Shown here: piece after piece, positions 1-64,000 of the stretch
Numbering within the stretch: position 1 is the first letter of the stretch
Layout of the letters: each line of letters opens with the position of its first letter
Assembly: GCF_900119385.1 (NCBI RefSeq)
Contig: NZ_FPKO01000009.1
Span: 767,405 to 831,404, forward strand
From: Thermophilibacter mediterraneus
GTDB taxonomy: Bacteria > Actinomycetota > Coriobacteriia > Coriobacteriales > Atopobiaceae
Length of the DNA stretch: 64,000 nt
Reading direction: 5' to 3'
The notes under the pieces: generated by a model
Databases searched by the model: none
What the model saw: the letters and a program-made list of their open reading frames with translations, nothing else
What the model was told of the DNA's origin: nothing
Program-made: the position numbers and the translations under genes

Positions 1-354
1 CCAGTCCGTCGCCGAGCAGCTCGAGCAGCGCGTCGCGTTCCGTCGCGCCATGCGCAAGGCCGTCCAGTCCGCCCGCAAGGCCGGCGCCAAGGGCATCCGT
101 ATCCAGTGCTCCGGCCGCCTCAACGGCGCCGAGATGGGTCGTCGTGAGTGGTACCGCGAGGGTCGTGTGCCCCTGCACACCCTTCGTGCCGTGATCGACT
201 ACGGTCAGGCCACCGCTCGCACCACCATGGGTGCCTGCGGCATCAAGGTTTGGGTCTACTTCGGCGAGAAGCTCCCCGGCCAGCCCACGCCCCGTCCGGC
301 GCTTGAGGGCTCCAGCCGTCCCCGTCGTGGTCGCAACGAGAGGAGGAACCGCTA

Positions 355-355
<1 letters not shown>
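1..355 (+). CDS. rpsC: Ribosomal protein S3, C-terminal part (gene enters from the left edge)
   Basis: The reading frame is open from the left edge to a TAA at 353-355. It encodes the C-terminal domain of uS3, with the family's [20 protein letters not shown] segment and the KVWVYFGE strand, then a basic tail. S3 sits at the mRNA entry side of the 30S subunit. The stop overlaps the rplP start by one base (TAATG), so the two are translationally coupled. The true start lies upstream of the window. Confidence 0.97.
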
Positions 356-780
<425 letters not shown>

Positions 781-783
781 TCA

Positions 784-999
784 ATGAAGTACACCGACAT
801 CAAGGCCATGAGCGACGAGGAGCTCGCCAAGAAGCTTGAGGAGGGCCGTGCCGAGCTCTTCAACCTCCGCTTCCAGATGGCCACGAGCCAGCTTGACAAC
901 ACGGCTCGCGTGAAGACCGTCAAGAAGGGCATCGCGCGCGTTCTCACCGAGCAGCGCGCCCGTCAGATCGCCGCGGAGAAGTCCGCTGCGCAGAACTAG
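784..999 (+). CDS. rpmC: Ribosomal protein L29
   Basis: This 71-residue, largely helical protein has the uL29 signature ([16 protein letters not shown]), placing it at the peptide exit tunnel where SRP and trigger factor dock. The start ATG is preceded by GGGGAGGAA within the rplP end. Position between rplP and rpsQ is canonical. Nothing unusual is visible apart from a short Ala/Lys C-terminal extension. Confidence 0.97.
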
Positions 1000-1016
1000 A
1001 TCGCAGGAGAATGACT

Positions 1017-1280
1017 ATGGCTGAGACCACTAGGAACGCGCGCAAGGTCGTCACCGGGACGGTCGTCTCCATCTCTGGCGACAAGTCCATCACGGTCAAG
1101 ATCGACTACCGCAAGCGTCACCCCAAGTACGGCAAGATGATGACCATCTCGAAGAAGCTCCACGCTCATGACGAGAACAACGAGTGCGGCCTCGGCGACA
1201 CCGTTACCGTCATGGAGACCCGCCCGCTGTCCAAGACCAAGCGTTGGCGTCTCGTGGAGATCGTCGAGCGCGCCAAGTAA
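1017..1280 (+). CDS. rpsQ: Ribosomal protein S17
   Basis: The product is an OB-fold uS17 of 87 residues with the conserved KTITV-like strand, [10 protein letters not shown] and RPLSKTKRW motifs. Two in-frame ATGs exist at 1011 and 1017. The AGGAGA at 1005-1010 is too close to the first and well spaced (6 nt) from the second, giving the typical MAETTRN start, so 1017 is chosen. Confidence 0.96.
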
Positions 1281-1303
1281 GTATCAGTGACGAGCCTTCC
1301 CAT

Positions 1304-1326
1304 GTGCGCCGCACGTTAGGGCGCAC
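1304..1326 (+). other. Intercistronic hairpin rpsQ-rplN
   Basis: The inverted repeat GTGCGCC (1304-1310) / GGCGCAC (1320-1326) has a 9-nt loop and lies in the 78-bp rpsQ-rplN gap. No T-run follows, so it is more likely an mRNA processing or stability element than a terminator. The role is inferred only from structure. Confidence 0.4.
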
Positions 1327-1358
1327 CTCTGGGCGGGCACACGTTCGGAGGAACACCA

Positions 1359-1727
1359 ATGATTCAGATGGAGACCATGCTCAACGTCGCTGACAACAGC
1401 GGCGCCCGACGCGTTAAGTGCGTCAAGGTCCTCGGTGGCTCCAAGCGTCGCTACGCCGGCCTGGCCGACGTCATCATCGGCGCCGTGCAGGAGGCCACGC
1501 CGGGCGGACAGGTGAAGAAGGGCGACATCGTGCGTTGCGTCATCGTCCGCACCGTCAAGGAGACCCGCCGCAAGGACGGCAGCTACATCAAGTTCGACAA
1601 CAACGCCTGCGTCCTGGTCAACAAGGACGGCGAGCCCAAGGGCACCCGTATCTTCGGGCCCGTTGCCCGCGAGCTCCGCGACCACAAGTACATGAAGATC
1701 GTCTCGCTCGCGCCTGAGACGCTCTAG
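1359..1727 (+). CDS. rplN: Ribosomal protein L14
   Basis: This 122-residue uL14 begins [17 protein letters not shown], the family signature, and ends [20 protein letters not shown]. It forms an intersubunit bridge on the 50S subunit. CGGAGG at about 1345-1350 is well placed for the ATG. It is followed by rplX after 13 bp. Confidence 0.98.
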
Positions 1728-1740
1728 GGAGTGAGGACGA

Positions 1741-2058
1741 ATGGCTAAGATGCATGTGAAGAGCGGCGACAAGGTCGTCGTGCTCTCCGGTAAGGACAAG
1801 GGCAAGGAGGGCACCATCCTCCGTGCCAAGCCCGCCGAGGGCAAGGTGCTCGTCGAGGGCGTCGCCGTCGCCAAGAAGGCCGTGCGCCCCAACGCCCAGA
1901 ACCAGCAGGGCGGCATCATCGAGCAGGAGGCCTTCATTGACGCCTCCAACGTCATGGTCATCTGCCCGAGCTGCGGCAAGCCCACCCGCACCGGCCACGA
2001 CGTGAATGACGAGGGCAAGAAGGTCCGCGTCTGCAAGAAGTGCGGCGCCAAGTTCTAG
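1741..2058 (+). CDS. rplX: Ribosomal protein L24
   Basis: This is a 105-residue uL24 with the N-terminal KOW motif ([16 protein letters not shown]) and a C-terminal zinc-ribbon-like segment: CPSCG near residue 78 and CKKCG near residue 99. L24 initiates 50S assembly. GGAGTGAGGACGA precedes the ATG. The gene is the last before an unexpected terminator at 2081-2121. Confidence 0.97.
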
Positions 2059-2080
2059 GACCTCGGATCTAGCGCGTGTT

Positions 2081-2121
2081 CGGGTCCCGACGCTCACAGA
2101 GCGCCGGGACCCGTTTCTTTT
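2081..2121 (+). terminator. Rho-independent terminator inside the spc cluster
   Basis: An almost perfect hairpin is present. CGGGTCCCG (2081-2089) pairs with CGGGACCCG (2105-2113). An inner stem CGCTC (2091-2095) pairs with GAGCG (2099-2103) around an ACA loop. TTTCTTTT follows immediately (2114-2121). This is a textbook intrinsic terminator or attenuator, located between rplX and rplE where the operon normally runs on. Confidence 0.85.
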
Positions 2122-2355
2122 GCTCGTCTTGGCTGATGCCTTGCGTCGTGGCGAGTTTGTCAACCTAATGTGTGCATACCGCGATGTGGCGAATCTGCTG
2201 GAATTTCTGTGGACGAAGGCATAAACTGTTTCCTTGCGTCTGTAGGTAGGGACCTTTGTGCCTCGGGCGCTCGACACAGGCTCCCGGCTCGCCGCGCCGG
2301 GAGGTACGAGGTTGGAAACCCCGTGCTGAGAACCCCAAGAGTTTAAGGAGTGAAC
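2122..2355 (+). promoter_or_regulatory. Structured leader region upstream of rplE
   Basis: This gene-free stretch separates the terminator from rplE. It contains a strong hairpin CTCCCGGC (2281-2288) / GCCGGGAG (2296-2303), enclosed by an outer stem CCTCG (2261-2265) / CGAGG (2307-2311). The AAGGAG site at 2345-2350 follows. An AT-rich GCATAAACT at about 2219-2227 could be a -10 region but has no convincing -35. A new transcript start plus r-protein autoregulatory leader is inferred. Confidence 0.5.
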
Positions 2356-2913
2356 ATGGCAGACAAGTACGTCCCCCGTCTCAAGGAGCAGTATTTCGCC
2401 ACGGTGCGTGACGAGCTCCAGAAGCAGTTCAACTACACCAACGTCCACCAGATTCCCAAGATCGAGAAGATCGTGGTGAACATGGGCGTCGGCGAGGCCG
2501 CCACGGACGCCAAGGCCATCGACGGCGCCGTTGCCGACCTGCGCGCCATCACCGGCCAGCAGCCGCTCGTGACCCACGCCCGCAAGTCCATCGCCACCTT
2601 CCACCTGCGTGCCGGCATGCCCATCGGCGCCAAGGTCACCCTTCGCGGGGACCGCATGTGGGAGTTCTTCGATCGCCTCATCTCCATTGCCATCCCGCGC
2701 ATCCGCGACTTCCGCGGTATCTCCCCGAAGAGCTTCGACGGCCGTGGCAACTTCTCCATGGGCGTCACCGAGCAGCTCATCTTCCCGGAGATCGACTTTG
2801 ACAAGATCGACCACACCCGCGGCATGGACATCACCATCGTGACCACCGCTCAGACCGACGAGGAGGGCAAGGCGCTTCTCAAGGCCTTCCACTTCCCGTT
2901 CAAGGCTGAGTAG
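2356..2913 (+). CDS. rplE: Ribosomal protein L5
   Basis: This 185-residue uL5 starts [13 protein letters not shown] and carries the family motifs [25 protein letters not shown] and [17 protein letters not shown]5 binds 5S rRNA and the P-site tRNA. The ATG at 2356 is preferred over an in-frame GTG at 2350 because AAGGAG (2345-2350) overlaps the latter. It begins a transcription segment that probably continues to secY. Confidence 0.97.
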
Positions 2914-2930
2914 GTCAATAATCAAAGGCT

Positions 2931-2948
2931 GCCCCGCCGAGGCGGGGC
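2931..2948 (+). other. Intercistronic hairpin rplE-rpsZ
   Basis: GCCCCGCC (2931-2938) and GGCGGGGC (2941-2948) are perfect inverted repeats in the rplE-rpsZ gap. There is no T-run, so read-through to rpsZ is expected. It may stabilise the mRNA end or act in r-protein feedback; only the structure is seen. Confidence 0.4.
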
Positions 2949-2974
2949 GACTGGAATGAACTGAAGGAGGATTT

Positions 2975-3160
2975 GTGGCTAAGACATCGATGATCGTCAA
3001 GGCTCAGCGCGAGCCGAAGTTCTCGACGCGCAAGCAGTACCGTTGCCAGCGTTGTGGGCGTCCCCACTCCGTCTATCGCAAGTTCGGCCTCTGCCGCGTC
3101 TGCTTCCGCGAGCTTGCGAGCAAGGGCGAGCTTCCTGGCGTCCGCAAGGCGAGCTGGTAG
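2975..3160 (+). CDS. rpsZ: Ribosomal protein S14, zinc-binding (type Z)
   Basis: The 61-residue zinc-containing uS14 has the four-cysteine site CQRCGRPH / CRVCFRE (CxxC...CxxC), typical of the short C+ form. It contributes to the 30S head. Translation starts at GTG 2975 after a strong AAGGAGG (2963-2970). Location between rplE and rpsH is canonical. Confidence 0.97.
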
Positions 3161-3252
3161 GACGCAGCTGGGGCTCTCGCGTCTAGGCGCCTGCGCCACG
3201 GGTGCAGACGAACCGGACACGCAGGTTCATCATTACCGAAGGAGAAGGATCC

Positions 3253-3651
3253 ATGAAGATTACTGATCCCATTTCTGACATGCTGACGCGCATCCGCAAC
3301 GCGAACGCAGCCAACAAGCCGGAGGTCTCCATGCCTTCGACGAAGGTGCTCGTCGAGGTTGCCCGCGTCATCTGTGAGGAGGGCTACATCGCGGGTTACG
3401 AGGTCGAGGACACGACCCCGCAGAAGACCCTGCACGTGACCCTCAAGTACGGCGCGCGCCACGCCAAGGTCATCCGTGGCATCCGCCGCATTTCCAAGCC
3501 GGGCCTTCGCATCTACTCCACCGCGGACAAGCTTCCGCGCGTGCTCGGTGGCCTCGGCACCGCCGTTATCTCCACCTCCAAGGGCATGATGTGCGACCGC
3601 GACGCCCGCAAGCAGGGCATCGGCGGCGAGGTCATCGCCTACATCTGGTAA
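3253..3651 (+). CDS. rpsH: Ribosomal protein S8
   Basis: This 132-residue uS8 begins MKITDPISDMLTRIRNAN and ends with the conserved GIGGEVIAYIW. S8 binds helix 21 of 16S rRNA and in many bacteria represses the spc operon. The ATG at 3253 follows GGAGAAGGA (3241-3249). The frame stays open upstream but with no family similarity, so the internal start is chosen. Confidence 0.97.
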   Translation: MKITDPISDMLTRIRNANAANKPEVSMPSTKVLVEVARVICEEGYIAGYEVEDTTPQKTLHVTLKYGARHAKVIRGIRRISKPGLRIYSTADKLPRVLGGLGTAVISTSKGMMCDRDARKQGIGGEVIAYIW

Positions 3652-3679
3652 CTCTCGGCAGGAATGAAAGGAGACAACC

Positions 3680-4216
3680 GTGTCTCGAATTGGTAAGCAG
3701 CCTGTCCAGGTTCCCGCCGGAGTCACTGTGACAGTTGATGGCACCACCGTTACCGTCAAGGGCGGCAAGGGCGAGCTCACCCGCACCTTCTCCGACCTCA
3801 TCAAGATCGAGAAGGAGGGCGAGGAGCTCCACGTCGTCCGCGTCGACGACAGCACCGCCTCCAACGCGCAGCAGGGCCTCACCCGCACGCTTCTCCACAA
3901 CATGGTGGTCGGCGTCTCCGAGGGCTTCGAGAAGAAGCTCGAGCTGACCGGCGTCGGTTACCGCGCCGCGCTCAAGGGCAAGGATCTCGACCTCTCCCTT
4001 GGCTACTCCCACCCCGTGATCTACGTCGCTCCCGAGAACATCACGTTCGAGGTGCCCGACAACACCCACATCAACGTCAAGGGCATCTCCAAGGAGCAGG
4101 TCGGCCAGGTCGCCGCTGAGATTCGCATGAAGCGTCCTCCCGAGCCGTACAAGGGCAAGGGCATCCACTACGTCGGCGAGCACATCCGCAGGAAGCTCGG
4201 TAAGGCCGCCAAGTAG
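3680..4216 (+). CDS. rplF: Ribosomal protein L6
   Basis: This 178-residue uL6 has the tandem-repeat fold, N-terminal SRIGKQPV and the C-terminal signature RRPPEPYKGKGIHYVGE-like (here KRPPEPYKGKGIHY). It sits near the GTPase-associated centre. The start is GTG 3680, preceded by AAGGAG (3668-3673). Confidence 0.97.
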   Translation: MSRIGKQPVQVPAGVTVTVDGTTVTVKGGKGELTRTFSDLIKIEKEGEELHVVRVDDSTASNAQQGLTRTLLHNMVVGVSEGFEKKLELTGVGYRAALKGKDLDLSLGYSHPVIYVAPENITFEVPDNTHINVKGISKEQVGQVAAEIRMKRPPEPYKGKGIHYVGEHIRRKLGKAAK

Positions 4217-4233
4217 CTGAGTGTGAGAAAAGA

Positions 4234-4255
4234 CCATTACCCCGTCAGGTAATGG
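4234..4255 (+). other. Intercistronic hairpin rplF-rplR
   Basis: CCATTACC (4234-4241) and GGTAATGG (4248-4255) form a perfect 8-bp stem with a 6-nt loop in the 57-bp gap. No T-run follows. A possible mRNA processing site or translational control element for rplR. Confidence 0.4.
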
Positions 4256-4273
4256 CACGTCTAAGGAGAAGGA

Positions 4274-4642
4274 ATGAACAAGCAGCAGGCGAAGAAGGCC
4301 GGCCTGAAGCGCCGCGAGCGCCGCGTCCGCGCCAAGATCTTCGGCACCGCTGAGCGTCCGCGCCTCAGCGTGCACCGCACCAACGCCAACATCTACGCTC
4401 AGGTCATTGACGATGCCGACGGCAAGACCATCTGCTCCGCCTCGACCCTCGACCCCGAGTTCCGCGCCACGGGCAAGCTCGGCTCCAACAAGGACGCCGC
4501 CACCTTCGTGGGCGAGCTCGTCGGGAAGCGCGCCGTGGAGAAGGGCGTCACCGAGGTCACCTTCGACCGCGGTGGCCGCATCTATCACGGCCGTGTCAAG
4601 GCTCTGGCAGACGGTGCCCGCAGCGCGGGCCTGAAGTTCTAG
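4274..4642 (+). CDS. rplR: Ribosomal protein L18
   Basis: This 122-residue uL18 contains [21 protein letters not shown] and the C-terminal [20 protein letters not shown] typical of the family, which binds 5S rRNA with L5. AAGGAGAAGG lies just before the ATG. Nine bases separate it from rpsE. Confidence 0.97.
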
Positions 4643-4651
4643 GAGGATTCA

Positions 4652-5173
4652 ATGGCACGAGATCGTAAGCGCCAGCAGGACACGGATCTTCAGGAGCGCG
4701 TCGTCTACATCCACCGTGTCTCCAAGACCGTCAAGGGCGGTCGCCGCATGTCCCTCGTCGCCCTCGTCGCCGTCGGTGACGGCAAGGGCAACGTCGGCCT
4801 CGGCATGGGCAAGTCCGCCGAGGTGCCCCTGGCCATCCAGAAGGGCATCGAGGACGCCAAGAAGAACATGTTCAAGGTGCCCGTCACCGAGCACGGCACC
4901 ATTCCGCACACCGTCGAGGGCCACTATGGCGCCGGCCGCGTTCTGATCAAGCCGGCCATCGAGGGTACCGGCGTCATCGCCGGCGGCCCCGTGCGTCCGC
5001 TCTTCGAGCTCGCGGGCATCACCAACGTGCTCTCCAAGTCTCTTGGCACCAACAACGCCATGAACATCATCAAGGCTGCCGCCGAGGGCCTCAAGGAGCT
5101 CTCGAGCCCCGAGCAGACCGCCGAGCGCCGCGGCATCACCGTTGGCGAGATGTTCTGCGGGAAGGAGAACTAA
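4652..5173 (+). CDS. rpsE: Ribosomal protein S5
   Basis: This 173-residue uS5 has the N-terminal double-stranded RNA-binding fold ([20 protein letters not shown]) and the glycine-rich [18 protein letters not shown] loop. S5 shapes the decoding site and mRNA channel. AGGAGG (4642-4647) overlaps the rplR stop, so translation is probably coupled. rpmD follows after 2 bp. Confidence 0.98.
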
Positions 5174-5175
5174 CG

Positions 5176-5361
5176 ATGGCTCAGTCCCTCAAGATCAAGC
5201 TCGTTCGCAGCGCCGTCGCCTCCGTCAAGAAGGACCAGACGGCCACCTGCCGCGCCCTTGGCCTCCGCAAGATCGGCGACGAGGTCGAGCAGCCCGACAA
5301 CCCGAGCATTCGTGGAATGATCTTCAAGGTCAAGCACCTTGTCACCGTGGAAGAGAACTAG
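5176..5361 (+). CDS. rpmD: Ribosomal protein L30
   Basis: This 61-residue uL30 shows the compact ferredoxin-like fold sequence: LKIKLVRSAV, CRALGLRKIGDEVEQPDNPSIRGMI and KHLVTVEEN. It starts 2 bp after rpsE in canonical order with GGGAAGGAG upstream. Nothing unusual. Confidence 0.96.
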   Translation: MAQSLKIKLVRSAVASVKKDQTATCRALGLRKIGDEVEQPDNPSIRGMIFKVKHLVTVEEN

Positions 5362-5370
5362 GAGTCACTC

Positions 5371-5820
5371 ATGCAGCTCAACGATCTGCGTCCCGCTGAG
5401 GGCTCGCGCAAGAACCGCAAGCGCATCGGTCGCGGTAACTCGTCCGGCCACGGCACCACCGCTGGCCGCGGCAGCAAGGGTCAGCTGTCCCGCTCCGGCG
5501 GCGGCAAGGGCAAGGGCTTCGAGGGTGGCCAGCAGCCGCTCGCGATGCGCCTCCCCAAGCTCCCCGGCTTCATCAACCACAACCGCGTCGAGTACGCTCC
5601 GGTCAACGTCTCCCGTCTTGAGACGCTGTTCGCCGACGGTGACGTGGTGGACGCCGAGTCCCTGGTTGCCAAGGGCGTTCTGAAGCACAACTATATTCCC
5701 GTGAAGGTCCTCGGCGACGGCGAGCTGACCAAGAAGCTCACCGTCAAGGTGGACAAGGTCTCCGCCTCCGCTCAGGCTAAGATCGAGGCGGCCGGAGGAA
5801 AGGTCGAGCAGGCGTGCTAA
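5371..5820 (+). CDS. rplO: Ribosomal protein L15
   Basis: This 149-residue uL15 begins [22 protein letters not shown] and carries the glycine-rich loop [17 protein letters not shown] plus the KLPGFINHN motif. It is a late 50S assembly protein. It overlaps secY by 7 bp, indicating translational coupling of ribosome and translocon synthesis. Confidence 0.97.
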
Positions 5821-7091
5821 AGGGAATCGCCAATGCGTTTCGCATTCCGGAGCTTCGGCAGAAGCTGCTCCTGACGGCGGGCATTCTCCTGCTCTACCGT
5901 TTCGGTGCGTATCTGCCCGTTCCGGGTGCGCCGTTCCAGGACCTGCTTGGTGCCTACCAGGCGGGACTCTCCTCGAGCGGTGCCATGGCCGTGCTCAACC
6001 TCTTCTCGGGTGGCGCGCTTTCCCGCATGTCCGTGTTCAGCCTCGGAATCATGCCCTACATCACCTCGCAGATCATCCTGCAGCTGATGCAGGCGGTGAT
6101 TCCGTCCCTTGGCGAGCTCGCAAAGGAGGGCGAGGCCGGTCAGCGCAAGATCACGCAGTACACGCGCTACCTCACGATCGGCCTCGCCCTGCTCAACGCC
6201 GTCGGCTACCTGTTCCTCTTCAGGAGCTACGGCGTGAGCCTCGCCAACGCCGGCGCGCCCGAGATTCTGATGGACATCGTGGTCGTCTTCACGATGGTCG
6301 TCGGCGCCATGATCATCATGTGGCTCGGTGAGATCATCACCCAGCGTGGCGTGGGCAACGGCATGTCCCTCATCATCTTCGCGAACATCATGTCCGGCCT
6401 CCCGACCTCGCTCATCAGCTCGGTCACCTCAGCCGGCAACATCGTGCTGACCGTGGTGACGCTCGTCGTCATCATCGCCATCATCCCGATCATCGTCTAT
6501 GTTGAGCGCGGTCAGCGTCGCATCCCGATTCAGTACGCGAAGCGCGTCGTCGGCAGGAGGATGATGGGTGGTCAGAGCACCTATCTCCCGATCAAGGTGA
6601 ACACCGCCGGTGTCGTTCCGATCATCTTCGCCTCCGCGATTCTCTACCTGCCCGCGCAGCTTGCCGTCTTCTTCCCGACGGTCGACTGGGTGCAGGCCGT
6701 CGCGAACGCGCTCTCCTCGGGCTGGATCAACTGGGTGCTCTCGATCGTCCTCATCGTCGCCTTTGCCTACTTCTACTCCTCGATGGTCTTCAATCCCGCA
6801 GAGACCGCCGACCAGCTGAGGAAGCAGGGGGGCTTCATCCCCGGCGTCCGCCCGGGCGCTGCGACCGCGGCCTACATCAAGAGCACGATCGACCACATCA
6901 CGCTTCCCGGCGCGCTGTTCATGGCCGTCCTCGCCGTTGTTCCGACGATTATCTTCTGGTTCACCGGCAACCCGCTCATCCAGGCCTTTGGCGGCACGTC
7001 GATCCTCATCATGGTGAGCGTTGCCATGGACACCCTCTCGTCTATCGAGAGCCAGCTCAAGATGCACAATTACGACGGCTTCTTCAAGTAG
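5814..7091 (+). CDS. secY: Protein translocase channel subunit SecY
   Basis: SecY of 425 residues has ten predicted transmembrane helices and forms the plasma-membrane protein-conducting channel. Seen motifs include [13 protein letters not shown] at the N-terminus, the plug region after [10 protein letters not shown], and [17 protein letters not shown] 5814 lies inside the rplO end, with GGAGGAAAGG (5794-5803) serving as ribosome binding site. adk follows, the usual arrangement. Confidence 0.97.
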
Positions 7092-7139
7092 CGGTCGTTA
7101 AGGGATGTGAATCAAGACGAGGGAAAGGCGGTTGGCATC

Positions 7140-7766
7140 ATGAATATCGTGCTACTCGGAGGCCCCGGCGCTGGTAAGGGGACGCAGGCCCAGAAGCTTG
7201 TGGAGGAGTTCGGCTTTGCCCACATCTCCACGGGCGACCTGCTTCGCGCCGCCATCAAGGAGGGGTCGAAGCTTGGCAAGAAGGCCAAGGGGTACATGGA
7301 TGCCGGCCAGCTCGTTCCCGATGACCTCGTCATCGACCTCGTCAAGGAGCGTCTCGAGGCCGACGACGCGCAGGGCGGCTTCATTCTCGACGGCTTTCCG
7401 CGCAACACCGCGCAGGCCGTCGCGCTTGACTCCGAGCTCTCCATCATGGAGCGCACGCTCGATGCCGCCCTGCTCGTCTCGGTCGACCCTGACGTCATCG
7501 TCAAGCGCCTGAGCTCCCGCCGGACCTGCCGCTCCTGCGGCTACACGGCTCCTGCTGGAACCGAGACCTGCCCGCGCTGCGGCGGCGAGATGTATCAGCG
7601 CGACGATGACAAGCCCGAGACCATCCAGCATCGCCTGGACGTGTATGCCACCCAGACCGCGCCGCTGGTCGAGTACTACAAGGGACACTCGATTCTTAAG
7701 GAGGTTGACGGAGACCGCCCCGTTGACAATGTGTACGCGGACGTCAAGGCGCTCCTGAACCTATGA
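7140..7766 (+). CDS. adk: Adenylate kinase
   Basis: This 208-residue enzyme interconverts ATP + AMP and 2 ADP. The P-loop GGPGAGKGTQ is at residues 7-16, AMP-binding GDLLR and DGFPR follow. The lid carries a zinc knuckle CRSCG...CPRCG as in many Gram-positive-type kinases. The ATG at 7140 matches the family N-terminus MNIVLLGGPG; an upstream GTG at 7107 would add 11 unconserved residues. It overlaps map by 4 bp (ATGA). Confidence 0.97.
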   Translation: MNIVLLGGPGAGKGTQAQKLVEEFGFAHISTGDLLRAAIKEGSKLGKKAKGYMDAGQLVPDDLVIDLVKERLEADDAQGGFILDGFPRNTAQAVALDSELSIMERTLDAALLVSVDPDVIVKRLSSRRTCRSCGYTAPAGTETCPRCGGEMYQRDDDKPETIQHRLDVYATQTAPLVEYYKGHSILKEVDGDRPVDNVYADVKALLNL

Positions 7767-8554
7767 TCAACATCAAGTCACCCGTTGAGATCGAGCAGAT
7801 GAAGGCCGCCGGGGCGCTGTCCAAGGCGGCCCTTCGTCGTGCCGGGGCGCTGATTCGACCCGGCGTCACCACCAAGGAGATCGACCAGGTCGTGGAGGGC
7901 TTCATTCGCCTCCATGGCGCCGTCCCCACCTTCAAGGGGTATGGCGGCTTCCCCGCGAGCATCTGCTCCTCCGTCAACGAGCAGGTCGTTCACGGCATCC
8001 CCTCGCCCTCGACGGTTCTCCAGGACGGGGACATCATCTCCATCGACACCGGGGCGACCTATCAGGGTTGGGTCGGTGACAACGCCTGGACGTTCTATGT
8101 TGGCGAGCCGAGCGAGGAGTACCGTGCGCTGTGCGAGTGCACGCGCGACTGCCTCAAGGCGGGCATCGAGCAGGCCGTTCCGGGCAACCACCTCGGCGAT
8201 ATCGGGGCTGCGGTGCAGGAGCTTGCCGAGTCCAATGGGTACGGCGTCGTACGCGACTATGTCGGCCACGGCGTCGGTCGCGTGATGCACGAGGACCCCG
8301 AGGTCCGCAACTACGGCAAGCGGGGGAGGGGCGTCCGCCTCCAGGCCGGCATGGTCATCGCCATCGAGCCCATGATCACCCTCGGAACCTACCAGTGCAT
8401 GACGCTCGCGAACGGGTGGACCGTCGTGACGCGTGACGGCAAGCCTGCCGCGCACTATGAGAACACGGTCGCCATCACCGAGGATGGCCCGGTGATTCTC
8501 ACCCAGGACGAGCAGGGTCCCTGGTGTCCCATGCAGGGTGGCGCCGAGCAGTAG
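7763..8554 (+). CDS. map: Methionine aminopeptidase, type I
   Basis: This 263-residue enzyme removes initiator methionine co-translationally. Metal ligands are recognisable: D in ISIDTGATYQGWVGDN, the H of GHGVGRVMHEDPEV, and glutamates in AIEPMI and HYENTVAITEDG. The ATG overlaps the adk stop (ATGA), so the genes are coupled. It precedes a hairpin and the infA promoter, as in other secY-adk-map-infA clusters. Confidence 0.97.
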   Translation: MINIKSPVEIEQMKAAGALSKAALRRAGALIRPGVTTKEIDQVVEGFIRLHGAVPTFKGYGGFPASICSSVNEQVVHGIPSPSTVLQDGDIISIDTGATYQGWVGDNAWTFYVGEPSEEYRALCECTRDCLKAGIEQAVPGNHLGDIGAAVQELAESNGYGVVRDYVGHGVGRVMHEDPEVRNYGKRGRGVRLQAGMVIAIEPMITLGTYQCMTLANGWTVVTRDGKPAAHYENTVAITEDGPVILTQDEQGPWCPMQGGAEQ

Positions 8555-8573
8555 ACCCTCTTCACGTGTCAGT

Positions 8574-8634
8574 CAGGGGCGTCGGAGAGCGTCGTCAACC
8601 GCGAGGCGGTTGGCTGCGTGGTCTGACGCCCCTG
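8574..8634 (+). other. Nested hairpin between map and infA
   Basis: CAGGGGCGTC (8574-8583) pairs with GACGCCCCTG (8625-8634). Within it CAACCGC (8596-8602) pairs with GCGGTTG (8606-8612). Only TTGTCT follows, so it would be at most a weak terminator. It separates secY-adk-map from the infA operon. Confidence 0.5.
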
Positions 8635-8665
8635 TTGTCTGCGCTTGTGTGCGAATGATGCAGCA

Positions 8666-8694
8666 TGGACGTCCGTGTGAAGTTTAGGTATGAT
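8666..8694 (+). promoter_or_regulatory. Promoter of the infA-rpmJ-rpsM-rpoA operon
   Basis: A TGGACG -35-like hexamer (8666-8671) and a TATGAT -10 (8689-8694) are separated by 17 bp. They lie about 35 bp upstream of infA and downstream of the map hairpin. Sigma-70-type consensus; inferred, not measured. Confidence 0.55.
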
Positions 8695-8730
8695 TATTGG
8701 TCGCTGTGGCAGCGTTGAGAGGGAAGAACA

Positions 8731-8949
8731 TTGAGCAAGCAAGATGCCATCGAGCTTGAGGGCAAGGTCGTCGAGCCTCTGCCCAATGCCATGTTCAACG
8801 TGGAGCTCGAGAACGGCAAGACCATTCTCTGCACCATCTCCGGCAAGATTCGGATGAACTATATCCGCATCCTTCCGGGCGACAGGGTCGTCGTCGAGAT
8901 CTCGCCGTACGACCTCACGAGGGGCCGAATCACCTACCGCTACAAGTAG
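8731..8949 (+). CDS. infA: Translation initiation factor IF-1
   Basis: This 72-residue S1/OB-fold protein begins [12 protein letters not shown] and contains [26 protein letters not shown]-1 occupies the 30S A site during initiation. The start is TTG 8731, with GAGGGAAGAA upstream. Length exactly matches the family. Confidence 0.97.
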
Positions 8950-9032
8950 GGGTCCTTCTCAGCTTTGGATATTCACGCCAGCGGCTGGGCGATGACATAG
9001 GTTCGTATCAGCACGATCAGAAAGGCAGACGC

Positions 9033-9146
9033 ATGAAGGTACGTCCTTCGGTCAAGAAGATGTGCGACAAGTGCAAGATCATTCGTCGCCACGGCAAGGT
9101 CTACGTCATTTGCGAGAACCCGCGCCACAAGCAGCGTCAGGGCTAA
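9033..9146 (+). CDS. rpmJ: Ribosomal protein L36
   Basis: A short gene for a 37-residue bL36: [15 protein letters not shown] at the start and [11 protein letters not shown] at the end. It has the zinc-binding pattern CxxC...C...H of the C+ form. AAAGGCAG lies upstream. It occupies the canonical slot between infA and rpsM, and is followed by AAGGAAGGAG for rpsM. Confidence 0.95.
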
Positions 9147-9161
9147 GGAAGGAGCTTCAAG

Positions 9162-9533
9162 TTGGCCCGTATTAACGGCGTCGACCTGCCGCGCGAGAAG
9201 CGCGTCGAGGTCGGACTCACCTACATCTACGGCATCGGCCAGACCAGCGCCACCAAGATCTGCGCTGAGACCGGTGTTAACCCGGACACCCGCGTCAAGG
9301 ATCTGACCGAGGATGAGGTCACCAAGATCCGTGACTACATTGACGCCAACTTCACCACCGAGGGCGACCTTCGCCGCGAGGTGAGGCAGAACACCGCCCG
9401 CCTGATGGAGATCGGCTGCTATCGCGGCCTCCGTCACCGCAAGGGCCTCCCCGTCCACGGTCAGCGCACCCACACCAACGCTCGCACCCGCAAGGGCAAG
9501 AAGCGTCAGATCGGTGCCAAGAAGAGGGGCTAG
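9162..9533 (+). CDS. rpsM: Ribosomal protein S13
   Basis: This 123-residue uS13 begins [25 protein letters not shown] and ends in the basic tail [21 protein letters not shown], which reaches the P-site tRNA. The initiation codon is TTG 9162, with AAGGAAGGAG at 9146-9155. Canonical order with rpsK. Confidence 0.97.
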
Positions 9534-9543
9534 GGAGTAGACA

Positions 9544-9945
9544 ATGCCGCAGAAGAAGAACGCTCGCACCACGCGTATCCGCCGCTCCGAGCGCAAGAAC
9601 ATCGCCGTGGGCCAGGCCCACATCAAGAGCACGTTCAACAACACGATCGTCTCGATCACCGACCCCCAGGGCAACGTGATCTCCTGGCAGTCCGGCGGCA
9701 CCGTCGGCTTCAAGGGCTCCCGTAAGTCCACGCCGTTCGCCGCTCAGCTCGCCGCTGAGGCCGCTGCCAAGGCGGCCATGGAGCACGGCCTGCACAAGGT
9801 CTCCGTCTTCGTCAAGGGCCCCGGCTCTGGCCGCGAGACGGCGATCCGCTCCCTCCAGGCCGCCGGCCTCGAGGTTTCGGGCATCCAGGACAAGACCCCC
9901 ATCGCGCACAACGGTTGCCGTCTGAGCAAGCGTCGCCGCGTGTAG
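9544..9945 (+). CDS. rpsK: Ribosomal protein S11
   Basis: This 133-residue uS11 shows [24 protein letters not shown] and the C-terminal [10 protein letters not shown] hallmark. It lies on the 30S platform near the E site. It begins 10 bp after rpsM with TAGGGAG as ribosome binding site. Confidence 0.97.
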
Positions 9946-9960
9946 CTAGGAGGAATATCA

Positions 9961-10554
9961 ATGGCTATCGATAGGACCCCGGTCCTCAAGAGGTGCCGTC
10001 AGCTCGGCATCGACCCCGTTGTGATGGGCATCAACAAGACCTCGAACCGCGAGCCGAAGCGTCGTCGTCGCCAGGAGAGCGAGTACGGCATCCAGCTCCG
10101 CGAGAAGCAGAAGGCCAAGTTCATCTACGGCGTTCTCGAGAAGCAGTTCCGTGGCTACTACAACAGGGCCATGAAGCTCGAGGGCATCACCGGCGACAAC
10201 CTGATGACCCTCCTCGAGTGCCGTCTCGACAACGTCGTCTTCCGCCTTGGCTTCGCCCGCACGCGCAAGGAGGCCCGTCAGACCGTCCGTCACGGCCACA
10301 TCACCGTGAACGGCAAGCGTGTTGACATCCCCTCCTACCAGGTCAAGTCCGGCGACGTCGTCGCCGTTGCCGAGAAGGCCCGCGACCTGCTCCCCATCAA
10401 GGAGGCCCTCATCTCCTCCGAGCACATGGCCGTTCCCGCCTGGCTCGAGGTTGACATCGAGAAGCTCAAGGGCACGGTCCTCCAGCTGCCGACGCGCGAT
10501 CAGATCGACCTCGACATCGACGCGCAGCTGATCGTCGAGCTTTACTCCAAGTAA
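9961..10554 (+). CDS. rpsD: Ribosomal protein S4
   Basis: This 197-residue uS4 has the RNA-binding S4 domain (LECRLDNVVFRLGFARTRKEARQTVRHGHITVNGKRV). The N-terminal part is RTPVLKRCRQLGIDPVVMGINK, without a zinc cysteine cluster. S4 nucleates 30S assembly and often autoregulates the alpha operon. AGGAGGAAT precedes the ATG. Confidence 0.97.
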   Translation: MAIDRTPVLKRCRQLGIDPVVMGINKTSNREPKRRRRQESEYGIQLREKQKAKFIYGVLEKQFRGYYNRAMKLEGITGDNLMTLLECRLDNVVFRLGFARTRKEARQTVRHGHITVNGKRVDIPSYQVKSGDVVAVAEKARDLLPIKEALISSEHMAVPAWLEVDIEKLKGTVLQLPTRDQIDLDIDAQLIVELYSK

Positions 10555-10578
10555 GCCCGACTAGTTTTGGAGGTAGCA

Positions 10579-11520
10579 ATGTCCGAATTCATCCGACCCC
10601 AGGTGTCGGTCGAGGAGATCAACGATCACCTTGCGCGCGTGAGCGCAGAGCCGCTGGAGCGCGGCTATGGCGACACGCTCGGCAACTCGCTGCGCAGGGT
10701 CCTGCTGTCCTCGCTCTCTGGTGCAGCGGTCGAGGCCATCCAGATCGATGGCGTTCAGCACGAGTTCACGACGGTCGATGGCGTCTATGAGGACGTCACC
10801 GACATCGTTCTCAACGTGAAGGGGCTCGTGTTCCGCTCTATGGGCACCGGCGACGAGGCCGAGGCGAGCATCTCCGTCGACGGCCCCATGACGGTCACCG
10901 GCGGCGACTTCGCCGTCCCCGCTGAGTTCGAGCTTGTGAATCCCGACCACGTTATCTGCACCCTCGGGGCCGGTGCGCACCTCACCATGAAGATGCGCAT
11001 CGGCGTCGGTCGAGGCTACGTGTCCGGTGAGGACAACGAGCGTGAGAGCGATCCGATCGGCATCATTCACGTCGACTCGCTCTACTCGCCCGTGCGTCGC
11101 TGCGCGAAGGCCGTCGAGGCCTGCCGCGTCGGCCGCCACACCGACTACGACCGTCTCGTGCTCGAGATTGAGACCAACGGCTCGATCTCCCCGCGCGACG
11201 CCATCGTCGAGGCCGCCAACATCATCAATCAGCACATGACGGCCTTCATGAGCCTCGCCGACGAGAACGAGCCCGTCGAGGACGCCTCCATCTTCTCGAC
11301 GGGTGCCGTCGAGGACAACGTCGAGCTCGACAAGCAGATCGAGGACCTCGACCTCTCCGTGAGGTCGTACAACTGCCTCAAGCGTGCCGGCATTCACTCG
11401 GTTCGCCAGCTCGTGGAGTTCTCCGAGAACGACCTTCTCAACATCAGAAACTTTGGCGTCAAGTCCATCGAGGAAGTCAAGGACAAGCTCGAGACCATGG
11501 GCCTGTCCCTCAAGGCCTAG
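10579..11520 (+). CDS. rpoA: RNA polymerase alpha subunit
   Basis: This 313-residue alpha subunit has an N-terminal dimerisation domain (LERGYGDTLGNSLRRVLLSSLSGAAV) and a C-terminal DNA-binding domain (LSVRSYNCLKRAGIHSVRQLVEFSENDLLNIRNFGVKSIEEVKDKL). The CTD contacts UP elements and activators. GGAGGT (10569-10574) sits 4 bp before ATG 10579; an in-frame GTG at 10567 is rejected because it overlaps that site. Confidence 0.98.
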   Translation: MSEFIRPQVSVEEINDHLARVSAEPLERGYGDTLGNSLRRVLLSSLSGAAVEAIQIDGVQHEFTTVDGVYEDVTDIVLNVKGLVFRSMGTGDEAEASISVDGPMTVTGGDFAVPAEFELVNPDHVICTLGAGAHLTMKMRIGVGRGYVSGEDNERESDPIGIIHVDSLYSPVRRCAKAVEACRVGRHTDYDRLVLEIETNGSISPRDAIVEAANIINQHMTAFMSLADENEPVEDASIFSTGAVEDNVELDKQIEDLDLSVRSYNCLKRAGIHSVRQLVEFSENDLLNIRNFGVKSIEEVKDKLETMGLSLKA

Positions 11521-11548
11521 GCGCAGCCGGATTTAGGAGAAGCAAGAA

Positions 11549-11995
11549 ATGCGACACAACAAGAAGAGGGGCATGAAGCTCGGCACCGACGCCAGCCACA
11601 CCAAGGCGATGAAGAAGAGCCTCATCCGCGCCCTGTTTGAGAATGACCGCATCAAGACCCTCGACCAGCGCGCCAAGGCCATCCGCCCTGACGTCGACAA
11701 GGTCATCACCTGGGCCAAGAAGGGCGACATCGCCAGCCGTCGCCTTGCCATCGCCAAGGTGGGCGACAAGGAGCTCGTCCGCGAGGTCTTCGAGAAGGCC
11801 GCGCAGGGCATGTGGGCCGACCGCAACGGCGGCTACACCCGCATCATGAAGCTCGGCCCCCGCAAAGGCGACGCCGCTGAGGTCGTGATCATGGAGCTCG
11901 TCACCGAGCCCGTCTCGCCCAAGGCTGCCCCCAAGGTGACCAAGGTCGAGGCTGCTCCCGTTGAGGAGCCCAAGACCGAGGAGACCGCTGAGTAG
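11549..11995 (+). CDS. rplQ: Ribosomal protein L17
   Basis: This 148-residue bL17 has the conserved core GTDASHTKAMKKSLIRALFENDRIKT and GGYTRIMKLGPRKGDAAE. A 30-residue acidic/alanine-rich C-terminal extension (KAAPKVTKVEAAPVEEPK) exceeds the minimal family length. It is the last alpha-operon gene and is followed by a good terminator. Confidence 0.97.
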   Translation: MRHNKKRGMKLGTDASHTKAMKKSLIRALFENDRIKTLDQRAKAIRPDVDKVITWAKKGDIASRRLAIAKVGDKELVREVFEKAAQGMWADRNGGYTRIMKLGPRKGDAAEVVIMELVTEPVSPKAAPKVTKVEAAPVEEPKTEETAE

Positions 11996-12018
11996 CGAGT
12001 TCCTCGCATCGCACGCTT

Positions 12019-12047
12019 GGGCCCTGGCATGTGCCGGGGCCCTTTTT
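12019..12047 (+). terminator. Rho-independent terminator after rplQ
   Basis: GGGCCCTGGCA (12019-12029) pairs with TGCCGGGGCCC (12032-12042), with one G-T wobble, and is followed by TTTTT (12043-12047). It ends the alpha operon immediately before the ECF transporter genes. Confidence 0.88.
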
Positions 12048-12079
12048 CTGTACGGATGGCATTGGGGGGAGGGGACGGC

Positions 12080-13687
12080 GTGATCGTCGTGACCGATGCG
12101 ACACACCGCTACGGTAGCGTGGAGGCGCTGCGTGGAGTATCGCTTCTCGTCGCCCCGGGGCAACGCGTCGTCATCCTCGGGACCAACGGGTCCGGCAAGT
12201 CGACGCTGGCGCGACTGCTCAACGGGAGCCTCCTTCCAAGCAGCGGCAGCGTCGAGGTCGACGGCGTTTCCTCGTCGCCCGAGACGACGAGGCGCTTGGC
12301 AGAGCTCGTGGGGTACGTGCGTCAGGACCCTAGGAACCAGATCGTGAGCCCGGTCGTGTCGGACGAGGTCGCCTTCGGCCCACGCAACCTTGGCCTCTCT
12401 CGTCCCGACGTGCTCTCGCGCGTGGACGAGGCGCTTGAGGTCTGCGGCATCTCTCACCTGCGACACCATATGACCACGGAGCTCTCGGGGGGACAGCAGC
12501 AGCTGCTCGCCCTTGCGGGGGTGCTCGCCATGCGTCCGCGCTATCTCGTGCTTGACGAGGCGTGCTCGCAGCTCGACGAGGCGACGCGGCGCCGCGTGCG
12601 GGCCATCGTGCGCGACTGTCGCGAGCGCGGGGTTGGCGTGGTCGAGGTGGCCCACTTCGCCGAGGACGTGGCAGGGGCCGATCGCGTCCTCGTGCTCGAG
12701 CGGGGGCGCCTCGCCTGGGAGGGCGAGCCGGGCGGGTTTTTCCTCAGCCCCGGCGCGCTCTCGAGCTCCGGGCTTCGTGACGACCCGCTTTCGCCCGTCC
12801 TCTCGTCCCTTGCCGCCTCTGGCTGTGACCTTACGGAGCCGCTGGACGAGAAGGACGTCGTGCAAAGACTTGGGGTGAGCGGCGCACCGAGCGACCGGCT
12901 CACCGCACCGTCGCCGGCGGCGGATGAGGCCGACGAGGCGCCTGCTGCGCACGAGCTCTGCCTGCGGGACGCCTCGCTGAGTTACGGGGACACGGCCGCC
13001 CTCGTTCGCGCGAACCTCTCGGCAACGGGCGTCACGCTGCTGCTGGGCGCCTCAGGGTCGGGCAAGTCGACCGCGGCGCGCCTGCTCTCGGGGGTTCTCG
13101 CGCCCGACGATGGCAGCGCGGAGCTTGACGGGGGGCGCGTGCGGGCCGGGCGCATCGGCCTCGCGTTCCAGCGCCCCGAGGACCAGCTCTTCTCCGACAC
13201 CGTCATCGACGACATCGCCTACGGCCCTCGCATGGCCGGACACGGGGACGAGGCCACGCGCGCGGAGGCCATCGACGCCGCGCGGAGGCTGGGCGTCGGG
13301 TCCGACGTGCTCGGCCGCTCGCCCTTCGAGCTCTCCGGCGGGCAGATGCGCCGGGTGGCGCTCGCAGGGGTGATCGCCGCCGGGCCGAGCGCGTACGTCT
13401 TCGACGAGCCGACGGCGGGGCTCGACGCGCCCTCGCGGCGCGAGGTACGGGAGCTCGTCTCCGACCTTGCTGCCGGGGGCGCCCCCGTCGTGGTGATAAC
13501 CCATGACGCGGCGGAGTGGATTGACGTGGCGCGCCGCGTCGTGTTTCTCGCGGGGGGTCGCGTGACGGGCGACCTGCGAGCGTCCGAGGTTCGGGCGAAC
13601 CCCGCCCCCTTCGAGGCGGCGGGGATGCTTGCCCCGCTCATGGTGAGGCTCCGTGCAGCGGGGAGAGGGGGCGAGGCAGATGCGTAG
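12080..13687 (+). CDS. ECF transporter ATPase, fused EcfA1-EcfA2
   Basis: Two complete ABC ATPase domains are fused in one 535-residue chain. The first has GTNGSGKST at residues 34-42, LSGGQQQ and VLDEA. The second has GASGSGKST at 323-331, LSGGQMRR and VFDEP. Together they energise a vitamin/cofactor ECF importer at the membrane. GTG 12080 is chosen because GGGGGAGGGG (12064-12073) is correctly spaced from it. The 3' end overlaps ecfT by 8 bp. The linker between domains is acidic and Pro/Ala-rich. No substrate-binding S component is adjacent, as expected for a shared (group II) module. Confidence 0.92.
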   Translation: MIVVTDATHRYGSVEALRGVSLLVAPGQRVVILGTNGSGKSTLARLLNGSLLPSSGSVEVDGVSSSPETTRRLAELVGYVRQDPRNQIVSPVVSDEVAFGPRNLGLSRPDVLSRVDEALEVCGISHLRHHMTTELSGGQQQLLALAGVLAMRPRYLVLDEACSQLDEATRRRVRAIVRDCRERGVGVVEVAHFAEDVAGADRVLVLERGRLAWEGEPGGFFLSPGALSSSGLRDDPLSPVLSSLAASGCDLTEPLDEKDVVQRLGVSGAPSDRLTAPSPAADEADEAPAAHELCLRDASLSYGDTAALVRANLSATGVTLLLGASGSGKSTAARLLSGVLAPDDGSAELDGGRVRAGRIGLAFQRPEDQLFSDTVIDDIAYGPRMAGHGDEATRAEAIDAARRLGVGSDVLGRSPFELSGGQMRRVALAGVIAAGPSAYVFDEPTAGLDAPSRREVRELVSDLAAGGAPVVVITHDAAEWIDVARRVVFLAGGRVTGDLRASEVRANPAPFEAAGMLAPLMVRLRAAGRGGEADA

Positions 13688-14438
13688 CCCGGTCGCGCTC
13701 GGCGCGTACGTGCCCGCCCGAACGCTTGTCCACGCCATCGACGCGCGCGCAAAGCTCGTCCTTCTCGTCATCGCTACGGTGGCGTCGTTTGCGTCCCCCG
13801 CGCCGGTTGGCCTGGCCGTTGCCGCCGCGGGTCTCGTCGTCGCGCTCGTGGCGAGCAGGACCTCGCCCCGTGCCGTCCTGCGCGGCCTGCGCCCGGCGGC
13901 GCTGCTCCTCGCGGTCTCGGTCCTCGGTAACGCGGTGGTGCTCGTGGGGCAGCCCGGCATCTCGCTCGCGGGGCTCTCGCGCAGCGTCACGGTGGTGCTG
14001 AGGGTCGCGCTCGTGGTGGGCTTCGCGCTGGTCTTCTCGTCCACCACGCCGCAGCCCGCGATCGCGGACGCCCTGGCGGCGCTCATGGCCCCGCTCTCGC
14101 GCGTGGGGGTTCCGGTGACGTCAATCGCCATGTCCGCCTCCATCGCCCTGCGGTTCATTCCGATCACGGGGGAGGAGCTCCATCGCATCCGCTCCGCCCA
14201 GCGGGCGCGCGGGGCTCGATTTGACGAGGGGGGCGTCCGCGAGCGCCTGGCGGTGTGGCGGCAGGTGCTCGTGCCGCTCGTGGTGGCGCTCTTCCGACGC
14301 TCGGACGAGCTCGCGCGCGCCATGACGGACCGGTGCTACGCGGGGGAGCAGACGACGCTTCTCGGACCGCTCCCCCCGCGCGACCGTGCGCTCGTGGCCG
14401 TCGGGGTCGCGTGGGCCGTGGTCTGCGCGCTGTTCTGA
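13680..14438 (+). CDS. ecfT: ECF transporter transmembrane component EcfT
   Basis: This 252-residue integral membrane protein carries the EcfT coupling region (ELHRIRSAQRARGARFDEGG) that transmits ATPase motion to the S component. About five hydrophobic segments are visible. ATG 13680 overlaps the preceding ATPase stop. The order rplQ-ecfA-ecfT-truA matches the arrangement in many Firmicutes and Coriobacteriia. Confidence 0.9.
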   Translation: MRSPVALGAYVPARTLVHAIDARAKLVLLVIATVASFASPAPVGLAVAAAGLVVALVASRTSPRAVLRGLRPAALLLAVSVLGNAVVLVGQPGISLAGLSRSVTVVLRVALVVGFALVFSSTTPQPAIADALAALMAPLSRVGVPVTSIAMSASIALRFIPITGEELHRIRSAQRARGARFDEGGVRERLAVWRQVLVPLVVALFRRSDELARAMTDRCYAGEQTTLLGPLPPRDRALVAVGVAWAVVCALF

Positions 14439-14490
14439 GCGACGTACCGCCATCCCCTATCATGGGGAGGAGGATAAGAAAGGATTTCCC

Positions 14491-15285
14491 ATGCCCGATG
14501 GTGCCACCCTCGTCGTGAAGCACGGCTACCGCGGAGCGGGCTTCTGCGGCTTTGCCGAGCAGCCCGGAGCGCGGACGGTCGCCGGTGAGCTGCGCCGTGC
14601 GCTCGAGACCGCGCTGCGTCGTCCTGTGGAGCTCACTTGCGCGGGGCGTACCGACGCCGGGGTGCACGCGCTCTCGCAGTACGTGAGCGTTCCGGTGACG
14701 GAGGGCGAGGCGGGGCTGCCCGGCACGCGGCTCATGCGCAGCCTTGTGGCGCTCACCCCCGACGACCTCTCGGTGCGGGCGCTCCTCAGGGCGCCTGCGG
14801 GCTTCTCCGCCCGCTTCGACGCCGTGAGCCGAAGCTACCGGTATCGGATCGCCGACTCGGACGCGCGTCCGGTCCTGGCGTGGGACCACGCATGGTGGTA
14901 TCGCGGGCGGCTCGACGCGGGCGCCATGGGGGAAGCCGCTCGATGCCTCGTGGGCGAGCACGACTTCAGGAGCTTCTGCAAGGCGTCGTCGGCCGTCGAC
15001 AAGCCGACCTGCCGCTTCGTCGAGTCCCTCGAGGTGACGCGCGTGGTGGAGGCGGGCGAGGAGCTCGTGGCGATTGACGTCACGGGTAACGCGTTTCTCC
15101 ACAACATGGTGCGCACCATCGCGGGGACGCTCGTTGAGGTGGGGCGCGGCCACCGTGACCCACGGTGGGTGGGTGACGTGCTCGCCGCCCGCGACCGGAC
15201 GGCCGCGGGCCCCTGCGCCCCCGCGAAAGGCCTGACCTTCGTCGGGGTAAAATACCCTGAGCTAACTTTGACCCCCTGGGAGTGA
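14491..15285 (+). CDS. truA: tRNA pseudouridine(38-40) synthase TruA
   Basis: This 264-residue enzyme isomerises uridines 38-40 in the tRNA anticodon arm. The catalytic aspartate lies in CAGRTDAGVHAL, followed by FSARFDAVSRSYRY and the C-terminal NAFLHNMVRTIAGTLVEVG. ATG 14491 follows GGAGGAGGATAAGAAAGGA. The frame continues upstream without homology. Downstream the permease gene starts at or near its stop. Confidence 0.95.
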   Translation: MPDGATLVVKHGYRGAGFCGFAEQPGARTVAGELRRALETALRRPVELTCAGRTDAGVHALSQYVSVPVTEGEAGLPGTRLMRSLVALTPDDLSVRALLRAPAGFSARFDAVSRSYRYRIADSDARPVLAWDHAWWYRGRLDAGAMGEAARCLVGEHDFRSFCKASSAVDKPTCRFVESLEVTRVVEAGEELVAIDVTGNAFLHNMVRTIAGTLVEVGRGHRDPRWVGDVLAARDRTAAGPCAPAKGLTFVGVKYPELTLTPWE

Positions 15286-15311
15286 CCGGGGGACCCTCGG
15301 GAGGACCTGAC

Positions 15312-16217
15312 GTGGAGCTTCTTCTTCACGTCCTGGAGCACAGCCTCTGGGACACGCTGCGGCTCGTGCCGTTTTTGTTTGTGACCTACCTCGCCATGGA
15401 GGCGCTCGAGCACTCCGCGGCGGACCGCGTGCAGCGCATCGTGGAGCGCTCCGGAAAGGCGGGGCCCGTGGCGGGGGCGCTTCTCGGCGCGCTGCCGCAG
15501 TGCGGGTTCTCCGCCATGGCGGCGACGCTGTACGCGGGCCGCGTGGTCAGCGCGGGCACGCTCGTCGCCGTGATTCTCTCGACCTCCGACGAGATGGTCC
15601 CCGTCTTCGTGGCGCACCAGGAGCCCGTCGGACGTCTGCTGGCCATCATGGCCGCAAAGGTCGCCGTCGCAGTCGTCGTGGGCTTTGTCGTGGACGCGCT
15701 GCTGCGCCTTGCCCGGCGCTCCGGCGACGGGCGCGCCCACATCCACGAGCTGTGCGAGCGCGCGCACTGCCACTGCGACGACGAGCACGACGACCACGGT
15801 CACGACCACGGCCACGGGCGCCTCGCGATCGTCCGCTCCGCGCTCGTCCACACCGCGCAGGTCGGTGCATGGATCCTCGTGGTGACGTTTGCGTTCGGCC
15901 TCGTGATCGAGCTGGTGGGCACCGACGCCCTCGCGGCGCTGCTCGCCAACCACCCGGTTCGGGCGACGTTCGTCTCCGCGCTGGTCGGCCTCATCCCCAA
16001 CTGCGGGGCGAGCGTCGCCATCACGGAGCTCTATCTCGAGGGCGTGCTGACAACGGGCCCGATGCTCGCCGGTCTGCTGTCATCGGGTGGCGTGGGCCTC
16101 CTCGTGCTGTGGCGCACCAACCCGGACGCTCGCGAGAGCGCGCTCGTCACGGCCTTCGTCTACGCGATCTCCGTCGCGCTTGGACTTTTGGCGGGGTCCT
16201 TGGGTATTCTGTTCTAG
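15312..16217 (+). CDS. ArsP_2-like heavy-metal/manganese permease with His-rich loop
   Basis: This 301-residue membrane protein contains two homologous halves, each with a Pro-x-Cys-Gly motif (ALPQCGFSA and LIPNCGASVA). A central cytoplasmic loop near residues 145-180 is rich in His, Asp and Cys (HIHELCERAHCHCDDEHDD and following HGHDHGHG). This fits the putative 10-TM metal exporter family; metal handling is inferred from the loop. GTG 15312 has GGGAGGA (15299-15305) 6 bp upstream; a GTG at 15282 overlapping the truA stop is the alternative. Confidence 0.7.
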   Translation: MELLLHVLEHSLWDTLRLVPFLFVTYLAMEALEHSAADRVQRIVERSGKAGPVAGALLGALPQCGFSAMAATLYAGRVVSAGTLVAVILSTSDEMVPVFVAHQEPVGRLLAIMAAKVAVAVVVGFVVDALLRLARRSGDGRAHIHELCERAHCHCDDEHDDHGHDHGHGRLAIVRSALVHTAQVGAWILVVTFAFGLVIELVGTDALAALLANHPVRATFVSALVGLIPNCGASVAITELYLEGVLTTGPMLAGLLSSGGVGLLVLWRTNPDARESALVTAFVYAISVALGLLAGSLGILF

Positions 16218-16251
16218 AGCAACGGAGCCGAGGGCGCGAGGGGGTACGGCC

Positions 16252-17037
16252 ATGGCCAGGAAGCGAGAGAGGTTCGACCGCACCGACGTGCCGCGCGAGA
16301 GCCCGCGCCGCAACCTCGTCGGCGCCATCGTGAGCGTCGCCGCGCTCCTCGTGGCGGCGGCCGTGGTCGCGTTCTTCTGGTGGCGCATGAACCTCGAGCG
16401 GGTCCTCGAGGTCACGGAGCTCGAGGACGCGCTCGCCTATCCGAGCTCCGCGAGCGTGGTCGACGGGATGGGGTACGCGGTGTCGCCCGACGACATCGAG
16501 ACCACCCTGCTGCTCGAGGTCGATGACATCGACGCCCAGACGCCCAACCTCGTGTGGGCGCGTGTCCTGGCGGTCAATCACACGAGCGGCACCGCCGCGG
16601 TGGCGGGCGTGCCCGTGACCGTCAAGATTGACTTCGACGACCCGGCTGCCCTGGGGGACGTCTGCGTGCGCTCGGGTGCGGCGGCGTGCGCGGAGCTGCT
16701 CTCGGAGGCGGCGGGGGTGCCGTTCGACCACGTCATCGTCTCCGAGGGGGACGTGCTCCCGGGAATCGGGGCGCTCTCCGGGTCGGGGATCATCGACCTT
16801 CCGACGCAGGCCTCCGAGCTGGTGTCGAGCCTGCGCACCGACATGAGCGACGAGGAGGTCCTCGCGCTGGCGGACGACGTCGCGGCAACGGGCGCGGCTG
16901 CCGCGGACGCCCCCGAGGTGGCGCCCGTTCCCGAGACCGTGACCGATGAGACGGGGGCGACGACGGAGACGGGCTCGTGGCTCGTCGACGGCACCCAGCT
17001 GGCGCTGACGCTCGGCCTGCTCGTGACGGCCGCCTAG
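16252..17037 (+). CDS. Membrane-anchored protein, possible degenerate LCP-like domain
   Basis: This 261-residue protein has a basic N-terminus, one transmembrane helix at about residues 22-45 and an extracytoplasmic domain. The segment TVKIDFDDPAALGDVCVRSG...SLRTDMSDEEVLALADDV faintly recalls LytR-CpsA-Psr proteins, but the conserved arginines and aspartates of active LCP phosphotransferases are not evident. The C-terminus is acidic/Ala-rich. The domain assignment is tentative. It may be co-transcribed with the permease 34 bp upstream. Confidence 0.5.
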   Translation: MARKRERFDRTDVPRESPRRNLVGAIVSVAALLVAAAVVAFFWWRMNLERVLEVTELEDALAYPSSASVVDGMGYAVSPDDIETTLLLEVDDIDAQTPNLVWARVLAVNHTSGTAAVAGVPVTVKIDFDDPAALGDVCVRSGAAACAELLSEAAGVPFDHVIVSEGDVLPGIGALSGSGIIDLPTQASELVSSLRTDMSDEEVLALADDVAATGAAAADAPEVAPVPETVTDETGATTETGSWLVDGTQLALTLGLLVTAA

Positions 17038-17158
17038 GGCGCTCGAGCCCGCGTCGCGGCAACGTTTTAGGGCCTGCCCCGCAGTTGGATGCCGGCTCGT
17101 CCCACTGTGCTCATTTTGCCGAGGCGCGCCCGTGACGTTTCAGCTTTACGTGCGCGCT

Positions 17159-17173
17159 GATACCCTAGGTATC
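17159..17173. promoter_or_regulatory. Palindrome upstream of glycosyltransferase gene
   Basis: GATACC (17159-17164) and GGTATC (17168-17173) are inverted repeats with a 3-bp spacer, 42 bp before the GTG of the next gene. It could be an operator. No further support is visible. Confidence 0.25.
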
Positions 17174-17215
17174 ATGATTTCGCACGGTGCCTAGCAAGCG
17201 GGGGGACGCGGGGCG

Positions 17216-18286
17216 GTGTCGCACTACACGCCAACAAACCCAACGGTCTCGGTGCTCATGGCGGTCCATGACGCCGGGGCGACCGTGCGTCGCTGCGTCG
17301 AGAGCCTGCAGGGCCAGACGCTTGCCAACTTCGAGCTCGTGGCGGTGGACGCGGGGTCGGATGACGACACGCTCCGCCAGCTCGAGGCCCTTGCCGAGCG
17401 CGACATGCGCGTGCGCGTGGTCCAGGCGGGTCCCTGCAGTCGCCCCGAAGCGCTCAACCTCTCGCTCGAGCGCGCCCGCGGGCGCTACGTGCTCGTTATG
17501 GACTCGCGCGGCTGGGCGGAGCGCACCATGCTCCAGGGCCTCGTCGACCTCGCCTCCGAGGGCTCCCTCGAGCTCGCGATGGGCGGCTTCGCGGTCTCCC
17601 TGCTCACCGGGGGCGGTCGCTCCGCGTCGATGGAGGCGGCGGGGGAGGATGCGCTCTTCCCGACGCAGCACGACTTTCGCGCCGCCGCATGGGGCCCCTT
17701 CGCGTCCGGTCAGATGCTCTCCTCGTGCGCCAAGCTCTTCCTGCGCGAGTACCTGGTGGACCACGAGGTGCGGTTCTCCGCGGGGGGCGGCTTCGACCAC
17801 GCCTTCGTGATTTCCGCGCTCGCGGACGTGGAGCGCGTGGGGGCGCTCGGGGGAGTGTGCTGCCACGTGGGGCGCCGCCTCGCCCCCTTTCTCGGGAGCG
17901 ACGCGGCGATGGGCGGCTATCGTCGGCTCGAGGAGGAGCACGACGCGCTTCTCGCCCTCTACCGGCACTGGGGGCTCGAGGGGGACGCGGCCAGCATGGA
18001 CATGCTGCAGAGCCGCTACGTCGAGCGTTTGCTGGGGTGCATCGAGGGCGTGTGCGGCAAGATGAGCCGCCTGCCGTCCGCGGAGCAGCGTCGCATCGTC
18101 GCCACGATGATCGAGACGGACCGAGCCCAGGTGGCGGCGAGCGTCGCCCACCCGCGGGGCAGCGCCGCCCGAGCCATGCTCGCGCCCATCCGCTCGAAGA
18201 ACGCCGCGCTCGTCTGCGTGCAGACGAGGCTGCTCTCGTTCGTCTCTCCGGGAATCGCCCGAGTGACGCCCGACCTCTTCGCGTAG
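17216..18286 (+). CDS. Family 2 glycosyltransferase
   Basis: This 356-residue GT-A-fold protein begins with the GT2 strand TVSVLMAVHDAGATVRRCVESLQGQT and has VDAGSDDDT at the nucleotide-binding position. The usual DxD metal motif appears replaced by MDSRG, so donor binding may be atypical. It probably adds sugars to a cell-surface polymer. GTG 17216 follows a G-rich stretch. The substrate is unknown. Confidence 0.75.
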   Translation: MSHYTPTNPTVSVLMAVHDAGATVRRCVESLQGQTLANFELVAVDAGSDDDTLRQLEALAERDMRVRVVQAGPCSRPEALNLSLERARGRYVLVMDSRGWAERTMLQGLVDLASEGSLELAMGGFAVSLLTGGGRSASMEAAGEDALFPTQHDFRAAAWGPFASGQMLSSCAKLFLREYLVDHEVRFSAGGGFDHAFVISALADVERVGALGGVCCHVGRRLAPFLGSDAAMGGYRRLEEEHDALLALYRHWGLEGDAASMDMLQSRYVERLLGCIEGVCGKMSRLPSAEQRRIVATMIETDRAQVAASVAHPRGSAARAMLAPIRSKNAALVCVQTRLLSFVSPGIARVTPDLFA

Positions 18287-18323
18287 CCCCGGCGCCCGCG
18301 CGGCCCCGCGGCGTCGCCTTTGC

Positions 18324-19079
18324 CTAGACGAGCGTCGACCCCAGGCCCTCGACCGCGCTCGCGAGCTCTGTCGTCACCCGGTTGGTGACGATGCCGTCGA
18401 AGTCCCCCACGTGCGCGTACACGTAGCTCCCGCCCGCGCCGAACTTGTGCTCGTCGACCATGAGCAGGCAGTGGGACGAGTTCGCCATGGCGAGCTGCTT
18501 GACCTGCGCGTCATCCCAGAGATAGGTGGTCACCTCGCCTGACTCCACGTCAACGCCCAGCCCGCCGAGGAAGGCACGGTCAAAGCGCAGGGGACGCAGG
18601 CAGGCGAGCGTCATCGAGCCCATGAAGCCGTCGAGCTCGGTGTTGACGCTCCCGCCCGTCCCCAGGACCTCGAGGGCGGGGTTGCGCGCGAGCACGCGCA
18701 GGATCCCCATCATCGTCGAGACCACCGAGACGTGCTTCGTCCCGGAGGACAAGAGCTCGGCGAGCGCGAGGTTGGTGGTGGAGACGTCAAGGAAGATCGT
18801 CTCCCCGGGCTCGATCATATCGAAGGCCTTCTCGGCCACGAGGCGCTTCTCCGCGCTGCGGGCGCCCACGCGCTTGATGACGCTGCGCTCCGGGGGGCTC
18901 GAGACGCTCACGGCGCCACCGTAGACCTTTCTCAGGGCGCCCGCAGCCTCGAGCTGCCTGAGATCTTTCCTGATGCAGTCCTCGGTCACGTCAAAGCGTC
19001 GGGCGAGCCCGGTCACCGTGACGCGTCCCTCGGCGGAGACGAGGCGGGCGATCTCCTCCTGACGCTCCCTGAGAAACAT
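18324..19079 (-). CDS. DeoR-family transcriptional regulator
   Basis: This 251-residue repressor has an N-terminal winged HTH (VTVTGLARRFDVTEDCIRKDLRQLEAAGALRKVYGGAV). A C-terminal DeoRC sugar-phosphate sensing domain follows, with EKAFDMIEPGETIFLDVSTTNLALAELL and DGFMGSMTLACLRPLRFDRAFLG. It is divergent from the glycyl-radical enzyme gene across 181 bp, so it most likely controls that operon in response to a phosphorylated sugar or polyol. GAAGGAG precedes the ATG. Confidence 0.88.
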   Translation of the reverse strand: MFLRERQEEIARLVSAEGRVTVTGLARRFDVTEDCIRKDLRQLEAAGALRKVYGGAVSVSSPPERSVIKRVGARSAEKRLVAEKAFDMIEPGETIFLDVSTTNLALAELLSSGTKHVSVVSTMMGILRVLARNPALEVLGTGGSVNTELDGFMGSMTLACLRPLRFDRAFLGGLGVDVESGEVTTYLWDDAQVKQLAMANSSHCLLMVDEHKFGAGGSYVYAHVGDFDGIVTNRVTTELASAVEGLGSTLV

Positions 19080-19111
19080 TGAGACTCCTTCTCACTGCGA
19101 TGAACTCGTAC

Positions 19112-19231
19112 AAAACAATACCTCATGGATCGCTTGGCCAGGGCTCTGAGACGGCCTCCCAGCCTCAATGGGAGAAAAACAATAGAAATCGATAAGAACT
19201 CGACTATAGTGAGCTGAAAATGGGATATACT
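19112..19231. promoter_or_regulatory. Divergent control region deoR / glycyl-radical enzyme
   Basis: The AT-rich intergenic stretch contains two direct copies of AAAACAATA (19112-19120 and 19177-19185), candidate DeoR operators. Two -10-like elements read toward the enzyme gene: TATAGT (19205-19210) and TATACT (19226-19231). Clear -35 hexamers are lacking, consistent with an activated or repressor-controlled promoter. Confidence 0.5.
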
Positions 19232-19260
19232 GGGCCCACTCACGACAGAAGGAGAATGCC

Positions 19261-21594
19261 ATGCTCACGCCTCGCACCGCGCGCATAAAGGAGAGCCTCT
19301 TCGCCCGTCCGCGCCAGATCTCGCTCGAGCGCGCGCTGCTCTATCGCGAGAGCTACCAGCAGACTGAGGGACAGTCCCCGGTCATGCGCCGCGCACGGGC
19401 GTTCGCGCACGTGCTGGAGTGCCACCAGATCGTGATCGACGGGGACGACCTCCTGGTCGGCAACCGAACGCCCACTCCGCGCGCGGGCGTGCTCTCCCCG
19501 GAGATGTCCCCCTACTGGATCATGGACGAGCTCGACGCCTTCCCGGTGCGACCGCAGGACACCTTCGAGGTATCCGAGGAGGACAAGCGCACGTATCGCG
19601 AGGTCCTCTACCCCTTCTGGGCGGGCCGGAGCCTCAACGACTGGTACACCGCCCATCGACCTGAGGACGTGGCGGCGGCGGAGAGGGACCGCGTGTTCGC
19701 GGTGGCCCAGACGGACAAGGGGCAGGGTCACATCATCGCCGACGTTCCCGAGGTGCTCGGCCGGGGCCTGGGGGACCTGCTGTCCGAGGTCGAGCGCCTC
19801 CGCGACGCTGACCCCGGGAATGACTTCCTGCGCGCCGGCGCCCTCTGCGTGGACGCCCTCATTGGCTACGTCCGACGCTACGAGCGCATCGTGCGCGACG
19901 CGGCGGCCGGTCGCGAGCCCGCCGACGAGCACGCCACGGTGACGCTGCCCGCCACGCCCGAGCGCGCCGCGGAGCTGGCGCGCCTGGCCGACGTGCTGGG
20001 CCACGTTGCCACCGAGCCCTGCCGCGACCTCTACGACGCGCTCCAGATGACGTGGCTTGTGTGCGTGGCGCTGCAGCACGAGTCCAACGCGAGCTCGATC
20101 TCGCTGGGACGCATGGACCAGTACCTGCTGCCGTACTACCGCGCGAGCGTGGCGGCCGGAGTCGGCGACGCCGAGGTTCGCGAGCTGCTCCAGTGCTTCT
20201 ACCTCAAGACCAACACCGTGGTCTTCGTGCGCTCCACCGAGAGCGCCCGCTTCTTCGCGGGCTTCCCCACGGGCTACAACCTCGTGGTGGGGGGCGTGGA
20301 CGCCGACGGCGCCGATGCCGCCAACGAGCTCTCCGAGCTGCTGCTCGACCTTCAGAGGGACACACGCCTGCCCCAGCCCAACCTCAGCGTGCGCGTGCAC
20401 GCGGGTTCGCCCGAGACGCTGCTGCGCAAGGCCGCCGAGATCATCCGGCTGGGCGACGGCCTGCCCCAGTGCTTCAACGACGAGGTCAACGTCGAGTCGT
20501 TCGCGCGCCGGGGCGTGAGCCTCGCCGACGCGCGCGACTACGCCGTAGTGGGCTGCGTGGAGCTCTCCATCCCTGGCAGGATGTACGGCCTGCACGACAT
20601 CTGCATGTTCAACATGATGCGCTGCCTCGAGCTCACGATGCGCGAGCACCCCGAGGGCTTCGCGTCCTTCGACGCGCTCGAGCGCGAGGTGGAGCGCACG
20701 ATCGACCACTACGTCGGGCTCATGGTGCGCGGGTGCAACGTCTGCGACGAGGCCCATCGCGAGACCTCGCCCACCCCGCTGCTCTCCGTGCTCGTGCACG
20801 ACTCGCTCGAGCGCGGCGCGGACATCACCTCGGGCGGCGCTCGCTACAACCCCTCGGGCGTGCAGGGCGTGGGGACCGCGAACCTCGCCGACTCGCTCTA
20901 CGTGGTCAAGAAGGCGGTCTTCGAGGAGGGGGCGCTCACGTGGTCCGAGCTGCTCGCGATGCTCGAGCGCGACTGGGGCGGCGAGGGCGACGAGGTCTGG
21001 CGGCAGCGCTTCATCAACCGCTACGCCAAGTACGGCAACGACGTCGACGAGGTCGACCAGATTGGCAGGCGCTTCCTCGCGCACTACGGCGAGGAGGTCG
21101 AGAAGTACGAGAACCCGCGCGGCGGGCGCTTCCAGCCGGGCAGCTACACCGTCTCGGCCCACATCCCGCTCGGCGCCGCGGTGGGGGCCACGCCCGACGG
21201 GCGCCGTGCCGGCGAGCAGCTCGCCGACGGCGGCCTCTCCCCGATGGTCGGGCGCGACAAGAGCGGGCCGACGGCGAGCCTGCTCTCCGTCTCGAAGCTC
21301 GAGAACGTGCTCGACACCAACGGGTCGCTGCTCAACGTGAAGTTCTCGCCCTCGACGCTCGAGGGGGAGGCGGGCCTCTCGCGCCTCGTCGCCTACCTGC
21401 GCAGCTTCTGCCGGCTGGGCATCCAGCACATCCAGTTCAACGTCGTCGACCGCGCCACGCTGATCGACGCGCAGGAGCACCCCGAGAACCACCGCGACCT
21501 CGTGGTGCGCGTCGCCGGCTACTCGGCGATGTTCGTCGAGCTGGCGCGCCCCATCCAGGACGACATCATCAACCGCACCGAGCATCGGCTCTGA
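19261..21594 (+). CDS. Glycyl-radical enzyme (dehydratase/lyase type, substrate unknown)
   Basis: This 777-residue member of the PFL-like superfamily has its thiyl-radical cysteine at residue 432 in VVGCVELS, with Glu434 two residues later. The glycyl-radical loop RVAGYSAMF has the radical-bearing Gly753. A single Cys followed by V-E is the pattern of C-O or C-N lyases such as glycerol, hydroxyproline or choline enzymes. True pyruvate formate-lyase has Cys-Cys. No microcompartment genes are nearby, so the enzyme is cytosolic. GAAGGAGAATGCC precedes the ATG. The activase follows 3 bp after the stop. Confidence 0.9.
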   Translation: MLTPRTARIKESLFARPRQISLERALLYRESYQQTEGQSPVMRRARAFAHVLECHQIVIDGDDLLVGNRTPTPRAGVLSPEMSPYWIMDELDAFPVRPQDTFEVSEEDKRTYREVLYPFWAGRSLNDWYTAHRPEDVAAAERDRVFAVAQTDKGQGHIIADVPEVLGRGLGDLLSEVERLRDADPGNDFLRAGALCVDALIGYVRRYERIVRDAAAGREPADEHATVTLPATPERAAELARLADVLGHVATEPCRDLYDALQMTWLVCVALQHESNASSISLGRMDQYLLPYYRASVAAGVGDAEVRELLQCFYLKTNTVVFVRSTESARFFAGFPTGYNLVVGGVDADGADAANELSELLLDLQRDTRLPQPNLSVRVHAGSPETLLRKAAEIIRLGDGLPQCFNDEVNVESFARRGVSLADARDYAVVGCVELSIPGRMYGLHDICMFNMMRCLELTMREHPEGFASFDALEREVERTIDHYVGLMVRGCNVCDEAHRETSPTPLLSVLVHDSLERGADITSGGARYNPSGVQGVGTANLADSLYVVKKAVFEEGALTWSELLAMLERDWGGEGDEVWRQRFINRYAKYGNDVDEVDQIGRRFLAHYGEEVEKYENPRGGRFQPGSYTVSAHIPLGAAVGATPDGRRAGEQLADGGLSPMVGRDKSGPTASLLSVSKLENVLDTNGSLLNVKFSPSTLEGEAGLSRLVAYLRSFCRLGIQHIQFNVVDRATLIDAQEHPENHRDLVVRVAGYSAMFVELARPIQDDIINRTEHRL

Positions 21595-21596
21595 CA

Positions 21597-22484
21597 ATGA
21601 TGACAATGGTGTCAGGGCATAGTGTCAACTCCGGCTGTGTCGCCACGGCCACGGTCACCAACGTCCAGCGCTTCTCGCTGCACGACGGCGGGGGCATCCG
21701 AACGGTGGTCTTTCTCAAGGGATGTCCCTTCCGCTGCCCGTGGTGCTGCAACCCCGAGAACCTCTCCACCGAGCCGGAGGTCTCCTTCAAGGAGCGCCTC
21801 TGCATCCGCTGCTCGCGCCGGGATGGGTCGGCGCTCTGCGCCACGCCCCCCGAGCAGTGCCCCACGGGGGCCAAGGAGCTGCTCGGACGGGTGCGCGACG
21901 TCGACGACCTCGTGGCGGAGGCGGCGCGCGACCGCGCGTTCTTCGAGGAGAGCGGCGGGGGTGTCACCGTGTCCGGCGGAGAGTGCCTGATGCGCCAGGA
22001 CTTTCTCCTCGCATTTCTGGACGCCTGCCACGGGGAGGGGCTCCGCACGGCCGTGGAGACCACGCTCGCGCTGCCGCTCGATGATCCCGCGCACCTCGTT
22101 CGCGCCTGCGACGCCCTGCTCGTCGACTTCAAGATCGCGGACCGGGCGCGCAGCCTCGAGGTGACCGGGATCGACCCGGACCTGCGCGACGCGAACGTGC
22201 GCTCCGTCCGCGCGCTCGGCGCCCACGTGGTGGCGCGCATGCCGATCATCCCCGGCTTCACCGATGACGACGCCTGCGTGGCCGCGAACGTCGAGAAGAT
22301 TGTGGGGCTGGGGCTCGAGCGCGTTGACGTGCTTCCCTTCCACCAGCTCGGCGAGGGCAAGTACGACTCGGTTGGCAGGGATTACGCCCTGCGCGGCGTG
22401 CCGCAGCTCTCCGACGCTGACGTCGCGGGCGTGGTCGAGCGCTGCGAGCGCGCGGGTCTCACGGTGGTCGTGCACGGCGAGTAG
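21597..22484 (+). CDS. Glycyl-radical enzyme activating enzyme (radical SAM)
   Basis: This 295-residue activase generates the glycyl radical on the preceding enzyme. The SAM-cluster motif CPFRCPWC (Cys43, 47, 50) follows DGGGIRTVVFLKG. A short ferredoxin-like insertion has CIRC...C...CPTGA, enough for at most one extra cluster where many dehydratase activases have two. GGE appears as VSGGECLM. Start codons at 21597, 21600 and 21606 are all possible and no strong ribosome binding site is visible; translational coupling is assumed. Confidence 0.9.
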   Translation: MMTMVSGHSVNSGCVATATVTNVQRFSLHDGGGIRTVVFLKGCPFRCPWCCNPENLSTEPEVSFKERLCIRCSRRDGSALCATPPEQCPTGAKELLGRVRDVDDLVAEAARDRAFFEESGGGVTVSGGECLMRQDFLLAFLDACHGEGLRTAVETTLALPLDDPAHLVRACDALLVDFKIADRARSLEVTGIDPDLRDANVRSVRALGAHVVARMPIIPGFTDDDACVAANVEKIVGLGLERVDVLPFHQLGEGKYDSVGRDYALRGVPQLSDADVAGVVERCERAGLTVVVHGE

Positions 22485-22534
22485 CCCCGCGGTCGCGAGC
22501 GGGCGGCACCCGCGGCGCGCCGCCGCCGACTCCG

Positions 22535-23647
22535 CTAGACGCGGCCCCCGCGACGCCTGCTGCGCAGGGTCTCGAGCGTGAAGCCGATCCCGCCCGTGCG
22601 AACGCGGTAGAGCGCCTCCCGCCCGAGGTGGGCGCAGCGCGCGAGCCTCCCTCCGCGGGGCTCGGGAATGCCGCGGACCTCGGCGAACAGGCGCCTGCCG
22701 GCGGCTCCGATGGCGGGGCAGCCGAACACGACCTCCTCGCTCAGCCGCTCCATCGAGCTTGTCAGGAGCTCGCGCACGCCCGGGGCGTCGATGCCGGCGC
22801 CGCGCACCGTGATGAGGGCGTAGTTGATGCCACGGACAGCGAGCGCCTCGATGACGCGCTCGTCGGTGACGCCCGTGAGCGCCGCGGCGTCCATCATGTC
22901 GTTCCAGCGCTCGAGCGGCACGAGCGGGGAGCGCCCGGCGAAGGACTCCGCCTCGTCGAGGTCGCGCTCGCGGTAGCGATACCCGCAGGCGTCGGTGTAG
23001 ACGATGCGGTCCGTGCCGCAGAGCGACCGCACGAGGAAGGGGTTGTCCGCCCAGCCCGCACCGGGTATCTCCAGGAAGCGGACGTCGCGCTCCGCGAGGT
23101 AGCCCCGGCGGTAGAGCGCGGACCAGATGGCGGGGTGGTGGAGCATGAGCTCGATGCCGTCCCCCACGGCGAATGGCTGGCGCGGCGGCCGGACCCGTCC
23201 CCGGTACGGGCACGGGACGCAGCGCTCTCCGCCGTCGGGTCCCGGCAGGACGCGCCAGTAGGGCGCCTTCACCACGTCGACCGAGCCCGCCCCGCCGTAG
23301 GCGGCCGCGCAGGCGAGCAGGCCCTCGATCCAGTCGGGGTCGACCGTGTCGTCCGGCTCAACGATGGCGACCCACGTTCCCCGTGCGATGGCGATGCCGC
23401 GGTTGCAGGAGGCGCCGTAGCCCTCGTTGGGCTTCTCGACCAGCACGTAGCGCGCGTCGCGGGCGGCGTGGGCGCGGGCGATGGCGGCGGAGCCGTCGGT
23501 GGGGCCGTCGTTGACGCAGATGATCTCGAGCTCGCGATGCGTCTGTGCCTCCACGCTTGCGAGACACGCGTCGAGGGTCGCCTCGACGTTGTAGATGGGG
23601 AGCACGACGGAGACGAGGTCGTGCTCGGTGGATGGTGCGGTGCTCAT
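22535..23647 (-). CDS. Family 2 glycosyltransferase
   Basis: This 370-residue protein begins with SVVLPIYNVEATLDACLASVEAQTHRELEI and shows NDGPTDGS and the metal-binding VEPDD motif, so it is a canonical inverting GT-A enzyme. The C-terminal part is Arg-rich and may sit at the membrane. It converges on the activase gene and diverges from the next glycosyltransferase, suggesting an envelope-polysaccharide locus. GGCAGGGG precedes the ATG. Confidence 0.82.
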   Translation of the reverse strand: MSTAPSTEHDLVSVVLPIYNVEATLDACLASVEAQTHRELEIICVNDGPTDGSAAIARAHAARDARYVLVEKPNEGYGASCNRGIAIARGTWVAIVEPDDTVDPDWIEGLLACAAAYGGAGSVDVVKAPYWRVLPGPDGGERCVPCPYRGRVRPPRQPFAVGDGIELMLHHPAIWSALYRRGYLAERDVRFLEIPGAGWADNPFLVRSLCGTDRIVYTDACGYRYRERDLDEAESFAGRSPLVPLERWNDMMDAAALTGVTDERVIEALAVRGINYALITVRGAGIDAPGVRELLTSSMERLSEEVVFGCPAIGAAGRRLFAEVRGIPEPRGGRLARCAHLGREALYRVRTGGIGFTLETLRSRRRGGRV

Positions 23648-23680
23648 GTGACCCCTGCCTTCGCGCGTGCGGACGTACCC

Positions 23681-23690
23681 TATACTATAC
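23681..23690. promoter_or_regulatory. Divergent -10 region between two glycosyltransferase genes
   Basis: TATACTATAC contains TATACT on the plus strand and TATAGT on the minus strand, so one short segment could serve as -10 for both flanking divergent genes. The -35 boxes are not recognisable. Confidence 0.4.
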
Positions 23691-23734
23691 GGCGGTGCCG
23701 CCCGGCACCGCGACCGACGTTCGAGAGGAGCGAG

Positions 23735-24727
23735 ATGACGCGCGTCGCCCTCGTCATCGTGACCTTCAAGCGCCAGGTGCTTCTCGGCGGGCTGCTGGAG
23801 TCGATCCTGGGGCTCACCGTCGCACCGTGGCGCGTGGTCGTGGTGGACAACGAGAACTCCCCCCAGACGGCCGAAATCGTGCGGGGCTTCGAGGCGCGCG
23901 CGCACGAGCGCTGGGGCCAGACCGACGACGACCCGGACGCCGAGGGCGGCACCGGCCGCGTCGTCTACGACCCCATGCCGACCAATACCGGGGGCTCCGG
24001 AGGGTTCTCCGAGGGCGTGCGCCGTGCCCACGACCTGGGGGCCGAGTGGTTCTGGGTCATGGACGACGACGTCGCGGTGCTGCCCGAGGCGCTCGAGGTG
24101 CTGGGCCGCTGGAGCGGCGAGGCGGATGCCATCATGGGCCAGCGACGCGACTTTGACGGCGGCCACTTCTTCTGGCAGCACCGCTTCTGGCCGTCCCTCG
24201 CGATCTACAACCCGCTCTCGCGCGACGGCTGGCGCGAGGGGGAGCGCTACAAGCTGGCAAACGCGCTGTGCTTCGAGGGAGGGTTCTTCTCGCGCCGGGT
24301 GGTCGACCGGGTCGGCCTGCCCGACCCCCGCTTCTTCATCTACCTCGACGACGCGCTCTACGGCTACCTGGCGAGCAAGGTCTGCGACGTCTACTACGTG
24401 CCCGACTACGTGCTGAGTCGCCGGCGCGAGGTCGCCAACAAGGGCATCGGCTCGGTGAGGCAGCTCAACTCAACGTCGGACATGACGCGCTACTACATCA
24501 CGCGCAACCGCGGCTACCTCGCGCGCTACTTCATGCTGTACGGAGACTACAGCGCGCCGGGGTTTGCCCTCGGCACGCTGCTCACCTTTGCCAAGGAGGT
24601 CATTCGCCTGGTCATGGTGGACCGCGGAAGCCTGAGGAGCGGCATGGCGCGCCTGGTGGCGGGCCAGCGCGACGCCCGCAAGATCTTGCGCGACCCCGCA
24701 TGGGAGCCCATGGAGCCCCTGGCGTGA
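23735..24727 (+). CDS. GlfT2-like galactofuranosyl/rhamnosyl glycosyltransferase
   Basis: This 330-residue GT2 enzyme has TNTGGSGGFSEGVRRAHDLGA and the WVMDDDV triple-aspartate motif seen in actinobacterial galactofuranosyltransferases. It is shorter than GlfT2 and lacks its N-terminal beta-sandwich. A polymer-building role in the cell envelope is inferred. ATG 23735 follows GAGAGGAG. Upstream in-frame sequence has no homology. Confidence 0.75.
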   Translation: MTRVALVIVTFKRQVLLGGLLESILGLTVAPWRVVVVDNENSPQTAEIVRGFEARAHERWGQTDDDPDAEGGTGRVVYDPMPTNTGGSGGFSEGVRRAHDLGAEWFWVMDDDVAVLPEALEVLGRWSGEADAIMGQRRDFDGGHFFWQHRFWPSLAIYNPLSRDGWREGERYKLANALCFEGGFFSRRVVDRVGLPDPRFFIYLDDALYGYLASKVCDVYYVPDYVLSRRREVANKGIGSVRQLNSTSDMTRYYITRNRGYLARYFMLYGDYSAPGFALGTLLTFAKEVIRLVMVDRGSLRSGMARLVAGQRDARKILRDPAWEPMEPLA

Positions 24728-24780
24728 CGCGCCCTCGACGCCGGCCCCCGCGGACGCGGCGCCACGGCGGCCCCAAGGCG

Positions 24781-24786
24781 TACAAT
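24781..24786 (+). promoter_or_regulatory. -10 element of the polyferredoxin gene
   Basis: TACAAT lies 38 bp before the chosen GTG start and overlaps an alternative ATG at 24785, arguing against use of that ATG. No clear -35 hexamer is seen. Confidence 0.4.
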
Positions 24787-24823
24787 GACAGACTGCGAGA
24801 AGGACGTTGAGAGGGGAGAGGCC

Positions 24824-26095
24824 GTGGCGGAGAAGCGCGACTTCCTTGATGACCTGATTGACCTGCAGAGCGACTGGCGCGCTCTCTCCGACATGCCGGC
24901 CAACGTGGTGAACTCGCTCGTGGAGGACCCCGAGAACCGCAAGGTCTTCAATCCGGCCGACTACAAGGAGAAGCCCTTCGCCAACTCGAACCGCTGCCTG
25001 CGCGTGGCGTCGGGGCGCGAGGACGTGTGCTCGCGCTGCCTCGACGCCTGCCCCGTCGCGGCCGTTACCATCCGCAACAAGTCCGTGCGCATCGAGGACG
25101 ACTGTCGCAAGTGCGGCCTGTGCGCCGCGGTGTGCCCCACCGAGGCGATCACGACGCGCCGCCACACGCCCCGGCAGGTCTACGACCAGATCGCCCGCGC
25201 GGCGTCTGCCTACGAGCAGTGCTACGTGACCTGCACGCGCGCCCTCAAGCGCATCCCCAAGGGCAACGAGGTCGTGCTGGCGTGCGTGGGCGCCGTGCCG
25301 CGCGACCTGTGGTTCTCGCTCATGGCGGACTACGGCAACATCAGCGTCTACCTCCCCGTGGGCATCTGCGACCGCTGTCGCACCACCACCGGGGAGGAGG
25401 CCTACTCCGACGCCATCGCGACCGCCGAGGAGTGGGCGGACGCGTCGATGGGCCTCGAGGCGGACGAGCGGGACATGACCCACGAGTACACCCGCGCCTA
25501 CAAGCGCAGCCAGTTCGTGAGCGGTGCGCTGCACTCCGCCGAGCGGCTCGTCACGCGCACCAACCCGGCGCTCGCGGGCGCCCAGGCCGTGGCGAGGAAG
25601 ATCTCCGACCACTCCAAGCGCCTCGACCAGATCACGCGCGAGCTCGAGTCCGCCGTGGGCGGCAAGACGTCCTCCAACCGGCAGCGCTACCTCACGCAGG
25701 GGCGCAAGCTCATGATGGGCGCGCTGCAGCACGACCCGGGTCTCGCCGAATTCGTCAGGCTCGAGGCCCCCGTCTGCGACTCGAGCCTCTGCACCATGTG
25801 CGGCGACTGCGCGCAGGTGTGCACCACCCACGCGATCGACGTGGACAAGCGCGGCAACGTGTCCGTGAAGCCCGCGTATTGCGTGAGCTGCGGCGCGTGC
25901 GTGACGGTGTGCGAGGACGGCGCCCTCTCCATGGAGCCCATGGACGTGAGCGAGCTCGTGGTGCCCGACAAGGCCGCCGAGGAGATCGCGCGCAAGAAGG
26001 CGCAGGCCAAGGCCAAGGCGGCGGAGTACATGGAGAAGGGCAAGGAGCAGCTCGGTCGCGTGGCCGACGTCCTCGAGAAGCTCGACGACGAGTAA
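24824..26095 (+). CDS. 4Fe-4S polyferredoxin-like protein of unknown function
   Basis: This 423-residue soluble protein has two ferredoxin pairs. The first is CSRCLDACP (from Cys69) and CRKCGLCAAVCP (from Cys94). The second is CTMCGDCAQVC (from Cys323) and CVSCGACVTVC (from Cys353). They are separated by about 220 residues carrying other cysteines (CYVTC, CDRCR). The C-terminus is a charged helix. GTG 24824 is preceded by GAGGGGAGAG. It resembles electron-transfer modules of anaerobes, but the partner is not apparent from neighbours. Confidence 0.75.
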   Translation: MAEKRDFLDDLIDLQSDWRALSDMPANVVNSLVEDPENRKVFNPADYKEKPFANSNRCLRVASGREDVCSRCLDACPVAAVTIRNKSVRIEDDCRKCGLCAAVCPTEAITTRRHTPRQVYDQIARAASAYEQCYVTCTRALKRIPKGNEVVLACVGAVPRDLWFSLMADYGNISVYLPVGICDRCRTTTGEEAYSDAIATAEEWADASMGLEADERDMTHEYTRAYKRSQFVSGALHSAERLVTRTNPALAGAQAVARKISDHSKRLDQITRELESAVGGKTSSNRQRYLTQGRKLMMGALQHDPGLAEFVRLEAPVCDSSLCTMCGDCAQVCTTHAIDVDKRGNVSVKPAYCVSCGACVTVCEDGALSMEPMDVSELVVPDKAAEEIARKKAQAKAKAAEYMEKGKEQLGRVADVLEKLDDE

Positions 26096-26098
26096 CCT

Positions 26099-26125
26099 GT
26101 GAATCGGGGACGGCCCCCGGTTCAC
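26099..26125. repeat. REP-like palindrome
   Basis: GTGAATCGGGG (26099-26109) pairs with CCCCGGTTCAC (26115-26125) with one wobble, giving an 11-bp stem. The core GGGGACGG is shared with the palindrome at 61637-61683. It lies just after the polyferredoxin stop and may also act as a terminator. Confidence 0.55.
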
Positions 26126-26176
26126 GGACGGGCGGCTCCGGCGCGCGCCGCCCCAGAGCAACGTAAGGAGAAGAAC

Positions 26177-27253
26177 GTGTCGCTTTCCATTGGCATCGTG
26201 GGACTGCCCAACGTGGGCAAGTCGACCCTGTTCACTGCGCTCACGCGCAAGGGCGGGCTTGCCGCCAACTATCCCTTTGCGACGATTGACCCCAACGTGG
26301 GCATCGTCGACGTGCCGGACGAGCGGCTGGCGAAGCTCGCCGAGATCGTCCACCCGGGCCGGATCGTTCCCGCCACGGTGGAGTTCGTTGACATCGCGGG
26401 CCTGGTGAAGGGCGCCAACGAGGGCGAGGGCCTCGGAAACCAGTTCCTCGCCAACATCCGCGAGACCGATGCCATCTGCGAGGTCGTGCGCTACTTCAGC
26501 GACCCCAACGTCATGCGCGAGGTCGGGCGCGTGGGCGAGTTCGTGGACCCGGCGGGCGACGCCGAGACGATCATGACCGAGCTCATCCTCGCCGACATCC
26601 AGTCGCTCGAGAAGCAGCTTCCCAAGCTCGAGAAGGACGCCAAGCGCGACAAGGAGCTCGCGGTCAGGGCGGACGTCGCAAGGCGGCTGCTCGCGTGGCT
26701 CAACGACGGAAAGCGCGCCGCGACCATGGAGATGACCGACGAGGAGCGCGCCGAGGCCAAGGGGCTCTTCCTCCTCACCATGAAGCCGCTGCTCTACGTG
26801 GCCAACGTCGACGAGGACCAGCTCGGCGAGCCGCTCGACCCCATCGACGGCGTCACCCCGATCCCCATCTGCGCCAAGGTCGAGGCCGAGCTCTCCGAGC
26901 TCGATCCGGAGGAGGCCGCCGAGTACCTCTCTGACCTCGGTCTCGAGAAGAGCGGCCTCGAGACGCTCGCCCAGGCGGCATACCGCCTGCTCGGCCTGCA
27001 GAGCTACTTCACCGCCGGTGAGATGGAGGTCAAGGCCTGGACCGTGCGCATCGGGGCGAAGGCCCCCGAGGCCGCGGGCGTCATCCACTCCGACTTCGAG
27101 CGCGGCTTCATCAAGGCGGAGGTTGCGAGCTACGAGGACTACGTCGAGCTCGGGGGAGAGGCCGGCTGCAAGAACGCCGGGAAGCTCCGCATCGAGGGCA
27201 AGGACTACGTGGTCCAGGACGGCGACGTCATGCACTTCCGCTTCAACGTGTAG
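26177..27253 (+). CDS. ychF: Redox-regulated ATPase YchF (Obg family)
   Basis: This 358-residue P-loop protein has GLPNVGKST (residues 9-17) and [17 protein letters not shown], a central coiled coil ([17 protein letters not shown]) and a C-terminal TGS-type domain. YchF binds ATP in preference to GTP and associates with ribosomes. GTG 26177 follows TAAGGAGAAGAAC; the frame upstream contains the REP-like palindrome and is not conserved. Confidence 0.95.
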
Positions 27254-27372
27254 GGCGCGCGCGAGACGCCAAGAACGCGGCCCCGGCGTCGCTCGCGGAG
27301 GAATGTCCCGAAGGACCCTCGCGAGCGGCGCCGGGGCCGTGACGTTGTCGCTCTGCGCGCTCTGGTGGGTCG

Positions 27373-28908
27373 CTAGCTCGTCTGGTCCGTGCCCAGGACC
27401 ACGATGACGTCGTAGGAGGTGGTGTACGAGCCGTCGTTCTTCTCGATGCTCGAGCTCGACACGCCGAGGGTCTCGGCGACGCCGAGCGCCGAGGCGAGGG
27501 AGTCGTCGTTGTAGTAGATCTTGGTGGCCGTGAGGCCGGTCTCGTTGGCGTTGCCCGCCGCGGCCTCGAAGCCGGCATCGGTCAGGGTGTTGGCGGTGTC
27601 TCCGGCCAGGCCCGCGACGCCCGTGGCGTTGAGGACGCTCACCGAGCCCGTGAAGGAGGCCTCGACGCCTCCCGTCGCCGAGCCGTCCTCGCTGTCGGAG
27701 ATGTTGGAGCCGGTGCCGATGGAGCCCGCGATGCCCGCGGTGAAGTCCTGGCTTGCGTCGGAGTAGGGGGACTCTCCCGCGTCGACGCGCGCCATCATCT
27801 CCTCCCAGGCGGCGTCGTCGGGGATCTCGTACCAGACGCTGTTGATGTACTCGGAGTTGGTGGGGGTCTGGCCCGAGTACATGTTGTTGTCGGTGTCGAA
27901 CCCGCGGAACTGCCCGACGAGGCCGAGGATGTCGGTGACGCTGAAGTCGGTCGTGACGCTGTTGGCGAGCTCGGAGACGGTGGTCGCCATGGTGGCGAGG
28001 TCGAGCTGCAGCACCTTCTTGACGATGGCGCCGATCACCATGCGCTGGTTGGCGGCGCGGTAGAAGTCGCCTCCGCCGTACTCGTCGTAGGCGTGGCGTG
28101 CGCGGCACAGGCCGAGCGCCTGGCTGCCGTCGAGCGTCTGCGTGCCCGCGGGGAGGTCGATGTTGGCATAGCTGTCGTGAATCTCGACGGGCAGCGTCAC
28201 CTCGATGCCGCCGATGGTGTCGACGATCGAGGTGAGCTGCTCGAAGTCCACCTCGGCGTAGTGGGAGATGCTGACGTCCGCGAAGTCCGAGACCACCTCG
28301 GTCATGTAGGCGGCGCCGCCGAGGGCGTAGGCGTCGTTGATCTTGCGCTCGCCGTTCTCGCCCATGTCGACGAGCGTGTCGCGTGGAATCGAGACGAGCG
28401 TGACGCGCTGCGCGGGCGCGTCGATGCGGGCGAGGATGATGGAGTCGGCGCGGAAGTTCGAGGTGTCGGACCCCCACTCCTCGGAGCGGCCCTCGCTCTT
28501 GTCGACGCCCAGCAGGAGCATGTAGAAGGGCTGCTGGGGCTCCACGGCGACGAGCTGGCGGCGCAGGTCGTCGTTGACGATGCTCTCGTCCGAGAGGCGG
28601 CTGTTGAGGTCGGTGAGCCACAGGCCGAGCGCGGTTCCCGCGCCGGCGAGCACGACGAGGACGGAGACGAGGACGATGCGCAGCGCGCGACCGACGCCCT
28701 TCTTCGTGCGCCGCCGCTTATAGGCGTCGATGCCCTCCGAGCGCGAGGGCGCCTGGTGGGACGCCGCGTCCGACGCGCCGCTTCGCCGGGTCGTGCGAGG
28801 CTCTGCGGAGCGGCCCTGGCGGGCGTGGCTCCCCTCCCCGTAGCGGCTCTCGGAGAGACGCGCGTGCTCAGCGCTTGTCATGCGTTTATGGGTTTTTTTA
28901 CTGGCCAC
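27373..28908 (-). CDS. LytR-CpsA-Psr (LCP) family glycopolymer ligase with LytR_C domain
   Basis: This 511-residue protein has a basic, Ser-rich cytoplasmic N-terminus and one transmembrane helix (about 74-97). The LCP domain shows LLLGVDKSEG, SIILARIDA, VSIPRDTLVDM, GLCRARHAYDEYGGGD. The C-terminal LytR_C domain starts at VSVLNATGVAGLAG. It transfers polyprenyl-linked polymers to peptidoglycan, fitting the nearby glycosyltransferases. GTG 28908 is chosen because AGAGAGG lies upstream. The LCP-LytR_C linker is acidic and Ser/Gly-rich. Confidence 0.92.
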   Translation of the reverse strand: MASKKTHKRMTSAEHARLSESRYGEGSHARQGRSAEPRTTRRSGASDAASHQAPSRSEGIDAYKRRRTKKGVGRALRIVLVSVLVVLAGAGTALGLWLTDLNSRLSDESIVNDDLRRQLVAVEPQQPFYMLLLGVDKSEGRSEEWGSDTSNFRADSIILARIDAPAQRVTLVSIPRDTLVDMGENGERKINDAYALGGAAYMTEVVSDFADVSISHYAEVDFEQLTSIVDTIGGIEVTLPVEIHDSYANIDLPAGTQTLDGSQALGLCRARHAYDEYGGGDFYRAANQRMVIGAIVKKVLQLDLATMATTVSELANSVTTDFSVTDILGLVGQFRGFDTDNNMYSGQTPTNSEYINSVWYEIPDDAAWEEMMARVDAGESPYSDASQDFTAGIAGSIGTGSNISDSEDGSATGGVEASFTGSVSVLNATGVAGLAGDTANTLTDAGFEAAAGNANETGLTATKIYYNDDSLASALGVAETLGVSSSSIEKNDGSYTTSYDVIVVLGTDQTS

Positions 28909-29092
28909 GTCGGACCTCTCTGTCGTTGGGAGGCGCAATGCCCCGCGAGCAGCGTGTATGTAGCTGCAGCATCATACGAAAAGGAAGTGTAAGGAGCATG
29001 AAGGAGCGCACGTTCCGTCCCCGTCTTATGAAAATGTAATAATGGTACGAGTTCATGGGCGCAGCTGCGTCGACGAGAAGACCGGAGGTTAT

Positions 29093-30682
29093 ATGAGCGA
29101 GGCCACACCCAAGCAGTTCGTAGCGGTTCTTGACTTTGGCGCCCAGTACGGGCAGCTGATCGCGCGGCGCGTGCGCGACCTGCACGTCTACTCAGAGATC
29201 GTGCCGTGTGACATCCCCGCCGACGAGCTTGCTGCGATGGGCCCCTCAGCGATCATCCTCTCCGGCGGGCCCGCGAGCGTCTATGCCGAGGACGCCCCCA
29301 AGATCGACCCGGGCGTGCTCGAGCTGGGGGTTCCCGTCCTGGGCTTCTGCTACGGCCATCAGATTATGGCCGTCACGCTGGGCGGCGAGGTCGCCCACTC
29401 CGAGGTGGGCGAGTACGGTCCGGCAAAGATCGAGCGCGTTCCCGAGTCTGCGCTGTTCAACGCCACGCCGCTTCAGCAGACGGTGTGGATGAGCCACCGC
29501 GACGCCGTGAGCCGCGCCCCCGAGGGGTTCGTCGTGACCTCGCACACCGACGTGTGCCCTGTTGCGTCCATGGAGTGTCCTTCTCGCAAGCTCTACTCCA
29601 CGCAGTTCCACCCGGAGGTTCGCCACACCGAGCACGGCGAGCAGCTGCTCAGGAACTTCCTCTTTGACATCTGCGGCCTCGAGGCCAGCTGGACGATGGA
29701 TAACATCATCGGCGAGTTGGTCGCCCAGATTCGCGCTCAGGTTGGTGACAAGAAGGTCATCCTGGCGCTCTCCGGCGGCGTGGACTCGAGCGTGGTTGCC
29801 GCGCTCGTGCACCGTGCGGTGGGCGACCAGCTCACGTGCGTGTTCGTGAACCACGGGATGCTCCGCAAGGGCGAGCCCGAGATGGTGGAGGAGGTCTTCC
29901 GCGGCCAGTTCCAGGTGCCGCTCGTGCACGTCCATGCCGAGGAGCGCTACGCCGAGCTTCTCGCCGGTGTGACCGACCCGGAGGAGAAGCGTCGCCGCAT
30001 CGGCACCGAGTTCTGGAAGGTCTTCTTTGACGAGGCCCAGAAGATCGGCGACGTGGAGCTGCTGGCCCAGGGCACCATCTACCCCGACATCATCGAGAGC
30101 GGGGCGAGAAAGACCGGCGGCAAGGCAGCCACGATCAAGAGCCACCACAACCTGATCCCGTTCCCCGAGGGCGTGCACTTTGACCTCATCGAGCCGCTCG
30201 ACCACTTCTTCAAGGACGAGGTGCGCGAGCTGGGCGTGGCGCTTGGGCTGCCGGCGAGCATGGTGTACCGCCAGCCGTTCCCGGGCCCGGGTCTGGCCAT
30301 CCGCATCATCGGCGAGGTGACGCCGGAGAAGCTGGCGATTCTCAAGGACGCCGACGCCATCGTGCGCGAGGAGCTCGACGCCTACAACGAGCGCCTGTTC
30401 CAGGCTACGGGCGAGCGCAACTCCGAGCACAGTTGCTGGCAGTACTTCGCCGTGCTGCCCGACATCAAGAGCGTGGGCGTGATGGGCGACGAGCGCACCT
30501 ACGCGCGCCCCGTGATCGTGCGCGCGGTTGAGTCGAGCGATGCGATGACAGCGGACTGGGCGAAGCTGCCCTACGACGTGATCGGGAAGATCTCGAGCAG
30601 GATCGTGGCGGAGGTTCCCGGCGTGAACCGCGTGGTGTACGACGTCACGCCCAAGCCGCCGGCGACGATCGAGTGGGAATAG
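29093..30682 (+). CDS. guaA: GMP synthase (glutamine-hydrolysing)
   Basis: This 529-residue enzyme aminates XMP to GMP. It has the class I glutaminase domain (Cys86 in GFCYGHQ; His173/Glu175 in FHPEV), the ATP-pyrophosphatase loop SGGVDSS (227-233) and the C-terminal dimerisation domain ending in TIEWE. ATG 29093 follows GGAGG. The last 12 bases (30671-30682) are the repeated sequence that defines an integration site. A second, glutaminase-less homologue lies at 61762-62748. Confidence 0.97.
   Translation: MSEATPKQFVAVLDFGAQYGQLIARRVRDLHVYSEIVPCDIPADELAAMGPSAIILSGGPASVYAEDAPKIDPGVLELGVPVLGFCYGHQIMAVTLGGEVAHSEVGEYGPAKIERVPESALFNATPLQQTVWMSHRDAVSRAPEGFVVTSHTDVCPVASMECPSRKLYSTQFHPEVRHTEHGEQLLRNFLFDICGLEASWTMDNIIGELVAQIRAQVGDKKVILALSGGVDSSVVAALVHRAVGDQLTCVFVNHGMLRKGEPEMVEEVFRGQFQVPLVHVHAEERYAELLAGVTDPEEKRRRIGTEFWKVFFDEAQKIGDVELLAQGTIYPDIIESGARKTGGKAATIKSHHNLIPFPEGVHFDLIEPLDHFFKDEVRELGVALGLPASMVYRQPFPGPGLAIRIIGEVTPEKLAILKDADAIVREELDAYNERLFQATGERNSEHSCWQYFAVLPDIKSVGVMGDERTYARPVIVRAVESSDAMTADWAKLPYDVIGKISSRIVAEVPGVNRVVYDVTPKPPATIEWE
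30671..30682 (+). repeat. Attachment-site-like direct repeat, copy 1 (guaA 3' end)
   Basis: GAGTGGGAATAG forms the last codons and stop of guaA. It recurs exactly at 33638-33649 and 35437-35448. The guaA 3' end is a known integration target for genomic islands with a core like this. It is therefore read as an att core. Confidence 0.7.
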
Positions 30683-30699
30683 AAAATTCGGCAGTTATG

Positions 30700-30758
30700 G
30701 GGGTATAAATCGTCAACTCTGCTAGAAATACCCCGATAAACACGATATTTGCTATACT
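30700..30758 (+). promoter_or_regulatory. Inverted repeat and extended -10 promoter of ATPase A
   Basis: GGGGTAT (30700-30706) and ATACCCC (30728-30734) are 7-bp inverted repeats. TGCTATACT (30750-30758) is an extended -10 element about 28 bp before the ATPase start. Its near-copy at 35449-35552 has mutated versions of both. An operator role is inferred. Confidence 0.5.
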
Positions 30759-30785
30759 GGCTCCAGTCGAGAGATTGGGGCTAGT

Positions 30786-32054
30786 ATGCGTTTGTTCGAG
30801 CGCGAGGACTACCTCGAGAAGATCCGCGGGTTCTACCACGACGACGGCGTGATCAAGGTCCTCACCGGGGTCCGCCGGTGCGGCAAGTCGTGTCTCATGC
30901 AGACCATTGCTGAGGAGCTCAGGGCCACGGGGGTGCGGGAGGACCACATCATCTACCTCGACCTCGACCGGTACGGCTTCCGCTCGGTGAAGACGCCGGA
31001 CCAGCTCGAGGCGCTGATCGAGCCCGCGCTCAAGGTTAACGGCATGAAGTACCTCTTCATCGACGAGGTGCAGAACGTCGAGGGCTTCGAGGAGGTGGTG
31101 AACGAGTTCCGGGCCGAGGGAGGATTCTCCATCTTCATCACCGGCTCGAACTCCTACCTGCTCTCCGGTGAGCTCGCCACCAAGCTGACGGGGCGTTACG
31201 TCGAGTTCGAGGTGCAGACGCTCAGCTTCAAGGAGTACCGCGAGATGAGGCGTTTCCTCGGGCAGGCGGTCGACCCCAACCCCGTGGCCGAGCTCGACCG
31301 CTACATCCTCGAGGGCGGCTTCCCCAAGGCGCTCGACTACCCCAAGATGGCGGACAAGCGCGCCTACGTGAGCTCCGTCATCAAGGAGATCTTCGAGAAG
31401 GATATCCGCAGGCGCGTGAAGGTGAAGAACGTCTCTGTCTTCAACCAGGTGCGCGACTACGTCATCAACAACTTCGGTGCGACGACCTCGCTGACGAACA
31501 TCCAGTCCGACCTCGAACGGCAGGGCGTCCGCATCAAGCGAGAGACGCTCAACCGCTACCTTCAGATACTCGAGGATGCCAAGATCATCAGCAAGTGCGC
31601 ACGCTTCGACATGAAGTCACGCAAGTCGCTCAAGGGCGAGCAGAAGTACTACCTCGCTGACCTGAGCTTCTACTTCGCGCTCAACACGGATAACCGCATC
31701 AACTACGGGCCCGTGCTGGAGAACATCGTCTACTGCTACGCGAGGAGCCTGGGTTACGAGGTGAGCGTGGGGCGCATCGGCAGGCTCGAGTGCGACTTCG
31801 TCGTGCGCTCGCCCGAGATGGAGTACGCCTACGTGCAGGTGGCGATGACCATCATGAACGACCGCTCGACCGAGGACCGCGAGTACCGCCCGCTCGAGCA
31901 GATACGGGACAACTGGCCCAAGTTCGTCATCACGCGCAGCGACCCCATCCAGCATCGCAGTGGCATCGTGCACGAGAACGTGACGGAGCTGATTGGGAAG
32001 GGGCGGACGTTCGGGTTGGCGTGGGTGAGCGTTTCAGCGGGAGCAGACTACTAG
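30786..32054 (+). CDS. AAA_14/DUF4143 ATPase A
   Basis: This 422-residue protein has Walker A GVRRCGKS (28-35), Walker B YLFIDEVQ (89-96) and a sensor-like TGSN (119-122). It is followed by a wHTH-like middle and the DUF4143 PD-(D/E)xK-fold domain (ECDFVV near 335-340). The C-terminal catalytic lysine position reads VQVA, so nuclease activity is doubtful. The family (COG1373) is abundant in Coriobacteriia and has no settled function. It lies first in the guaA-linked island. A decayed duplicate is at 35553. Confidence 0.88.
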   Translation: MRLFEREDYLEKIRGFYHDDGVIKVLTGVRRCGKSCLMQTIAEELRATGVREDHIIYLDLDRYGFRSVKTPDQLEALIEPALKVNGMKYLFIDEVQNVEGFEEVVNEFRAEGGFSIFITGSNSYLLSGELATKLTGRYVEFEVQTLSFKEYREMRRFLGQAVDPNPVAELDRYILEGGFPKALDYPKMADKRAYVSSVIKEIFEKDIRRRVKVKNVSVFNQVRDYVINNFGATTSLTNIQSDLERQGVRIKRETLNRYLQILEDAKIISKCARFDMKSRKSLKGEQKYYLADLSFYFALNTDNRINYGPVLENIVYCYARSLGYEVSVGRIGRLECDFVVRSPEMEYAYVQVAMTIMNDRSTEDREYRPLEQIRDNWPKFVITRSDPIQHRSGIVHENVTELIGKGRTFGLAWVSVSAGADY

Positions 32055-32508
32055 GAAGTCGCTCTCACCTATTCTGTCCTACTCTTACTCGCTCCAATCG
32101 CTTTACTGAGTCGCATGACGTGAGGCCGATCTGCGGTTTTCTATTCTGATGATGGCCAGGTTGTTTGTTGACTGCCTTTAGCCAACCTCGTTTACTCGGA
32201 CCCACTCTTATCCACTCGGTCTGAAGGGCTGAGTGGATAAGAGCTTCTGGATGCAGCAAGAAAAATGCGGTCGAAGGCGCAGGCGCCCACAACCGCTAAA
32301 AATCCCTTTGGCTTTTTATGGAAAGCAATGATATCACGTTGGCGGGCACATTGCAGATTATGGGTCGCATCAAGTTGCTGTTGGCCGGGGGCTCACGTGA
32401 CCTTCCCGGCCAACAGCAGCTTGATGCCGACCGCCCATGAAGATGTGCTTCTGTCTGACCGGTATGGTAGCGTTACATAGACGGGAATTAAGGTTGAGGT
32501 GATTTGTT
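32055..32508. other. Gene-free island segment with two long palindromes
   Basis: No coding sequence is recognised. CTCTTATCCACTC (32205-32217) and GAGTGGATAAGAG (32231-32243) form a 13-bp inverted repeat resembling an operator. A second, much longer palindrome occupies 32367-32427. Base composition is visibly less GC-rich than the flanks, in keeping with acquired DNA. Confidence 0.5.
32367..32427. repeat. 61-bp near-perfect palindrome
   Basis: The 23-bp left arm (32367-32389, beginning GCATCAAGTTGCTG) pairs with the right arm (32405-32427, ending CAGCTTGATGC) with one mismatch. Pairing continues outward (GGTC/GACC) after a bulge. The loop contains the palindrome TCACGTGA. It may be a mobile-element remnant, a structured RNA or an operator. 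Confidence 0.6.
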
Positions 32509-32670
32509 GTGCCGAGGAGCCCTTTAACAGAACTCGACAACGTTAACAGCGCGATGGAGCGCTACCTTGCTTCAGGTTCTCCTAGGGCCGAGACGGCGCA
32601 AGATTGCCTTGTTAACATTAGAAACCTTGTGGAGCATCTCGCCATGGCGCTGGCTCATGGAAAGTTATGA
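32509..32670 (+). CDS. Small protein, probably the N-terminal remnant of a larger gene
   Basis: GTG 32509 follows GAGGTGA by 6 nt and opens a 53-codon frame (PRSPLTELDNVNSAMERYLASG...NIRNLVEHLAMALAHGKL). The sequence is helical and protein-like but no family is recognised. It ends in a region of gene debris, so truncation is likely. Function unknown. Confidence 0.4.
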   Translation: MPRSPLTELDNVNSAMERYLASGSPRAETAQDCLVNIRNLVEHLAMALAHGKL

Positions 32671-32675
32671 AGTCA

Positions 32676-32787
32676 AGAACTAAGTCGCCGCACCTGCGCG
32701 CAGGCGTTCCAGCATCGAACGGGCTTTGAGCGAGAACCGGCCGAGCCGCCTCGCGGCATCGCTTGCAGCGCGCTTGACATCACGCGG
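32676..32787 (-). pseudogene. Possible C-terminal gene fragment
   Basis: On the minus strand a short frame reads PRDVKRAASDAARRLG...SMLERLRAGAAT and stops near 32676. The amphipathic, Arg/Ala-rich sequence looks like the tail of a DNA-binding or mobilisation protein, but no start or family is visible. It is offered only as debris of the island. Confidence 0.25.
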
Positions 32788-32919
32788 AACGGGTCCATAA
32801 TGAGCCTTGAAAATCTCAGCGGATTTTTCTGGATGCCGTCACCTTTTCGCCGCTCGCCTGCCTCTGGCAGACGGGCGGCTTTTCTGTACCGACGGCCCCA
32901 GCGAGAGAAGGGACATGCC

Positions 32920-33441
32920 ATGACGAACGATCTTCTCGACCTCATCAAAACGCGCCGCAGCGTGCGCGCCTACAAGGCAGATCCCGTGCCCGCCGACCTG
33001 CTCGACGCTGTGCTCGAGGCGGGCACCTTCGCGCCCACCGGTGGCGGCCATCAGTCTCCGGTGATCGTGGCGGTGACCGACCCCGGGGCCCGCGAGCGCC
33101 TGCGTCGGCTCAACGCCGCCGTCATGGGCAGGGACACCGACCCGTACTACGACGCTCCGGTCATCGTGGTCGTGCTCGCCGACGGCGGGCGCGGCACCTT
33201 CGTGGAGGACGGCTCCTGCGTGCTGGAGAACCTCATGCTCGCGGCGCACGCCCTGGGGCTCTCCAGCTGCTGGATCCACCGCGAGCGCGAGATCTTCGAC
33301 GGCGCTGAGGGCAAGGCGCTCCTCAGGGAGTGGGGCCTGCCCGAGACGCTGCGCGGCGTGGGTGCGATCGCCTTGGGATACGCCGCGGGACCCGAGGGCG
33401 CGGCCGCCCCGCGCAAGGACGGTTATATCGTGCGCATCTAG
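32920..33441 (+). CDS. Nitroreductase-family flavoprotein
   Basis: This 173-residue FMN enzyme begins DLLDLIKTRRSVRAYKADPVP and has the GTFAPTGGGHQSPVI segment and NLMLAAHALGLSSCWIHRER. It is of the short type, dimeric and NAD(P)H-dependent. ATG 32920 follows GAGAAGGGA; upstream in-frame codons are not conserved. It is the only metabolic gene in the guaA-linked island. Substrate unknown. Confidence 0.85.
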   Translation: MTNDLLDLIKTRRSVRAYKADPVPADLLDAVLEAGTFAPTGGGHQSPVIVAVTDPGARERLRRLNAAVMGRDTDPYYDAPVIVVVLADGGRGTFVEDGSCVLENLMLAAHALGLSSCWIHREREIFDGAEGKALLREWGLPETLRGVGAIALGYAAGPEGAAAPRKDGYIVRI

Positions 33442-33637
33442 CAGGTATCGGTCATGCCGGAGGCGCCTGCCCTCCTCGGGGGATGCAAGCTGCTCGGAAG
33501 CCGCCGACCGATAGAGGTGTTGAGTTCATTTTTGAGTTCAACTTGGGTGCCCTGAAATCACCTGATTCCGGTGAGAATGGGGAGACGACCGTTACATCAT
33601 GTGGACGAGAGGCCATGGAAAGGAGCGATTTGATCGC

Positions 33638-33649
33638 GAGTGGGAATAG
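33638..33649 (+). repeat. Attachment-site-like direct repeat, copy 2
   Basis: An exact copy of GAGTGGGAATAG lies outside any gene, preceded by GATCGC much as guaA has GATC. It lies 2,967 bp after copy 1 and 1,799 bp before copy 3, dividing the island in two. Confidence 0.7.
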
Positions 33650-34040
33650 TTGAGGCTCTTCGCGAGGGAGGCCGAGAGCGGTCCCCCTCGTTTTTTCTCG
33701 TGTCTTTTCGTTCATGTCGTTGTTGTGATTTCGTGTGGTATTCGCAAGACAATTGCCAGGTCTACCTGCGGAAATAATGGGTCTTGCCATGTTGCTTTCG
33801 GCATAGACGTCTCTAGTATGCGAGGCACGCGCTCGCCAGCGCGGCGCCGTCCAATCCCGAGAAGTTCGACCCGACGAGAGCCGAGACGATGGGCCCCGCT
33901 CCGATGCCGGAGGTCATCACCGCTGCAAGGGTTACCACCGCAGTCCCGCACTATGAATTGCGGCACTGTGCGGTAGATGAGGTGCTGCAATTAGTTGCCC
34001 TCCTCGTCGACCGCCTCTATCGTGCGAGACGTTGCGTCAG

Positions 34041-34079
34041 CGGTTTCGAAACTTTAATATTATGGTTGTTTCGAAACCG
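34041..34079. promoter_or_regulatory. Palindromic operator over the ATPase B promoter
   Basis: CGGTTTCGAAAC (34041-34052) and GTTTCGAAACCG (34068-34079) are perfect 12-bp inverted repeats. The 15-bp spacer TTTAATATTATGGTT contains TAATAT/TATTAT -10-like sequence. The site ends 17 bp before the start codon, so binding there would block transcription. Confidence 0.65.
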
Positions 34080-34096
34080 GTGTGATTGGAACTCGT

Positions 34097-35302
34097 ATGC
34101 CTTGGGTCGAGCGCGCATCGTACCTCGAGCGACTCCGCTCCGTGGAGGGGACAGGCGACATCAAGGTCATAACCGGCGTTCGCCGCTCGGGCAAGTCCGA
34201 GCTTATGAAGGCGTTCTCCGCTGAGCTCAAGAAGCGGGACCCCTTGTCAAACAGCCTCTACATCGATCTGCTCGACCTCGACAACGAAGAGCTCCTCGAA
34301 TATCACGCTCTGCACGACAGGATTGCCAAATCCCACAAGGATGGTGTGCGAAACCGTCTATTCATCGATGAGGTGCAACGGTGCGAGGGCTTCGAGAGGG
34401 CAATCAACAGCATTCATGCCCGGGGAGGGTGGGACATCTACCTCACCGGGTCGAACGCGTTCCTTCTGAGTTCCGACCTTGCCACGCTCTTCACCGGCAG
34501 GCACCGCGAGATCCACGTGCTGCCGTTCAGCTTCGGCGAGTTCCGCGCATACTTCGGCGAACAGGGGGCCATCGACGAAGAGCTGGACCGCTACATCGAG
34601 CGCGGGGGCCTCGCTGGATCCTATGAGTATCGTGACATGGCAGAGTCATACGGCTACATCAGGGACGTCTACAGGACCATCCTCACGCGAGATCTCGTAC
34701 AGAAGTTCCGTCTGCCCGACACGCTGGTGCTCGAGCGGCTCGCCGAGTACATGATGGACAACACCGGAAACCTCAACTCGCCGAACAGCATCGCCAACAC
34801 CCTCGACGCAAACAAAGTGTCGACCAACCACGTCACGGTTGGGCGCTACATCTCGCACCTGAGGGACGCCTTCGTCTTCTACGAGGCCAAGCGTTATGAC
34901 ATCAAGGGCAAGAAGTACCTGAGCACGCAGGCGAAGCACTACGTGTGCGACACGGGTATGCGCTACGCGGTGCTCGGCACGCGCAACATGGATTGGGGCC
35001 GCATGTACGAGAACTCGGTGTTCTTGGAGCTCATTCGCCGCGGATACGAGACCTACGTGGGAAAGCTCTACCAGAAGGAGGTCGACTTCGTCGTCAAGCG
35101 AGGGTCGGAGCAGGTCTACATTCAGGTGAGCGATAACGTAGACGCACCCGAGACGCTCGAGCGCGAGCTCGCTCCTCTGCGTGCGATACGAGATGCCTAC
35201 CCCAAGGTTCTTATCGCGAGGACACGACACGACGACTACACGATTGACGGCATCAGGGTGCTCGATCTGGCCCGTTGGCTCATCGGGGAACAGGGATTCT
35301 AA
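34097..35302 (+). CDS. AAA_14/DUF4143 ATPase B
   Basis: This 401-residue protein has Walker A GVRRSGKS (27-34), Walker B RLFIDEVQ, TGSN and the DUF4143 region with EVDFVVKRG followed by YIQVS; the lysine of an ExK nuclease motif is absent. It is clearly related to ATPase A but diverged through most of its length. ATG 34097 is preferred to GTG 34082; neither has a good ribosome binding site, suggesting near-leaderless translation after the operator. Second island unit. Confidence 0.86.
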   Translation: MPWVERASYLERLRSVEGTGDIKVITGVRRSGKSELMKAFSAELKKRDPLSNSLYIDLLDLDNEELLEYHALHDRIAKSHKDGVRNRLFIDEVQRCEGFERAINSIHARGGWDIYLTGSNAFLLSSDLATLFTGRHREIHVLPFSFGEFRAYFGEQGAIDEELDRYIERGGLAGSYEYRDMAESYGYIRDVYRTILTRDLVQKFRLPDTLVLERLAEYMMDNTGNLNSPNSIANTLDANKVSTNHVTVGRYISHLRDAFVFYEAKRYDIKGKKYLSTQAKHYVCDTGMRYAVLGTRNMDWGRMYENSVFLELIRRGYETYVGKLYQKEVDFVVKRGSEQVYIQVSDNVDAPETLERELAPLRAIRDAYPKVLIARTRHDDYTIDGIRVLDLARWLIGEQGF

Positions 35303-35436
35303 TATCGGGGGGGCTCCTGCGCCATGATTCGCAAGGGGCGTGAATCCATCTTGAGTGCATGTGGAATAGGGTAAGTATGGTGGTAAACGGCGAAGCAGAA
35401 GATGAAGCGGCCCTCTCACCTGCGCCGACAATTACT

Positions 35437-35448
35437 GAGTGGGAATAG
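35437..35448 (+). repeat. Attachment-site-like direct repeat, copy 3
   Basis: A third exact GAGTGGGAATAG. Unlike copy 2, it is followed by a 104-bp sequence similar to that after guaA (30683-30785), so the original guaA-downstream DNA, or a duplicate of unit A, begins here. Confidence 0.7.
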
Positions 35449-35700
35449 ATAATTAGGAAGCTATGGGGGGGTATAAATCATCATTTTGACAATAATGCCC
35501 TGATAAACGCGATATTTGCTATGCCGGTCCCGGTCGAGAGGCTGGGGCTGGCATGCGTTTGTTTGGGCGGTTGGACTAGCTCGAGCGGATTTGCTCCCTC
35601 GGCCACTATGGCGTCGCGATCGATGCGTCCGCCGGTATTTTTCGGTGCGGCACGTCGTGCCTCATGCAGGCAATCATGGGGCTCGATGCTGGGGCGCCGC
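35449..35700 (+). pseudogene. Decayed duplicate of ATPase A leader and 5' end
   Basis: The leader 35449-35552 matches 30683-30785 at most positions, including GGGGTATAAATC and GCGATATTTGCTAT. ATG 35553 opens ATGCGTTTGTTTGGGCGG as in ATPase A, but TAG at 35577-35579 ends the frame. Similarity resumes at the Walker A region (GGTGCGGCACGTCGTGCCTC versus GGTGCGGCAAGTCGTGTCTC). Later sequence is unrelated, so the gene is truncated. Confidence 0.7.
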
Positions 35701-35830
35701 GGGGCGAGCGCTTCCTCAGGCGCTCCTTCGGCCCCGTTCCTGCGGCAGAAGGCCGAGCTGGGCAGATGATAAAATGGATTCGTCTGATCACCGCTGGCGA
35801 GTGTCGGCACCTCACGTTTTGGAGGGGGCC

Positions 35831-35973
35831 ATGGACCACGATTTCTACGAGTGGGCGTCCGAGGCCCCGATGCGCACGCCCGACGGCTTTTCAGAGGCTG
35901 CGACTGCGGCGGGGGTTGCCGCCTCGGTTGCGGAGCGAAACGAGATGCTTGTCTGTGTCAACGATAATTTGCC
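35831..35973 (+). pseudogene. 5' part of a small membrane-protein gene interrupted by IS21-type element
   Basis: ATG 35831, preceded by GGAGGGGG, opens a frame (MDHDFYEWASEAPMRTPDGF...VCVNDNL) that runs into the element. The apparent stop TGA at 35975-35977 belongs to the element's terminal repeat. Joining position 35973 to 38386 restores one open frame of exactly 178 codons. No family recognised. Confidence 0.7.
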
Positions 35974-36034
35974 CTGATTCACAATCCGTCCGGGACACCT
36001 TCACGACGGGGAAATCCCCAGCTTCACGATTCCG

Positions 36035-36775
36035 CTACGACGACCGCATCAGTGCGTGTCGGAGCCTGTAGCTTTCGCCCTCGAAGACGACGAGCTGCCC
36101 GTGGTGCGCGACCCGGTCGATGATCGCGGCTGCCATCTGGTCGTCGGTCAGCACCGCTCCCCACCTGGAGAAGTCCACGTTGGTCGTTATGGCCAGCGAC
36201 CGCCTCTCGTAGCTCGCGTCGATCACCTGGAAGAGGAGGCGCGCGCCGTCCCGGTCGACCGGGACGTAGCCGAACTCGTCGAGCAGGATCAGGTCGGTCC
36301 TCTCCAGGGACCTCATGAGCTTTCTCGCCGTGCCGTCCCTCTTCGCCTCCGAGAGGAGCGTCACCAGCTCCGTCGTCGTGAAGTAGCGCACCCTCATTCC
36401 CATGGAGCACGCGACCGTCCCCATCGCGACGAGCATGTGCGTCTTCCCGGTCCCGACCGGGCCGAACAGGACGAGGTTCTGAGCCTTCCTCACGAACGCG
36501 CACGTCGTCACGTCCTCCCGGGACAGCCTGGGCGGCAGCCTCACCGCCGACCAGTCGTACCCCTCGAAGGTCTTCGGGACCGGGAAGTTCGCGCGCTTGA
36601 GCAGGCGCCTCCTCCTGTTCGAGTCGCGGAAGGCGAGCTCGGCCTCCAGCATCCTGGAGATCGCCCCCTTCTCGACGTCCGAGCAGTTCTCCACGACGTC
36701 GCCCATGGTGTGGTTGGAGAGCATCACGGCCCTCCCGCAGGCCCTGAGCCTGGCGTCCGAGGCGGAGTCCGCCAC
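36035..36775 (-). CDS. istB: IS21 helper ATPase IstB
   Basis: This 246-residue AAA+ protein resembles DnaC. Walker A is GPVGTGKT, Walker B LILLDEFGYV, and an N-terminal helical region contacts IstA. It chooses target DNA and activates the transposase. GTG 36775 begins one base after the istA stop (TAGCGTG), so translation is coupled. It appears intact. Confidence 0.93.
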   Translation of the reverse strand: MADSASDARLRACGRAVMLSNHTMGDVVENCSDVEKGAISRMLEAELAFRDSNRRRRLLKRANFPVPKTFEGYDWSAVRLPPRLSREDVTTCAFVRKAQNLVLFGPVGTGKTHMLVAMGTVACSMGMRVRYFTTTELVTLLSEAKRDGTARKLMRSLERTDLILLDEFGYVPVDRDGARLLFQVIDASYERRSLAITTNVDFSRWGAVLTDDQMAAAIIDRVAHHGQLVVFEGESYRLRHALMRSS

Positions 36776-36776
36776 G

Positions 36777-38282
36777 CTACACCGCCTCCTTCCCGAGGAA
36801 CGCGCGGTCGTACTCGGAGAGGTCCGGTCCCGGGTCGGGCCCGGAGACGCCGGAGAGCAGCCTCAGGGAGAGGACGCGGAGGTCGCTGCGGCTGAAGTCG
36901 CCGCCACGCCTCACGAGCTCGAGCTACGACTCGCCCGCGCCTCCGATCCCCCCCCCCCCGGCGACCTCCGAGAGCATCGTCACGCACCTCGACAGCGACG
37001 CCCTGTCGAGCCCGTCCAGGTCCTCGACCACCCCGGCGGGCAGCGCCGAGCGCACGCGGGACTCGCGCCAGGCCCCAGGCCGCCGGCCAAGGAGCCCGAG
37101 CTCCGCCACGGGGTCGACGTCGACCGTGACGCCCCCGCCGAACCTCCTGCGGTACCTGGCGACGAGCTCGCCCGTCCCCTGGCTGACGATCGTCACCTCG
37201 TGGGCGCCGAGACCGACCGCGACGTCGGCGCCCGCGAGCTCGGGCCCGGCGCCGTAGGAGTGGGTGCCCACGGTGACCTCGCCCCACTTGTCGCACGGTC
37301 TCACGAGCCAGGTCACGCAGGAGAACGGCCTGGAGGGCAGGGGGCGGAGGGCGGCGCGGTCCGACTCGAAGAGCTCGCCCCACGTGCCGTCCCTCCTCCA
37401 GTGTCCCCTCTCACCGAAGCCGTCTGCCACCCCGAGGAGGGACTCGTCGTACTCCCGCAGGTCGCCGACGCGGGGGACGGGGACGAATACGTTGGAGCGC
37501 ACGAAGGCGACCTTGCGCTCGACGTGACCCTTCTCGTGCCCCGCGTCGGGGCTGCAGAACCTCGCCTCGAAGCCGTAGTGGAGCCTGAACCTGCGGAAGA
37601 GCTCGGCCTCCCTCACCTCGTCGAGGACCCGGCGCCCCGCCCCGGTCGCGTTGTCGAACACGACGACGGGAGGGACTCCCCCTATGTGGCGAAAGACGTC
37701 GGCGAGGCCCTGACACACGCACTCCGACGTGCACCCTCGGAACACCTGGAACCACGACATGCTGGAGTGCGGGAACGAGACCACGAGGAACAGCATCCGC
37801 TCCCTGCCGTCCGCGGTGTCGAAGTCGGCCTCGCCGAAGTCGGCCTGCGCGGTTCCGGGGGACCACTCGAGGTCGAGGAAGCCCTCGGGGGCTCGGCCCC
37901 TCATCTCGAGCTTCCTGTCGTGGACGTACTTCTGGACCAGGGTGTACCCGCCGTCGTAGCCGGCGCGGCGGAGCTCGGCGAGGATCTTCCTCGCGGTGTG
38001 GCGCTGCTTCCTCCAGACGTGCCTGTCGGCCTCCAGTATGGAGTCGATCGTCGGCTTGTACGGATCCAGCTTCGACGGCCCCGGGACGACGCCGGCGGGA
38101 GGCTCGGGCGAGAAGTCGACCTCGTCGAGGAACTTTCTGACCGTCTTCCTGTCGTGCCCCGTCCTACGGGCTATCTCGGATATGCAGTACCCCTCCGACC
38201 ACAGCCTTCGTATATCATCGATTTGCGGCATGTCCAGCATCCTCTCCACGACCCCTCTCCTCATCGCTGGCTTGGACCCCAA
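36777..38282 (-). pseudogene. istA: IS21 transposase IstA with in-frame amber codon
   Basis: The frame encodes an N-terminal HTH (EIARRTGHDRKTVRKFL) and a DDE core: QADFGEAD, VVVFDN and KGHVERKV. It stops at TAG 36924-36926 after ...GGAGES, then continues in the same frame with LELVRRGGDFSRSDLRVL...YDRAFLGKEAV to the TAG at 36777-36779, next to istB. The full 501 codons match IstA length. A 12-G homopolymer (minus strand, 36948-36959) lies just upstream. A TAC-to-TAG change is the simplest reading, so transposition is probably impaired. Confidence 0.8.
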
Positions 38283-38385
38283 CGACTCGAGGGTAGGTCG
38301 TCTCTAGGTTGTTCGGCATGCCGTCACTAACAAACTGGGGAATTCCCCGCCGTGATTCCGGGGCAGAGCCCCTGTGAATCCGGCC

Positions 38386-38776
38386 ATTTATAGGCTATCT
38401 CAGACACGAGATGCTGGCCTATGCGCTTCAGGCCTTCGGACGTGGCCACGCCCAGCTGCTCGGACGCATTCTCTCTGGTTATGAAAAGGCGAAGAGGCTG
38501 CAGATTCGCGGGATGATCGCCTATGCGATGGTTGCCGCGCTGGCCCTAGTTGTTGTCCTGGCGCTTCCGCTTTCCATGGATGCGGAGCTTAGGGTTATCG
38601 TTTGGCTCTCGTTTGCCGGGCTGCTCTTCATTCCGTTCATTCCTCTGTGGATTCTGCTCTGCAACCATGTTCTCGCACCTGACTGGAATACCTATGCGAC
38701 GTGGTATCGCCGTCGTGATCGCAAGGGGCTTGGCTTCGAGGATCCCTATCGCGCCATGGGCATGACGCGTTCGTAG
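38386..38776 (+). pseudogene. 3' part of the IS-interrupted small membrane-protein gene
   Basis: This fragment continues the frame begun at 35831: PFIGYLRHEMLAYALQAFG..., then two hydrophobic helices (IAYAMVAALALVVVLALPLS and VIVWLSFAGLLFIPFIPLWI) and a charged tail. The reconstructed protein is 177 residues with two transmembrane segments. ATG 38411 could still initiate a 121-residue remnant. Function unknown. Confidence 0.65.
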
Positions 38777-38902
38777 CGAGAGCGATAAAAAGAAGCCGTG
38801 CTTGCGGTCTCGTGCCACGTAGACGAGGGCGCGTTGGGTCCATTTTCCGCTTGCGAGGCAGGGGTGGAGTTCCGCCTGTTTTTCTCCAAAAATGGCTAAA
38901 CA

Positions 38903-38942
38903 ACGGCCTTGTTTTCGCCAATCGATGCGAAAACAAGGCCGT
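38903..38942. terminator. 16-bp perfect hairpin, probable bidirectional terminator
   Basis: ACGGCCTTGTTTTCGC (38903-38918) pairs perfectly with GCGAAAACAAGGCCGT (38927-38942), loop CAATCGAT. On the minus strand it lies just beyond ohyA and is followed by TGTTTA, so it can terminate that transcript. On the plus strand no T-run follows. Confidence 0.5.
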
Positions 38943-38950
38943 GTCTGGGA

Positions 38951-38981
38951 GCGTGCAAAAGTGCCTGTCCCCTTTGCACGC
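38951..38981. repeat. REP-like palindrome
   Basis: GCGTGCAAA (38951-38959) pairs with TTTGCACGC (38973-38981). The loop AGTGCCTGTCCCC is typical of REP-type repeats. The 18 bp CCTGTCCCCTTTGCACGC (38964-38981) recur exactly at 49584-49601. It overlaps the ohyA stop codon. Confidence 0.6.
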
Positions 38982-40876
38982 TAGATTGCCTTGAACTCCC
39001 TGAGGATTTTCTCGATGTCCGTCCCCTTGATCTTCTTGAGCGCCTCCTTGAGCGCAAAGCGCTCGACCAGTCCGAGCTTCATGTCGGTGATCGGCTTGCC
39101 GTCACGCAGCTTCACGCTCGCCATGAGCAGGTCGCGCACGTCAAAGACGCTGCCCCACACCTCGGGCACGCCGCGGTCAACGTCGCAGAGCGTGTAGACG
39201 GCCTCCATGCCCGTGCGCATGGAGTACTCCGTGGTGAAGATGGTGTCGCGCGGCGTCTCGGCGAACTGGCCGATGAAGGCAAAGTTGACCGCGCCGTCGG
39301 GCACCACGTCGGGGCGGTCGCCCGCCGCCCGCGGCATGAAGAACGCCGTGATGTAGGGCATCATGACGGGCACCGTGTTGGCATGGTTCGCGGCGAGCTC
39401 GGCGATGCGGTCCTCCGGGACGCCCATGTGGTAGAGCCACTCCTGGCAGATCTCCTCGCCCGTGCAGTCGCGCATGGGCTTTTTCACGTAGTTGCCGGGC
39501 TCGTCGGGGAAGAGGCCGTACACCCAGACGCACAGTTCGTTCTTGGGCTGGTCGCGGAACTGCTGCTGGCGGTTGAGCGTCCAGCTCATGAGCCAGTTGG
39601 AGTCGGTGCAGGTCACGATGCCGCCGGTGACCACGTGGCCGGTGAAGGGGTCGCGCTTGCAGATCGCCTGGATGTAGGGCGGTATCTCCCCGTCGAGGGT
39701 CGTGACCGTGGCGCTCATCCACTTGGTCTTCTCGGGGTCGCCGCAGAAGGTGTCGGGACGGCCGAAGCTGGGGTCCTGTGCCGCAATGCGGCGCCACATG
39801 TCCCAGCCGCCGCCGGGGGCGAGCTCGGGCCTCCACGCGGCGGGTCTGTCCTGCGCCCCCATGGTGGAGTTTTCGACGCAGCCGCCGTTGGTGATGAAGA
39901 CGAGGTCGTCCTCGGTGAGGTCAATGACCGCGGTCGCATCGGTCCCCGCATCGTCGCCTGCTGCCGTCCGGCTCAGCACGATGCGCGTCGCGACCTTCTT
40001 CGCGGGCGAGCTGTGGGGGTTGCGCGGAAGGGCCTCCTGCTGGATGCGCTGAATGGTGTCCTGGCCGGTGCCGGTGCGCGGGCGTACCGGGCCTGAGCCG
40101 CCTCCGATGGAGAACCTGATGTCCTCGACCTTCGTGTTGAAGTGGAACTGAACGCCCGCGGCCTTGAGGTACTCGACGAGGGGCAAGATCATCGACTCGT
40201 ACTGGTTGTACCTGGTGAAGCGCAGGGCCGAGAAGTCCGGCAGCCCGGCGATGTGGTGGATGTAGCGCTTGATGTAGAGCTTCATCTCGAGCGCGGAGTG
40301 CCAGTTCTCGAACGCAAACATGGTGCGCCAGTACATCCAGAAGTTGGAGGAGAGCACCTCATCGTCAAAGAAGTCGGTGATGGGTCGGTCGTAGAGCTTC
40401 TCGTCGGGCGTGAAGAAGAGCTCCATGATCTCCATGGCCGCCTTGTCCGAGAGGCCGAACTTCCCGGCGCACCCTGCGTCCTGCCCGCGGTTCTTCGTCG
40501 CACGGCAGAGCGAGTAGTTGGGATCCTCCTTGTTGAGCCAGTAGTACTCGTCCAGGACGGACACCCCAGGCGTCTCGATGGAGGGGATGGAGCGGAACAG
40601 GTCCCACATCACCTCGAAGTGGTTGTCCATCTCGCGGCCGCCGCGCATGACGTAGCCAAGGCCGGGGATGTCGAGGCCGTCGCACGCGCCGCCGGGCACG
40701 CCGTCCTTCTCGAAGATGTGAATGTTCTTGCCTGGCATCTGGGCGTCGCGTACGAGATAGCACGCGGCGGAGAGCGCCGCCAAGCCCGTGCCCACGATGT
40801 AGGCGCTCTTGTGCTCGATGCCCGCGGGCTTCCTCGGGCGAGCGAACGCTTCGTAGTTGCCGCTTGAGTAGTACAT
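38981..40876 (-). CDS. ohyA: Oleate hydratase (FAD-dependent)
   Basis: This 631-residue enzyme adds water across the cis-9 double bond of oleate or linoleate, giving 10-hydroxy acids, a detoxification typical of gut bacteria. The FAD-binding motif is YIVGTGLAALSAACYL, with EKDGVPGGACDG, MRGGREMDNHFE and a C-terminal YSMRTGMEAVYTL. Length agrees with the family. ATG 40876 is preceded by AGGAAAGGTG. The TetR gene upstream on the same strand is the likely regulator. Confidence 0.95.
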   Translation of the reverse strand: MYYSSGNYEAFARPRKPAGIEHKSAYIVGTGLAALSAACYLVRDAQMPGKNIHIFEKDGVPGGACDGLDIPGLGYVMRGGREMDNHFEVMWDLFRSIPSIETPGVSVLDEYYWLNKEDPNYSLCRATKNRGQDAGCAGKFGLSDKAAMEIMELFFTPDEKLYDRPITDFFDDEVLSSNFWMYWRTMFAFENWHSALEMKLYIKRYIHHIAGLPDFSALRFTRYNQYESMILPLVEYLKAAGVQFHFNTKVEDIRFSIGGGSGPVRPRTGTGQDTIQRIQQEALPRNPHSSPAKKVATRIVLSRTAAGDDAGTDATAVIDLTEDDLVFITNGGCVENSTMGAQDRPAAWRPELAPGGGWDMWRRIAAQDPSFGRPDTFCGDPEKTKWMSATVTTLDGEIPPYIQAICKRDPFTGHVVTGGIVTCTDSNWLMSWTLNRQQQFRDQPKNELCVWVYGLFPDEPGNYVKKPMRDCTGEEICQEWLYHMGVPEDRIAELAANHANTVPVMMPYITAFFMPRAAGDRPDVVPDGAVNFAFIGQFAETPRDTIFTTEYSMRTGMEAVYTLCDVDRGVPEVWGSVFDVRDLLMASVKLRDGKPITDMKLGLVERFALKEALKKIKGTDIEKILREFKAI

Positions 40877-41048
40877 GGCCGCACCTTTCCTACGTGCGCA
40901 CCGGGCGTGTCCGATGCGTCTGATTCCATGGTGGGACCTCGACGGGGGGCACACCATGAGCAGGGCGGCGCTTCTGTAAGGTTTCTTATCAATGTGGCCG
41001 GATTGTACAGACGGGCGAGAAGAACGGGCGAGGCCCGCGCCGCGTCCC

Positions 41049-41663
41049 TTACGGCGCGGCGGGTCCCTCCGGCACGCTGCCCTCGCTCCCGGCGACGTAG
41101 CCGCCGGGGACCTCGAGCCGGTCGAGCGCGGTCTCGATGGCGCCATCCGAGATGGTGGCGACCCTCTGCACCAGCTGCTGCGGGTCGTCGCGCATGTCTC
41201 GGGCGATCCAGTCCAGGACCGTCCCGATGAGCGCGTGGGCGAAGAAGCGCGCGATGAAGTCCCTGTCCTGCTCGCGCACGTGCCTCCGTGCCGCATGCTC
41301 GTCCACCACGTCCTTCACCAGGTCGCTCACCACGGGGACGAGAAACCGCTCCACCTGCTCGCGGCTCATGTCGTGGTAGACGCTCGTGATGAAGGGCTTG
41401 TTCTCGCGTAGGGCGAGAAACGTGTCAAGAAGGCCGGTCTGCCAGGTGCCCGCGGTCTTGTTGCCGGCGATGGCCCGCGCGGCGTCCTCAGCGCACGCCC
41501 ATTCGACCAGGTCGTAGATGTCCTGGAAGTGATAGTAGAACGTCATGCGGCTGATGCCGCAGTCGTCGGTGATGTCTGCGATGGTGATCTTGCCCAGGGG
41601 CTTTACGAGCAGGAGGCGCTTGAGCGACTCCTCGAGCGCGCGCTTGGTGAGCTTGCTTGACAT
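41049..41663 (-). CDS. TetR-family transcriptional regulator
   Basis: This 204-residue regulator has the N-terminal HTH KITIADITDDCGISRMTFYYHFQDIYDLV and a C-terminal ligand domain (LVPVVSDLVKDVVDEHAARRHV...FFAHALIGTVLDWI) similar to the DhaS-like group. It precedes ohyA by 172 bp on the same strand, so fatty-acid-responsive control of ohyA is plausible but inferred. ATG 41663 has GGGAGGGC upstream. Confidence 0.85.
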   Translation of the reverse strand: MSSKLTKRALEESLKRLLLVKPLGKITIADITDDCGISRMTFYYHFQDIYDLVEWACAEDAARAIAGNKTAGTWQTGLLDTFLALRENKPFITSVYHDMSREQVERFLVPVVSDLVKDVVDEHAARRHVREQDRDFIARFFAHALIGTVLDWIARDMRDDPQQLVQRVATISDGAIETALDRLEVPGGYVAGSEGSVPEGPAAP

Positions 41664-41829
41664 GTGCCCTCCCGGTGGTCGTTTCTCTTCGTATACCCTT
41701 GCGCACGAGGGGGATTCGCGGACAGCGACGGTGGCGCCCAACTTCGCTCACGTCTCACGTCACGGGTCTGCTCTGGTACATGTCTCGCACGAACGCTGAG
41801 GCGCTGCTGCCGAGGAGCGCCCTCCCAAC

Positions 41830-43041
41830 CTAGTTCAGCAGCCAATCAACGAGGTTGCGCTGCTCAATGCCGTTATGGTCCGTCGTGCCGATGCGGTCCA
41901 GGGTGAGCAACGTCTTGGGGTAGGAGTCTCCCAGCAGCTCGAGCGGACGCAGCTCGCGACGCAGCGTCGCCTCGTCCAGTACGGACAGCGCGACCTGATA
42001 GTAGTGCGGCCTGCCCTCGCGCTCGGCAACGAAGTCGATCTCCAAATCTCCCACGCGCCCTACGCGCACCGTGTGGTAGCGCCGCAGCAGCTCTAGGTAC
42101 ACGACGTTTTCCACACGATGTCCGAGGTCGCTGCCGTCGCGTCCGAGCAGCAGATGCCTGAAGCCAAGGTCGCCGAGGTAGTACTTGCCCCCCTGCTGTC
42201 GCAGGCGCCGACCCTTGGCATCGTAGGGATCGGCCTTGAAGATGAGGTAGCACTCCATGAGCGCGTTGAGATACTCGCCGACGGTGGTTGGGGAGACTTT
42301 TGAGCCGTTGGCCGTCAGCGTGTCCGCGACCGTTTTGAGCGAGAAGCGATTTCCCACGTTATCGGCGAGAAAGGCGAGAAGCGCGCGCAGGACGGGCATG
42401 CTGATGCGGGGGTGCCGCGTCGCCACGTCTTTGACGAGGACGGTGTTGAGCACGCCGTCAAGGTACTCGGACACGTCCTCGGTGGGCAGTAGGGAGGCGT
42501 ACGGCATGCCCCCCAGCGAGAGATAGCGGTTGAGCAGCTCGGTATCGTCCGCGCCGTCCGCAAAGGCGGCGCGGGCGCCACGATACTCCGCGAACGAGAG
42601 CGGCAGGAGTCGGAACTCAACATAACGGCCGGTAAGCAGCGTGGCAAGCTCGCTCGAGAGCAGATCGGAGTTCGATCCGGTGACGTAGACGTCGCAGTCT
42701 TCGCGTGCGTACAGCGCGTCGATTGCTCGCTCAAAGCCCTTGACGCGCTGGGGCTCGTCGATAAACACGTAGCAACTCGGGGAGCTGATGCGGGCGACGG
42801 CGTAATCGTAGAGCTCCTGCGGCGTGGTGGGGGCGGCAAAGCCCAGGCGCTCAAGATCAACCGAGACGATTGACTCCTCGTTCACGCCGGATTCGACAAG
42901 GGCTCGCTGGGCCAGCTTGAGCGCGGTTGACTTACCGCAGCGCCTCAGGCCGGTCACCACTTTGATGACGTCACGGTCCTTCCAGCGGAGAAGCCATTCG
43001 GTTGCCTGGGGGCGTGGGACGATGATTGGCTGGTTTGTCAT
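41830..43041 (-). CDS. AAA_14/DUF4143 ATPase C
   Basis: This 403-residue protein has Walker A GLRRCGKS (31-38), Walker B YVFIDEPQ (91-98) and TGSN. DUF4143 has EIDFVAERE and YYQVA, again lacking the ExK lysine. ATG 43041 fits better than TTG 43062, which lies inside the upstream repeat region. It lies outside the guaA island, with oleate hydratase/TetR downstream and the TetR-ABC operon divergent. Function unknown. Confidence 0.86.
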   Translation of the reverse strand: MTNQPIIVPRPQATEWLLRWKDRDVIKVVTGLRRCGKSTALKLAQRALVESGVNEESIVSVDLERLGFAAPTTPQELYDYAVARISSPSCYVFIDEPQRVKGFERAIDALYAREDCDVYVTGSNSDLLSSELATLLTGRYVEFRLLPLSFAEYRGARAAFADGADDTELLNRYLSLGGMPYASLLPTEDVSEYLDGVLNTVLVKDVATRHPRISMPVLRALLAFLADNVGNRFSLKTVADTLTANGSKVSPTTVGEYLNALMECYLIFKADPYDAKGRRLRQQGGKYYLGDLGFRHLLLGRDGSDLGHRVENVVYLELLRRYHTVRVGRVGDLEIDFVAEREGRPHYYQVALSVLDEATLRRELRPLELLGDSYPKTLLTLDRIGTTDHNGIEQRNLVDWLLN

Positions 43042-43064
43042 GAGCGAGTCCAATCTGTCCAACC

Positions 43065-43104
43065 AAATGGATAAGCTAAGGAAACATCCTAATTCTATCC
43101 ATTT
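43065..43104. promoter_or_regulatory. Inverted-repeat operator over the ATPase C promoter
   Basis: AAATGGATA (43065-43073) and TATCCATTT (43096-43104) are 9-bp inverted repeats. Their 22-bp spacer contains TAGGAT in minus-strand orientation as a -10 candidate. A looser outer pair, CCAATCT (43050-43056) and AGATTGG (43123-43129), encloses it. The inner repeat ends 23 bp before the ATG. Confidence 0.6.
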
Positions 43105-43188
43105 ATCTAGACGAATATCTGTAGATTGGTAAATCTATCCAACAAACTGGAAGTGGCGTGTCGCCCATAATCGCGCAGCGCATCGTGT

Positions 43189-43202
43189 TGACCGAGCGGT
43201 CA
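43189..43202. promoter_or_regulatory. TetR-type operator upstream of tetR-ABC operon
   Basis: TGACCGAGCGGTCA is a perfect 6-2-6 palindrome overlapping a TTGACC -35 (43188-43193). It fits the operator layout of many TetR-family autorepressors, and lies 106 bp upstream of the tetR gene at 43308. Confidence 0.6.
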
Positions 43203-43307
43203 TTGTTGCTCATGAGGCCGCGCGTGCTTTCACCTGCTCAGGTACCCTTCCATATCCGGGTCAACGGGGTAGCCTTGTTCTCGAAAGCCCAGGGAAAGCG
43301 AGGCTCC

Positions 43308-43937
43308 ATGTCAGGCAGGTTCGAGCGCTTCGAGAGTCTTTCCGAGGACCGCAGGAGCGCCGTCGTTGACGCGGCGGTCGAGGTATTCGGCGACGAGGAC
43401 TACGCCCGTGCGTCCACGGCGGACATAGCGAGGCGCGCGGGTGTGTCGAAGAGTCAGCTCTTCTTCTACTTCAAGAACAAAAGGGACCTCTACCTCTACG
43501 TCCTCACAGCGGTCATCAGGCGCGTGGCTGACGCGGTGGTCGACGAGCGCTGGTACCAGATTGACGACTTCTTCGAGATCATGCGCTACGCCGCGACTCG
43601 GAAGGCAGACCTCGTCGAGCTGAGCCCTCGCATCATGGGCTTCTTCGTTCGCGCGTTCTATCCCGGGCACAAAGACGTCTCCGGGGTGCTCGACGCCTTC
43701 ATGACAGATGCCGTGCCGATCATGGTGGGGACGTACCTGGGCCATGTGCGCTGGGAGCGCTTCCGGGAGGACGTCGACCCCATGCGGGTGGTGCGCATGC
43801 TCGTGTGGTGCGGGGACGGCTATCTGCACGAGCGGCTGCGCGGCGGAGGGACGTTCGATATGGGGGAGATGCTCTCGGAGTTTCTCGTCTGGCTCGACTG
43901 GCTCAAGAGGGCCACGTACAGGGAGGAGTACCTATGA
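43308..43937 (+). CDS. TetR-family regulator of an ABC exporter operon
   Basis: This 209-residue protein has the HTH STADIARRAGVSKSQLFFYFKNKRDLY and a divergent ligand-binding domain. ATG 43308 follows AGGGAAAGCGAGG. Its TGA overlaps the ABC ATPase ATG (ATGA), so regulator and transporter are one operon. Autorepression through TGACCGAGCGGTCA is inferred. The inducer is unknown. Confidence 0.86.
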   Translation: MSGRFERFESLSEDRRSAVVDAAVEVFGDEDYARASTADIARRAGVSKSQLFFYFKNKRDLYLYVLTAVIRRVADAVVDERWYQIDDFFEIMRYAATRKADLVELSPRIMGFFVRAFYPGHKDVSGVLDAFMTDAVPIMVGTYLGHVRWERFREDVDPMRVVRMLVWCGDGYLHERLRGGGTFDMGEMLSEFLVWLDWLKRATYREEYL

Positions 43938-44854
43938 CAGCGGGCAAAGCGGGGGCCGCGATCAGCGTGCGGGGGCTTACGAAGGACTATGGGCGAGGTC
44001 GCGGCGTCTTCGGCGCCGACCTGTCGGTCGCCTCGGGCGAGGTGCTTGGGTTTCTCGGTCCCAACGGGGCTGGGAAGACGGTGACGATGCGCAATCTCAT
44101 GGGGTTCGTGAGGCCGCAGTCGGGGACTGTTGAGGTCCTCGGGCACGACTGCTTCCGGGATCGCCCATGGGTGCAGGCTCGTCTGGGCTACCTGCCCGGG
44201 GAGAACGCGTGCATGCAGGAGATGTCTGCGCGGTCCTTCCTCGACCTCATGGCGGGAATGCGGGGCATGCGCGACCGCTCACGTATGCTGGAGCTCGCTG
44301 ACGCCTTCGGTCTGGACCTCGGCGCGCGGATCGGCGGGATGTCCAAGGGCAATCGGCAGAAGGTCGCGATTGTGGCGGCGTTCATGGCCCGTCCGGACGT
44401 GCTCCTGCTTGACGAGCCGACGAGTGGTCTCGATCCGCTCATGCAGGAACGCTTCCTCGACCTCGTTGCTGAGGAGCGGGCGCGCGGCGCCGCCGTCCTT
44501 CTCTCCTCGCACATCTTCGAGGAGATCGGGCGCGCGTGCGACCGAGTGGCGTTCATCCGCGCGGGACGTGTTGTCATGACTTGCACCATGGACGAGGCGC
44601 GCTCGATGCGGGGCCGCGGCTATACGGTCGAGTTCTCGAGCGCGCGGGAGCGCTCGCGCTGGGAGCACGCCCACGGCGCCGAGCCAGCGGAGGGGGATGC
44701 CCGCGGCGTCGAGCTCAGCGACGTGCGCGACGTGAACGCTCTCATCCGCGAGCTTTCCCTCTACGACGTTGCCTCGGTCACGTCCCGCGAACAGACTCTC
44801 GAGGAGCTGTTCCTTCACCTGTACGAGGGCGCTGAGCCCTCGTGGCAAAGCTAG
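43934..44854 (+). CDS. ABC-2 type exporter ATPase
   Basis: This 306-residue nucleotide-binding subunit has Walker A GPNGAGKT, Q-loop region LGYLPGENACMQEM, an atypical signature MSKGNRQKVAIV and Walker B LLLDEPTSGLDP. The C-terminal about 90 residues resemble those of drug or lantibiotic exporters. It overlaps tetR by 4 bp and precedes its permease by 9 bp. Exported substrate unknown. Confidence 0.9.
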   Translation: MTAGKAGAAISVRGLTKDYGRGRGVFGADLSVASGEVLGFLGPNGAGKTVTMRNLMGFVRPQSGTVEVLGHDCFRDRPWVQARLGYLPGENACMQEMSARSFLDLMAGMRGMRDRSRMLELADAFGLDLGARIGGMSKGNRQKVAIVAAFMARPDVLLLDEPTSGLDPLMQERFLDLVAEERARGAAVLLSSHIFEEIGRACDRVAFIRAGRVVMTCTMDEARSMRGRGYTVEFSSARERSRWEHAHGAEPAEGDARGVELSDVRDVNALIRELSLYDVASVTSREQTLEELFLHLYEGAEPSWQS

Positions 44855-44863
44855 GGGGTTCTG

Positions 44864-45661
44864 ATGATCCTTCCTCTCTTCAGGCACGAGCTGCGCTCCT
44901 GTCTTCTTCCGACCGCAATTATCGCCGCGGTGGTGATCCTCTATGCCTGCGTCATCATCGGCATGTACGATCCCGCGCTCGGCGAGTCGCTTGCCCTCAT
45001 GCGCGACGCCATGCCTGAGCTCTTCGCCGCCTTCGGCATGGCAGACCAGGGAACGACGCTTTTGGAGTTCGTCGTCAACTATCTGCATGGCTTTTTGCTC
45101 GTGGTGTTTCCCCTCGTTCTCGCGGCGGTGCTCGCCAACCGTCTCGTGGTCCGTCACGTCGAGCGCGGAAGCATTGCCTACCTGCTCGCGCAGCCCGTGG
45201 GGCGCGCGAGGCTCATTGCCTCGCAGGCGGGCGTTCTCATCTTCTGCCTCGTCCTTCTCGCCACGGTGCTCACGGTGTTCGAGCTGGCTGCGGCATACAT
45301 CATGTTCCCCGGCGAGCTTGTCGCCTCCGATCTCGTCGTCATCAACGTAGCCACGTTCTGCCTGTGGGTGTTCCTCTCCGGCGTGTGCTGGGCAGGCGCT
45401 TGTGCCCTGCCGAACGTCCCCGCCGCGAGGTGGGTGGGCGTTGCCGTGTGCGCGCTCTTCGTCCTCGTTCAGATGCTCTCGGGGGTGGGCGACGAGCTTG
45501 CCTGGCTCGCCGACGTCACGCCCCTCTCGCTTCTCGACCCGCTCGGGGTCGCCTCGGGGGAGTTCGGCGCCCTTGCGGGCGCGACCGCGCTCGGCGTCTC
45601 GGGTGCCGCGCTCTTCGTCCTCGGGGCCGCCGTCTTCACGCGGCGCGACCTGAGCGTGTAA
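44864..45661 (+). CDS. ABC-2 type exporter permease
   Basis: This 265-residue protein has six predicted transmembrane helices, beginning with MILPLFRHELRSCLLPTAIIAAVVILYA and including VERGSIAYLLAQPVGRARLIASQ, a feature of ABC-2 permeases. It forms the membrane half of the exporter with the preceding ATPase. GGGGG just upstream of ATG serves as ribosome binding site. Confidence 0.87.
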   Translation: MILPLFRHELRSCLLPTAIIAAVVILYACVIIGMYDPALGESLALMRDAMPELFAAFGMADQGTTLLEFVVNYLHGFLLVVFPLVLAAVLANRLVVRHVERGSIAYLLAQPVGRARLIASQAGVLIFCLVLLATVLTVFELAAAYIMFPGELVASDLVVINVATFCLWVFLSGVCWAGACALPNVPAARWVGVAVCALFVLVQMLSGVGDELAWLADVTPLSLLDPLGVASGEFGALAGATALGVSGAALFVLGAAVFTRRDLSV

Positions 45662-45746
45662 GGGCCGACTTGGGGAGGGGCCACTCGACCGATTAATTCC
45701 ACGGGCGCCCCCGCGCCTTCCCCGGAGCTTCGCCAGGGAAGGCCGG

Positions 45747-46163
45747 TCAGCCCAGCGAGAGCGTGCGCACGCGGACGGGGTCGAGGCTTCGCTGTGTCGC
45801 GCGGGCGTAGGGGATCTGCGGGTAGCCAAACCCCACGACCATGCCCACGTAGTGGTCCTCGGGAATCCCGAGGAGCGCGCGGACGTCCGGCATGAGCGCG
45901 AGAACGTCCAGGGGAAAGGTCATCATCACGGCGCCGAGCCCACGAGACGCGCACAGCAGCTCGAAGTACGTCCCCGCGATGATGACGTCCTGGACGGGCT
46001 CGCCCGCCCCCAGCGGGGCGTGGGGCACCAGGATGTGCGGGGCTCCGCAGAAGAGCATGTCGGGACGGACGGTCTGCTCCCAGCGCCTCATGTCCCCATA
46101 GCTCTTCTCGTCGTAGCCCCTCGGGTAGACGCCCTCGTCCGCCAGGCGCTCCCTCACGGTCGT
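45747..46163 (-). pseudogene. C-terminal half of a nitroreductase
   Basis: The minus-strand frame encodes about 135 residues homologous to the distal half of nitroreductases: RWEQTVRPDMLFCGAPHILVPHAPLG...DVIIAGTYFELLCASRGLGAVMM and VGMVVGFGYPQIPYARA. The FMN-binding N-terminus with the RRS motif is missing, and in-frame upstream codons are shadow sequence of the next gene. A deletion has probably fused this remnant to the gene upstream. Confidence 0.7.
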
Positions 46164-46168
46164 CCCCC

Positions 46169-46513
46169 TCAGTCGGTCCGCGCCTCCTCCGTGGCGTCGG
46201 CTCCCGCTGCGGCTCCGCTGTGCTCGCAGAGCCCGAGCTGGTCCTCGGGCAGGCGGTGGGCGCGGCCCTGGAGGCGGATCATCTCGAAGCCCTCGGTGAG
46301 GCCCGTGACCGCGACGCGCCCGTCCTCGACGAGCTGTCGGTAGAACTCCTTGCCGCGCGCCGTGCAGAAGATCGCCGCTCCGGGCTCGGCCAGCATGATG
46401 TCGATGATGCGGGCCTGCGGGGCGCCGCTCTCGTCGACCGTGGCAAACGAGACGTCGCGGATCTGGCGCAAAAGCTCGATGCACGACTGCGCGGAAACGC
46501 ATTCGCTGCTCAT
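46169..46513 (-). pseudogene. Truncated pyridoxamine-5'-phosphate-oxidase-like flavin protein
   Basis: The 114 residues begin MSSECVSAQSCIELLRQIRDVSFATVDESGAPQARIIDIML and contain FCTARGKEFYRQLVEDGRVAVTG, the split-barrel FMN-binding start of this family. The normal C-terminal portion is replaced by a short GAAAGADATEEARTD tail. With the adjacent nitroreductase remnant it marks a deletion junction near 46165. It could still yield a short product. Confidence 0.65.
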
Positions 46514-46890
46514 GGGTACCTCCGATGACGTGGTGATTGTTCGGTGAGCCCATCATCTGGAAAGCGGTGTCCAATGAGAAGTAAGCACTTTAAAGTGCGG
46601 TAGGAACCTTGTGGTAACCAACGCGAGCATCATGCCTGCGGGCAACATGAGCGAGCTTGCCGTGGACTCCTGGATGAGCATGGCCACCGTGCTGACCGCG
46701 GGTCCCATCCGTAGGCGCGAAACGACAGTTTAGGTACGAAAAGTGTCGGCCAGCGCCTACGGCTGGGATTCTGTAGGCGCCCGCCGACACTTCTGGCGAG
46801 AAAAACGTCGTTTCGCGCCTACACCTAGTCACGCACGCCCGCGACTCGACGAAGCTGCTCTGCGCCACGGAGCCGTCCGCGGGGTGCGAC
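46514..46890. other. Intergenic region with operator palindrome and repeat element
   Basis: No intact gene is present. GCACTTTAAAGTGC (46585-46598) is a 14-bp perfect palindrome, probably an operator for the minus-strand flavoprotein promoter. A plus-strand protein-like fragment (NASIMPAGNMSELAVDSW) at about 46620-46675 is unrecognised debris. A nested inverted-repeat element fills 46711-46822. Confidence 0.5.
46711..46822. repeat. Three-tier nested palindromic element
   Basis: The outer stem GTAGGCGCGAAACGAC (46711-46726) pairs perfectly with GTCGTTTCGCGCCTAC (46807-46822). The middle stem AAGTGTCGGC (46741-46750) pairs with GCCGACACTT (46783-46792). The inner stem GCGCCTAC (46753-46760) pairs with GTAGGCGC (46773-46780). 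GTAGGCGC therefore occurs four times in alternating orientation. It resembles a non-autonomous mobile or REP/BIME element. Confidence 0.7.
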
Positions 46891-47656
46891 ATGTTTGACT
46901 TGGGAAGTCTGGTGGCGGCCCCGCGCGGGGGACTCGCCGAGACGCAGCTGGGACGCCTTGCGCGCGCCCTCAACGAGGCGGACGCGGTCGTCGTCGGCGC
47001 GGGCGCGGGCCTCTCGACGGCCGCGGGGCTCACGTATGACGGGCCGCGGTTCGAGGCGATCTTTGGCGACTTCATCGAGAAGTACCGCTTTCAGGACATG
47101 TACTCCGGGGGGCTTCTGCCCGTTTGGCTCCTTCGAGGAGCGCTGGGCGTACTGGAGCCGCTACATCTGGTGCAACCGCTACGTGAAGGCCCCGGGCACC
47201 GCCTACGACGATCTGCTCTCCCTCGTGCGCGACAAGGACCACTTCGTGCTCACCACCAACGTGGACCACCAGTTCCAGTTGGCGGGCTTTGACGGGCGAC
47301 GCCTCTTCTACACCCAGGGCGACTACGGCCTCTTGCAGTGCAGCGTGCCCTGTCACAGGCAGACCTACGACAACGAGCACCTGGTCAGGGACATGATCGA
47401 GGCACAGGGCTACGTGATTGCCGCCGATGGCGCGCTCACGCTGCTGGAGGGCGCGCGCCCGGCCATGAGCGTGCCGTCGGAGCTCGTCCCGCGCTGCCCG
47501 GTGTGCGGCCGGCCCATGGCCATGAACCTTCGCTCGGACGACACCTTCGTGGAGGACGAGGGCTGGTACGCCGCTGCGGCGCGCTACCAGGACTTCCGGC
47601 GGCGCCACCAGCGCGGGCGCGTGCTCTATTCACCCCTACGCCGCAGGCGGGGTTAG
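46891..47656 (+). pseudogene. SirTM-like sirtuin, frameshifted and 3'-truncated
   Basis: Frame 1 encodes MFDLGSLVAAPRGG... with the NAD-binding VVGAGAGLSTAAGLTYDG. At the six-G run 47107-47112 the homology moves to the next frame: GGFCPFGSFEERWAYWSRYIWCNRY, LTTNVDHQFQLAGFDG, FYTQGDYGLLQCSVPCH and CPVCGRPM. One extra G explains the shift. The C-terminal end after GRVLY is lost. The sequence resembles the class M (macrodomain-linked) sirtuins, protein ADP-ribosyltransferases; no macrodomain gene is adjacent. Confidence 0.75.
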
Positions 47657-47724
47657 TATGCGTGTCGTTGCCGTCCCAGCGATTCGTGTGCAGTTCCCTA
47701 TGCCTGAATTCGGAATTATGAGTC

Positions 47725-47785
47725 TACAATATTCGGATTCCTGGGGTAGAATTCTTCGTATTCTGGGTTCGCATCATTCGGATTC
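47725..47785. promoter_or_regulatory. Promoter and direct-repeat operator of ATPase D
   Basis: TACAAT (47725-47730) is a good -10. ATTCGGATTC occurs at 47731-47740 and again at 47776-47785, flanking the palindrome AGAATTCT (47748-47755). The second repeat ends 23 bp before the ATG. The region is AT-rich relative to its surroundings. Confidence 0.55.
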
Positions 47786-47808
47786 TTGGATGCAAGGGGT
47801 GATGTTCC

Positions 47809-49128
47809 ATGCCAGACGGCCCCGGGGTTGCCTATCGATCACAAAAGCCTGCACGGTACCGGCGACGTATCGTTGATGCTCAGATTTCTCGCTATCTGAA
47901 GCTCTTTGGTGCGATTGAAGTTTCGGGCACCAAGTGGTGCGGGAAGACATGGTCTTCGCTCGCTCAGGCGGAAAGCGTCACGTATGCGGATCGCGGCGGC
48001 AACCTCGATGCGGTCAGGGCCGATCCTTCGTTTGCGCTTGCGGGCGAGCAGCCTCACGTCATTGATGAGTGGCAGCGCTGCCCCGCCGTCTGGGATACGG
48101 TTCGGCATGCCATCGATGATGCTGGGGGAACGCGTGGGATGTGGATTCTCACGGGCTCTTCGACGCCGCAAAAAGACAAGGTCTCGCATAGCGGGGCGGG
48201 GCGCATCGGTCGGATTCGCATGCATCCCATGACGCTCCAGGAGTCGCGGGAGTCTACGGGTGCGGTGAGCCTCCGCGGCTTGTTCGATGGCGCGTTCTCT
48301 CCTGGCGCTTGCGCTGCTGACATACGAGGCTTGGCGCACGTGGTTTGCCGGGGCGGCTGGCCCGAGGCAGTTGATATGTCCGCGGAAGATGCGCAGGTGA
48401 TTGTGCGCTCCTATCTCACCCAAGTTTTTGAGCAGGGCATCCCCCGCATGGGTGGGGACCACCGTGTTGCAGAGCGGTTGTGTCGCTCGCTGGCGCGAAG
48501 CGTCGGACAGTCCGTCTCCAACGTCACGCTTGCGCAGGATGGCTTTGGTCACGCTGCAAAAGCTGAAGTTTCCGACTCGGAGCGTCGCGAGGTTTCGCGC
48601 CACCTGGCGCTGCTCTCCGATGTGTATCTTGTTGACGAGATCGAGGGCTGGGTGCCCGCCTCGCGCTCTCCGAAGCGCATGCGCGTGAGCCCCAAGCGCT
48701 ACTTTGCCGACCCATCTATCGCTGCGGCGCTTCTCGGCATGGGTCCAGAGCGACTGTTGCAGGATTGGCAGACGTTCGGCATGGTGTTCGAGAATCTTGT
48801 CATGCGGGATTTGCAGGTCTATGCAGAGGCGCATCCGCTTGCGTCGGCGCGCCCGGTGCGCTACTACCATGACGACTCTGGTCTTGAGGCCGATGCGATC
48901 ATTGAGCTTGCTGATGGTCGCTGGGCGGCGTGCGAGGTGAAGCTTAGCCACGACAAGGTGGCGGATGCGGCGCGCAGCCTGACCAGGCTCCGGGACAAGC
49001 TGCTCCGCGACGAGCGACGGCGCGTCGACCCTCCGGCATTTCTCGCCGTTATCGTTGGCGCTGGTGAGGCGGCCTATCGCCGCCCCGACGGGGTGTACGT
49101 TGTTCCCATCCGTATGCTCGGGGAGTAG
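47809..49128 (+). CDS. AAA_14/DUF4143 ATPase D (different subfamily)
   Basis: This 439-residue protein has Walker A GTKWCGKT (40-47), Walker B HVIDEWQ (83-89), LTGSS, and a DUF4143 domain in which D362 (EADAII) and E376-x-K378 (EVKLS) preserve a PD-(D/E)xK pattern. It could therefore be nuclease-competent, unlike ATPases A-C in this window. The coding sequence is less GC-rich and uses more A/T third positions than neighbours, suggesting transfer. ATG 47809 follows AAGGGGTGATG. Confidence 0.86.
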   Translation: MPDGPGVAYRSQKPARYRRRIVDAQISRYLKLFGAIEVSGTKWCGKTWSSLAQAESVTYADRGGNLDAVRADPSFALAGEQPHVIDEWQRCPAVWDTVRHAIDDAGGTRGMWILTGSSTPQKDKVSHSGAGRIGRIRMHPMTLQESRESTGAVSLRGLFDGAFSPGACAADIRGLAHVVCRGGWPEAVDMSAEDAQVIVRSYLTQVFEQGIPRMGGDHRVAERLCRSLARSVGQSVSNVTLAQDGFGHAAKAEVSDSERREVSRHLALLSDVYLVDEIEGWVPASRSPKRMRVSPKRYFADPSIAAALLGMGPERLLQDWQTFGMVFENLVMRDLQVYAEAHPLASARPVRYYHDDSGLEADAIIELADGRWAACEVKLSHDKVADAARSLTRLRDKLLRDERRRVDPPAFLAVIVGAGEAAYRRPDGVYVVPIRMLGE

Positions 49129-49687
49129 GTGCTTCCGGCGAGCTGCATTGCACGTCCAGCCATAGGCTCGGCCGCATAGGCCATGACGGCCTTCTCCTCT
49201 GGCGTGAGGCGGTCGGCCCGCTTAGTCGGCACCGCTCCTCTTATGAACCGTTTGACGAGCGAGAAGGGCAGGACGCCGCGCAGCGCCTTGAACCTCCGCT
49301 GTCTCTTGAACATGACCATAGGGTTCCGGTGCCCCGCCTCGCCCATGCCGCCGGAGAGCGAGCAGGTCGCGCACGCTCTGCGCACCGTGGCCGCCCCCCG
49401 CCCATCCCGCAGACGAATCGACCGCCGAGGCGGGGGCGCCGGTGCGCCGTTTCCAGAGCCCGAATGGATTGACCACAGGGGCGGCGGGGCACGCTAAACC
49501 TTGTCCGGGGGGCGTCCATTCCAACTATCGCCGGGGCTCCCTCCTGTGACGGAGCGCTCCTCGGATGCTTGCCTTTGCTGCGTCCTGTCCCCTTTGCACG
49601 CCCCCCGCACGCCCGCCTTTGCGCGCTTCGGGTATCCTAGGGAACCTTGCACTATCGCACCCACGCACCCGACCGAGGGAGCCACAC
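49129..49687. other. Gene-poor region before tex with gene debris
   Basis: No confident gene is present. A minus-strand frame at about 49130-49385 reads like protein (MVMFKRQRRFKALRGVLPFS...LTPEEKAVMAYAAEP), possibly a truncated gene, but its family is not recognised. A half REP-like repeat lies at 49584-49601. The tex ribosome binding site GAGGGAG is at the right end. Confidence 0.4.
49584..49601. repeat. Half copy of the REP-like repeat
   Basis: CCTGTCCCCTTTGCACGC is identical over 18 bp to 38964-38981 but lacks the left arm GCGTGCAAA. It therefore cannot form the hairpin by itself. Confidence 0.55.
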
Positions 49688-51844
49688 ATGGACATCATCG
49701 CCACGCTCGCCGACGAGCTCGGCCTCAAGCCGGAAGCCGTCGAGGCCGCCGTCAAGCTCATCGACGAGGGCAACACCATCCCCTTCATCGCGCGCTACCG
49801 CAAGGAGGCCACGGGCGGCATGGACGACGTCGCCCTGCGCGCGCTCGACGAGCGCCTCGCCTACCTGCGCAACCTCGAGCAGCGCAAGGCGGACGTCCTG
49901 CTGCTCATCGAGGCGCAGGGCAAGCTCACGCCCGAGCTCGAGGAGCAGATTCGCTCCGCCACGGTCATGCAGCGCGTCGAGGACCTCTACAAGCCCTATC
50001 GCAAGAAGCGCATGACGCGCGCGCAGAAGGCGCGCGAGGCGGGGCTCGAGCCGCTTGCCAACATGATCTTCATGCAGGTTGCCACCAAGGGATCGGCGCT
50101 CGACGCCGCGGCGCCCTTCGTGACGCCCGAGGCGGCGGAGGCCGGGTTCGACACGCCTGAGAAGGCCCTCGCCGGCGCAGCTGACATCGTGGCAGAGACG
50201 GTGGCGGAGGACGCCGAGAACGTCGCCGACCTGCGCGCCTTCACCGAGAACACGGCCGACATCGTCTCCGTTGCCGTGAACCCCGACGAGAAGACCCCCT
50301 ACGAGCCCTACTACGACTTCGCCGAGCCCGCGCACAAGATCCCCAACCACCGCGTGCTGGCGATCGACCGCGGCGAGCGCGAGGAGAAGCTGCGCGTTCG
50401 CGTTCGCGTCGACGCGGATGCCGCCGTGGCGCGCCTGGGAAGCCGCTGGCCGCGCCGCCAGGGCGTCTTCGCGCCCGTCTTGGACGCGGCGATCGCGGAC
50501 GGCTACAAGCGCCTCATGGCCCCCTCCCTCGAGCGCGAGGTGCGCGCCAGGCTCACGGTCCGCGCGCAGACCGATGCCATCAACGTCTTTGCGAAGAATC
50601 TCGAGAGCCTGCTGTCCGCGCGCCCGGTGCGCGGCGCCCGCGTGATCGCACTCGACCCGGGGTACCGAACGGGATGCAAGGTGGCGGTGCTCGACGAGTA
50701 CGGCACGCTGCTCGACCACGGCGTGGTCTACCCGACCAAGCCGCGCCACGACGTTGCGGGCACCAAGCGCGAGCTCGCGCGCCTCGTGGCCAAGCACAAG
50801 ATCAACACCATCGTCATAGGCAACGGCACCGCCAGCCGCGAGACCGAGGAGGTCGTCTCCGAGTTCATCGCCGAGCAGGCGCCCGACCTGCGCTACACCA
50901 TCGTCAACGAGGCCGGCGCCTCGGTCTATTCGGCCTCGGAGCTCGCGAGCCGGGAGTACCCCGACCTCGACGTCACCACGCGCGGCGCCATGAGCCTGGG
51001 CCGCCGCCTGCAGGACCCGCTCGCCGAGCTCGTGAAGATCCCGCCCCAGTCCATCGGCGTGGGCCAGTACCAGCACGACCTCGACCAGGCCGAGCTCTCC
51101 CGCGCGCTCGGCAACGTGGTCGAGGACGTGGTCAACCGCGTGGGCGTGAACGTGAACACGGCGAGCGCGAGCCTGCTCGGATACGTCTCGGGCATCACGG
51201 CCACCGTCGCGCGCAACATCGTGACCTACCGAGAGGAGCACGGCGCCTTCAAGGATCGTCGCGAGCTCAAGAAGGTCCCCCAGCTCGGTCCCAAGGCCTT
51301 CCTCAACGCTGCCGGCTTTCTGCGCATCGTGGGCGGCGCCAACCCGCTCGACGCCACGGCGGTGCACCCGGAGAGCTATCCGGTTGCCACCGCGCTGCTC
51401 GAGCGCGCGGGCGTGGGGGCCGAGGAGCTCACCCGCGGCGGGGTCCCGGACATCGCGCAGCGCGTGGGCAGCGTGGCGACGCTCGCCGGCGAGCTCGACT
51501 GCGGCGTCATGACGCTCATCGACATCGTCGCCGAGCTCGAGAAGCCCGGTCGCGACCCGCGTGACGACGCGCCCGAGGTGGTCTTCAGCCGTGCGGCGCT
51601 CTCCATCGACGACCTCGAGGCGGGCATGGAGCTCACGGGCACCGTGCGCAACGTGGTGGACTTCGGCGCCTTCGTCGACGTGGGCGTGCACCAGGACGGT
51701 CTCGTGCACATCTCCAAGATGGCCAAGCGCTTCGTCAAGCACCCCAGCGACGTGGTGGCCGTGGGCGACACGGTGCGCGTGTGGGTGGAGAAGGTCGACC
51801 GCGACCGCGGCAAGATCTCGCTCACCATGGTCCCGGGGAAGTAG
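49688..51844 (+). CDS. tex: Transcription accessory protein Tex
   Basis: This 718-residue nucleic-acid-binding protein has the N-terminal helical region (EGNTIPFIARYRKEATGGMDD), a YqgF-like RNase H fold (VIALDPGYRTGCKVAVLDEYG), helix-hairpin-helix repeats (NTASASLLGYVSGITATVA) and a C-terminal S1 domain (GMELTGTVRNVVDFGAFVDVGVHQDGLVHIS). Length is a little under the usual 720-780. ATG 49688 follows CGAGGGAG; the frame extends upstream without homology. Confidence 0.95.
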   Translation: MDIIATLADELGLKPEAVEAAVKLIDEGNTIPFIARYRKEATGGMDDVALRALDERLAYLRNLEQRKADVLLLIEAQGKLTPELEEQIRSATVMQRVEDLYKPYRKKRMTRAQKAREAGLEPLANMIFMQVATKGSALDAAAPFVTPEAAEAGFDTPEKALAGAADIVAETVAEDAENVADLRAFTENTADIVSVAVNPDEKTPYEPYYDFAEPAHKIPNHRVLAIDRGEREEKLRVRVRVDADAAVARLGSRWPRRQGVFAPVLDAAIADGYKRLMAPSLEREVRARLTVRAQTDAINVFAKNLESLLSARPVRGARVIALDPGYRTGCKVAVLDEYGTLLDHGVVYPTKPRHDVAGTKRELARLVAKHKINTIVIGNGTASRETEEVVSEFIAEQAPDLRYTIVNEAGASVYSASELASREYPDLDVTTRGAMSLGRRLQDPLAELVKIPPQSIGVGQYQHDLDQAELSRALGNVVEDVVNRVGVNVNTASASLLGYVSGITATVARNIVTYREEHGAFKDRRELKKVPQLGPKAFLNAAGFLRIVGGANPLDATAVHPESYPVATALLERAGVGAEELTRGGVPDIAQRVGSVATLAGELDCGVMTLIDIVAELEKPGRDPRDDAPEVVFSRAALSIDDLEAGMELTGTVRNVVDFGAFVDVGVHQDGLVHISKMAKRFVKHPSDVVAVGDTVRVWVEKVDRDRGKISLTMVPGK

Positions 51845-51967
51845 GCGAGCGCCGGGCCGGGGCCGCCTCGCGTCCGCGGCGGCCCCGGCCCTCCTCAAAG
51901 TCTCCGCTTGCGCCGGGTCGCGCGACCCGGTACACCTCTATGGGGCAAGCTCGAACGAGGGGGTCTG

Positions 51968-52243
51968 ATGTTGACGATACTGCTGATGTGCGCCGGGGTG
52001 CTCATAGGGAAGCTCCTGTTCCCCGAGCGCTGGGCGGGCGCAAACGGCCGCCTCCAGGTGGTCCTGACCGTCCTGCTCATCTTCACGATGGGCGTGTCCA
52101 TAGGCAGAAACGACGACCTGCTGCGCAACCTGACCTCCATCGGCCTCGACAGCGCGCTCTTCTGCGTGATTCCCATGGCGGCCTCGGTGGCGCTCGTCTA
52201 CCTGGTGGCGCGCCGCGCCTTCGCCGCGAAGGAGGGGGAGTAG
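51968..52243 (+). CDS. LysO exporter, N-terminal component
   Basis: This 91-residue protein with three hydrophobic segments (LTILLMCAGVLIGKLLFPE, LQVVLTVLLIFTMGVSIGRND) corresponds to the first third of the LysO (DUF340) lysine exporter. The remainder is encoded by the next gene, 2 bp after the stop. The two together total 292 residues, the length of single-chain LysO. A natural two-gene arrangement is likely, since both have ribosome binding sites. ATG 51968 follows GAGGGGG. Confidence 0.8.
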   Translation: MLTILLMCAGVLIGKLLFPERWAGANGRLQVVLTVLLIFTMGVSIGRNDDLLRNLTSIGLDSALFCVIPMAASVALVYLVARRAFAAKEGE

Positions 52244-52245
52244 CC

Positions 52246-52851
52246 GTGGTGTTTCTCGCCCTCGCGGCCCTTCTCGCCGGCATCGCGTGCGGCCTGCTCG
52301 GAGGGGACCTCCCCGCCGTCGACGCCCTGCTCGCCTCGAGCGACCTGGTCCTCAACCTCCTCATGTTCTCGGTGGGCGTGAGCATCGGGCTGCAGCGGGG
52401 CATCGCCCGCAAGATCGCCCAGTACAACCTGCGCGCGCTCGTCATCCCCCTGGGCGTGACCATCGGATCGGTCGCGGGCGGCGTGGTCTGCTCGCTGGTG
52501 ACGGGCTACCCGCTCGCCGAGAGCGCCTCCATCGCCGGGTGCATGGGCTGGTACAGCCTGGGCGGCGTCACCATAGGCGCGCTTTCGGGCGGCATGTATG
52601 GGGGAGTGGCGTTTCTCAGCAACCTCATGCGCGAGATGCTCTCGTTCTTCTGCATCCCGCTGCTCGCGCGCCACCTCAGCCCCGCCGCCTGCATCGCAGC
52701 CGCCGGCGCCACGAGCGAGGACACCACGCTTCCCATGATGATGAAGTACACGAGCGAGGAGGACGTGGTGCTGTCGGTCCTGAACGGCGCCATCTGCTCG
52801 GCGTTCGTGCCCGTGCTCATTCCCCTCTGCTACCAGCTCTTCGGCGCCTAG
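52246..52851 (+). CDS. lysO: LysO exporter, main component
   Basis: This 201-residue membrane protein has the LysO core: LMFSVGVSIGLQRG, GCMGWYSLGGVTIGALSGG and AAGATSEDTTLPMM. LysO exports lysine (and toxic analogues) across the plasma membrane. GTG 52246, 5 bp after GGAGGGGGAG, is chosen; the adjoining GTG 52249 is equivalent. It works with the small upstream gene. Confidence 0.85.
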   Translation: MVFLALAALLAGIACGLLGGDLPAVDALLASSDLVLNLLMFSVGVSIGLQRGIARKIAQYNLRALVIPLGVTIGSVAGGVVCSLVTGYPLAESASIAGCMGWYSLGGVTIGALSGGMYGGVAFLSNLMREMLSFFCIPLLARHLSPAACIAAAGATSEDTTLPMMMKYTSEEDVVLSVLNGAICSAFVPVLIPLCYQLFGA

Positions 52852-52930
52852 GCTACCCGTCGGACGGCTCGCTCGCCGGCAAAGCGCCCCCGGCCGCCAG
52901 AATCCCGCTCCGGCCGGCCCTTCCCGGAAC

Positions 52931-52964
52931 TACAATTCCTTTCAGATTGGAAACGTTTCCAATC
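52931..52964. promoter_or_regulatory. LacI-type operator and promoter of the GH13 gene
   Basis: GATTGGAAACGTTTCCAATC (52945-52964) is a 20-bp perfect palindrome with the central CG of LacI/GalR-family operators. It lies 9 bp downstream of a TACAAT -10 (52931-52936) and 29 bp before the ATG, so binding would block transcription. No LacI gene is in the window. Confidence 0.75.
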
Positions 52965-52992
52965 CAATGGAACGCAGCAGGGAAGGAGCACC

Positions 52993-54555
52993 ATGAGCAG
53001 CTGGCTTGACGACGCCGTCTTCTACGAGATCTACCCCCAGAGCTTCAACGACACGAACGCCGACGGCATCGGCGACCTGCCGGGCATCGTCGAGAAGCTC
53101 GACTACGTCCGCGAGCTGGGCTGCAACGCCATCTGGATCAACCCGTGCTTCGAGTCGCCCTTCGGCGACGCGGGCTACGACGTGGCGGACTACTGCCAGG
53201 TGGCGCCGCGCTACGGGACCAACGACGACCTCGTGCACCTGTTCGAGGAGGCCCACGCGCGCGACATGCATGTCCTTCTTGACCTCGTCCCCGGGCACAC
53301 CTCCATCGAGCACCCCTGGTTCAGGGAGTCGTGCCGCGCCGAGAAGAACGAGTTCTCCGGGCGCTACGTCTGGACCGACGACGTCTGGACGCCCGTGGGC
53401 GACGTTCCCGGCGTCAACGGGGTGCTGCGTGGCATCGCCGAGCGCAACGGCGCGGTGGCGGTGAACTTCTTCGCCTTCCAGCCGGCGCTCAACTACGGCT
53501 TCTACCGCGTGACGGAGCCCTGGCAGAGCGCCATGGACTCGGCTGAGGCGCTCGCGACGCGCCAGGCGATGAAGGACGTCATGGCCTTCTGGCTCGAGCG
53601 CGGCTGCGACGGCTTCCGCGTGGACATGGCGGGCTCGCTCGTGAAGGACGATCCCGAGCAGGAGGGCACGATCGCCCTGTGGCAGGACATGCGGGCGTTC
53701 CTCGACGAGCGCTATCCCGCCGCGGTGCTCATCTCCGAGTGGGGGGAGCCGGACAAGACCATCCGCGCGGGCTTCCACATGGACTTCCTGCTGCAGTTTG
53801 GCACCTCGCACTACATGGACCTCTTCCGCTGCGAGCACCCGTGGTTCGCGCGCGAGGGCGCGGGCGACGCGAGCGAGTTCGTGGCGACCTACCGGCGCAA
53901 CATGGAGCTCACTGACGGGCGCGGCCTCATGTGCATCCCCTCGGGCAACCACGACATGGACCGCCTGCGCAAGTTCCTCGACCCGCAGGAGATGAAGATG
54001 GCCTTTGCCTTCATCATGTCCATGCCGGGCTGCCCCTTCGTCTATGCGGGCGACGAGATCGGCATGCGCCACCTTGACGTGACCTCGGTCGAGGGCGGCT
54101 ACCAGCGCACCGGCGCTCGCTCGCCCATGCAGTGGGACGCGTCCGAGCCCAACTTCGGCTTCTCGGACGCCCCCGCCGACGCCCTCTACGTCCGTCAGGA
54201 CGCCGCGGCGGACGCCCCGACGGTCGCCGCCGAGATGGCCGACGAGTCCTCGCTGTGGAGCGAGCTGCGCCGCCTGATCGCGCTGCGCCGAGCGACGCCG
54301 GCCCTCGGCGTGAGCGCCGCGGTCGAGTTCGTGTACTGCGAGAAGAACGCGTACCCGCTCGTCTACCTGCGCTCCGACCGCGAGGAGGGCGGCCAGCGCG
54401 TGCTCTGCGCGCTCAACCCGTCGGCGAGCCCGGTGGAGGTGCCGTGCGAGCTCGCGGCATCGCGCACGATCTACGAGCTGGGGGCTCCGTGCGAGCTTTC
54501 GGGCGGCGTGCTGCGCATGCCCGGGGAGAGCGCGGTGTTCATCGAGCTGGTGTAG
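52993..54555 (+). CDS. GH13 alpha-glucosidase / alpha-amylase-family enzyme
   Basis: This 520-residue TIM-barrel hydrolase has VFYEIYPQSFNDTNADGIGDLPGI, region I LLDLVPGHTS, nucleophile Asp in GFRVDMAGS, acid Glu in LISEWGEP and region IV SGNHDMDR. It has a C-terminal beta domain. The absence of a signal peptide indicates intracellular oligosaccharide hydrolysis. GGAAGGAG precedes the ATG. Exact substrate cannot be deduced; control by a LacI-type repressor fits sugar catabolism. Confidence 0.9.
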   Translation: MSSWLDDAVFYEIYPQSFNDTNADGIGDLPGIVEKLDYVRELGCNAIWINPCFESPFGDAGYDVADYCQVAPRYGTNDDLVHLFEEAHARDMHVLLDLVPGHTSIEHPWFRESCRAEKNEFSGRYVWTDDVWTPVGDVPGVNGVLRGIAERNGAVAVNFFAFQPALNYGFYRVTEPWQSAMDSAEALATRQAMKDVMAFWLERGCDGFRVDMAGSLVKDDPEQEGTIALWQDMRAFLDERYPAAVLISEWGEPDKTIRAGFHMDFLLQFGTSHYMDLFRCEHPWFAREGAGDASEFVATYRRNMELTDGRGLMCIPSGNHDMDRLRKFLDPQEMKMAFAFIMSMPGCPFVYAGDEIGMRHLDVTSVEGGYQRTGARSPMQWDASEPNFGFSDAPADALYVRQDAAADAPTVAAEMADESSLWSELRRLIALRRATPALGVSAAVEFVYCEKNAYPLVYLRSDREEGGQRVLCALNPSASPVEVPCELAASRTIYELGAPCELSGGVLRMPGESAVFIELV

Positions 54556-54559
54556 CGGC

Positions 54560-54606
54560 CGTCGGGCGCGCCGCCGCCGACGCCGCGCGGCGCGGCGCGC
54601 CCGACG
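54560..54606. terminator. Bidirectional hairpin between convergent genes
   Basis: CGTCGGGCGCGCCGC (54560-54574) pairs perfectly with GCGGCGCGCCCGACG (54592-54606). It sits between the GH13 stop and the DUF1275 stop, so it can end both transcripts. There is no T-run. Confidence 0.6.
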
Positions 54607-55284
54607 CTACGCCTCCGATGCCTGGGGGCGGGGGATGAAGCGCGTGGAGAGCAGGAACAGCGCGCTGATCGCGAGGCTCGTGTACGCGCCGATGACGTCG
54701 ATGAGCAGCTTGCACGCGACGGCGCCCGCGCAGAACGAGGCGACGAGGGCCGCGTAGCGCGCCGACCGGTGCAGCTCGTGGCGATCGCCGCGGAACACCC
54801 CGTCGTAGAGGGTCTCGCCGAACGAGCGCAGGTTGCCCGTGCAGAACACGCTCGCGTAGGCCGAGCGCGTGCCGAACGTCCTGAAGTTCTCGTACGAGAT
54901 GGCGGCGAAGAACGAGATGGCGCTGTTGACCAGGAGGTCGGGCGCGAGGGCGGGGACGAGGGCCACCGCTGCGAAGGCGACTGCCTCGAAGAGGGCGACC
55001 GTGCGCTGCATGCGATAGCTGTCCCCGTCGTGCACGCGCACGAGAACGTGCCGAGAGAGCATGATGCCGGCCACGAAGGCGACGATCGAGACGAGGTAGT
55101 GCAGCACGCCGAGCCACGCCCCCTCGGCAAGGTTCACGCAGAGAAGGACGATGTTGCCGGTCTGCCCCGTGGCAAAGACGTGCCCGTGCAGCAGGTACGA
55201 GTAGGCGTCCATGAAGCCGCCCGCGCAGATGACCGTGAGCCCGAGCCTCACGGGCACCTTGGTCCTTGTCGTCGCCTGCTCCAT
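54607..55284 (-). CDS. YoaK/DUF1275 family membrane protein
   Basis: This 225-residue protein has about six hydrophobic helices and the family signature AGGFMDAYSYLLHGHVFATGQTGNIVLL, plus SYENFRTFG and FCTGNLRSFGETLYDGVF. The family is uncharacterised and predicted to be an inner-membrane transporter-like protein. ATG 55284 follows GGAGGGG; an upstream ATG at 55326 adds only Arg-rich residues. Confidence 0.87.
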   Translation of the reverse strand: MEQATTRTKVPVRLGLTVICAGGFMDAYSYLLHGHVFATGQTGNIVLLCVNLAEGAWLGVLHYLVSIVAFVAGIMLSRHVLVRVHDGDSYRMQRTVALFEAVAFAAVALVPALAPDLLVNSAISFFAAISYENFRTFGTRSAYASVFCTGNLRSFGETLYDGVFRGDRHELHRSARYAALVASFCAGAVACKLLIDVIGAYTSLAISALFLLSTRFIPRPQASEA

Positions 55285-55419
55285 GCGCCGCCCCCTCCGT
55301 CGCGTCTCGTTCGGGCCGGGTGCCATCCTAGACCATTGCGGTCGGGGGCCTCCGTCATTTCAAAAGCACGACACATGGCCGGGAGCGGCGGGGGCCCGGC
55401 GGACGCCGGGCCCAGAGAC

Positions 55420-58400
55420 CTACCTCGCGCTCCTCCGGAGCCGTCGCGACACGGCGACGGCGACGAGGATCAGGAGCGCTCCCGCGGTGGCGATGAGCGC
55501 CGGTGCGCGCGTGGCGTCCCCGGTGTGGGGGAGCTCGTCGCGGGTGGACGGTCGGTCCTGCTCGGGCGCGGGGGAGCCCGTGCCTTCGGAGGCGACGCCG
55601 CCGTCGCCCGTCACGGAGTCACCGGCGTCCGCGTCGGGAACCGCGTCCTGATCGGAGCCGTCGCCCACGGGCCCCTCCTCGGGCGTCGGGCCGTCGCCGG
55701 GCGTCTCCGGGGAGCCGTCGCTGCCCGTGTCGCCGTCGGCGTCGGGGGCCTCGGGGTCGCCGCCTCCCGTACCGGGGTCGTCCACGCCCTCCTCGGGGTC
55801 GCTGCCACCCGTCCCGGGGTCGTCCGACCCGTCCGATTCTCCGCCCGTCCCGGGGTCGTCGGGCAGGCCGGCATCGGGGGCGTCCGGCTCCTCGGGACCT
55901 TCGGGCAGCTCGGGTTCCTCCTCCCCACCGCCCGGCTGCTCGGGCTCGTCGGGGTCGGGCGTCTCCGGCGTGCCGTCCGGCTGCTCAGGCTCGTCGGGAT
56001 CCGGCGAATCCGGAACCTCGGGTCCCTCCGGCTCCTCTGGGCCGATCGGGCCATTCTCCCCGGCGGCGAGGCTCGGGTTGAGGCGCACGTCGTAGGCGAT
56101 GACCGAGAGCTCGGCGGGGTCGAGGTCCTCGGCCGCCTCGTAGGTGAACGAGCCGTCGCGCGAGAACCCCACGAGCGCGTCGCCGCGATAGAGCTCGTAG
56201 GCGGTGGTGCCCCGGGCCAGCTCGTCCGTGGCCATGCTGGCGCTCACTCGCGCGACGCCCCCCTCGACCTCGACGTCCACGACGGGCGCCACGCCCTCTC
56301 CCGCCGCCTGCGCGTAGGCGCGCGCCCCGTTGACGATGGCGGCGTCGGTGTCGAGCGAGAAGTACGCCACCTTGCGGGGCATCGAGGGATAGCGCGAGCA
56401 GAACTCGAGCACCTCGGGCGCGAGGTCCCGCTCGCCCAGCCCGTACAGGTACTCGGCGAAGTCGTAGCCGGTCCCCATGGTGAAGGCGACGGCCATGCGG
56501 TTGTACTTCACGCCCCTCGTCGCGTGCGAGGCAAGCTCCTCGATGGTCCTCACGGCCTGCGGGTCGCTCCGCAGGATGCGCAGGGTCGCGCCGTAGGCGC
56601 CGTAGCGCCCCACGTCGGCCGCCACTCCCTCGGAGTAGGGGCTCGCCTCGAAGTCGTAGCCGGAGTAGTCCCAGTCGTCGAAGAAGTGCAGCCCGTTCCA
56701 CCATGCGGTGACGTGCGTCCAGATGTAGACGCCCCAGGAGTCGCCGTTGTACCAGTCGGGGACGTAGCTGGGGTCGGCGGCCTGCCGCGCGAGCTCCTCG
56801 TCGCGCATCCGGGTGGCCCGCATGGCGTTCTCGTGGTAGTGGGCGGCGGGCCTGAAGGTGCCGCCCGTCCTTCTCGCCTCCTCGATGCCGCCGTGGCGCG
56901 AGCCGGCGATGGAGTAGAGGTTGTTGGTCTCCTCCGCCACGGCGATGACGTTGTTGTCGAGCATGTGGCCGTACTCGTGCGACATGCCCCACCCGTACAT
57001 GTCGTCGCCCGAGAGGAAGCTCGCCGCCGAGTGCTCGGGCATGTGGAAGTAGCGGCCGTAGGCGTACATGGTGGACGGGTTCGAGACGGTGCGGGTGAAG
57101 GCGGTGTGAACGCGCGCCGTGGTGATCGCGTTCGGGCCGGATTCCTCGCTCGCGTCAAAGCCGTCGAAGGCCCAGTAGAACTCGAGGCGGTCCTGGATTG
57201 CCCTGTTGGAGCGCTCGACGTAGGCGACGGCCTCCTCCTCGTTCGAGATCGTCGCGTAGGCGCGCGCCATCGCGGTGGCGCTGATGGCGAACTGGGCGTG
57301 TCCCTCGTCGCCCATCTGGATGAGCGTCATGTCCGCGGCCTCGCCGCGCCCGACCCGCTCGGCGTGCGCCCTGACGTCCTGGACGTAGGACCAGAATCGC
57401 TCGGGGCGGGCGGGGTCGTGCTCGTAGAAGGGGTGCTCGCCGAGGCTCGACCCCAGGATGGGGACGGACCCGGGGTCGGCCGCGTCGGCGGACTCCACGC
57501 GGACGCGCGCCTCGTTGGAGGTGGAGTCGTTGCGCAGGTAGAGCATGTACGCGTTCGCCTTGCCGGTGAGGTCCACGGTGACGCGGTTCTCGCCGTTGGC
57601 GAGCCTCGTCTTCTGCCCCAGGTTGAGCGAGGGGTAGCTGTTGGTGTCGGTCACGCCCACCTGGCGCCAGGCCACCGAGAGCTTGGAGGGGTCCTCCGCC
57701 TCGACGTGCACCACGATTTCGTTGACGCGTCCGGGGACGAGGTAGAGCCCGGTGGCGTCGAGGTTGTCGAACTGGTAGCCCTGGTTGGTGCGGCGCGCCT
57801 CGGCGCTCGGGTCGCCCAGCTGGGACGCCGAGATCACGCTCGCCTCGAGCACGTCGCGGTTGGCCTCGAGATAGGTCCTGTAGCGCTCGATTCGCTCGAG
57901 CTGACCGAGGCGCGCGCGACGCTCCGGCGTGTCGATGCCGCCGAAGTGGCGCTCGATGGCGTCGCGCGCGTCCTCGATCGCGCCCGGGGCGAGAAGGTCG
58001 GGAACGAGGTCGAGGGCAAGGCCGTCGACGAAGGGGCGGTCGAGGACGTCAAAGAGGGCGCCGACCTCCTCGGGCGCGACGACGATCGAGGTCCCGCCCG
58101 GCCGGTCAAGGCCCACCGAGACGATCGGTCGGGACTCGGCGTCGCCCGTGAAGGAGACGCGCTCGAGGGCCGAGCGCGCCGCCTCGGGCGAGGCGCAGCT
58201 CGCCACGACCCTTCCCGCCTGCCAGGTTCCCGAGAGGGCGATCTCGATGGGATCGTCGGTGCTGTGCGCGGTGAGCGCGCCCGAGACGCGCAGGCTCGCC
58301 CCGTCCGCGAGGTTGACGCGGTCGGAGCCCTCGAGACGTGCGGCGCCGCCCAGCGAGAGCGACCCGCCCGCGTCGACGCGGACGCCATAGGTGTTGTTGG

Positions 58401-59370
58401 GGCTGTTGTCGCCGACGGTGCCGCCCTCGAGCTCGAGCGAGCCCCCAGAGAGCACGTGCACCACGCCGTCTGAGGAGACGTTGGAGGAGTTGCCGGCGAT
58501 GGTGCCGCCCGTCATGCGGACTGAGCCCTTGGTCCACACGATGGACTGGGAGTAGCTCACGCGGTTGCCGGTGATGGAGCCGGAGCGCATCTCGAACGAG
58601 CTCCCCGCCTCGACGGCGACGGCGGCGTTCTTCATGGCGAAGCCGTCGCGAATCTCACCGCCGTCGAGGATGAAGGACCCGGAGCGCACGTAGACGGCGC
58701 CCCACGGCTTCCAGGAGCAGAGGGCGTCCTCGATGGCGGCGCCGTCGCGCATGGTGAGGGACGAGCGGCCGTTGAGGGTGACGACGGCCTCGTCGGAGTC
58801 GGCGTCGGCGCCGTCGAGGGTGAGCCGCGCCCCGGCTCCCGCGTCCGCCTCGAGCACGAGGCTCGAGCCGCCGTCGAGCCTCACCATACCGGCGACCTTG
58901 CCGCCGCTCGTGGGGAAGCCCTCGCCGCGCGAGATCGTGCAGGGTGCCGTTGCGCGCAGGGTGACGGAGCGCCCGTCGAGGAGCTGGAGGGGCGCCGAGA
59001 GCGCCTGATCTGCCGAGACCTCGATGACGTCGCCGTCGAGCGCGGCGGCGAACGCCTCGACGATCCCGGGCTGCTCGATGCGCTCGCCTCCGCGGACTAT
59101 GGCGACCGTGGCGCCCGCGGGTGGCTGCGGCGCGTCGGCGCCGTCGTCTGCGGGCGCCTCCGGGGCGACGCCCCCCGCCGCCTCCTCGTCGAGGGGCGCC
59201 CCGTCGGCGGCGGGTGCCCCCTCGTCCGCCTCGGTCGGGGTCGTCCCCCCGAGGCTCGCTCTCTCGTGGGCGGTCTCCTCCAGGGTGGTCGCCGCGCTGG
59301 CGCCGACGGGCGCCAAGCTCGCGCAGAGGATGGTCCCAACAACTGCCGGGGCTACTCTTCTGTGGAGCAT
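55420..59370 (-). CDS. Cell-wall-anchored M60-like metallopeptidase with beta-helix domain
   Basis: The 1,316-residue surface protein has a signal peptide (cleavage after ...PVGASA) and an acidic Ala/Pro linker. Residues about 95-330 carry beta-helix-like repeats (GGEIRDGF, GGTIAGNSS, GGTVGDNSP). A peptidase M60-like region has HEYGH at 798-802 plus a downstream Glu-Glu. A Pro/Glu/Gly stalk follows with DDPGTGG repeats. The sorting signal LPHTG (1280-1284) precedes a membrane helix and Arg-rich tail. M60 enzymes cleave mucin-type glycoproteins; host-glycoprotein degradation is inferred. AAGGAAGGAC precedes the ATG. Confidence 0.88.
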   Translation of the reverse strand: MLHRRVAPAVVGTILCASLAPVGASAATTLEETAHERASLGGTTPTEADEGAPAADGAPLDEEAAGGVAPEAPADDGADAPQPPAGATVAIVRGGERIEQPGIVEAFAAALDGDVIEVSADQALSAPLQLLDGRSVTLRATAPCTISRGEGFPTSGGKVAGMVRLDGGSSLVLEADAGAGARLTLDGADADSDEAVVTLNGRSSLTMRDGAAIEDALCSWKPWGAVYVRSGSFILDGGEIRDGFAMKNAAVAVEAGSSFEMRSGSITGNRVSYSQSIVWTKGSVRMTGGTIAGNSSNVSSDGVVHVLSGGSLELEGGTVGDNSPNNTYGVRVDAGGSLSLGGAARLEGSDRVNLADGASLRVSGALTAHSTDDPIEIALSGTWQAGRVVASCASPEAARSALERVSFTGDAESRPIVSVGLDRPGGTSIVVAPEEVGALFDVLDRPFVDGLALDLVPDLLAPGAIEDARDAIERHFGGIDTPERRARLGQLERIERYRTYLEANRDVLEASVISASQLGDPSAEARRTNQGYQFDNLDATGLYLVPGRVNEIVVHVEAEDPSKLSVAWRQVGVTDTNSYPSLNLGQKTRLANGENRVTVDLTGKANAYMLYLRNDSTSNEARVRVESADAADPGSVPILGSSLGEHPFYEHDPARPERFWSYVQDVRAHAERVGRGEAADMTLIQMGDEGHAQFAISATAMARAYATISNEEEAVAYVERSNRAIQDRLEFYWAFDGFDASEESGPNAITTARVHTAFTRTVSNPSTMYAYGRYFHMPEHSAASFLSGDDMYGWGMSHEYGHMLDNNVIAVAEETNNLYSIAGSRHGGIEEARRTGGTFRPAAHYHENAMRATRMRDEELARQAADPSYVPDWYNGDSWGVYIWTHVTAWWNGLHFFDDWDYSGYDFEASPYSEGVAADVGRYGAYGATLRILRSDPQAVRTIEELASHATRGVKYNRMAVAFTMGTGYDFAEYLYGLGERDLAPEVLEFCSRYPSMPRKVAYFSLDTDAAIVNGARAYAQAAGEGVAPVVDVEVEGGVARVSASMATDELARGTTAYELYRGDALVGFSRDGSFTYEAAEDLDPAELSVIAYDVRLNPSLAAGENGPIGPEEPEGPEVPDSPDPDEPEQPDGTPETPDPDEPEQPGGGEEEPELPEGPEEPDAPDAGLPDDPGTGGESDGSDDPGTGGSDPEEGVDDPGTGGGDPEAPDADGDTGSDGSPETPGDGPTPEEGPVGDGSDQDAVPDADAGDSVTGDGGVASEGTGSPAPEQDRPSTRDELPHTGDATRAPALIATAGALLILVAVAVSRRLRRSAR

Positions 59371-59592
59371 GTCCTTCCTTTCTTTGGTCTCGCCCCGCCA
59401 GGGGCGGTGCCCGTGCGGGCCCGTTGCTGCCAGGCGGGTTATACCCGTGGGCCGCGATCGTTGAAGGCGCCTCAAGTTTGACTCCACCAACTCTGCTCGA
59501 ACCTTGGCGCGACCCCGCGGCTCGACTCGGCGGCGGCGACGTGGCATGCTAGGGCGGAGTCGCCGATAGGGCACCCGTCGAGAGGAGGGCCC

Positions 59593-60993
59593 ATGGGTCC
59601 CACAGAGCATCGAGCCTCCCGCGTCGCGCTGCGCGAGCTCCCCGAGCCGCCGCGCGACTGCCCCGAGGCCCCCGTGCCCCTGGCAGACGAGACCGTCTCC
59701 GCCCGTCGGGACGCGGTGCTCGCCGCGATGGCGCGTCGCGGCCTCGACGCGCTCGTGGTCTATGCCGACCTCGAGCACGGAGGCAACTTCGAGTACCTCG
59801 TGGGCTTCCTCCCGCGCTTCGAGGAGGCGCTGCTCGTGCTCCATGCCGACGGCTCGACGCACCTCGTCCTCGGCAACGAGAACCTGAACAAGGCGGACAA
59901 GGCCCGCATAGCGGCGGAGCCCGTCCATGCGCCGCACTTCTCGCTGCCCAACCAGCCCATGGAGGCTGCCCGCCCCTTCCGTGACATCCTGTCGCAGACC
60001 GGGGTCGCCGGGAGGCGCGTCGGCGTCGCCGGCTGGAAGCTCTTCACCTCGCGCGTCGAGGACAACGCTCGTCTCTTCGATGTTCCCGCCTATATCTACC
60101 AGGCGCTCGTCGACCTGTGCGGGGAGGGTCGCGTGGTGAGCGCGACGGAGCTGTTCATCGGTCGGGACGGCGTGCGACGCACCTGCAACGCCAACGAGGT
60201 GGCGCACTACGAGTTCGGGGCGGCGCTGGCGAGCGACTGCGTTCTCGATGCGATGGACGCGCTCGCCCCGGGCGTGAGCGAGATGGAGGTCGCCGACCGC
60301 CTCGTGCGCCGCGGCCAGCCGCAGAGCGTGGTGACCATCTGCGCCTTCGGCCCGCGCTTCGTGAAGGCCAACATGTACCCCACGGCCAAGCGCCTCGAGG
60401 TGGGGGAGAGCGTCTCGCTGACCGTCGGGTACCGCGGCGGCCTCTCCTCGCGCGCGGGCTATGCCGTCCGCACGGCCGAGGAGCTTCCCGAGGGCAGGGG
60501 CGACTATGTCGAGGCGCTCGCGGCGCCCTACTTCTCGGCGCTCGTCTCCTGGCTCGAGGGCGTACGGGTGGGCATGACGGGAGGGGAGCTCTGGCGGCTC
60601 GTGGAGGACGCGCTCCCGAGGGCGCGCTTCGGCTGGACGCTCTGCCCGGGGCACCTCACCGCCGAGGAGGAGTGGCTCTGCTCGCCGGTCTACGAGGGCT
60701 CGACCGAGCCCCTCGAGTCGGGGATGCTCTTCCAGACCGACGTCATCCCGTCGCTTCCCGGCTACGCCGGCGTGAGCGCCGAGAGCACCTGCGCGCTCGC
60801 CGACGCCCGCCTGCGCGACGAGCTCGCCTCGCGCTACCCCGAGCTCTGGGAGCGCGTCGCGCGGCGTCGCGCCTATGTCGAGGGACAGCTCGGCATCGAC
60901 CTCTCGCCCGACGTGCTCCCCCTGTGCGGGACCCTCGCCTACCTGCGACCGTACCTGCTCTCGAGGAGTGCGCTGGCGGTGGTGCGGCCGTGA
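59593..60993 (+). CDS. M24 (creatinase/aminopeptidase-like) protein lacking metal ligands
   Basis: This 466-residue protein has an N-terminal creatinase-like domain (ALVVYADLEHGGNFEYLVGF) and a pita-bread C-terminal domain. Where M24 peptidases have the two metal aspartates it reads SLTVGYRGGLSSRAGYAVRT, without Asp. The His of CPGHLT and the Glu of SAESTC remain. It may be a creatinase-like or non-metal enzyme. GAGGAGGGC precedes ATG 59593. It overlaps the methyltransferase gene by 4 bp. Confidence 0.75.
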   Translation: MGPTEHRASRVALRELPEPPRDCPEAPVPLADETVSARRDAVLAAMARRGLDALVVYADLEHGGNFEYLVGFLPRFEEALLVLHADGSTHLVLGNENLNKADKARIAAEPVHAPHFSLPNQPMEAARPFRDILSQTGVAGRRVGVAGWKLFTSRVEDNARLFDVPAYIYQALVDLCGEGRVVSATELFIGRDGVRRTCNANEVAHYEFGAALASDCVLDAMDALAPGVSEMEVADRLVRRGQPQSVVTICAFGPRFVKANMYPTAKRLEVGESVSLTVGYRGGLSSRAGYAVRTAEELPEGRGDYVEALAAPYFSALVSWLEGVRVGMTGGELWRLVEDALPRARFGWTLCPGHLTAEEEWLCSPVYEGSTEPLESGMLFQTDVIPSLPGYAGVSAESTCALADARLRDELASRYPELWERVARRRAYVEGQLGIDLSPDVLPLCGTLAYLRPYLLSRSALAVVRP

Positions 60994-61640
60994 CGCCCGG
61001 GCTCCCGGAGGGTCTCGAGCTGAGGCGGGGGCCCACGGGCCTGACGCTCTTGGGCGACGGCATGGAGCTCGCTGCCGACCTCTCGCGCATGCTGCCCCGC
61101 CTGCGACCGGACCGCCTTGGTCGGGAGCTGCTCGTGCGCGCCGCCCGCGTTCGCGGCGTCGAGCGGCCGCGGGCGGTGGACGCCACGGCGGGGCTGGGGG
61201 AGGACTCGCTGCTCCTGGCGGCTGCGGGCTTTTCGGTCACTATGTTCGAGAAGGACCCCGTCATCGCCGCCCTTCTGCGCGACGCGCTCGAGCGCGCCGC
61301 GGGGGACCCGGCGCTCACCGCCGTCGTCGCGCGGATGGAGCTCGTCGAGGCGGACAGCGTCGCCGCCCTGCGGTCGTGGCCCGAGCCGCCCGACGTGGTG
61401 TTTCTCGACCCCATGTTCCCGGAGCGCACCAAGAGCGCCGCGGTGAAGAAGAAGTTCCAGCTGCTGCACCGCCTCGAGCGTCCCTGCGAGGACGAGCGCG
61501 AGCTCCTGGACGCGGCGCTCGCGGCGGGCCCGCGCAAGGTCGTGATCAAGCGTCCGCCCAAGGGACCCTGGCTCGCGGGCGTCAGGCCGAGCTACTCGCT
61601 CGCCGGCAAGGCGGTCCGCTACGACGTCATCGCAGTGTGA
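60990..61640 (+). CDS. rsmJ: RsmJ-like class I SAM methyltransferase
   Basis: This 216-residue protein has DATAGLGEDSLLLAAAGFSVTMFEKDP (SAM motif I and acidic loop), DVVFLDPMFPERTKSAAVKKK (catalytic DPMFP loop) and VIKRPPKGPWL, matching RsmJ, which makes m2G1516 in 16S rRNA. GTG 60990 overlaps the previous stop (GTGA), an operon arrangement. Its TGA is the first part of a 47-bp REP-like palindrome. Confidence 0.85.
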   Translation: MTPGLPEGLELRRGPTGLTLLGDGMELAADLSRMLPRLRPDRLGRELLVRAARVRGVERPRAVDATAGLGEDSLLLAAAGFSVTMFEKDPVIAALLRDALERAAGDPALTAVVARMELVEADSVAALRSWPEPPDVVFLDPMFPERTKSAAVKKKFQLLHRLERPCEDERELLDAALAAGPRKVVIKRPPKGPWLAGVRPSYSLAGKAVRYDVIAV

Positions 61641-61683
61641 CAGCGGGGACGGGGGACTGTCACCGCTCCGTCCCCGCTGTCAC
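61637..61683. repeat. REP-like palindrome overlapping the rsmJ stop
   Basis: GTGACAGCGGGGACGG (61637-61652) pairs perfectly over 16 bp with CCGTCCCCGCTGTCAC (61668-61683). The loop again contains CTGTCAC. The core GGGGACGG is shared with 26099-26125. The TGA stop of the upstream gene is inside the left arm. Confidence 0.65.
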
Positions 61684-61761
61684 ACTGTCGCGCACGACGA
61701 CCCCTCCCCGCGCCGGTCACGATAGAATGGGGTCACCGATTCCCGTTCAAAGGAGCCACGC

Positions 61762-62748
<987 letters not shown>

Positions 62749-62806
62749 TTCGCCCCTCAAAACGGTTCGCAACGGTCTAAGTCAGAAACCAACATTTCCG
62801 CAGGTA

Positions 62807-62843
62807 AGAAAGGGTTTTTCTCCGAAGGAGGAAAACCCTTTCT
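62807..62843. terminator. Strong hairpin after the second GMP synthase gene
   Basis: A 17-bp stem is formed by 62807-62823 (AGAAAGGGTTTTTCTCC) and 62827-62843 (GGAGGAAAACCCTTTCT), with loop GAA and one wobble. No T-run follows, so terminator or mRNA-protecting roles are both possible. Confidence 0.5.
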
Positions 62844-62957
62844 CTCACTTCAAAACGCTCCGTTCGGGATGATTCTTCCACGAATTCTTCCATGGAAGAG
62901 GGCTCTGGGAAGGCAGGGATAAGGTTAAAACCAATCAATACGGAAACGGAGGAGCCC

Positions 62958-63260
62958 ATGCTGAGCGAGAGGGAACTTAAGGAAATGATGGAACTCGAGG
63001 ACTACGCGCACTTCCGCGCGGAGCTCGTCGAGATCTCACCGCAGAGCTTCGACATCTACGAGCTCAAGGAGATCCTCGGCGACATGATCAGAAGCAAAGT
63101 TGCCATGGAGGACAACATGAGGGATAGCTTCGCGGAACTCAGCGAGGTCGAGCAGACGCAGCTCCTCGACATGCTCGGGGAGAGCGGCTACAAGGACCGC
63201 GACTGGTGGTACCGGATGCTCATGGACGGCCCCAGGCACCGGACGTTCCCGACCATCTAG
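62958..63260 (+). CDS. Small acidic protein of unknown function
   Basis: This 100-residue, helical, Met/Glu/Asp-rich protein begins MLSERELKEMMELEDYAHFR and ends GPRHRTFPTI. ATG 62958 follows GGAGGAG. The in-frame ATG at 62892 lacks a ribosome binding site. It stands alone, followed by a terminator. No domain recognised. Confidence 0.65.
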   Translation: MLSERELKEMMELEDYAHFRAELVEISPQSFDIYELKEILGDMIRSKVAMEDNMRDSFAELSEVEQTQLLDMLGESGYKDRDWWYRMLMDGPRHRTFPTI

Positions 63261-63267
63261 GCGCCGG

Positions 63268-63301
63268 CGCCCCCGCATCCAAGCAACGGGATGCGGGGGC
63301 G
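63268..63301 (+). terminator. Hairpin terminator after the small acidic protein gene
   Basis: CGCCCCCGCATCC (63268-63280) pairs perfectly with GGATGCGGGGGCG (63289-63301) and is followed by TCCTTGTGT, a weak T-rich tail. It separates convergent genes and may act in both directions. Confidence 0.65.
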
Positions 63302-63334
63302 TCCTTGTGTAGGCCTTCGTGAAGCGACGGAACG

Positions 63335-63448
63335 CTACGGATCGAGCCTGCCCGCGAGCCAGAGCAGCGGCACGAGCGGCAGCGCGCCCAGGCACAGCAG
63401 AACGGCGAGCGCCGTGGCCACGCCCCAGCGGGCGTCCTCGCGCGTCAC
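63335..63448 (-). CDS. Tiny single-pass membrane protein overlapping the amidase gene
   Basis: A 37-codon frame starts at GTG 63448-63446, overlapping the amidase stop by 4 bp (GTGA). It encodes MTREDARWG followed by one hydrophobic helix (VATALAVLLCLGALPLVPLL) and AGRLDP. No strong ribosome binding site is seen; coupling to the upstream frame is likely. Size and position next to a lysin suggest a holin-like partner, but this is inference. Confidence 0.45.
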   Translation of the reverse strand: MTREDARWGVATALAVLLCLGALPLVPLLWLAGRLDP

Positions 63449-64000
63449 GACAGGATCTCGTTCACGCGCGCCTGCACGGCGCCGTAGAGCGACCCCAGGC
63501 GGCGCTTGCGCTCCGCGCCGTTTCCGTAGTCGCCGCGGATGACGGCGCGCGCCAGAGCGTCGACGTCCGCGCCGCCGGACGACCCGCCGGAGCCCCCGGC
63601 GCCCAGCATCTCGTTCACGCGCGCCTGGACCTCCGCGTAGCGGTCGCCCAGCGCGGCCCTCCGCGCCTTCCCGTTGCCGAACTCGCCCGCGATCACCCTG
63701 CGGGCGAGGTCGTCCACGTCATCGGCCGCCGGCGCCTGGGCCGCGCCCCCGCCGGAGCCGCCCGCCAGGATGCGGTTCACCTCCGCCTGCACCTCGTCGT
63801 AGCGGCTCCCCAGCGCCGCGCGGCGCGCGTCCCCGTTGCCGAACTCGCCCGCGATGACGCGCCGCGCGAGCTCCGCGACCGTGCCGCTGGGCGCTGCCTC
63901 AGTCGTCCCGCCGGAGGAGCCTCCGCCCGTGATGCGCGCCTTCAGCGCCGCCCACTTGGACGCCGCCACGTAGGGCGCCGGGCAGAGCTTGCCCGTCACG
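63445..64000 (-). CDS. N-acetylmuramoyl-L-alanine amidase with three Cpl-7 repeats (5' end outside window)
   Basis: The visible part begins with VTGKLCPAPYVAASKWAALK, matching the C-terminal end of Amidase_2 domains including the zinc-ligand cysteine. Three Cpl-7 (CW_7) wall-binding repeats of about 39 residues follow, of the type LARRVIAGEFGNGKARRAAL, separated by Gly/Ser linkers. It hydrolyses peptidoglycan, either as a prophage endolysin or an autolysin. The gene continues beyond the right edge. Confidence 0.85.
   Translation of the reverse strand, partial: VTGKLCPAPYVAASKWAALKARITGGGSSGGTTEAAPSGTVAELARRVIAGEFGNGDARRAALGSRYDEVQAEVNRILAGGSGGGAAQAPAADDVDDLARRVIAGEFGNGKARRAALGDRYAEVQARVNEMLGAGGSGGSSGGADVDALARAVIRGDYGNGAERKRRLGSLYGAVQARVNEILS

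Follow-up and report, generated by a model that had tools for sequence, protein, structure and literature searches.

REP-like repeats are common in bacteria. In the REP and REPIN-BIME systems with RAYT (REPtrons), short, family-specific palindromes lie in pairs or clusters between genes, beside the enzyme gene and also dispersed without it, as described in the parts of two papers used here (PMC3116915, PMC3733652), and the repeats of this study are arranged in the same way. The partner enzyme described for REP-like repeats in the sections of Di Nocera et al. on which we draw is of the RAYT type (PMC3733652). In the TIRtrons treated in those sections (Di Nocera et al. 2013, PMC3733652), an enzyme gene is flanked by long inverted repeats that belong in part to repeat families; the gene designated X below is placed likewise, but the TIRtron enzyme is still a Y1 tyrosine transposase. 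The AbiEi antitoxins of S. agalactiae (6y8q) and M. tuberculosis (Rv2827c, 1zel) have a fold like that of X residues 4–207, and Rv2827c binds inverted repeats according to the excerpted text of PMC7319586; X differs in having an additional C-terminal nuclease-like domain and long palindromes on both sides of its gene. EDxHD/Vsr nucleases (I-Bth0305I and Vsr) have a fold like that of X residues 209–333 in the predicted model. I-Bth0305I is described as acting on its target as a dimer, and this target measures nearly 60 bp (PMC3943268, in excerpt), a length whose closeness to the 45–70-bp palindromes found here is suggestive only. Unlike I-Bth0305I, X was not seen in an intron, and the palindromes around its gene are intact, with no target interrupted by the gene.

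The repeat family of the present locus (family A) is, like REP/BIME, a dispersed extragenic palindrome with a GTAG foot. The working logic is also like that of REP-RAYT, namely an enzyme gene beside the repeats, syntenic inheritance, and many enzyme-less copies in trans. On the other hand, the enzyme is of the Y1/HUH type in REP/BIME-RAYT and a predicted AbiEi-Vsr-like protein here. X and its palindromes would work like REP-RAYT but fail its defining link to Y1. Searches of the open-licence literature listed no account of an AbiEi-Vsr protein whose gene has palindromes on both sides.

The window, that is, the whole 64-kb stretch of DNA that was analysed, lies in a genome of 2.37 Mb in 9 contigs (G000, hereafter the own genome). 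The features of the element at 46711–46822 and its neighbours are as follows.

46711 to 46760, plus strand: 50-bp palindromic unit A, of family A (covariance model R1, E 6.6e-14; R1 was built partly from unit A)
46761 to 46772, no strand: 12-bp spacer between units A and B (54 of 58 pairs of adjacent units have a spacer of this length or 1 bp shorter)
46773 to 46822, plus strand: 50-bp palindromic unit B, in the opposite orientation to unit A as judged from the similarity of the inner parts (15/26 versus 10/26 positions)
46711 to 46726, plus strand: left arm of the 16-bp outer stem (predicted fold)
46807 to 46822, plus strand: right arm of the 16-bp outer stem (predicted fold)
46795 to 46807, plus strand: GGCGAGAAAAACG, a motif strongly over-represented genus-wide, inside unit B (motif counts)
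46169 to 46513, minus strand: left neighbour, an ORF of 114 aa, flavin/pyridoxamine-oxidase-like by eye
46891 to 47656, plus strand: right neighbour, sirtuin-like by eye, in two frames (46891–47292 and 46895–47656), with homologues in loci L103 and L152

The element is an inverted repeat with arms of 50 and 50 nt that are 78% complementary and 12 nt apart. Four copies of GTAGGCGC were located in it, at 46711(+), 46753(−), 46773(+), and 46815(−), with the alternating orientation given in the preliminary description. GTAGGCGC occurs 12 times in the 64-kb window against 2.89 expected, and none of 100 shuffled sequences reached 12. In the predicted fold, the main stems are 16, 10, and 10 bp with 4 and 2 bp between them, and the innermost stem consists of the 8-bp GTAGGCGC arm plus 2 bp. 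The three-tier nested palindrome previously proposed, with stems of 16, 10, and 8 bp, was thus confirmed with a slightly longer innermost stem. The fold energy was −71.8 kcal/mol (z −7.42), and none of 200 shuffled sequences was equally stable; together with the motif count, this result upholds the earlier judgement that the element is too regular for chance. Because the 50-nt unit recurs elsewhere, the element is better described as two 50-bp palindromic units, 46711–46760 and 46773–46822, with the layout GTAGGCGC-N4-CGAC-(18 nt)-GTCG-N4-GCGCCTAC.

The element sits between divergent genes. No U-tract was found 3′ of it, and searches of the window yielded no Rfam match at the gathering threshold and no tRNA. 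The sirtuin-like gene (46891–47656) is split over two frames by a frameshift or a sequencing error. When the element was removed in silico, a single open frame spanned both flanks (region 46601–46960) into the sirtuin-like ORF, which may be due to chance. The peptide joined across the element-free flanks had no convincing relative among the loci read, and a disrupted gene at this place is therefore not claimed. The strongly over-represented motif GGCGAGAARRACG was found in the window at 41014, 45250, 46795, 56866, and 61867/61878. It occurs 181 times in the own genome against once for the reversed control, 26–447 times in 30 other genomes of the genus, and 0–7 times in 19 genomes from other families of that order. 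Of the copies in the loci read, 31 were intergenic (44 kb), 41 were genic (285 kb), and 11 were within units. GGCGAGAARRACG is a possible uptake or regulatory signal.

A looser pattern, GTAGGNGC-N20..50-GCNCCTAC, gave 9 matches per strand in the own genome against 1 for its reversed control, and 8 of the 9 were 50-nt family-A units. A covariance model built from 14 units detected 15 units at 8 intergenic sites of the own genome (E<1e-6), and 7 of these sites were pairs. When the model was applied to 60 genomes, the own genome included, matches at E≤0.01 were obtained in 20 genus members and one other genome, 21 in total, with some of the matches belonging to sister palindrome families. The unit sites of the relatives were taken from the best approximately 150 matches of this search, to the exclusion of weaker sites. 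An exact pattern of 20 specified bases was found in 29 stretches among 84,980 species genomes (a set that possibly excludes the window's own genome), all in four Olsenella/Atopobiaceae, namely Olsenella sp. An188, Candidatus Olsenella pullistercoris, Candidatus Olsenella pullicola, and an uncultured Atopobiaceae bacterium. These are taken to be the genomes labelled G019, G020, G012, and G021, respectively. The exact pattern had no match in viral contigs, and a viral origin of the units was rejected. The 42 loci read contained at least 105 units: at least 40 in G019, 22 in G020, 23 in G021, and two each in G005 and G012, and 15 plus a degenerate one in the own genome. Among the matches listed from these loci, 102 of 105 units were exactly 50 nt long, whereas the REP unit is 20–40 bp in the cited part of PMC3733652 and the palindromes described here as a whole are 45–70 bp. 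Also among the matches listed, 54 of 58 pairs of adjacent units were spaced 61 or 62 bp apart. Family A is unlike REP/BIME in forming arrays with this 61–62-bp period, and arrays of three to five units are found in G021. The element had been suspected to be a non-autonomous mobile repeat or a structured RNA, and a genome-wide search for GTAGGCGC-type pairs had been proposed, with a single copy in all related genomes and no conserved structure as the outcome that would speak against it. The search gave 15 units, with 7 paired sites, in the own genome; the multi-copy, intergenic, non-autonomous repeat is borne out by these and by the at least 22–40 units in each of three close Olsenella relatives.

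An associated RAYT was the partner suggested in the preliminary description. The own genome has three Y1 genes, two of which are intact ORFs of 247 and 257 aa (G000:C1:398949 and C1:1071391; L039 and L040) that could be RAYT-like. No good family-A unit lies within 1.5 kb of any of the three, and no Y1 match was obtained in G005 or in G019, which is 99% complete and has the most units among the loci read. Since Y1 is missing in the unit-rich G019 and no unit adjoins a Y1 gene in the own genome, RAYT was rejected as the partner of family A, and the proposed link is not supported. It is very improbable that the units are a classical REP/BIME family, that is, GTAG-footed palindromes spread by a Y1 tyrosine transposase, possibly a past RAYT that is now lost. 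The GTAG foot, the pairing, the intergenic placement, and the many copies agree with such a family, and GTAG-tagged REPs are frequently near RAYT genes in the portion of PMC3733652 used here; however, in addition to the distribution of Y1, the sister palindrome families around X do not have the GTAG foot.

In G019, G020, and G021, two family-A arrays bracket one ORF of approximately 351 aa (X) between two genes that we take, by eye, to be dnaE and addA. The TAG stop of X is supplied by the first downstream unit (in G021, by a half-unit). In G019, X lies at C15:50205–51257. The preliminary description missed this likely partner gene because X lies outside the window. DNA matches to X, some of them short, were obtained in 28 of the 31 genomes of the genus. 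The palindromes around X homologues differ in sequence but are built alike; examples are GTGCGGGTTGYGGACGG (own genome), GCGGGGCC...CGAC (G011 and G017), and GGGGACGC (G012 and G028). A generic palindrome scan, used only to find families, gave 362 deduplicated matches against 123 (not deduplicated) in the reversed sequence.

The bracketing of X was examined by collecting imperfect palindromes from the 700 bp upstream and the 700 bp downstream of the gene and scoring the best upstream-downstream match, with a score of at least 20 as a pass. The 48 genus loci consisted of the 29 matches given (L195–L221, L223, and L224) and 19 hand-picked from further matches (L226–L244), and 26 loci outside the genus were added, one per genome (L248–L273). 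Before counting, L222 (no X found), L245 and L274 (the same places as L196 and L223), and L246 and L247 (repeats of L201 and L210) were dropped. Matching palindromes were present on both sides of X at 43 of the 74 loci (29/48 in the genus and 14/26 outside). At the same threshold, none of the 65 control genes and none of the 222 mismatched X flanks passed. Of the 300 random segments, 5 did, and all five straddle the X gene of L159. The control genes and random segments came from genus and own-genome loci only, and mismatched flanks are therefore the sole control outside the genus. The remaining 31 loci were below the matching threshold, four of them (L234, L240, L253, and L262) having no palindrome on either side. 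These 31 include two of the three family-A loci, L195 and L196, and in these the covariance model found units on both sides (as L150 and L135). A palindrome on either side was seen at 70 of the 74 X loci, but the controls gave 47 of 65 (control genes) and 85 of 150 (random segments). Because presence on one side does not discriminate, only matching palindromes on both sides were used.

None of 47 unit clusters among the matches listed lay inside a called gene (simple codon-usage caller), although several overlapped a gene end by 4–18 bp. At 44 unit sites of four genomes, again among the matches listed, the adjacent genes were tandem at 27, convergent at 9, and divergent at 8; this is close to the 97 tandem, 22 convergent, and 33 divergent among all 152 junctions of more than 60 bp in the loci of those genomes, and there is thus no clear bias in gene direction. 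Translated comparison gave a unit-bearing counterpart in another species for 6 of the 8 own-genome sites; the exceptions were the single unit at C1:608003 and the window site, for which no shared place turned up in the loci read. For each of the 12 site pairs that were compared, the homologous sequence runs on past both ends of the element with its order preserved. The shared-site elements aligned over their full length, and at some sites they were better conserved than their flanks. As 6 of 8 sites are common to other species, the own-genome copies appear to be mostly inherited, and most look old. The own-genome and shared-site comparisons revealed neither a recent insertion nor an excision product nor a target duplication. 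Target-site duplications, as would be expected at the ends of a MITE of a DDE transposase, were not seen by eye at six own-genome sites, where there was no recent insertion to compare. The earlier assignment of the element to a decaying zone was not borne out by the absence of clusters from called genes and the sharing of 6 of 8 sites between species.

The pairing of neighbouring units was somewhat above that of random partners, with 231 of 432 cells, compared with 179 within units and with a random-partner mean of 172 and maximum of 211 (500 shuffles). By similarity, 34 of 54 adjacent pairs were more like direct copies, 14 were inverted, and 6 were ties; because so many look like direct copies, one long hairpin is not the general rule. 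At L159:2946–3070, tandem half-units approximately 35 bp apart directly follow the stop codon of X, as if arrays grow by half-unit steps. Another reading is that the units are transcript-level elements (terminators or stabilisers of mRNA ends) under selection and that the tie to X is historical. The strong hairpin (−71.8 kcal/mol), the conservation at shared sites, and the position of units directly after stop codons at several sites, with even the TAG supplied at X, are consistent with it. However, we regard it as quite unlikely: no U-tract follows the window element, units also occur between divergent genes, as at the window, the paired positions within a unit did not show covariation above shuffles, and the two-sided bracketing of X would be left unexplained.

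No Pfam or NCBIfam match was obtained at E≤1 for the two X proteins scanned. An AlphaFold2 model of X (approximately 350 aa), based on 65 sequences, had a pLDDT of 92 and a pTM of 0.89, compared with a pLDDT of 36.5 without the alignment; L220, L238, L250, L254, L256, L259, L268, L270, and L272 were counted among the 74 loci but lie outside this alignment. In structure comparisons with the predicted model, residues 4–207 matched the AbiEi antitoxin 6y8q (Z 11.3 over 184 residues, rmsd 6.4) and Rv2827c (1zel, Z 7.7), and residues 209–333 matched I-Bth0305I (3r3p, Z 9.4) and Vsr (1cw0, Z 8.0; 1vsr, Z 7.1), although values of Z around 8 may mean no more than a common arrangement. Foldseek of the model gave no PDB match at E≤0.001, and a PDB sequence search with the X profile gave nothing convincing. 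Across the 65 sequences, E215 and E263 do not vary, and conservation reaches at least 90% at D249, D265, and K269. X is therefore predicted to be a two-domain protein with an AbiEi-like N-terminal part and a Vsr/EDxHD-like nuclease domain.

The predicted AbiEi-like N-terminal fold, and the binding of Rv2827c to two sets of inverted repeats in its own promoter (PMC7319586, in the part available), would fit palindromes that serve as operators through which X represses its own gene like AbiEi antitoxins, the dispersed copies being regulatory sites of X elsewhere. We consider this reading unlikely, since matching palindromes are present downstream of X as well, in many cases no more than approximately 100 bp from its stop codon, and a regulator alone explains neither the nuclease-like domain nor the many-unit arrays. 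The placement of units relative to gene direction (27/9/8 of 44 versus 97/22/33 of 152) does not discriminate in this respect.

At E≤1e-10, X gave 76 matches, which fall in 29 of the 296 Actinomycetota genomes searched, with the own genome and two genus members included. In G203 (5.1 Mb), the X-flanking palindrome had 82 matches on both strands at E≤1, and 28 distinct sites at E<1e-3, two of which are at X; three sister genomes had 9, 13, and 13 matches to it. In Collinsella aerofaciens (NZ_OY725717.1), X is WP_148332043.1, annotated as 'hypothetical protein', and is bracketed by GTCTCGATCTGTAAC-family palindromes, five upstream and three downstream (shuffled means, 0.05 and 0.1). One of the upstream palindromes had 18 matching places in NZ_OY725717.1; because both-strand matches and places near X are counted in this number, it is no demonstration of spread in C. 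aerofaciens. X as a gene of mobile replicons was rejected, as it was found in one of 72,556 plasmid records (a 900-kb Collinsella record) and one of 50,697 phage records at E≤1e-5.

Across 45 of the 48 genus loci, the similarity of the palindromes was correlated with the identity of the X proteins (Mantel r 0.55; none of 2000 permutations as high), a correlation to which the shared descent of neighbouring DNA contributes. At the dnaE-addA site, X proteins with 85–87% identity share palindromes (scores 27–42), whereas those with 62–68% identity carry unrelated ones (scores 6–16). At the third family-A locus, X is 70–73% identical to the other two, with palindrome scores of 14–17. The orientation of X relative to dnaE is opposite in L195–L197 (A-type) and in L199, L200, L202, and L205 (C/D-type), addA being seen in all but L200; this is compatible with recombination between the palindromes that bracket X, or with X having arrived separately.

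The own genome has three X matches, at C6:273456, C6:390814, and C6:449387. None of them is bracketed by family A, and no matching palindromes were found at C6:390814 (L226). Its dnaE-addA site is a spacer of approximately 360 bp without X or family A; other palindromic sequence, GCGCACTCGGC..., was seen there by eye (G000:C3:208640–209000, L012). No X remnant was detected beside the 8 own-genome family-A sites at E≤1e-3 with seven X queries. Because no X bracketed by family A was found in this genome, its family-A copies look orphaned, and because the family-A X is also absent from the dnaE-addA site, they are probably now immobile. These copies may be kept as transcript-end or DNA-structure elements.

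At the level of sequence comparison, the repeat family, its intergenic spread, the shared sites, the bracketing of X, the parallel divergence of X and palindromes, and the dispersed copies are shown, and from these we infer that X may bind, cut, or spread the palindromes. The account that we consider probable is that the window element is an orphan, non-autonomous unit pair of a palindrome family that brackets X in close relatives, and that X acts on these palindromes. In this mechanism, a dimer of X would recognise a 45–70-bp palindrome and nick or cut it, and repair or replication across the hairpin would place further palindromes between genes elsewhere, pairs and arrays among them. The copying route would resemble that proposed for RAYT and REPINs, with another enzyme. 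A broader and more tentative proposal, to which we give somewhat less than even weight, is that a widespread class of repeat-enzyme systems exists in the Actinomycetota, in which a dimeric AbiEi-Vsr (EDxHD-like) nuclease recognises, co-evolves with, and spreads its own 45–70-bp palindromes by cutting and hairpin-templated repair, independently of Y1/DDE transposases; the window element would then be a fossil of such a system.

These results suggest a bacterial partnership of repeat and enzyme without the known REP transposase. If this is true, X would represent a second, structurally unrelated class of enzymes tied to palindromic repeats, and a protein family without a Pfam or NCBIfam match here would gain a role. 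The worlds of AbiEi and of homing endonucleases would be joined, and the origin and spread of palindromic repeats would become testable in Actinomycetota.
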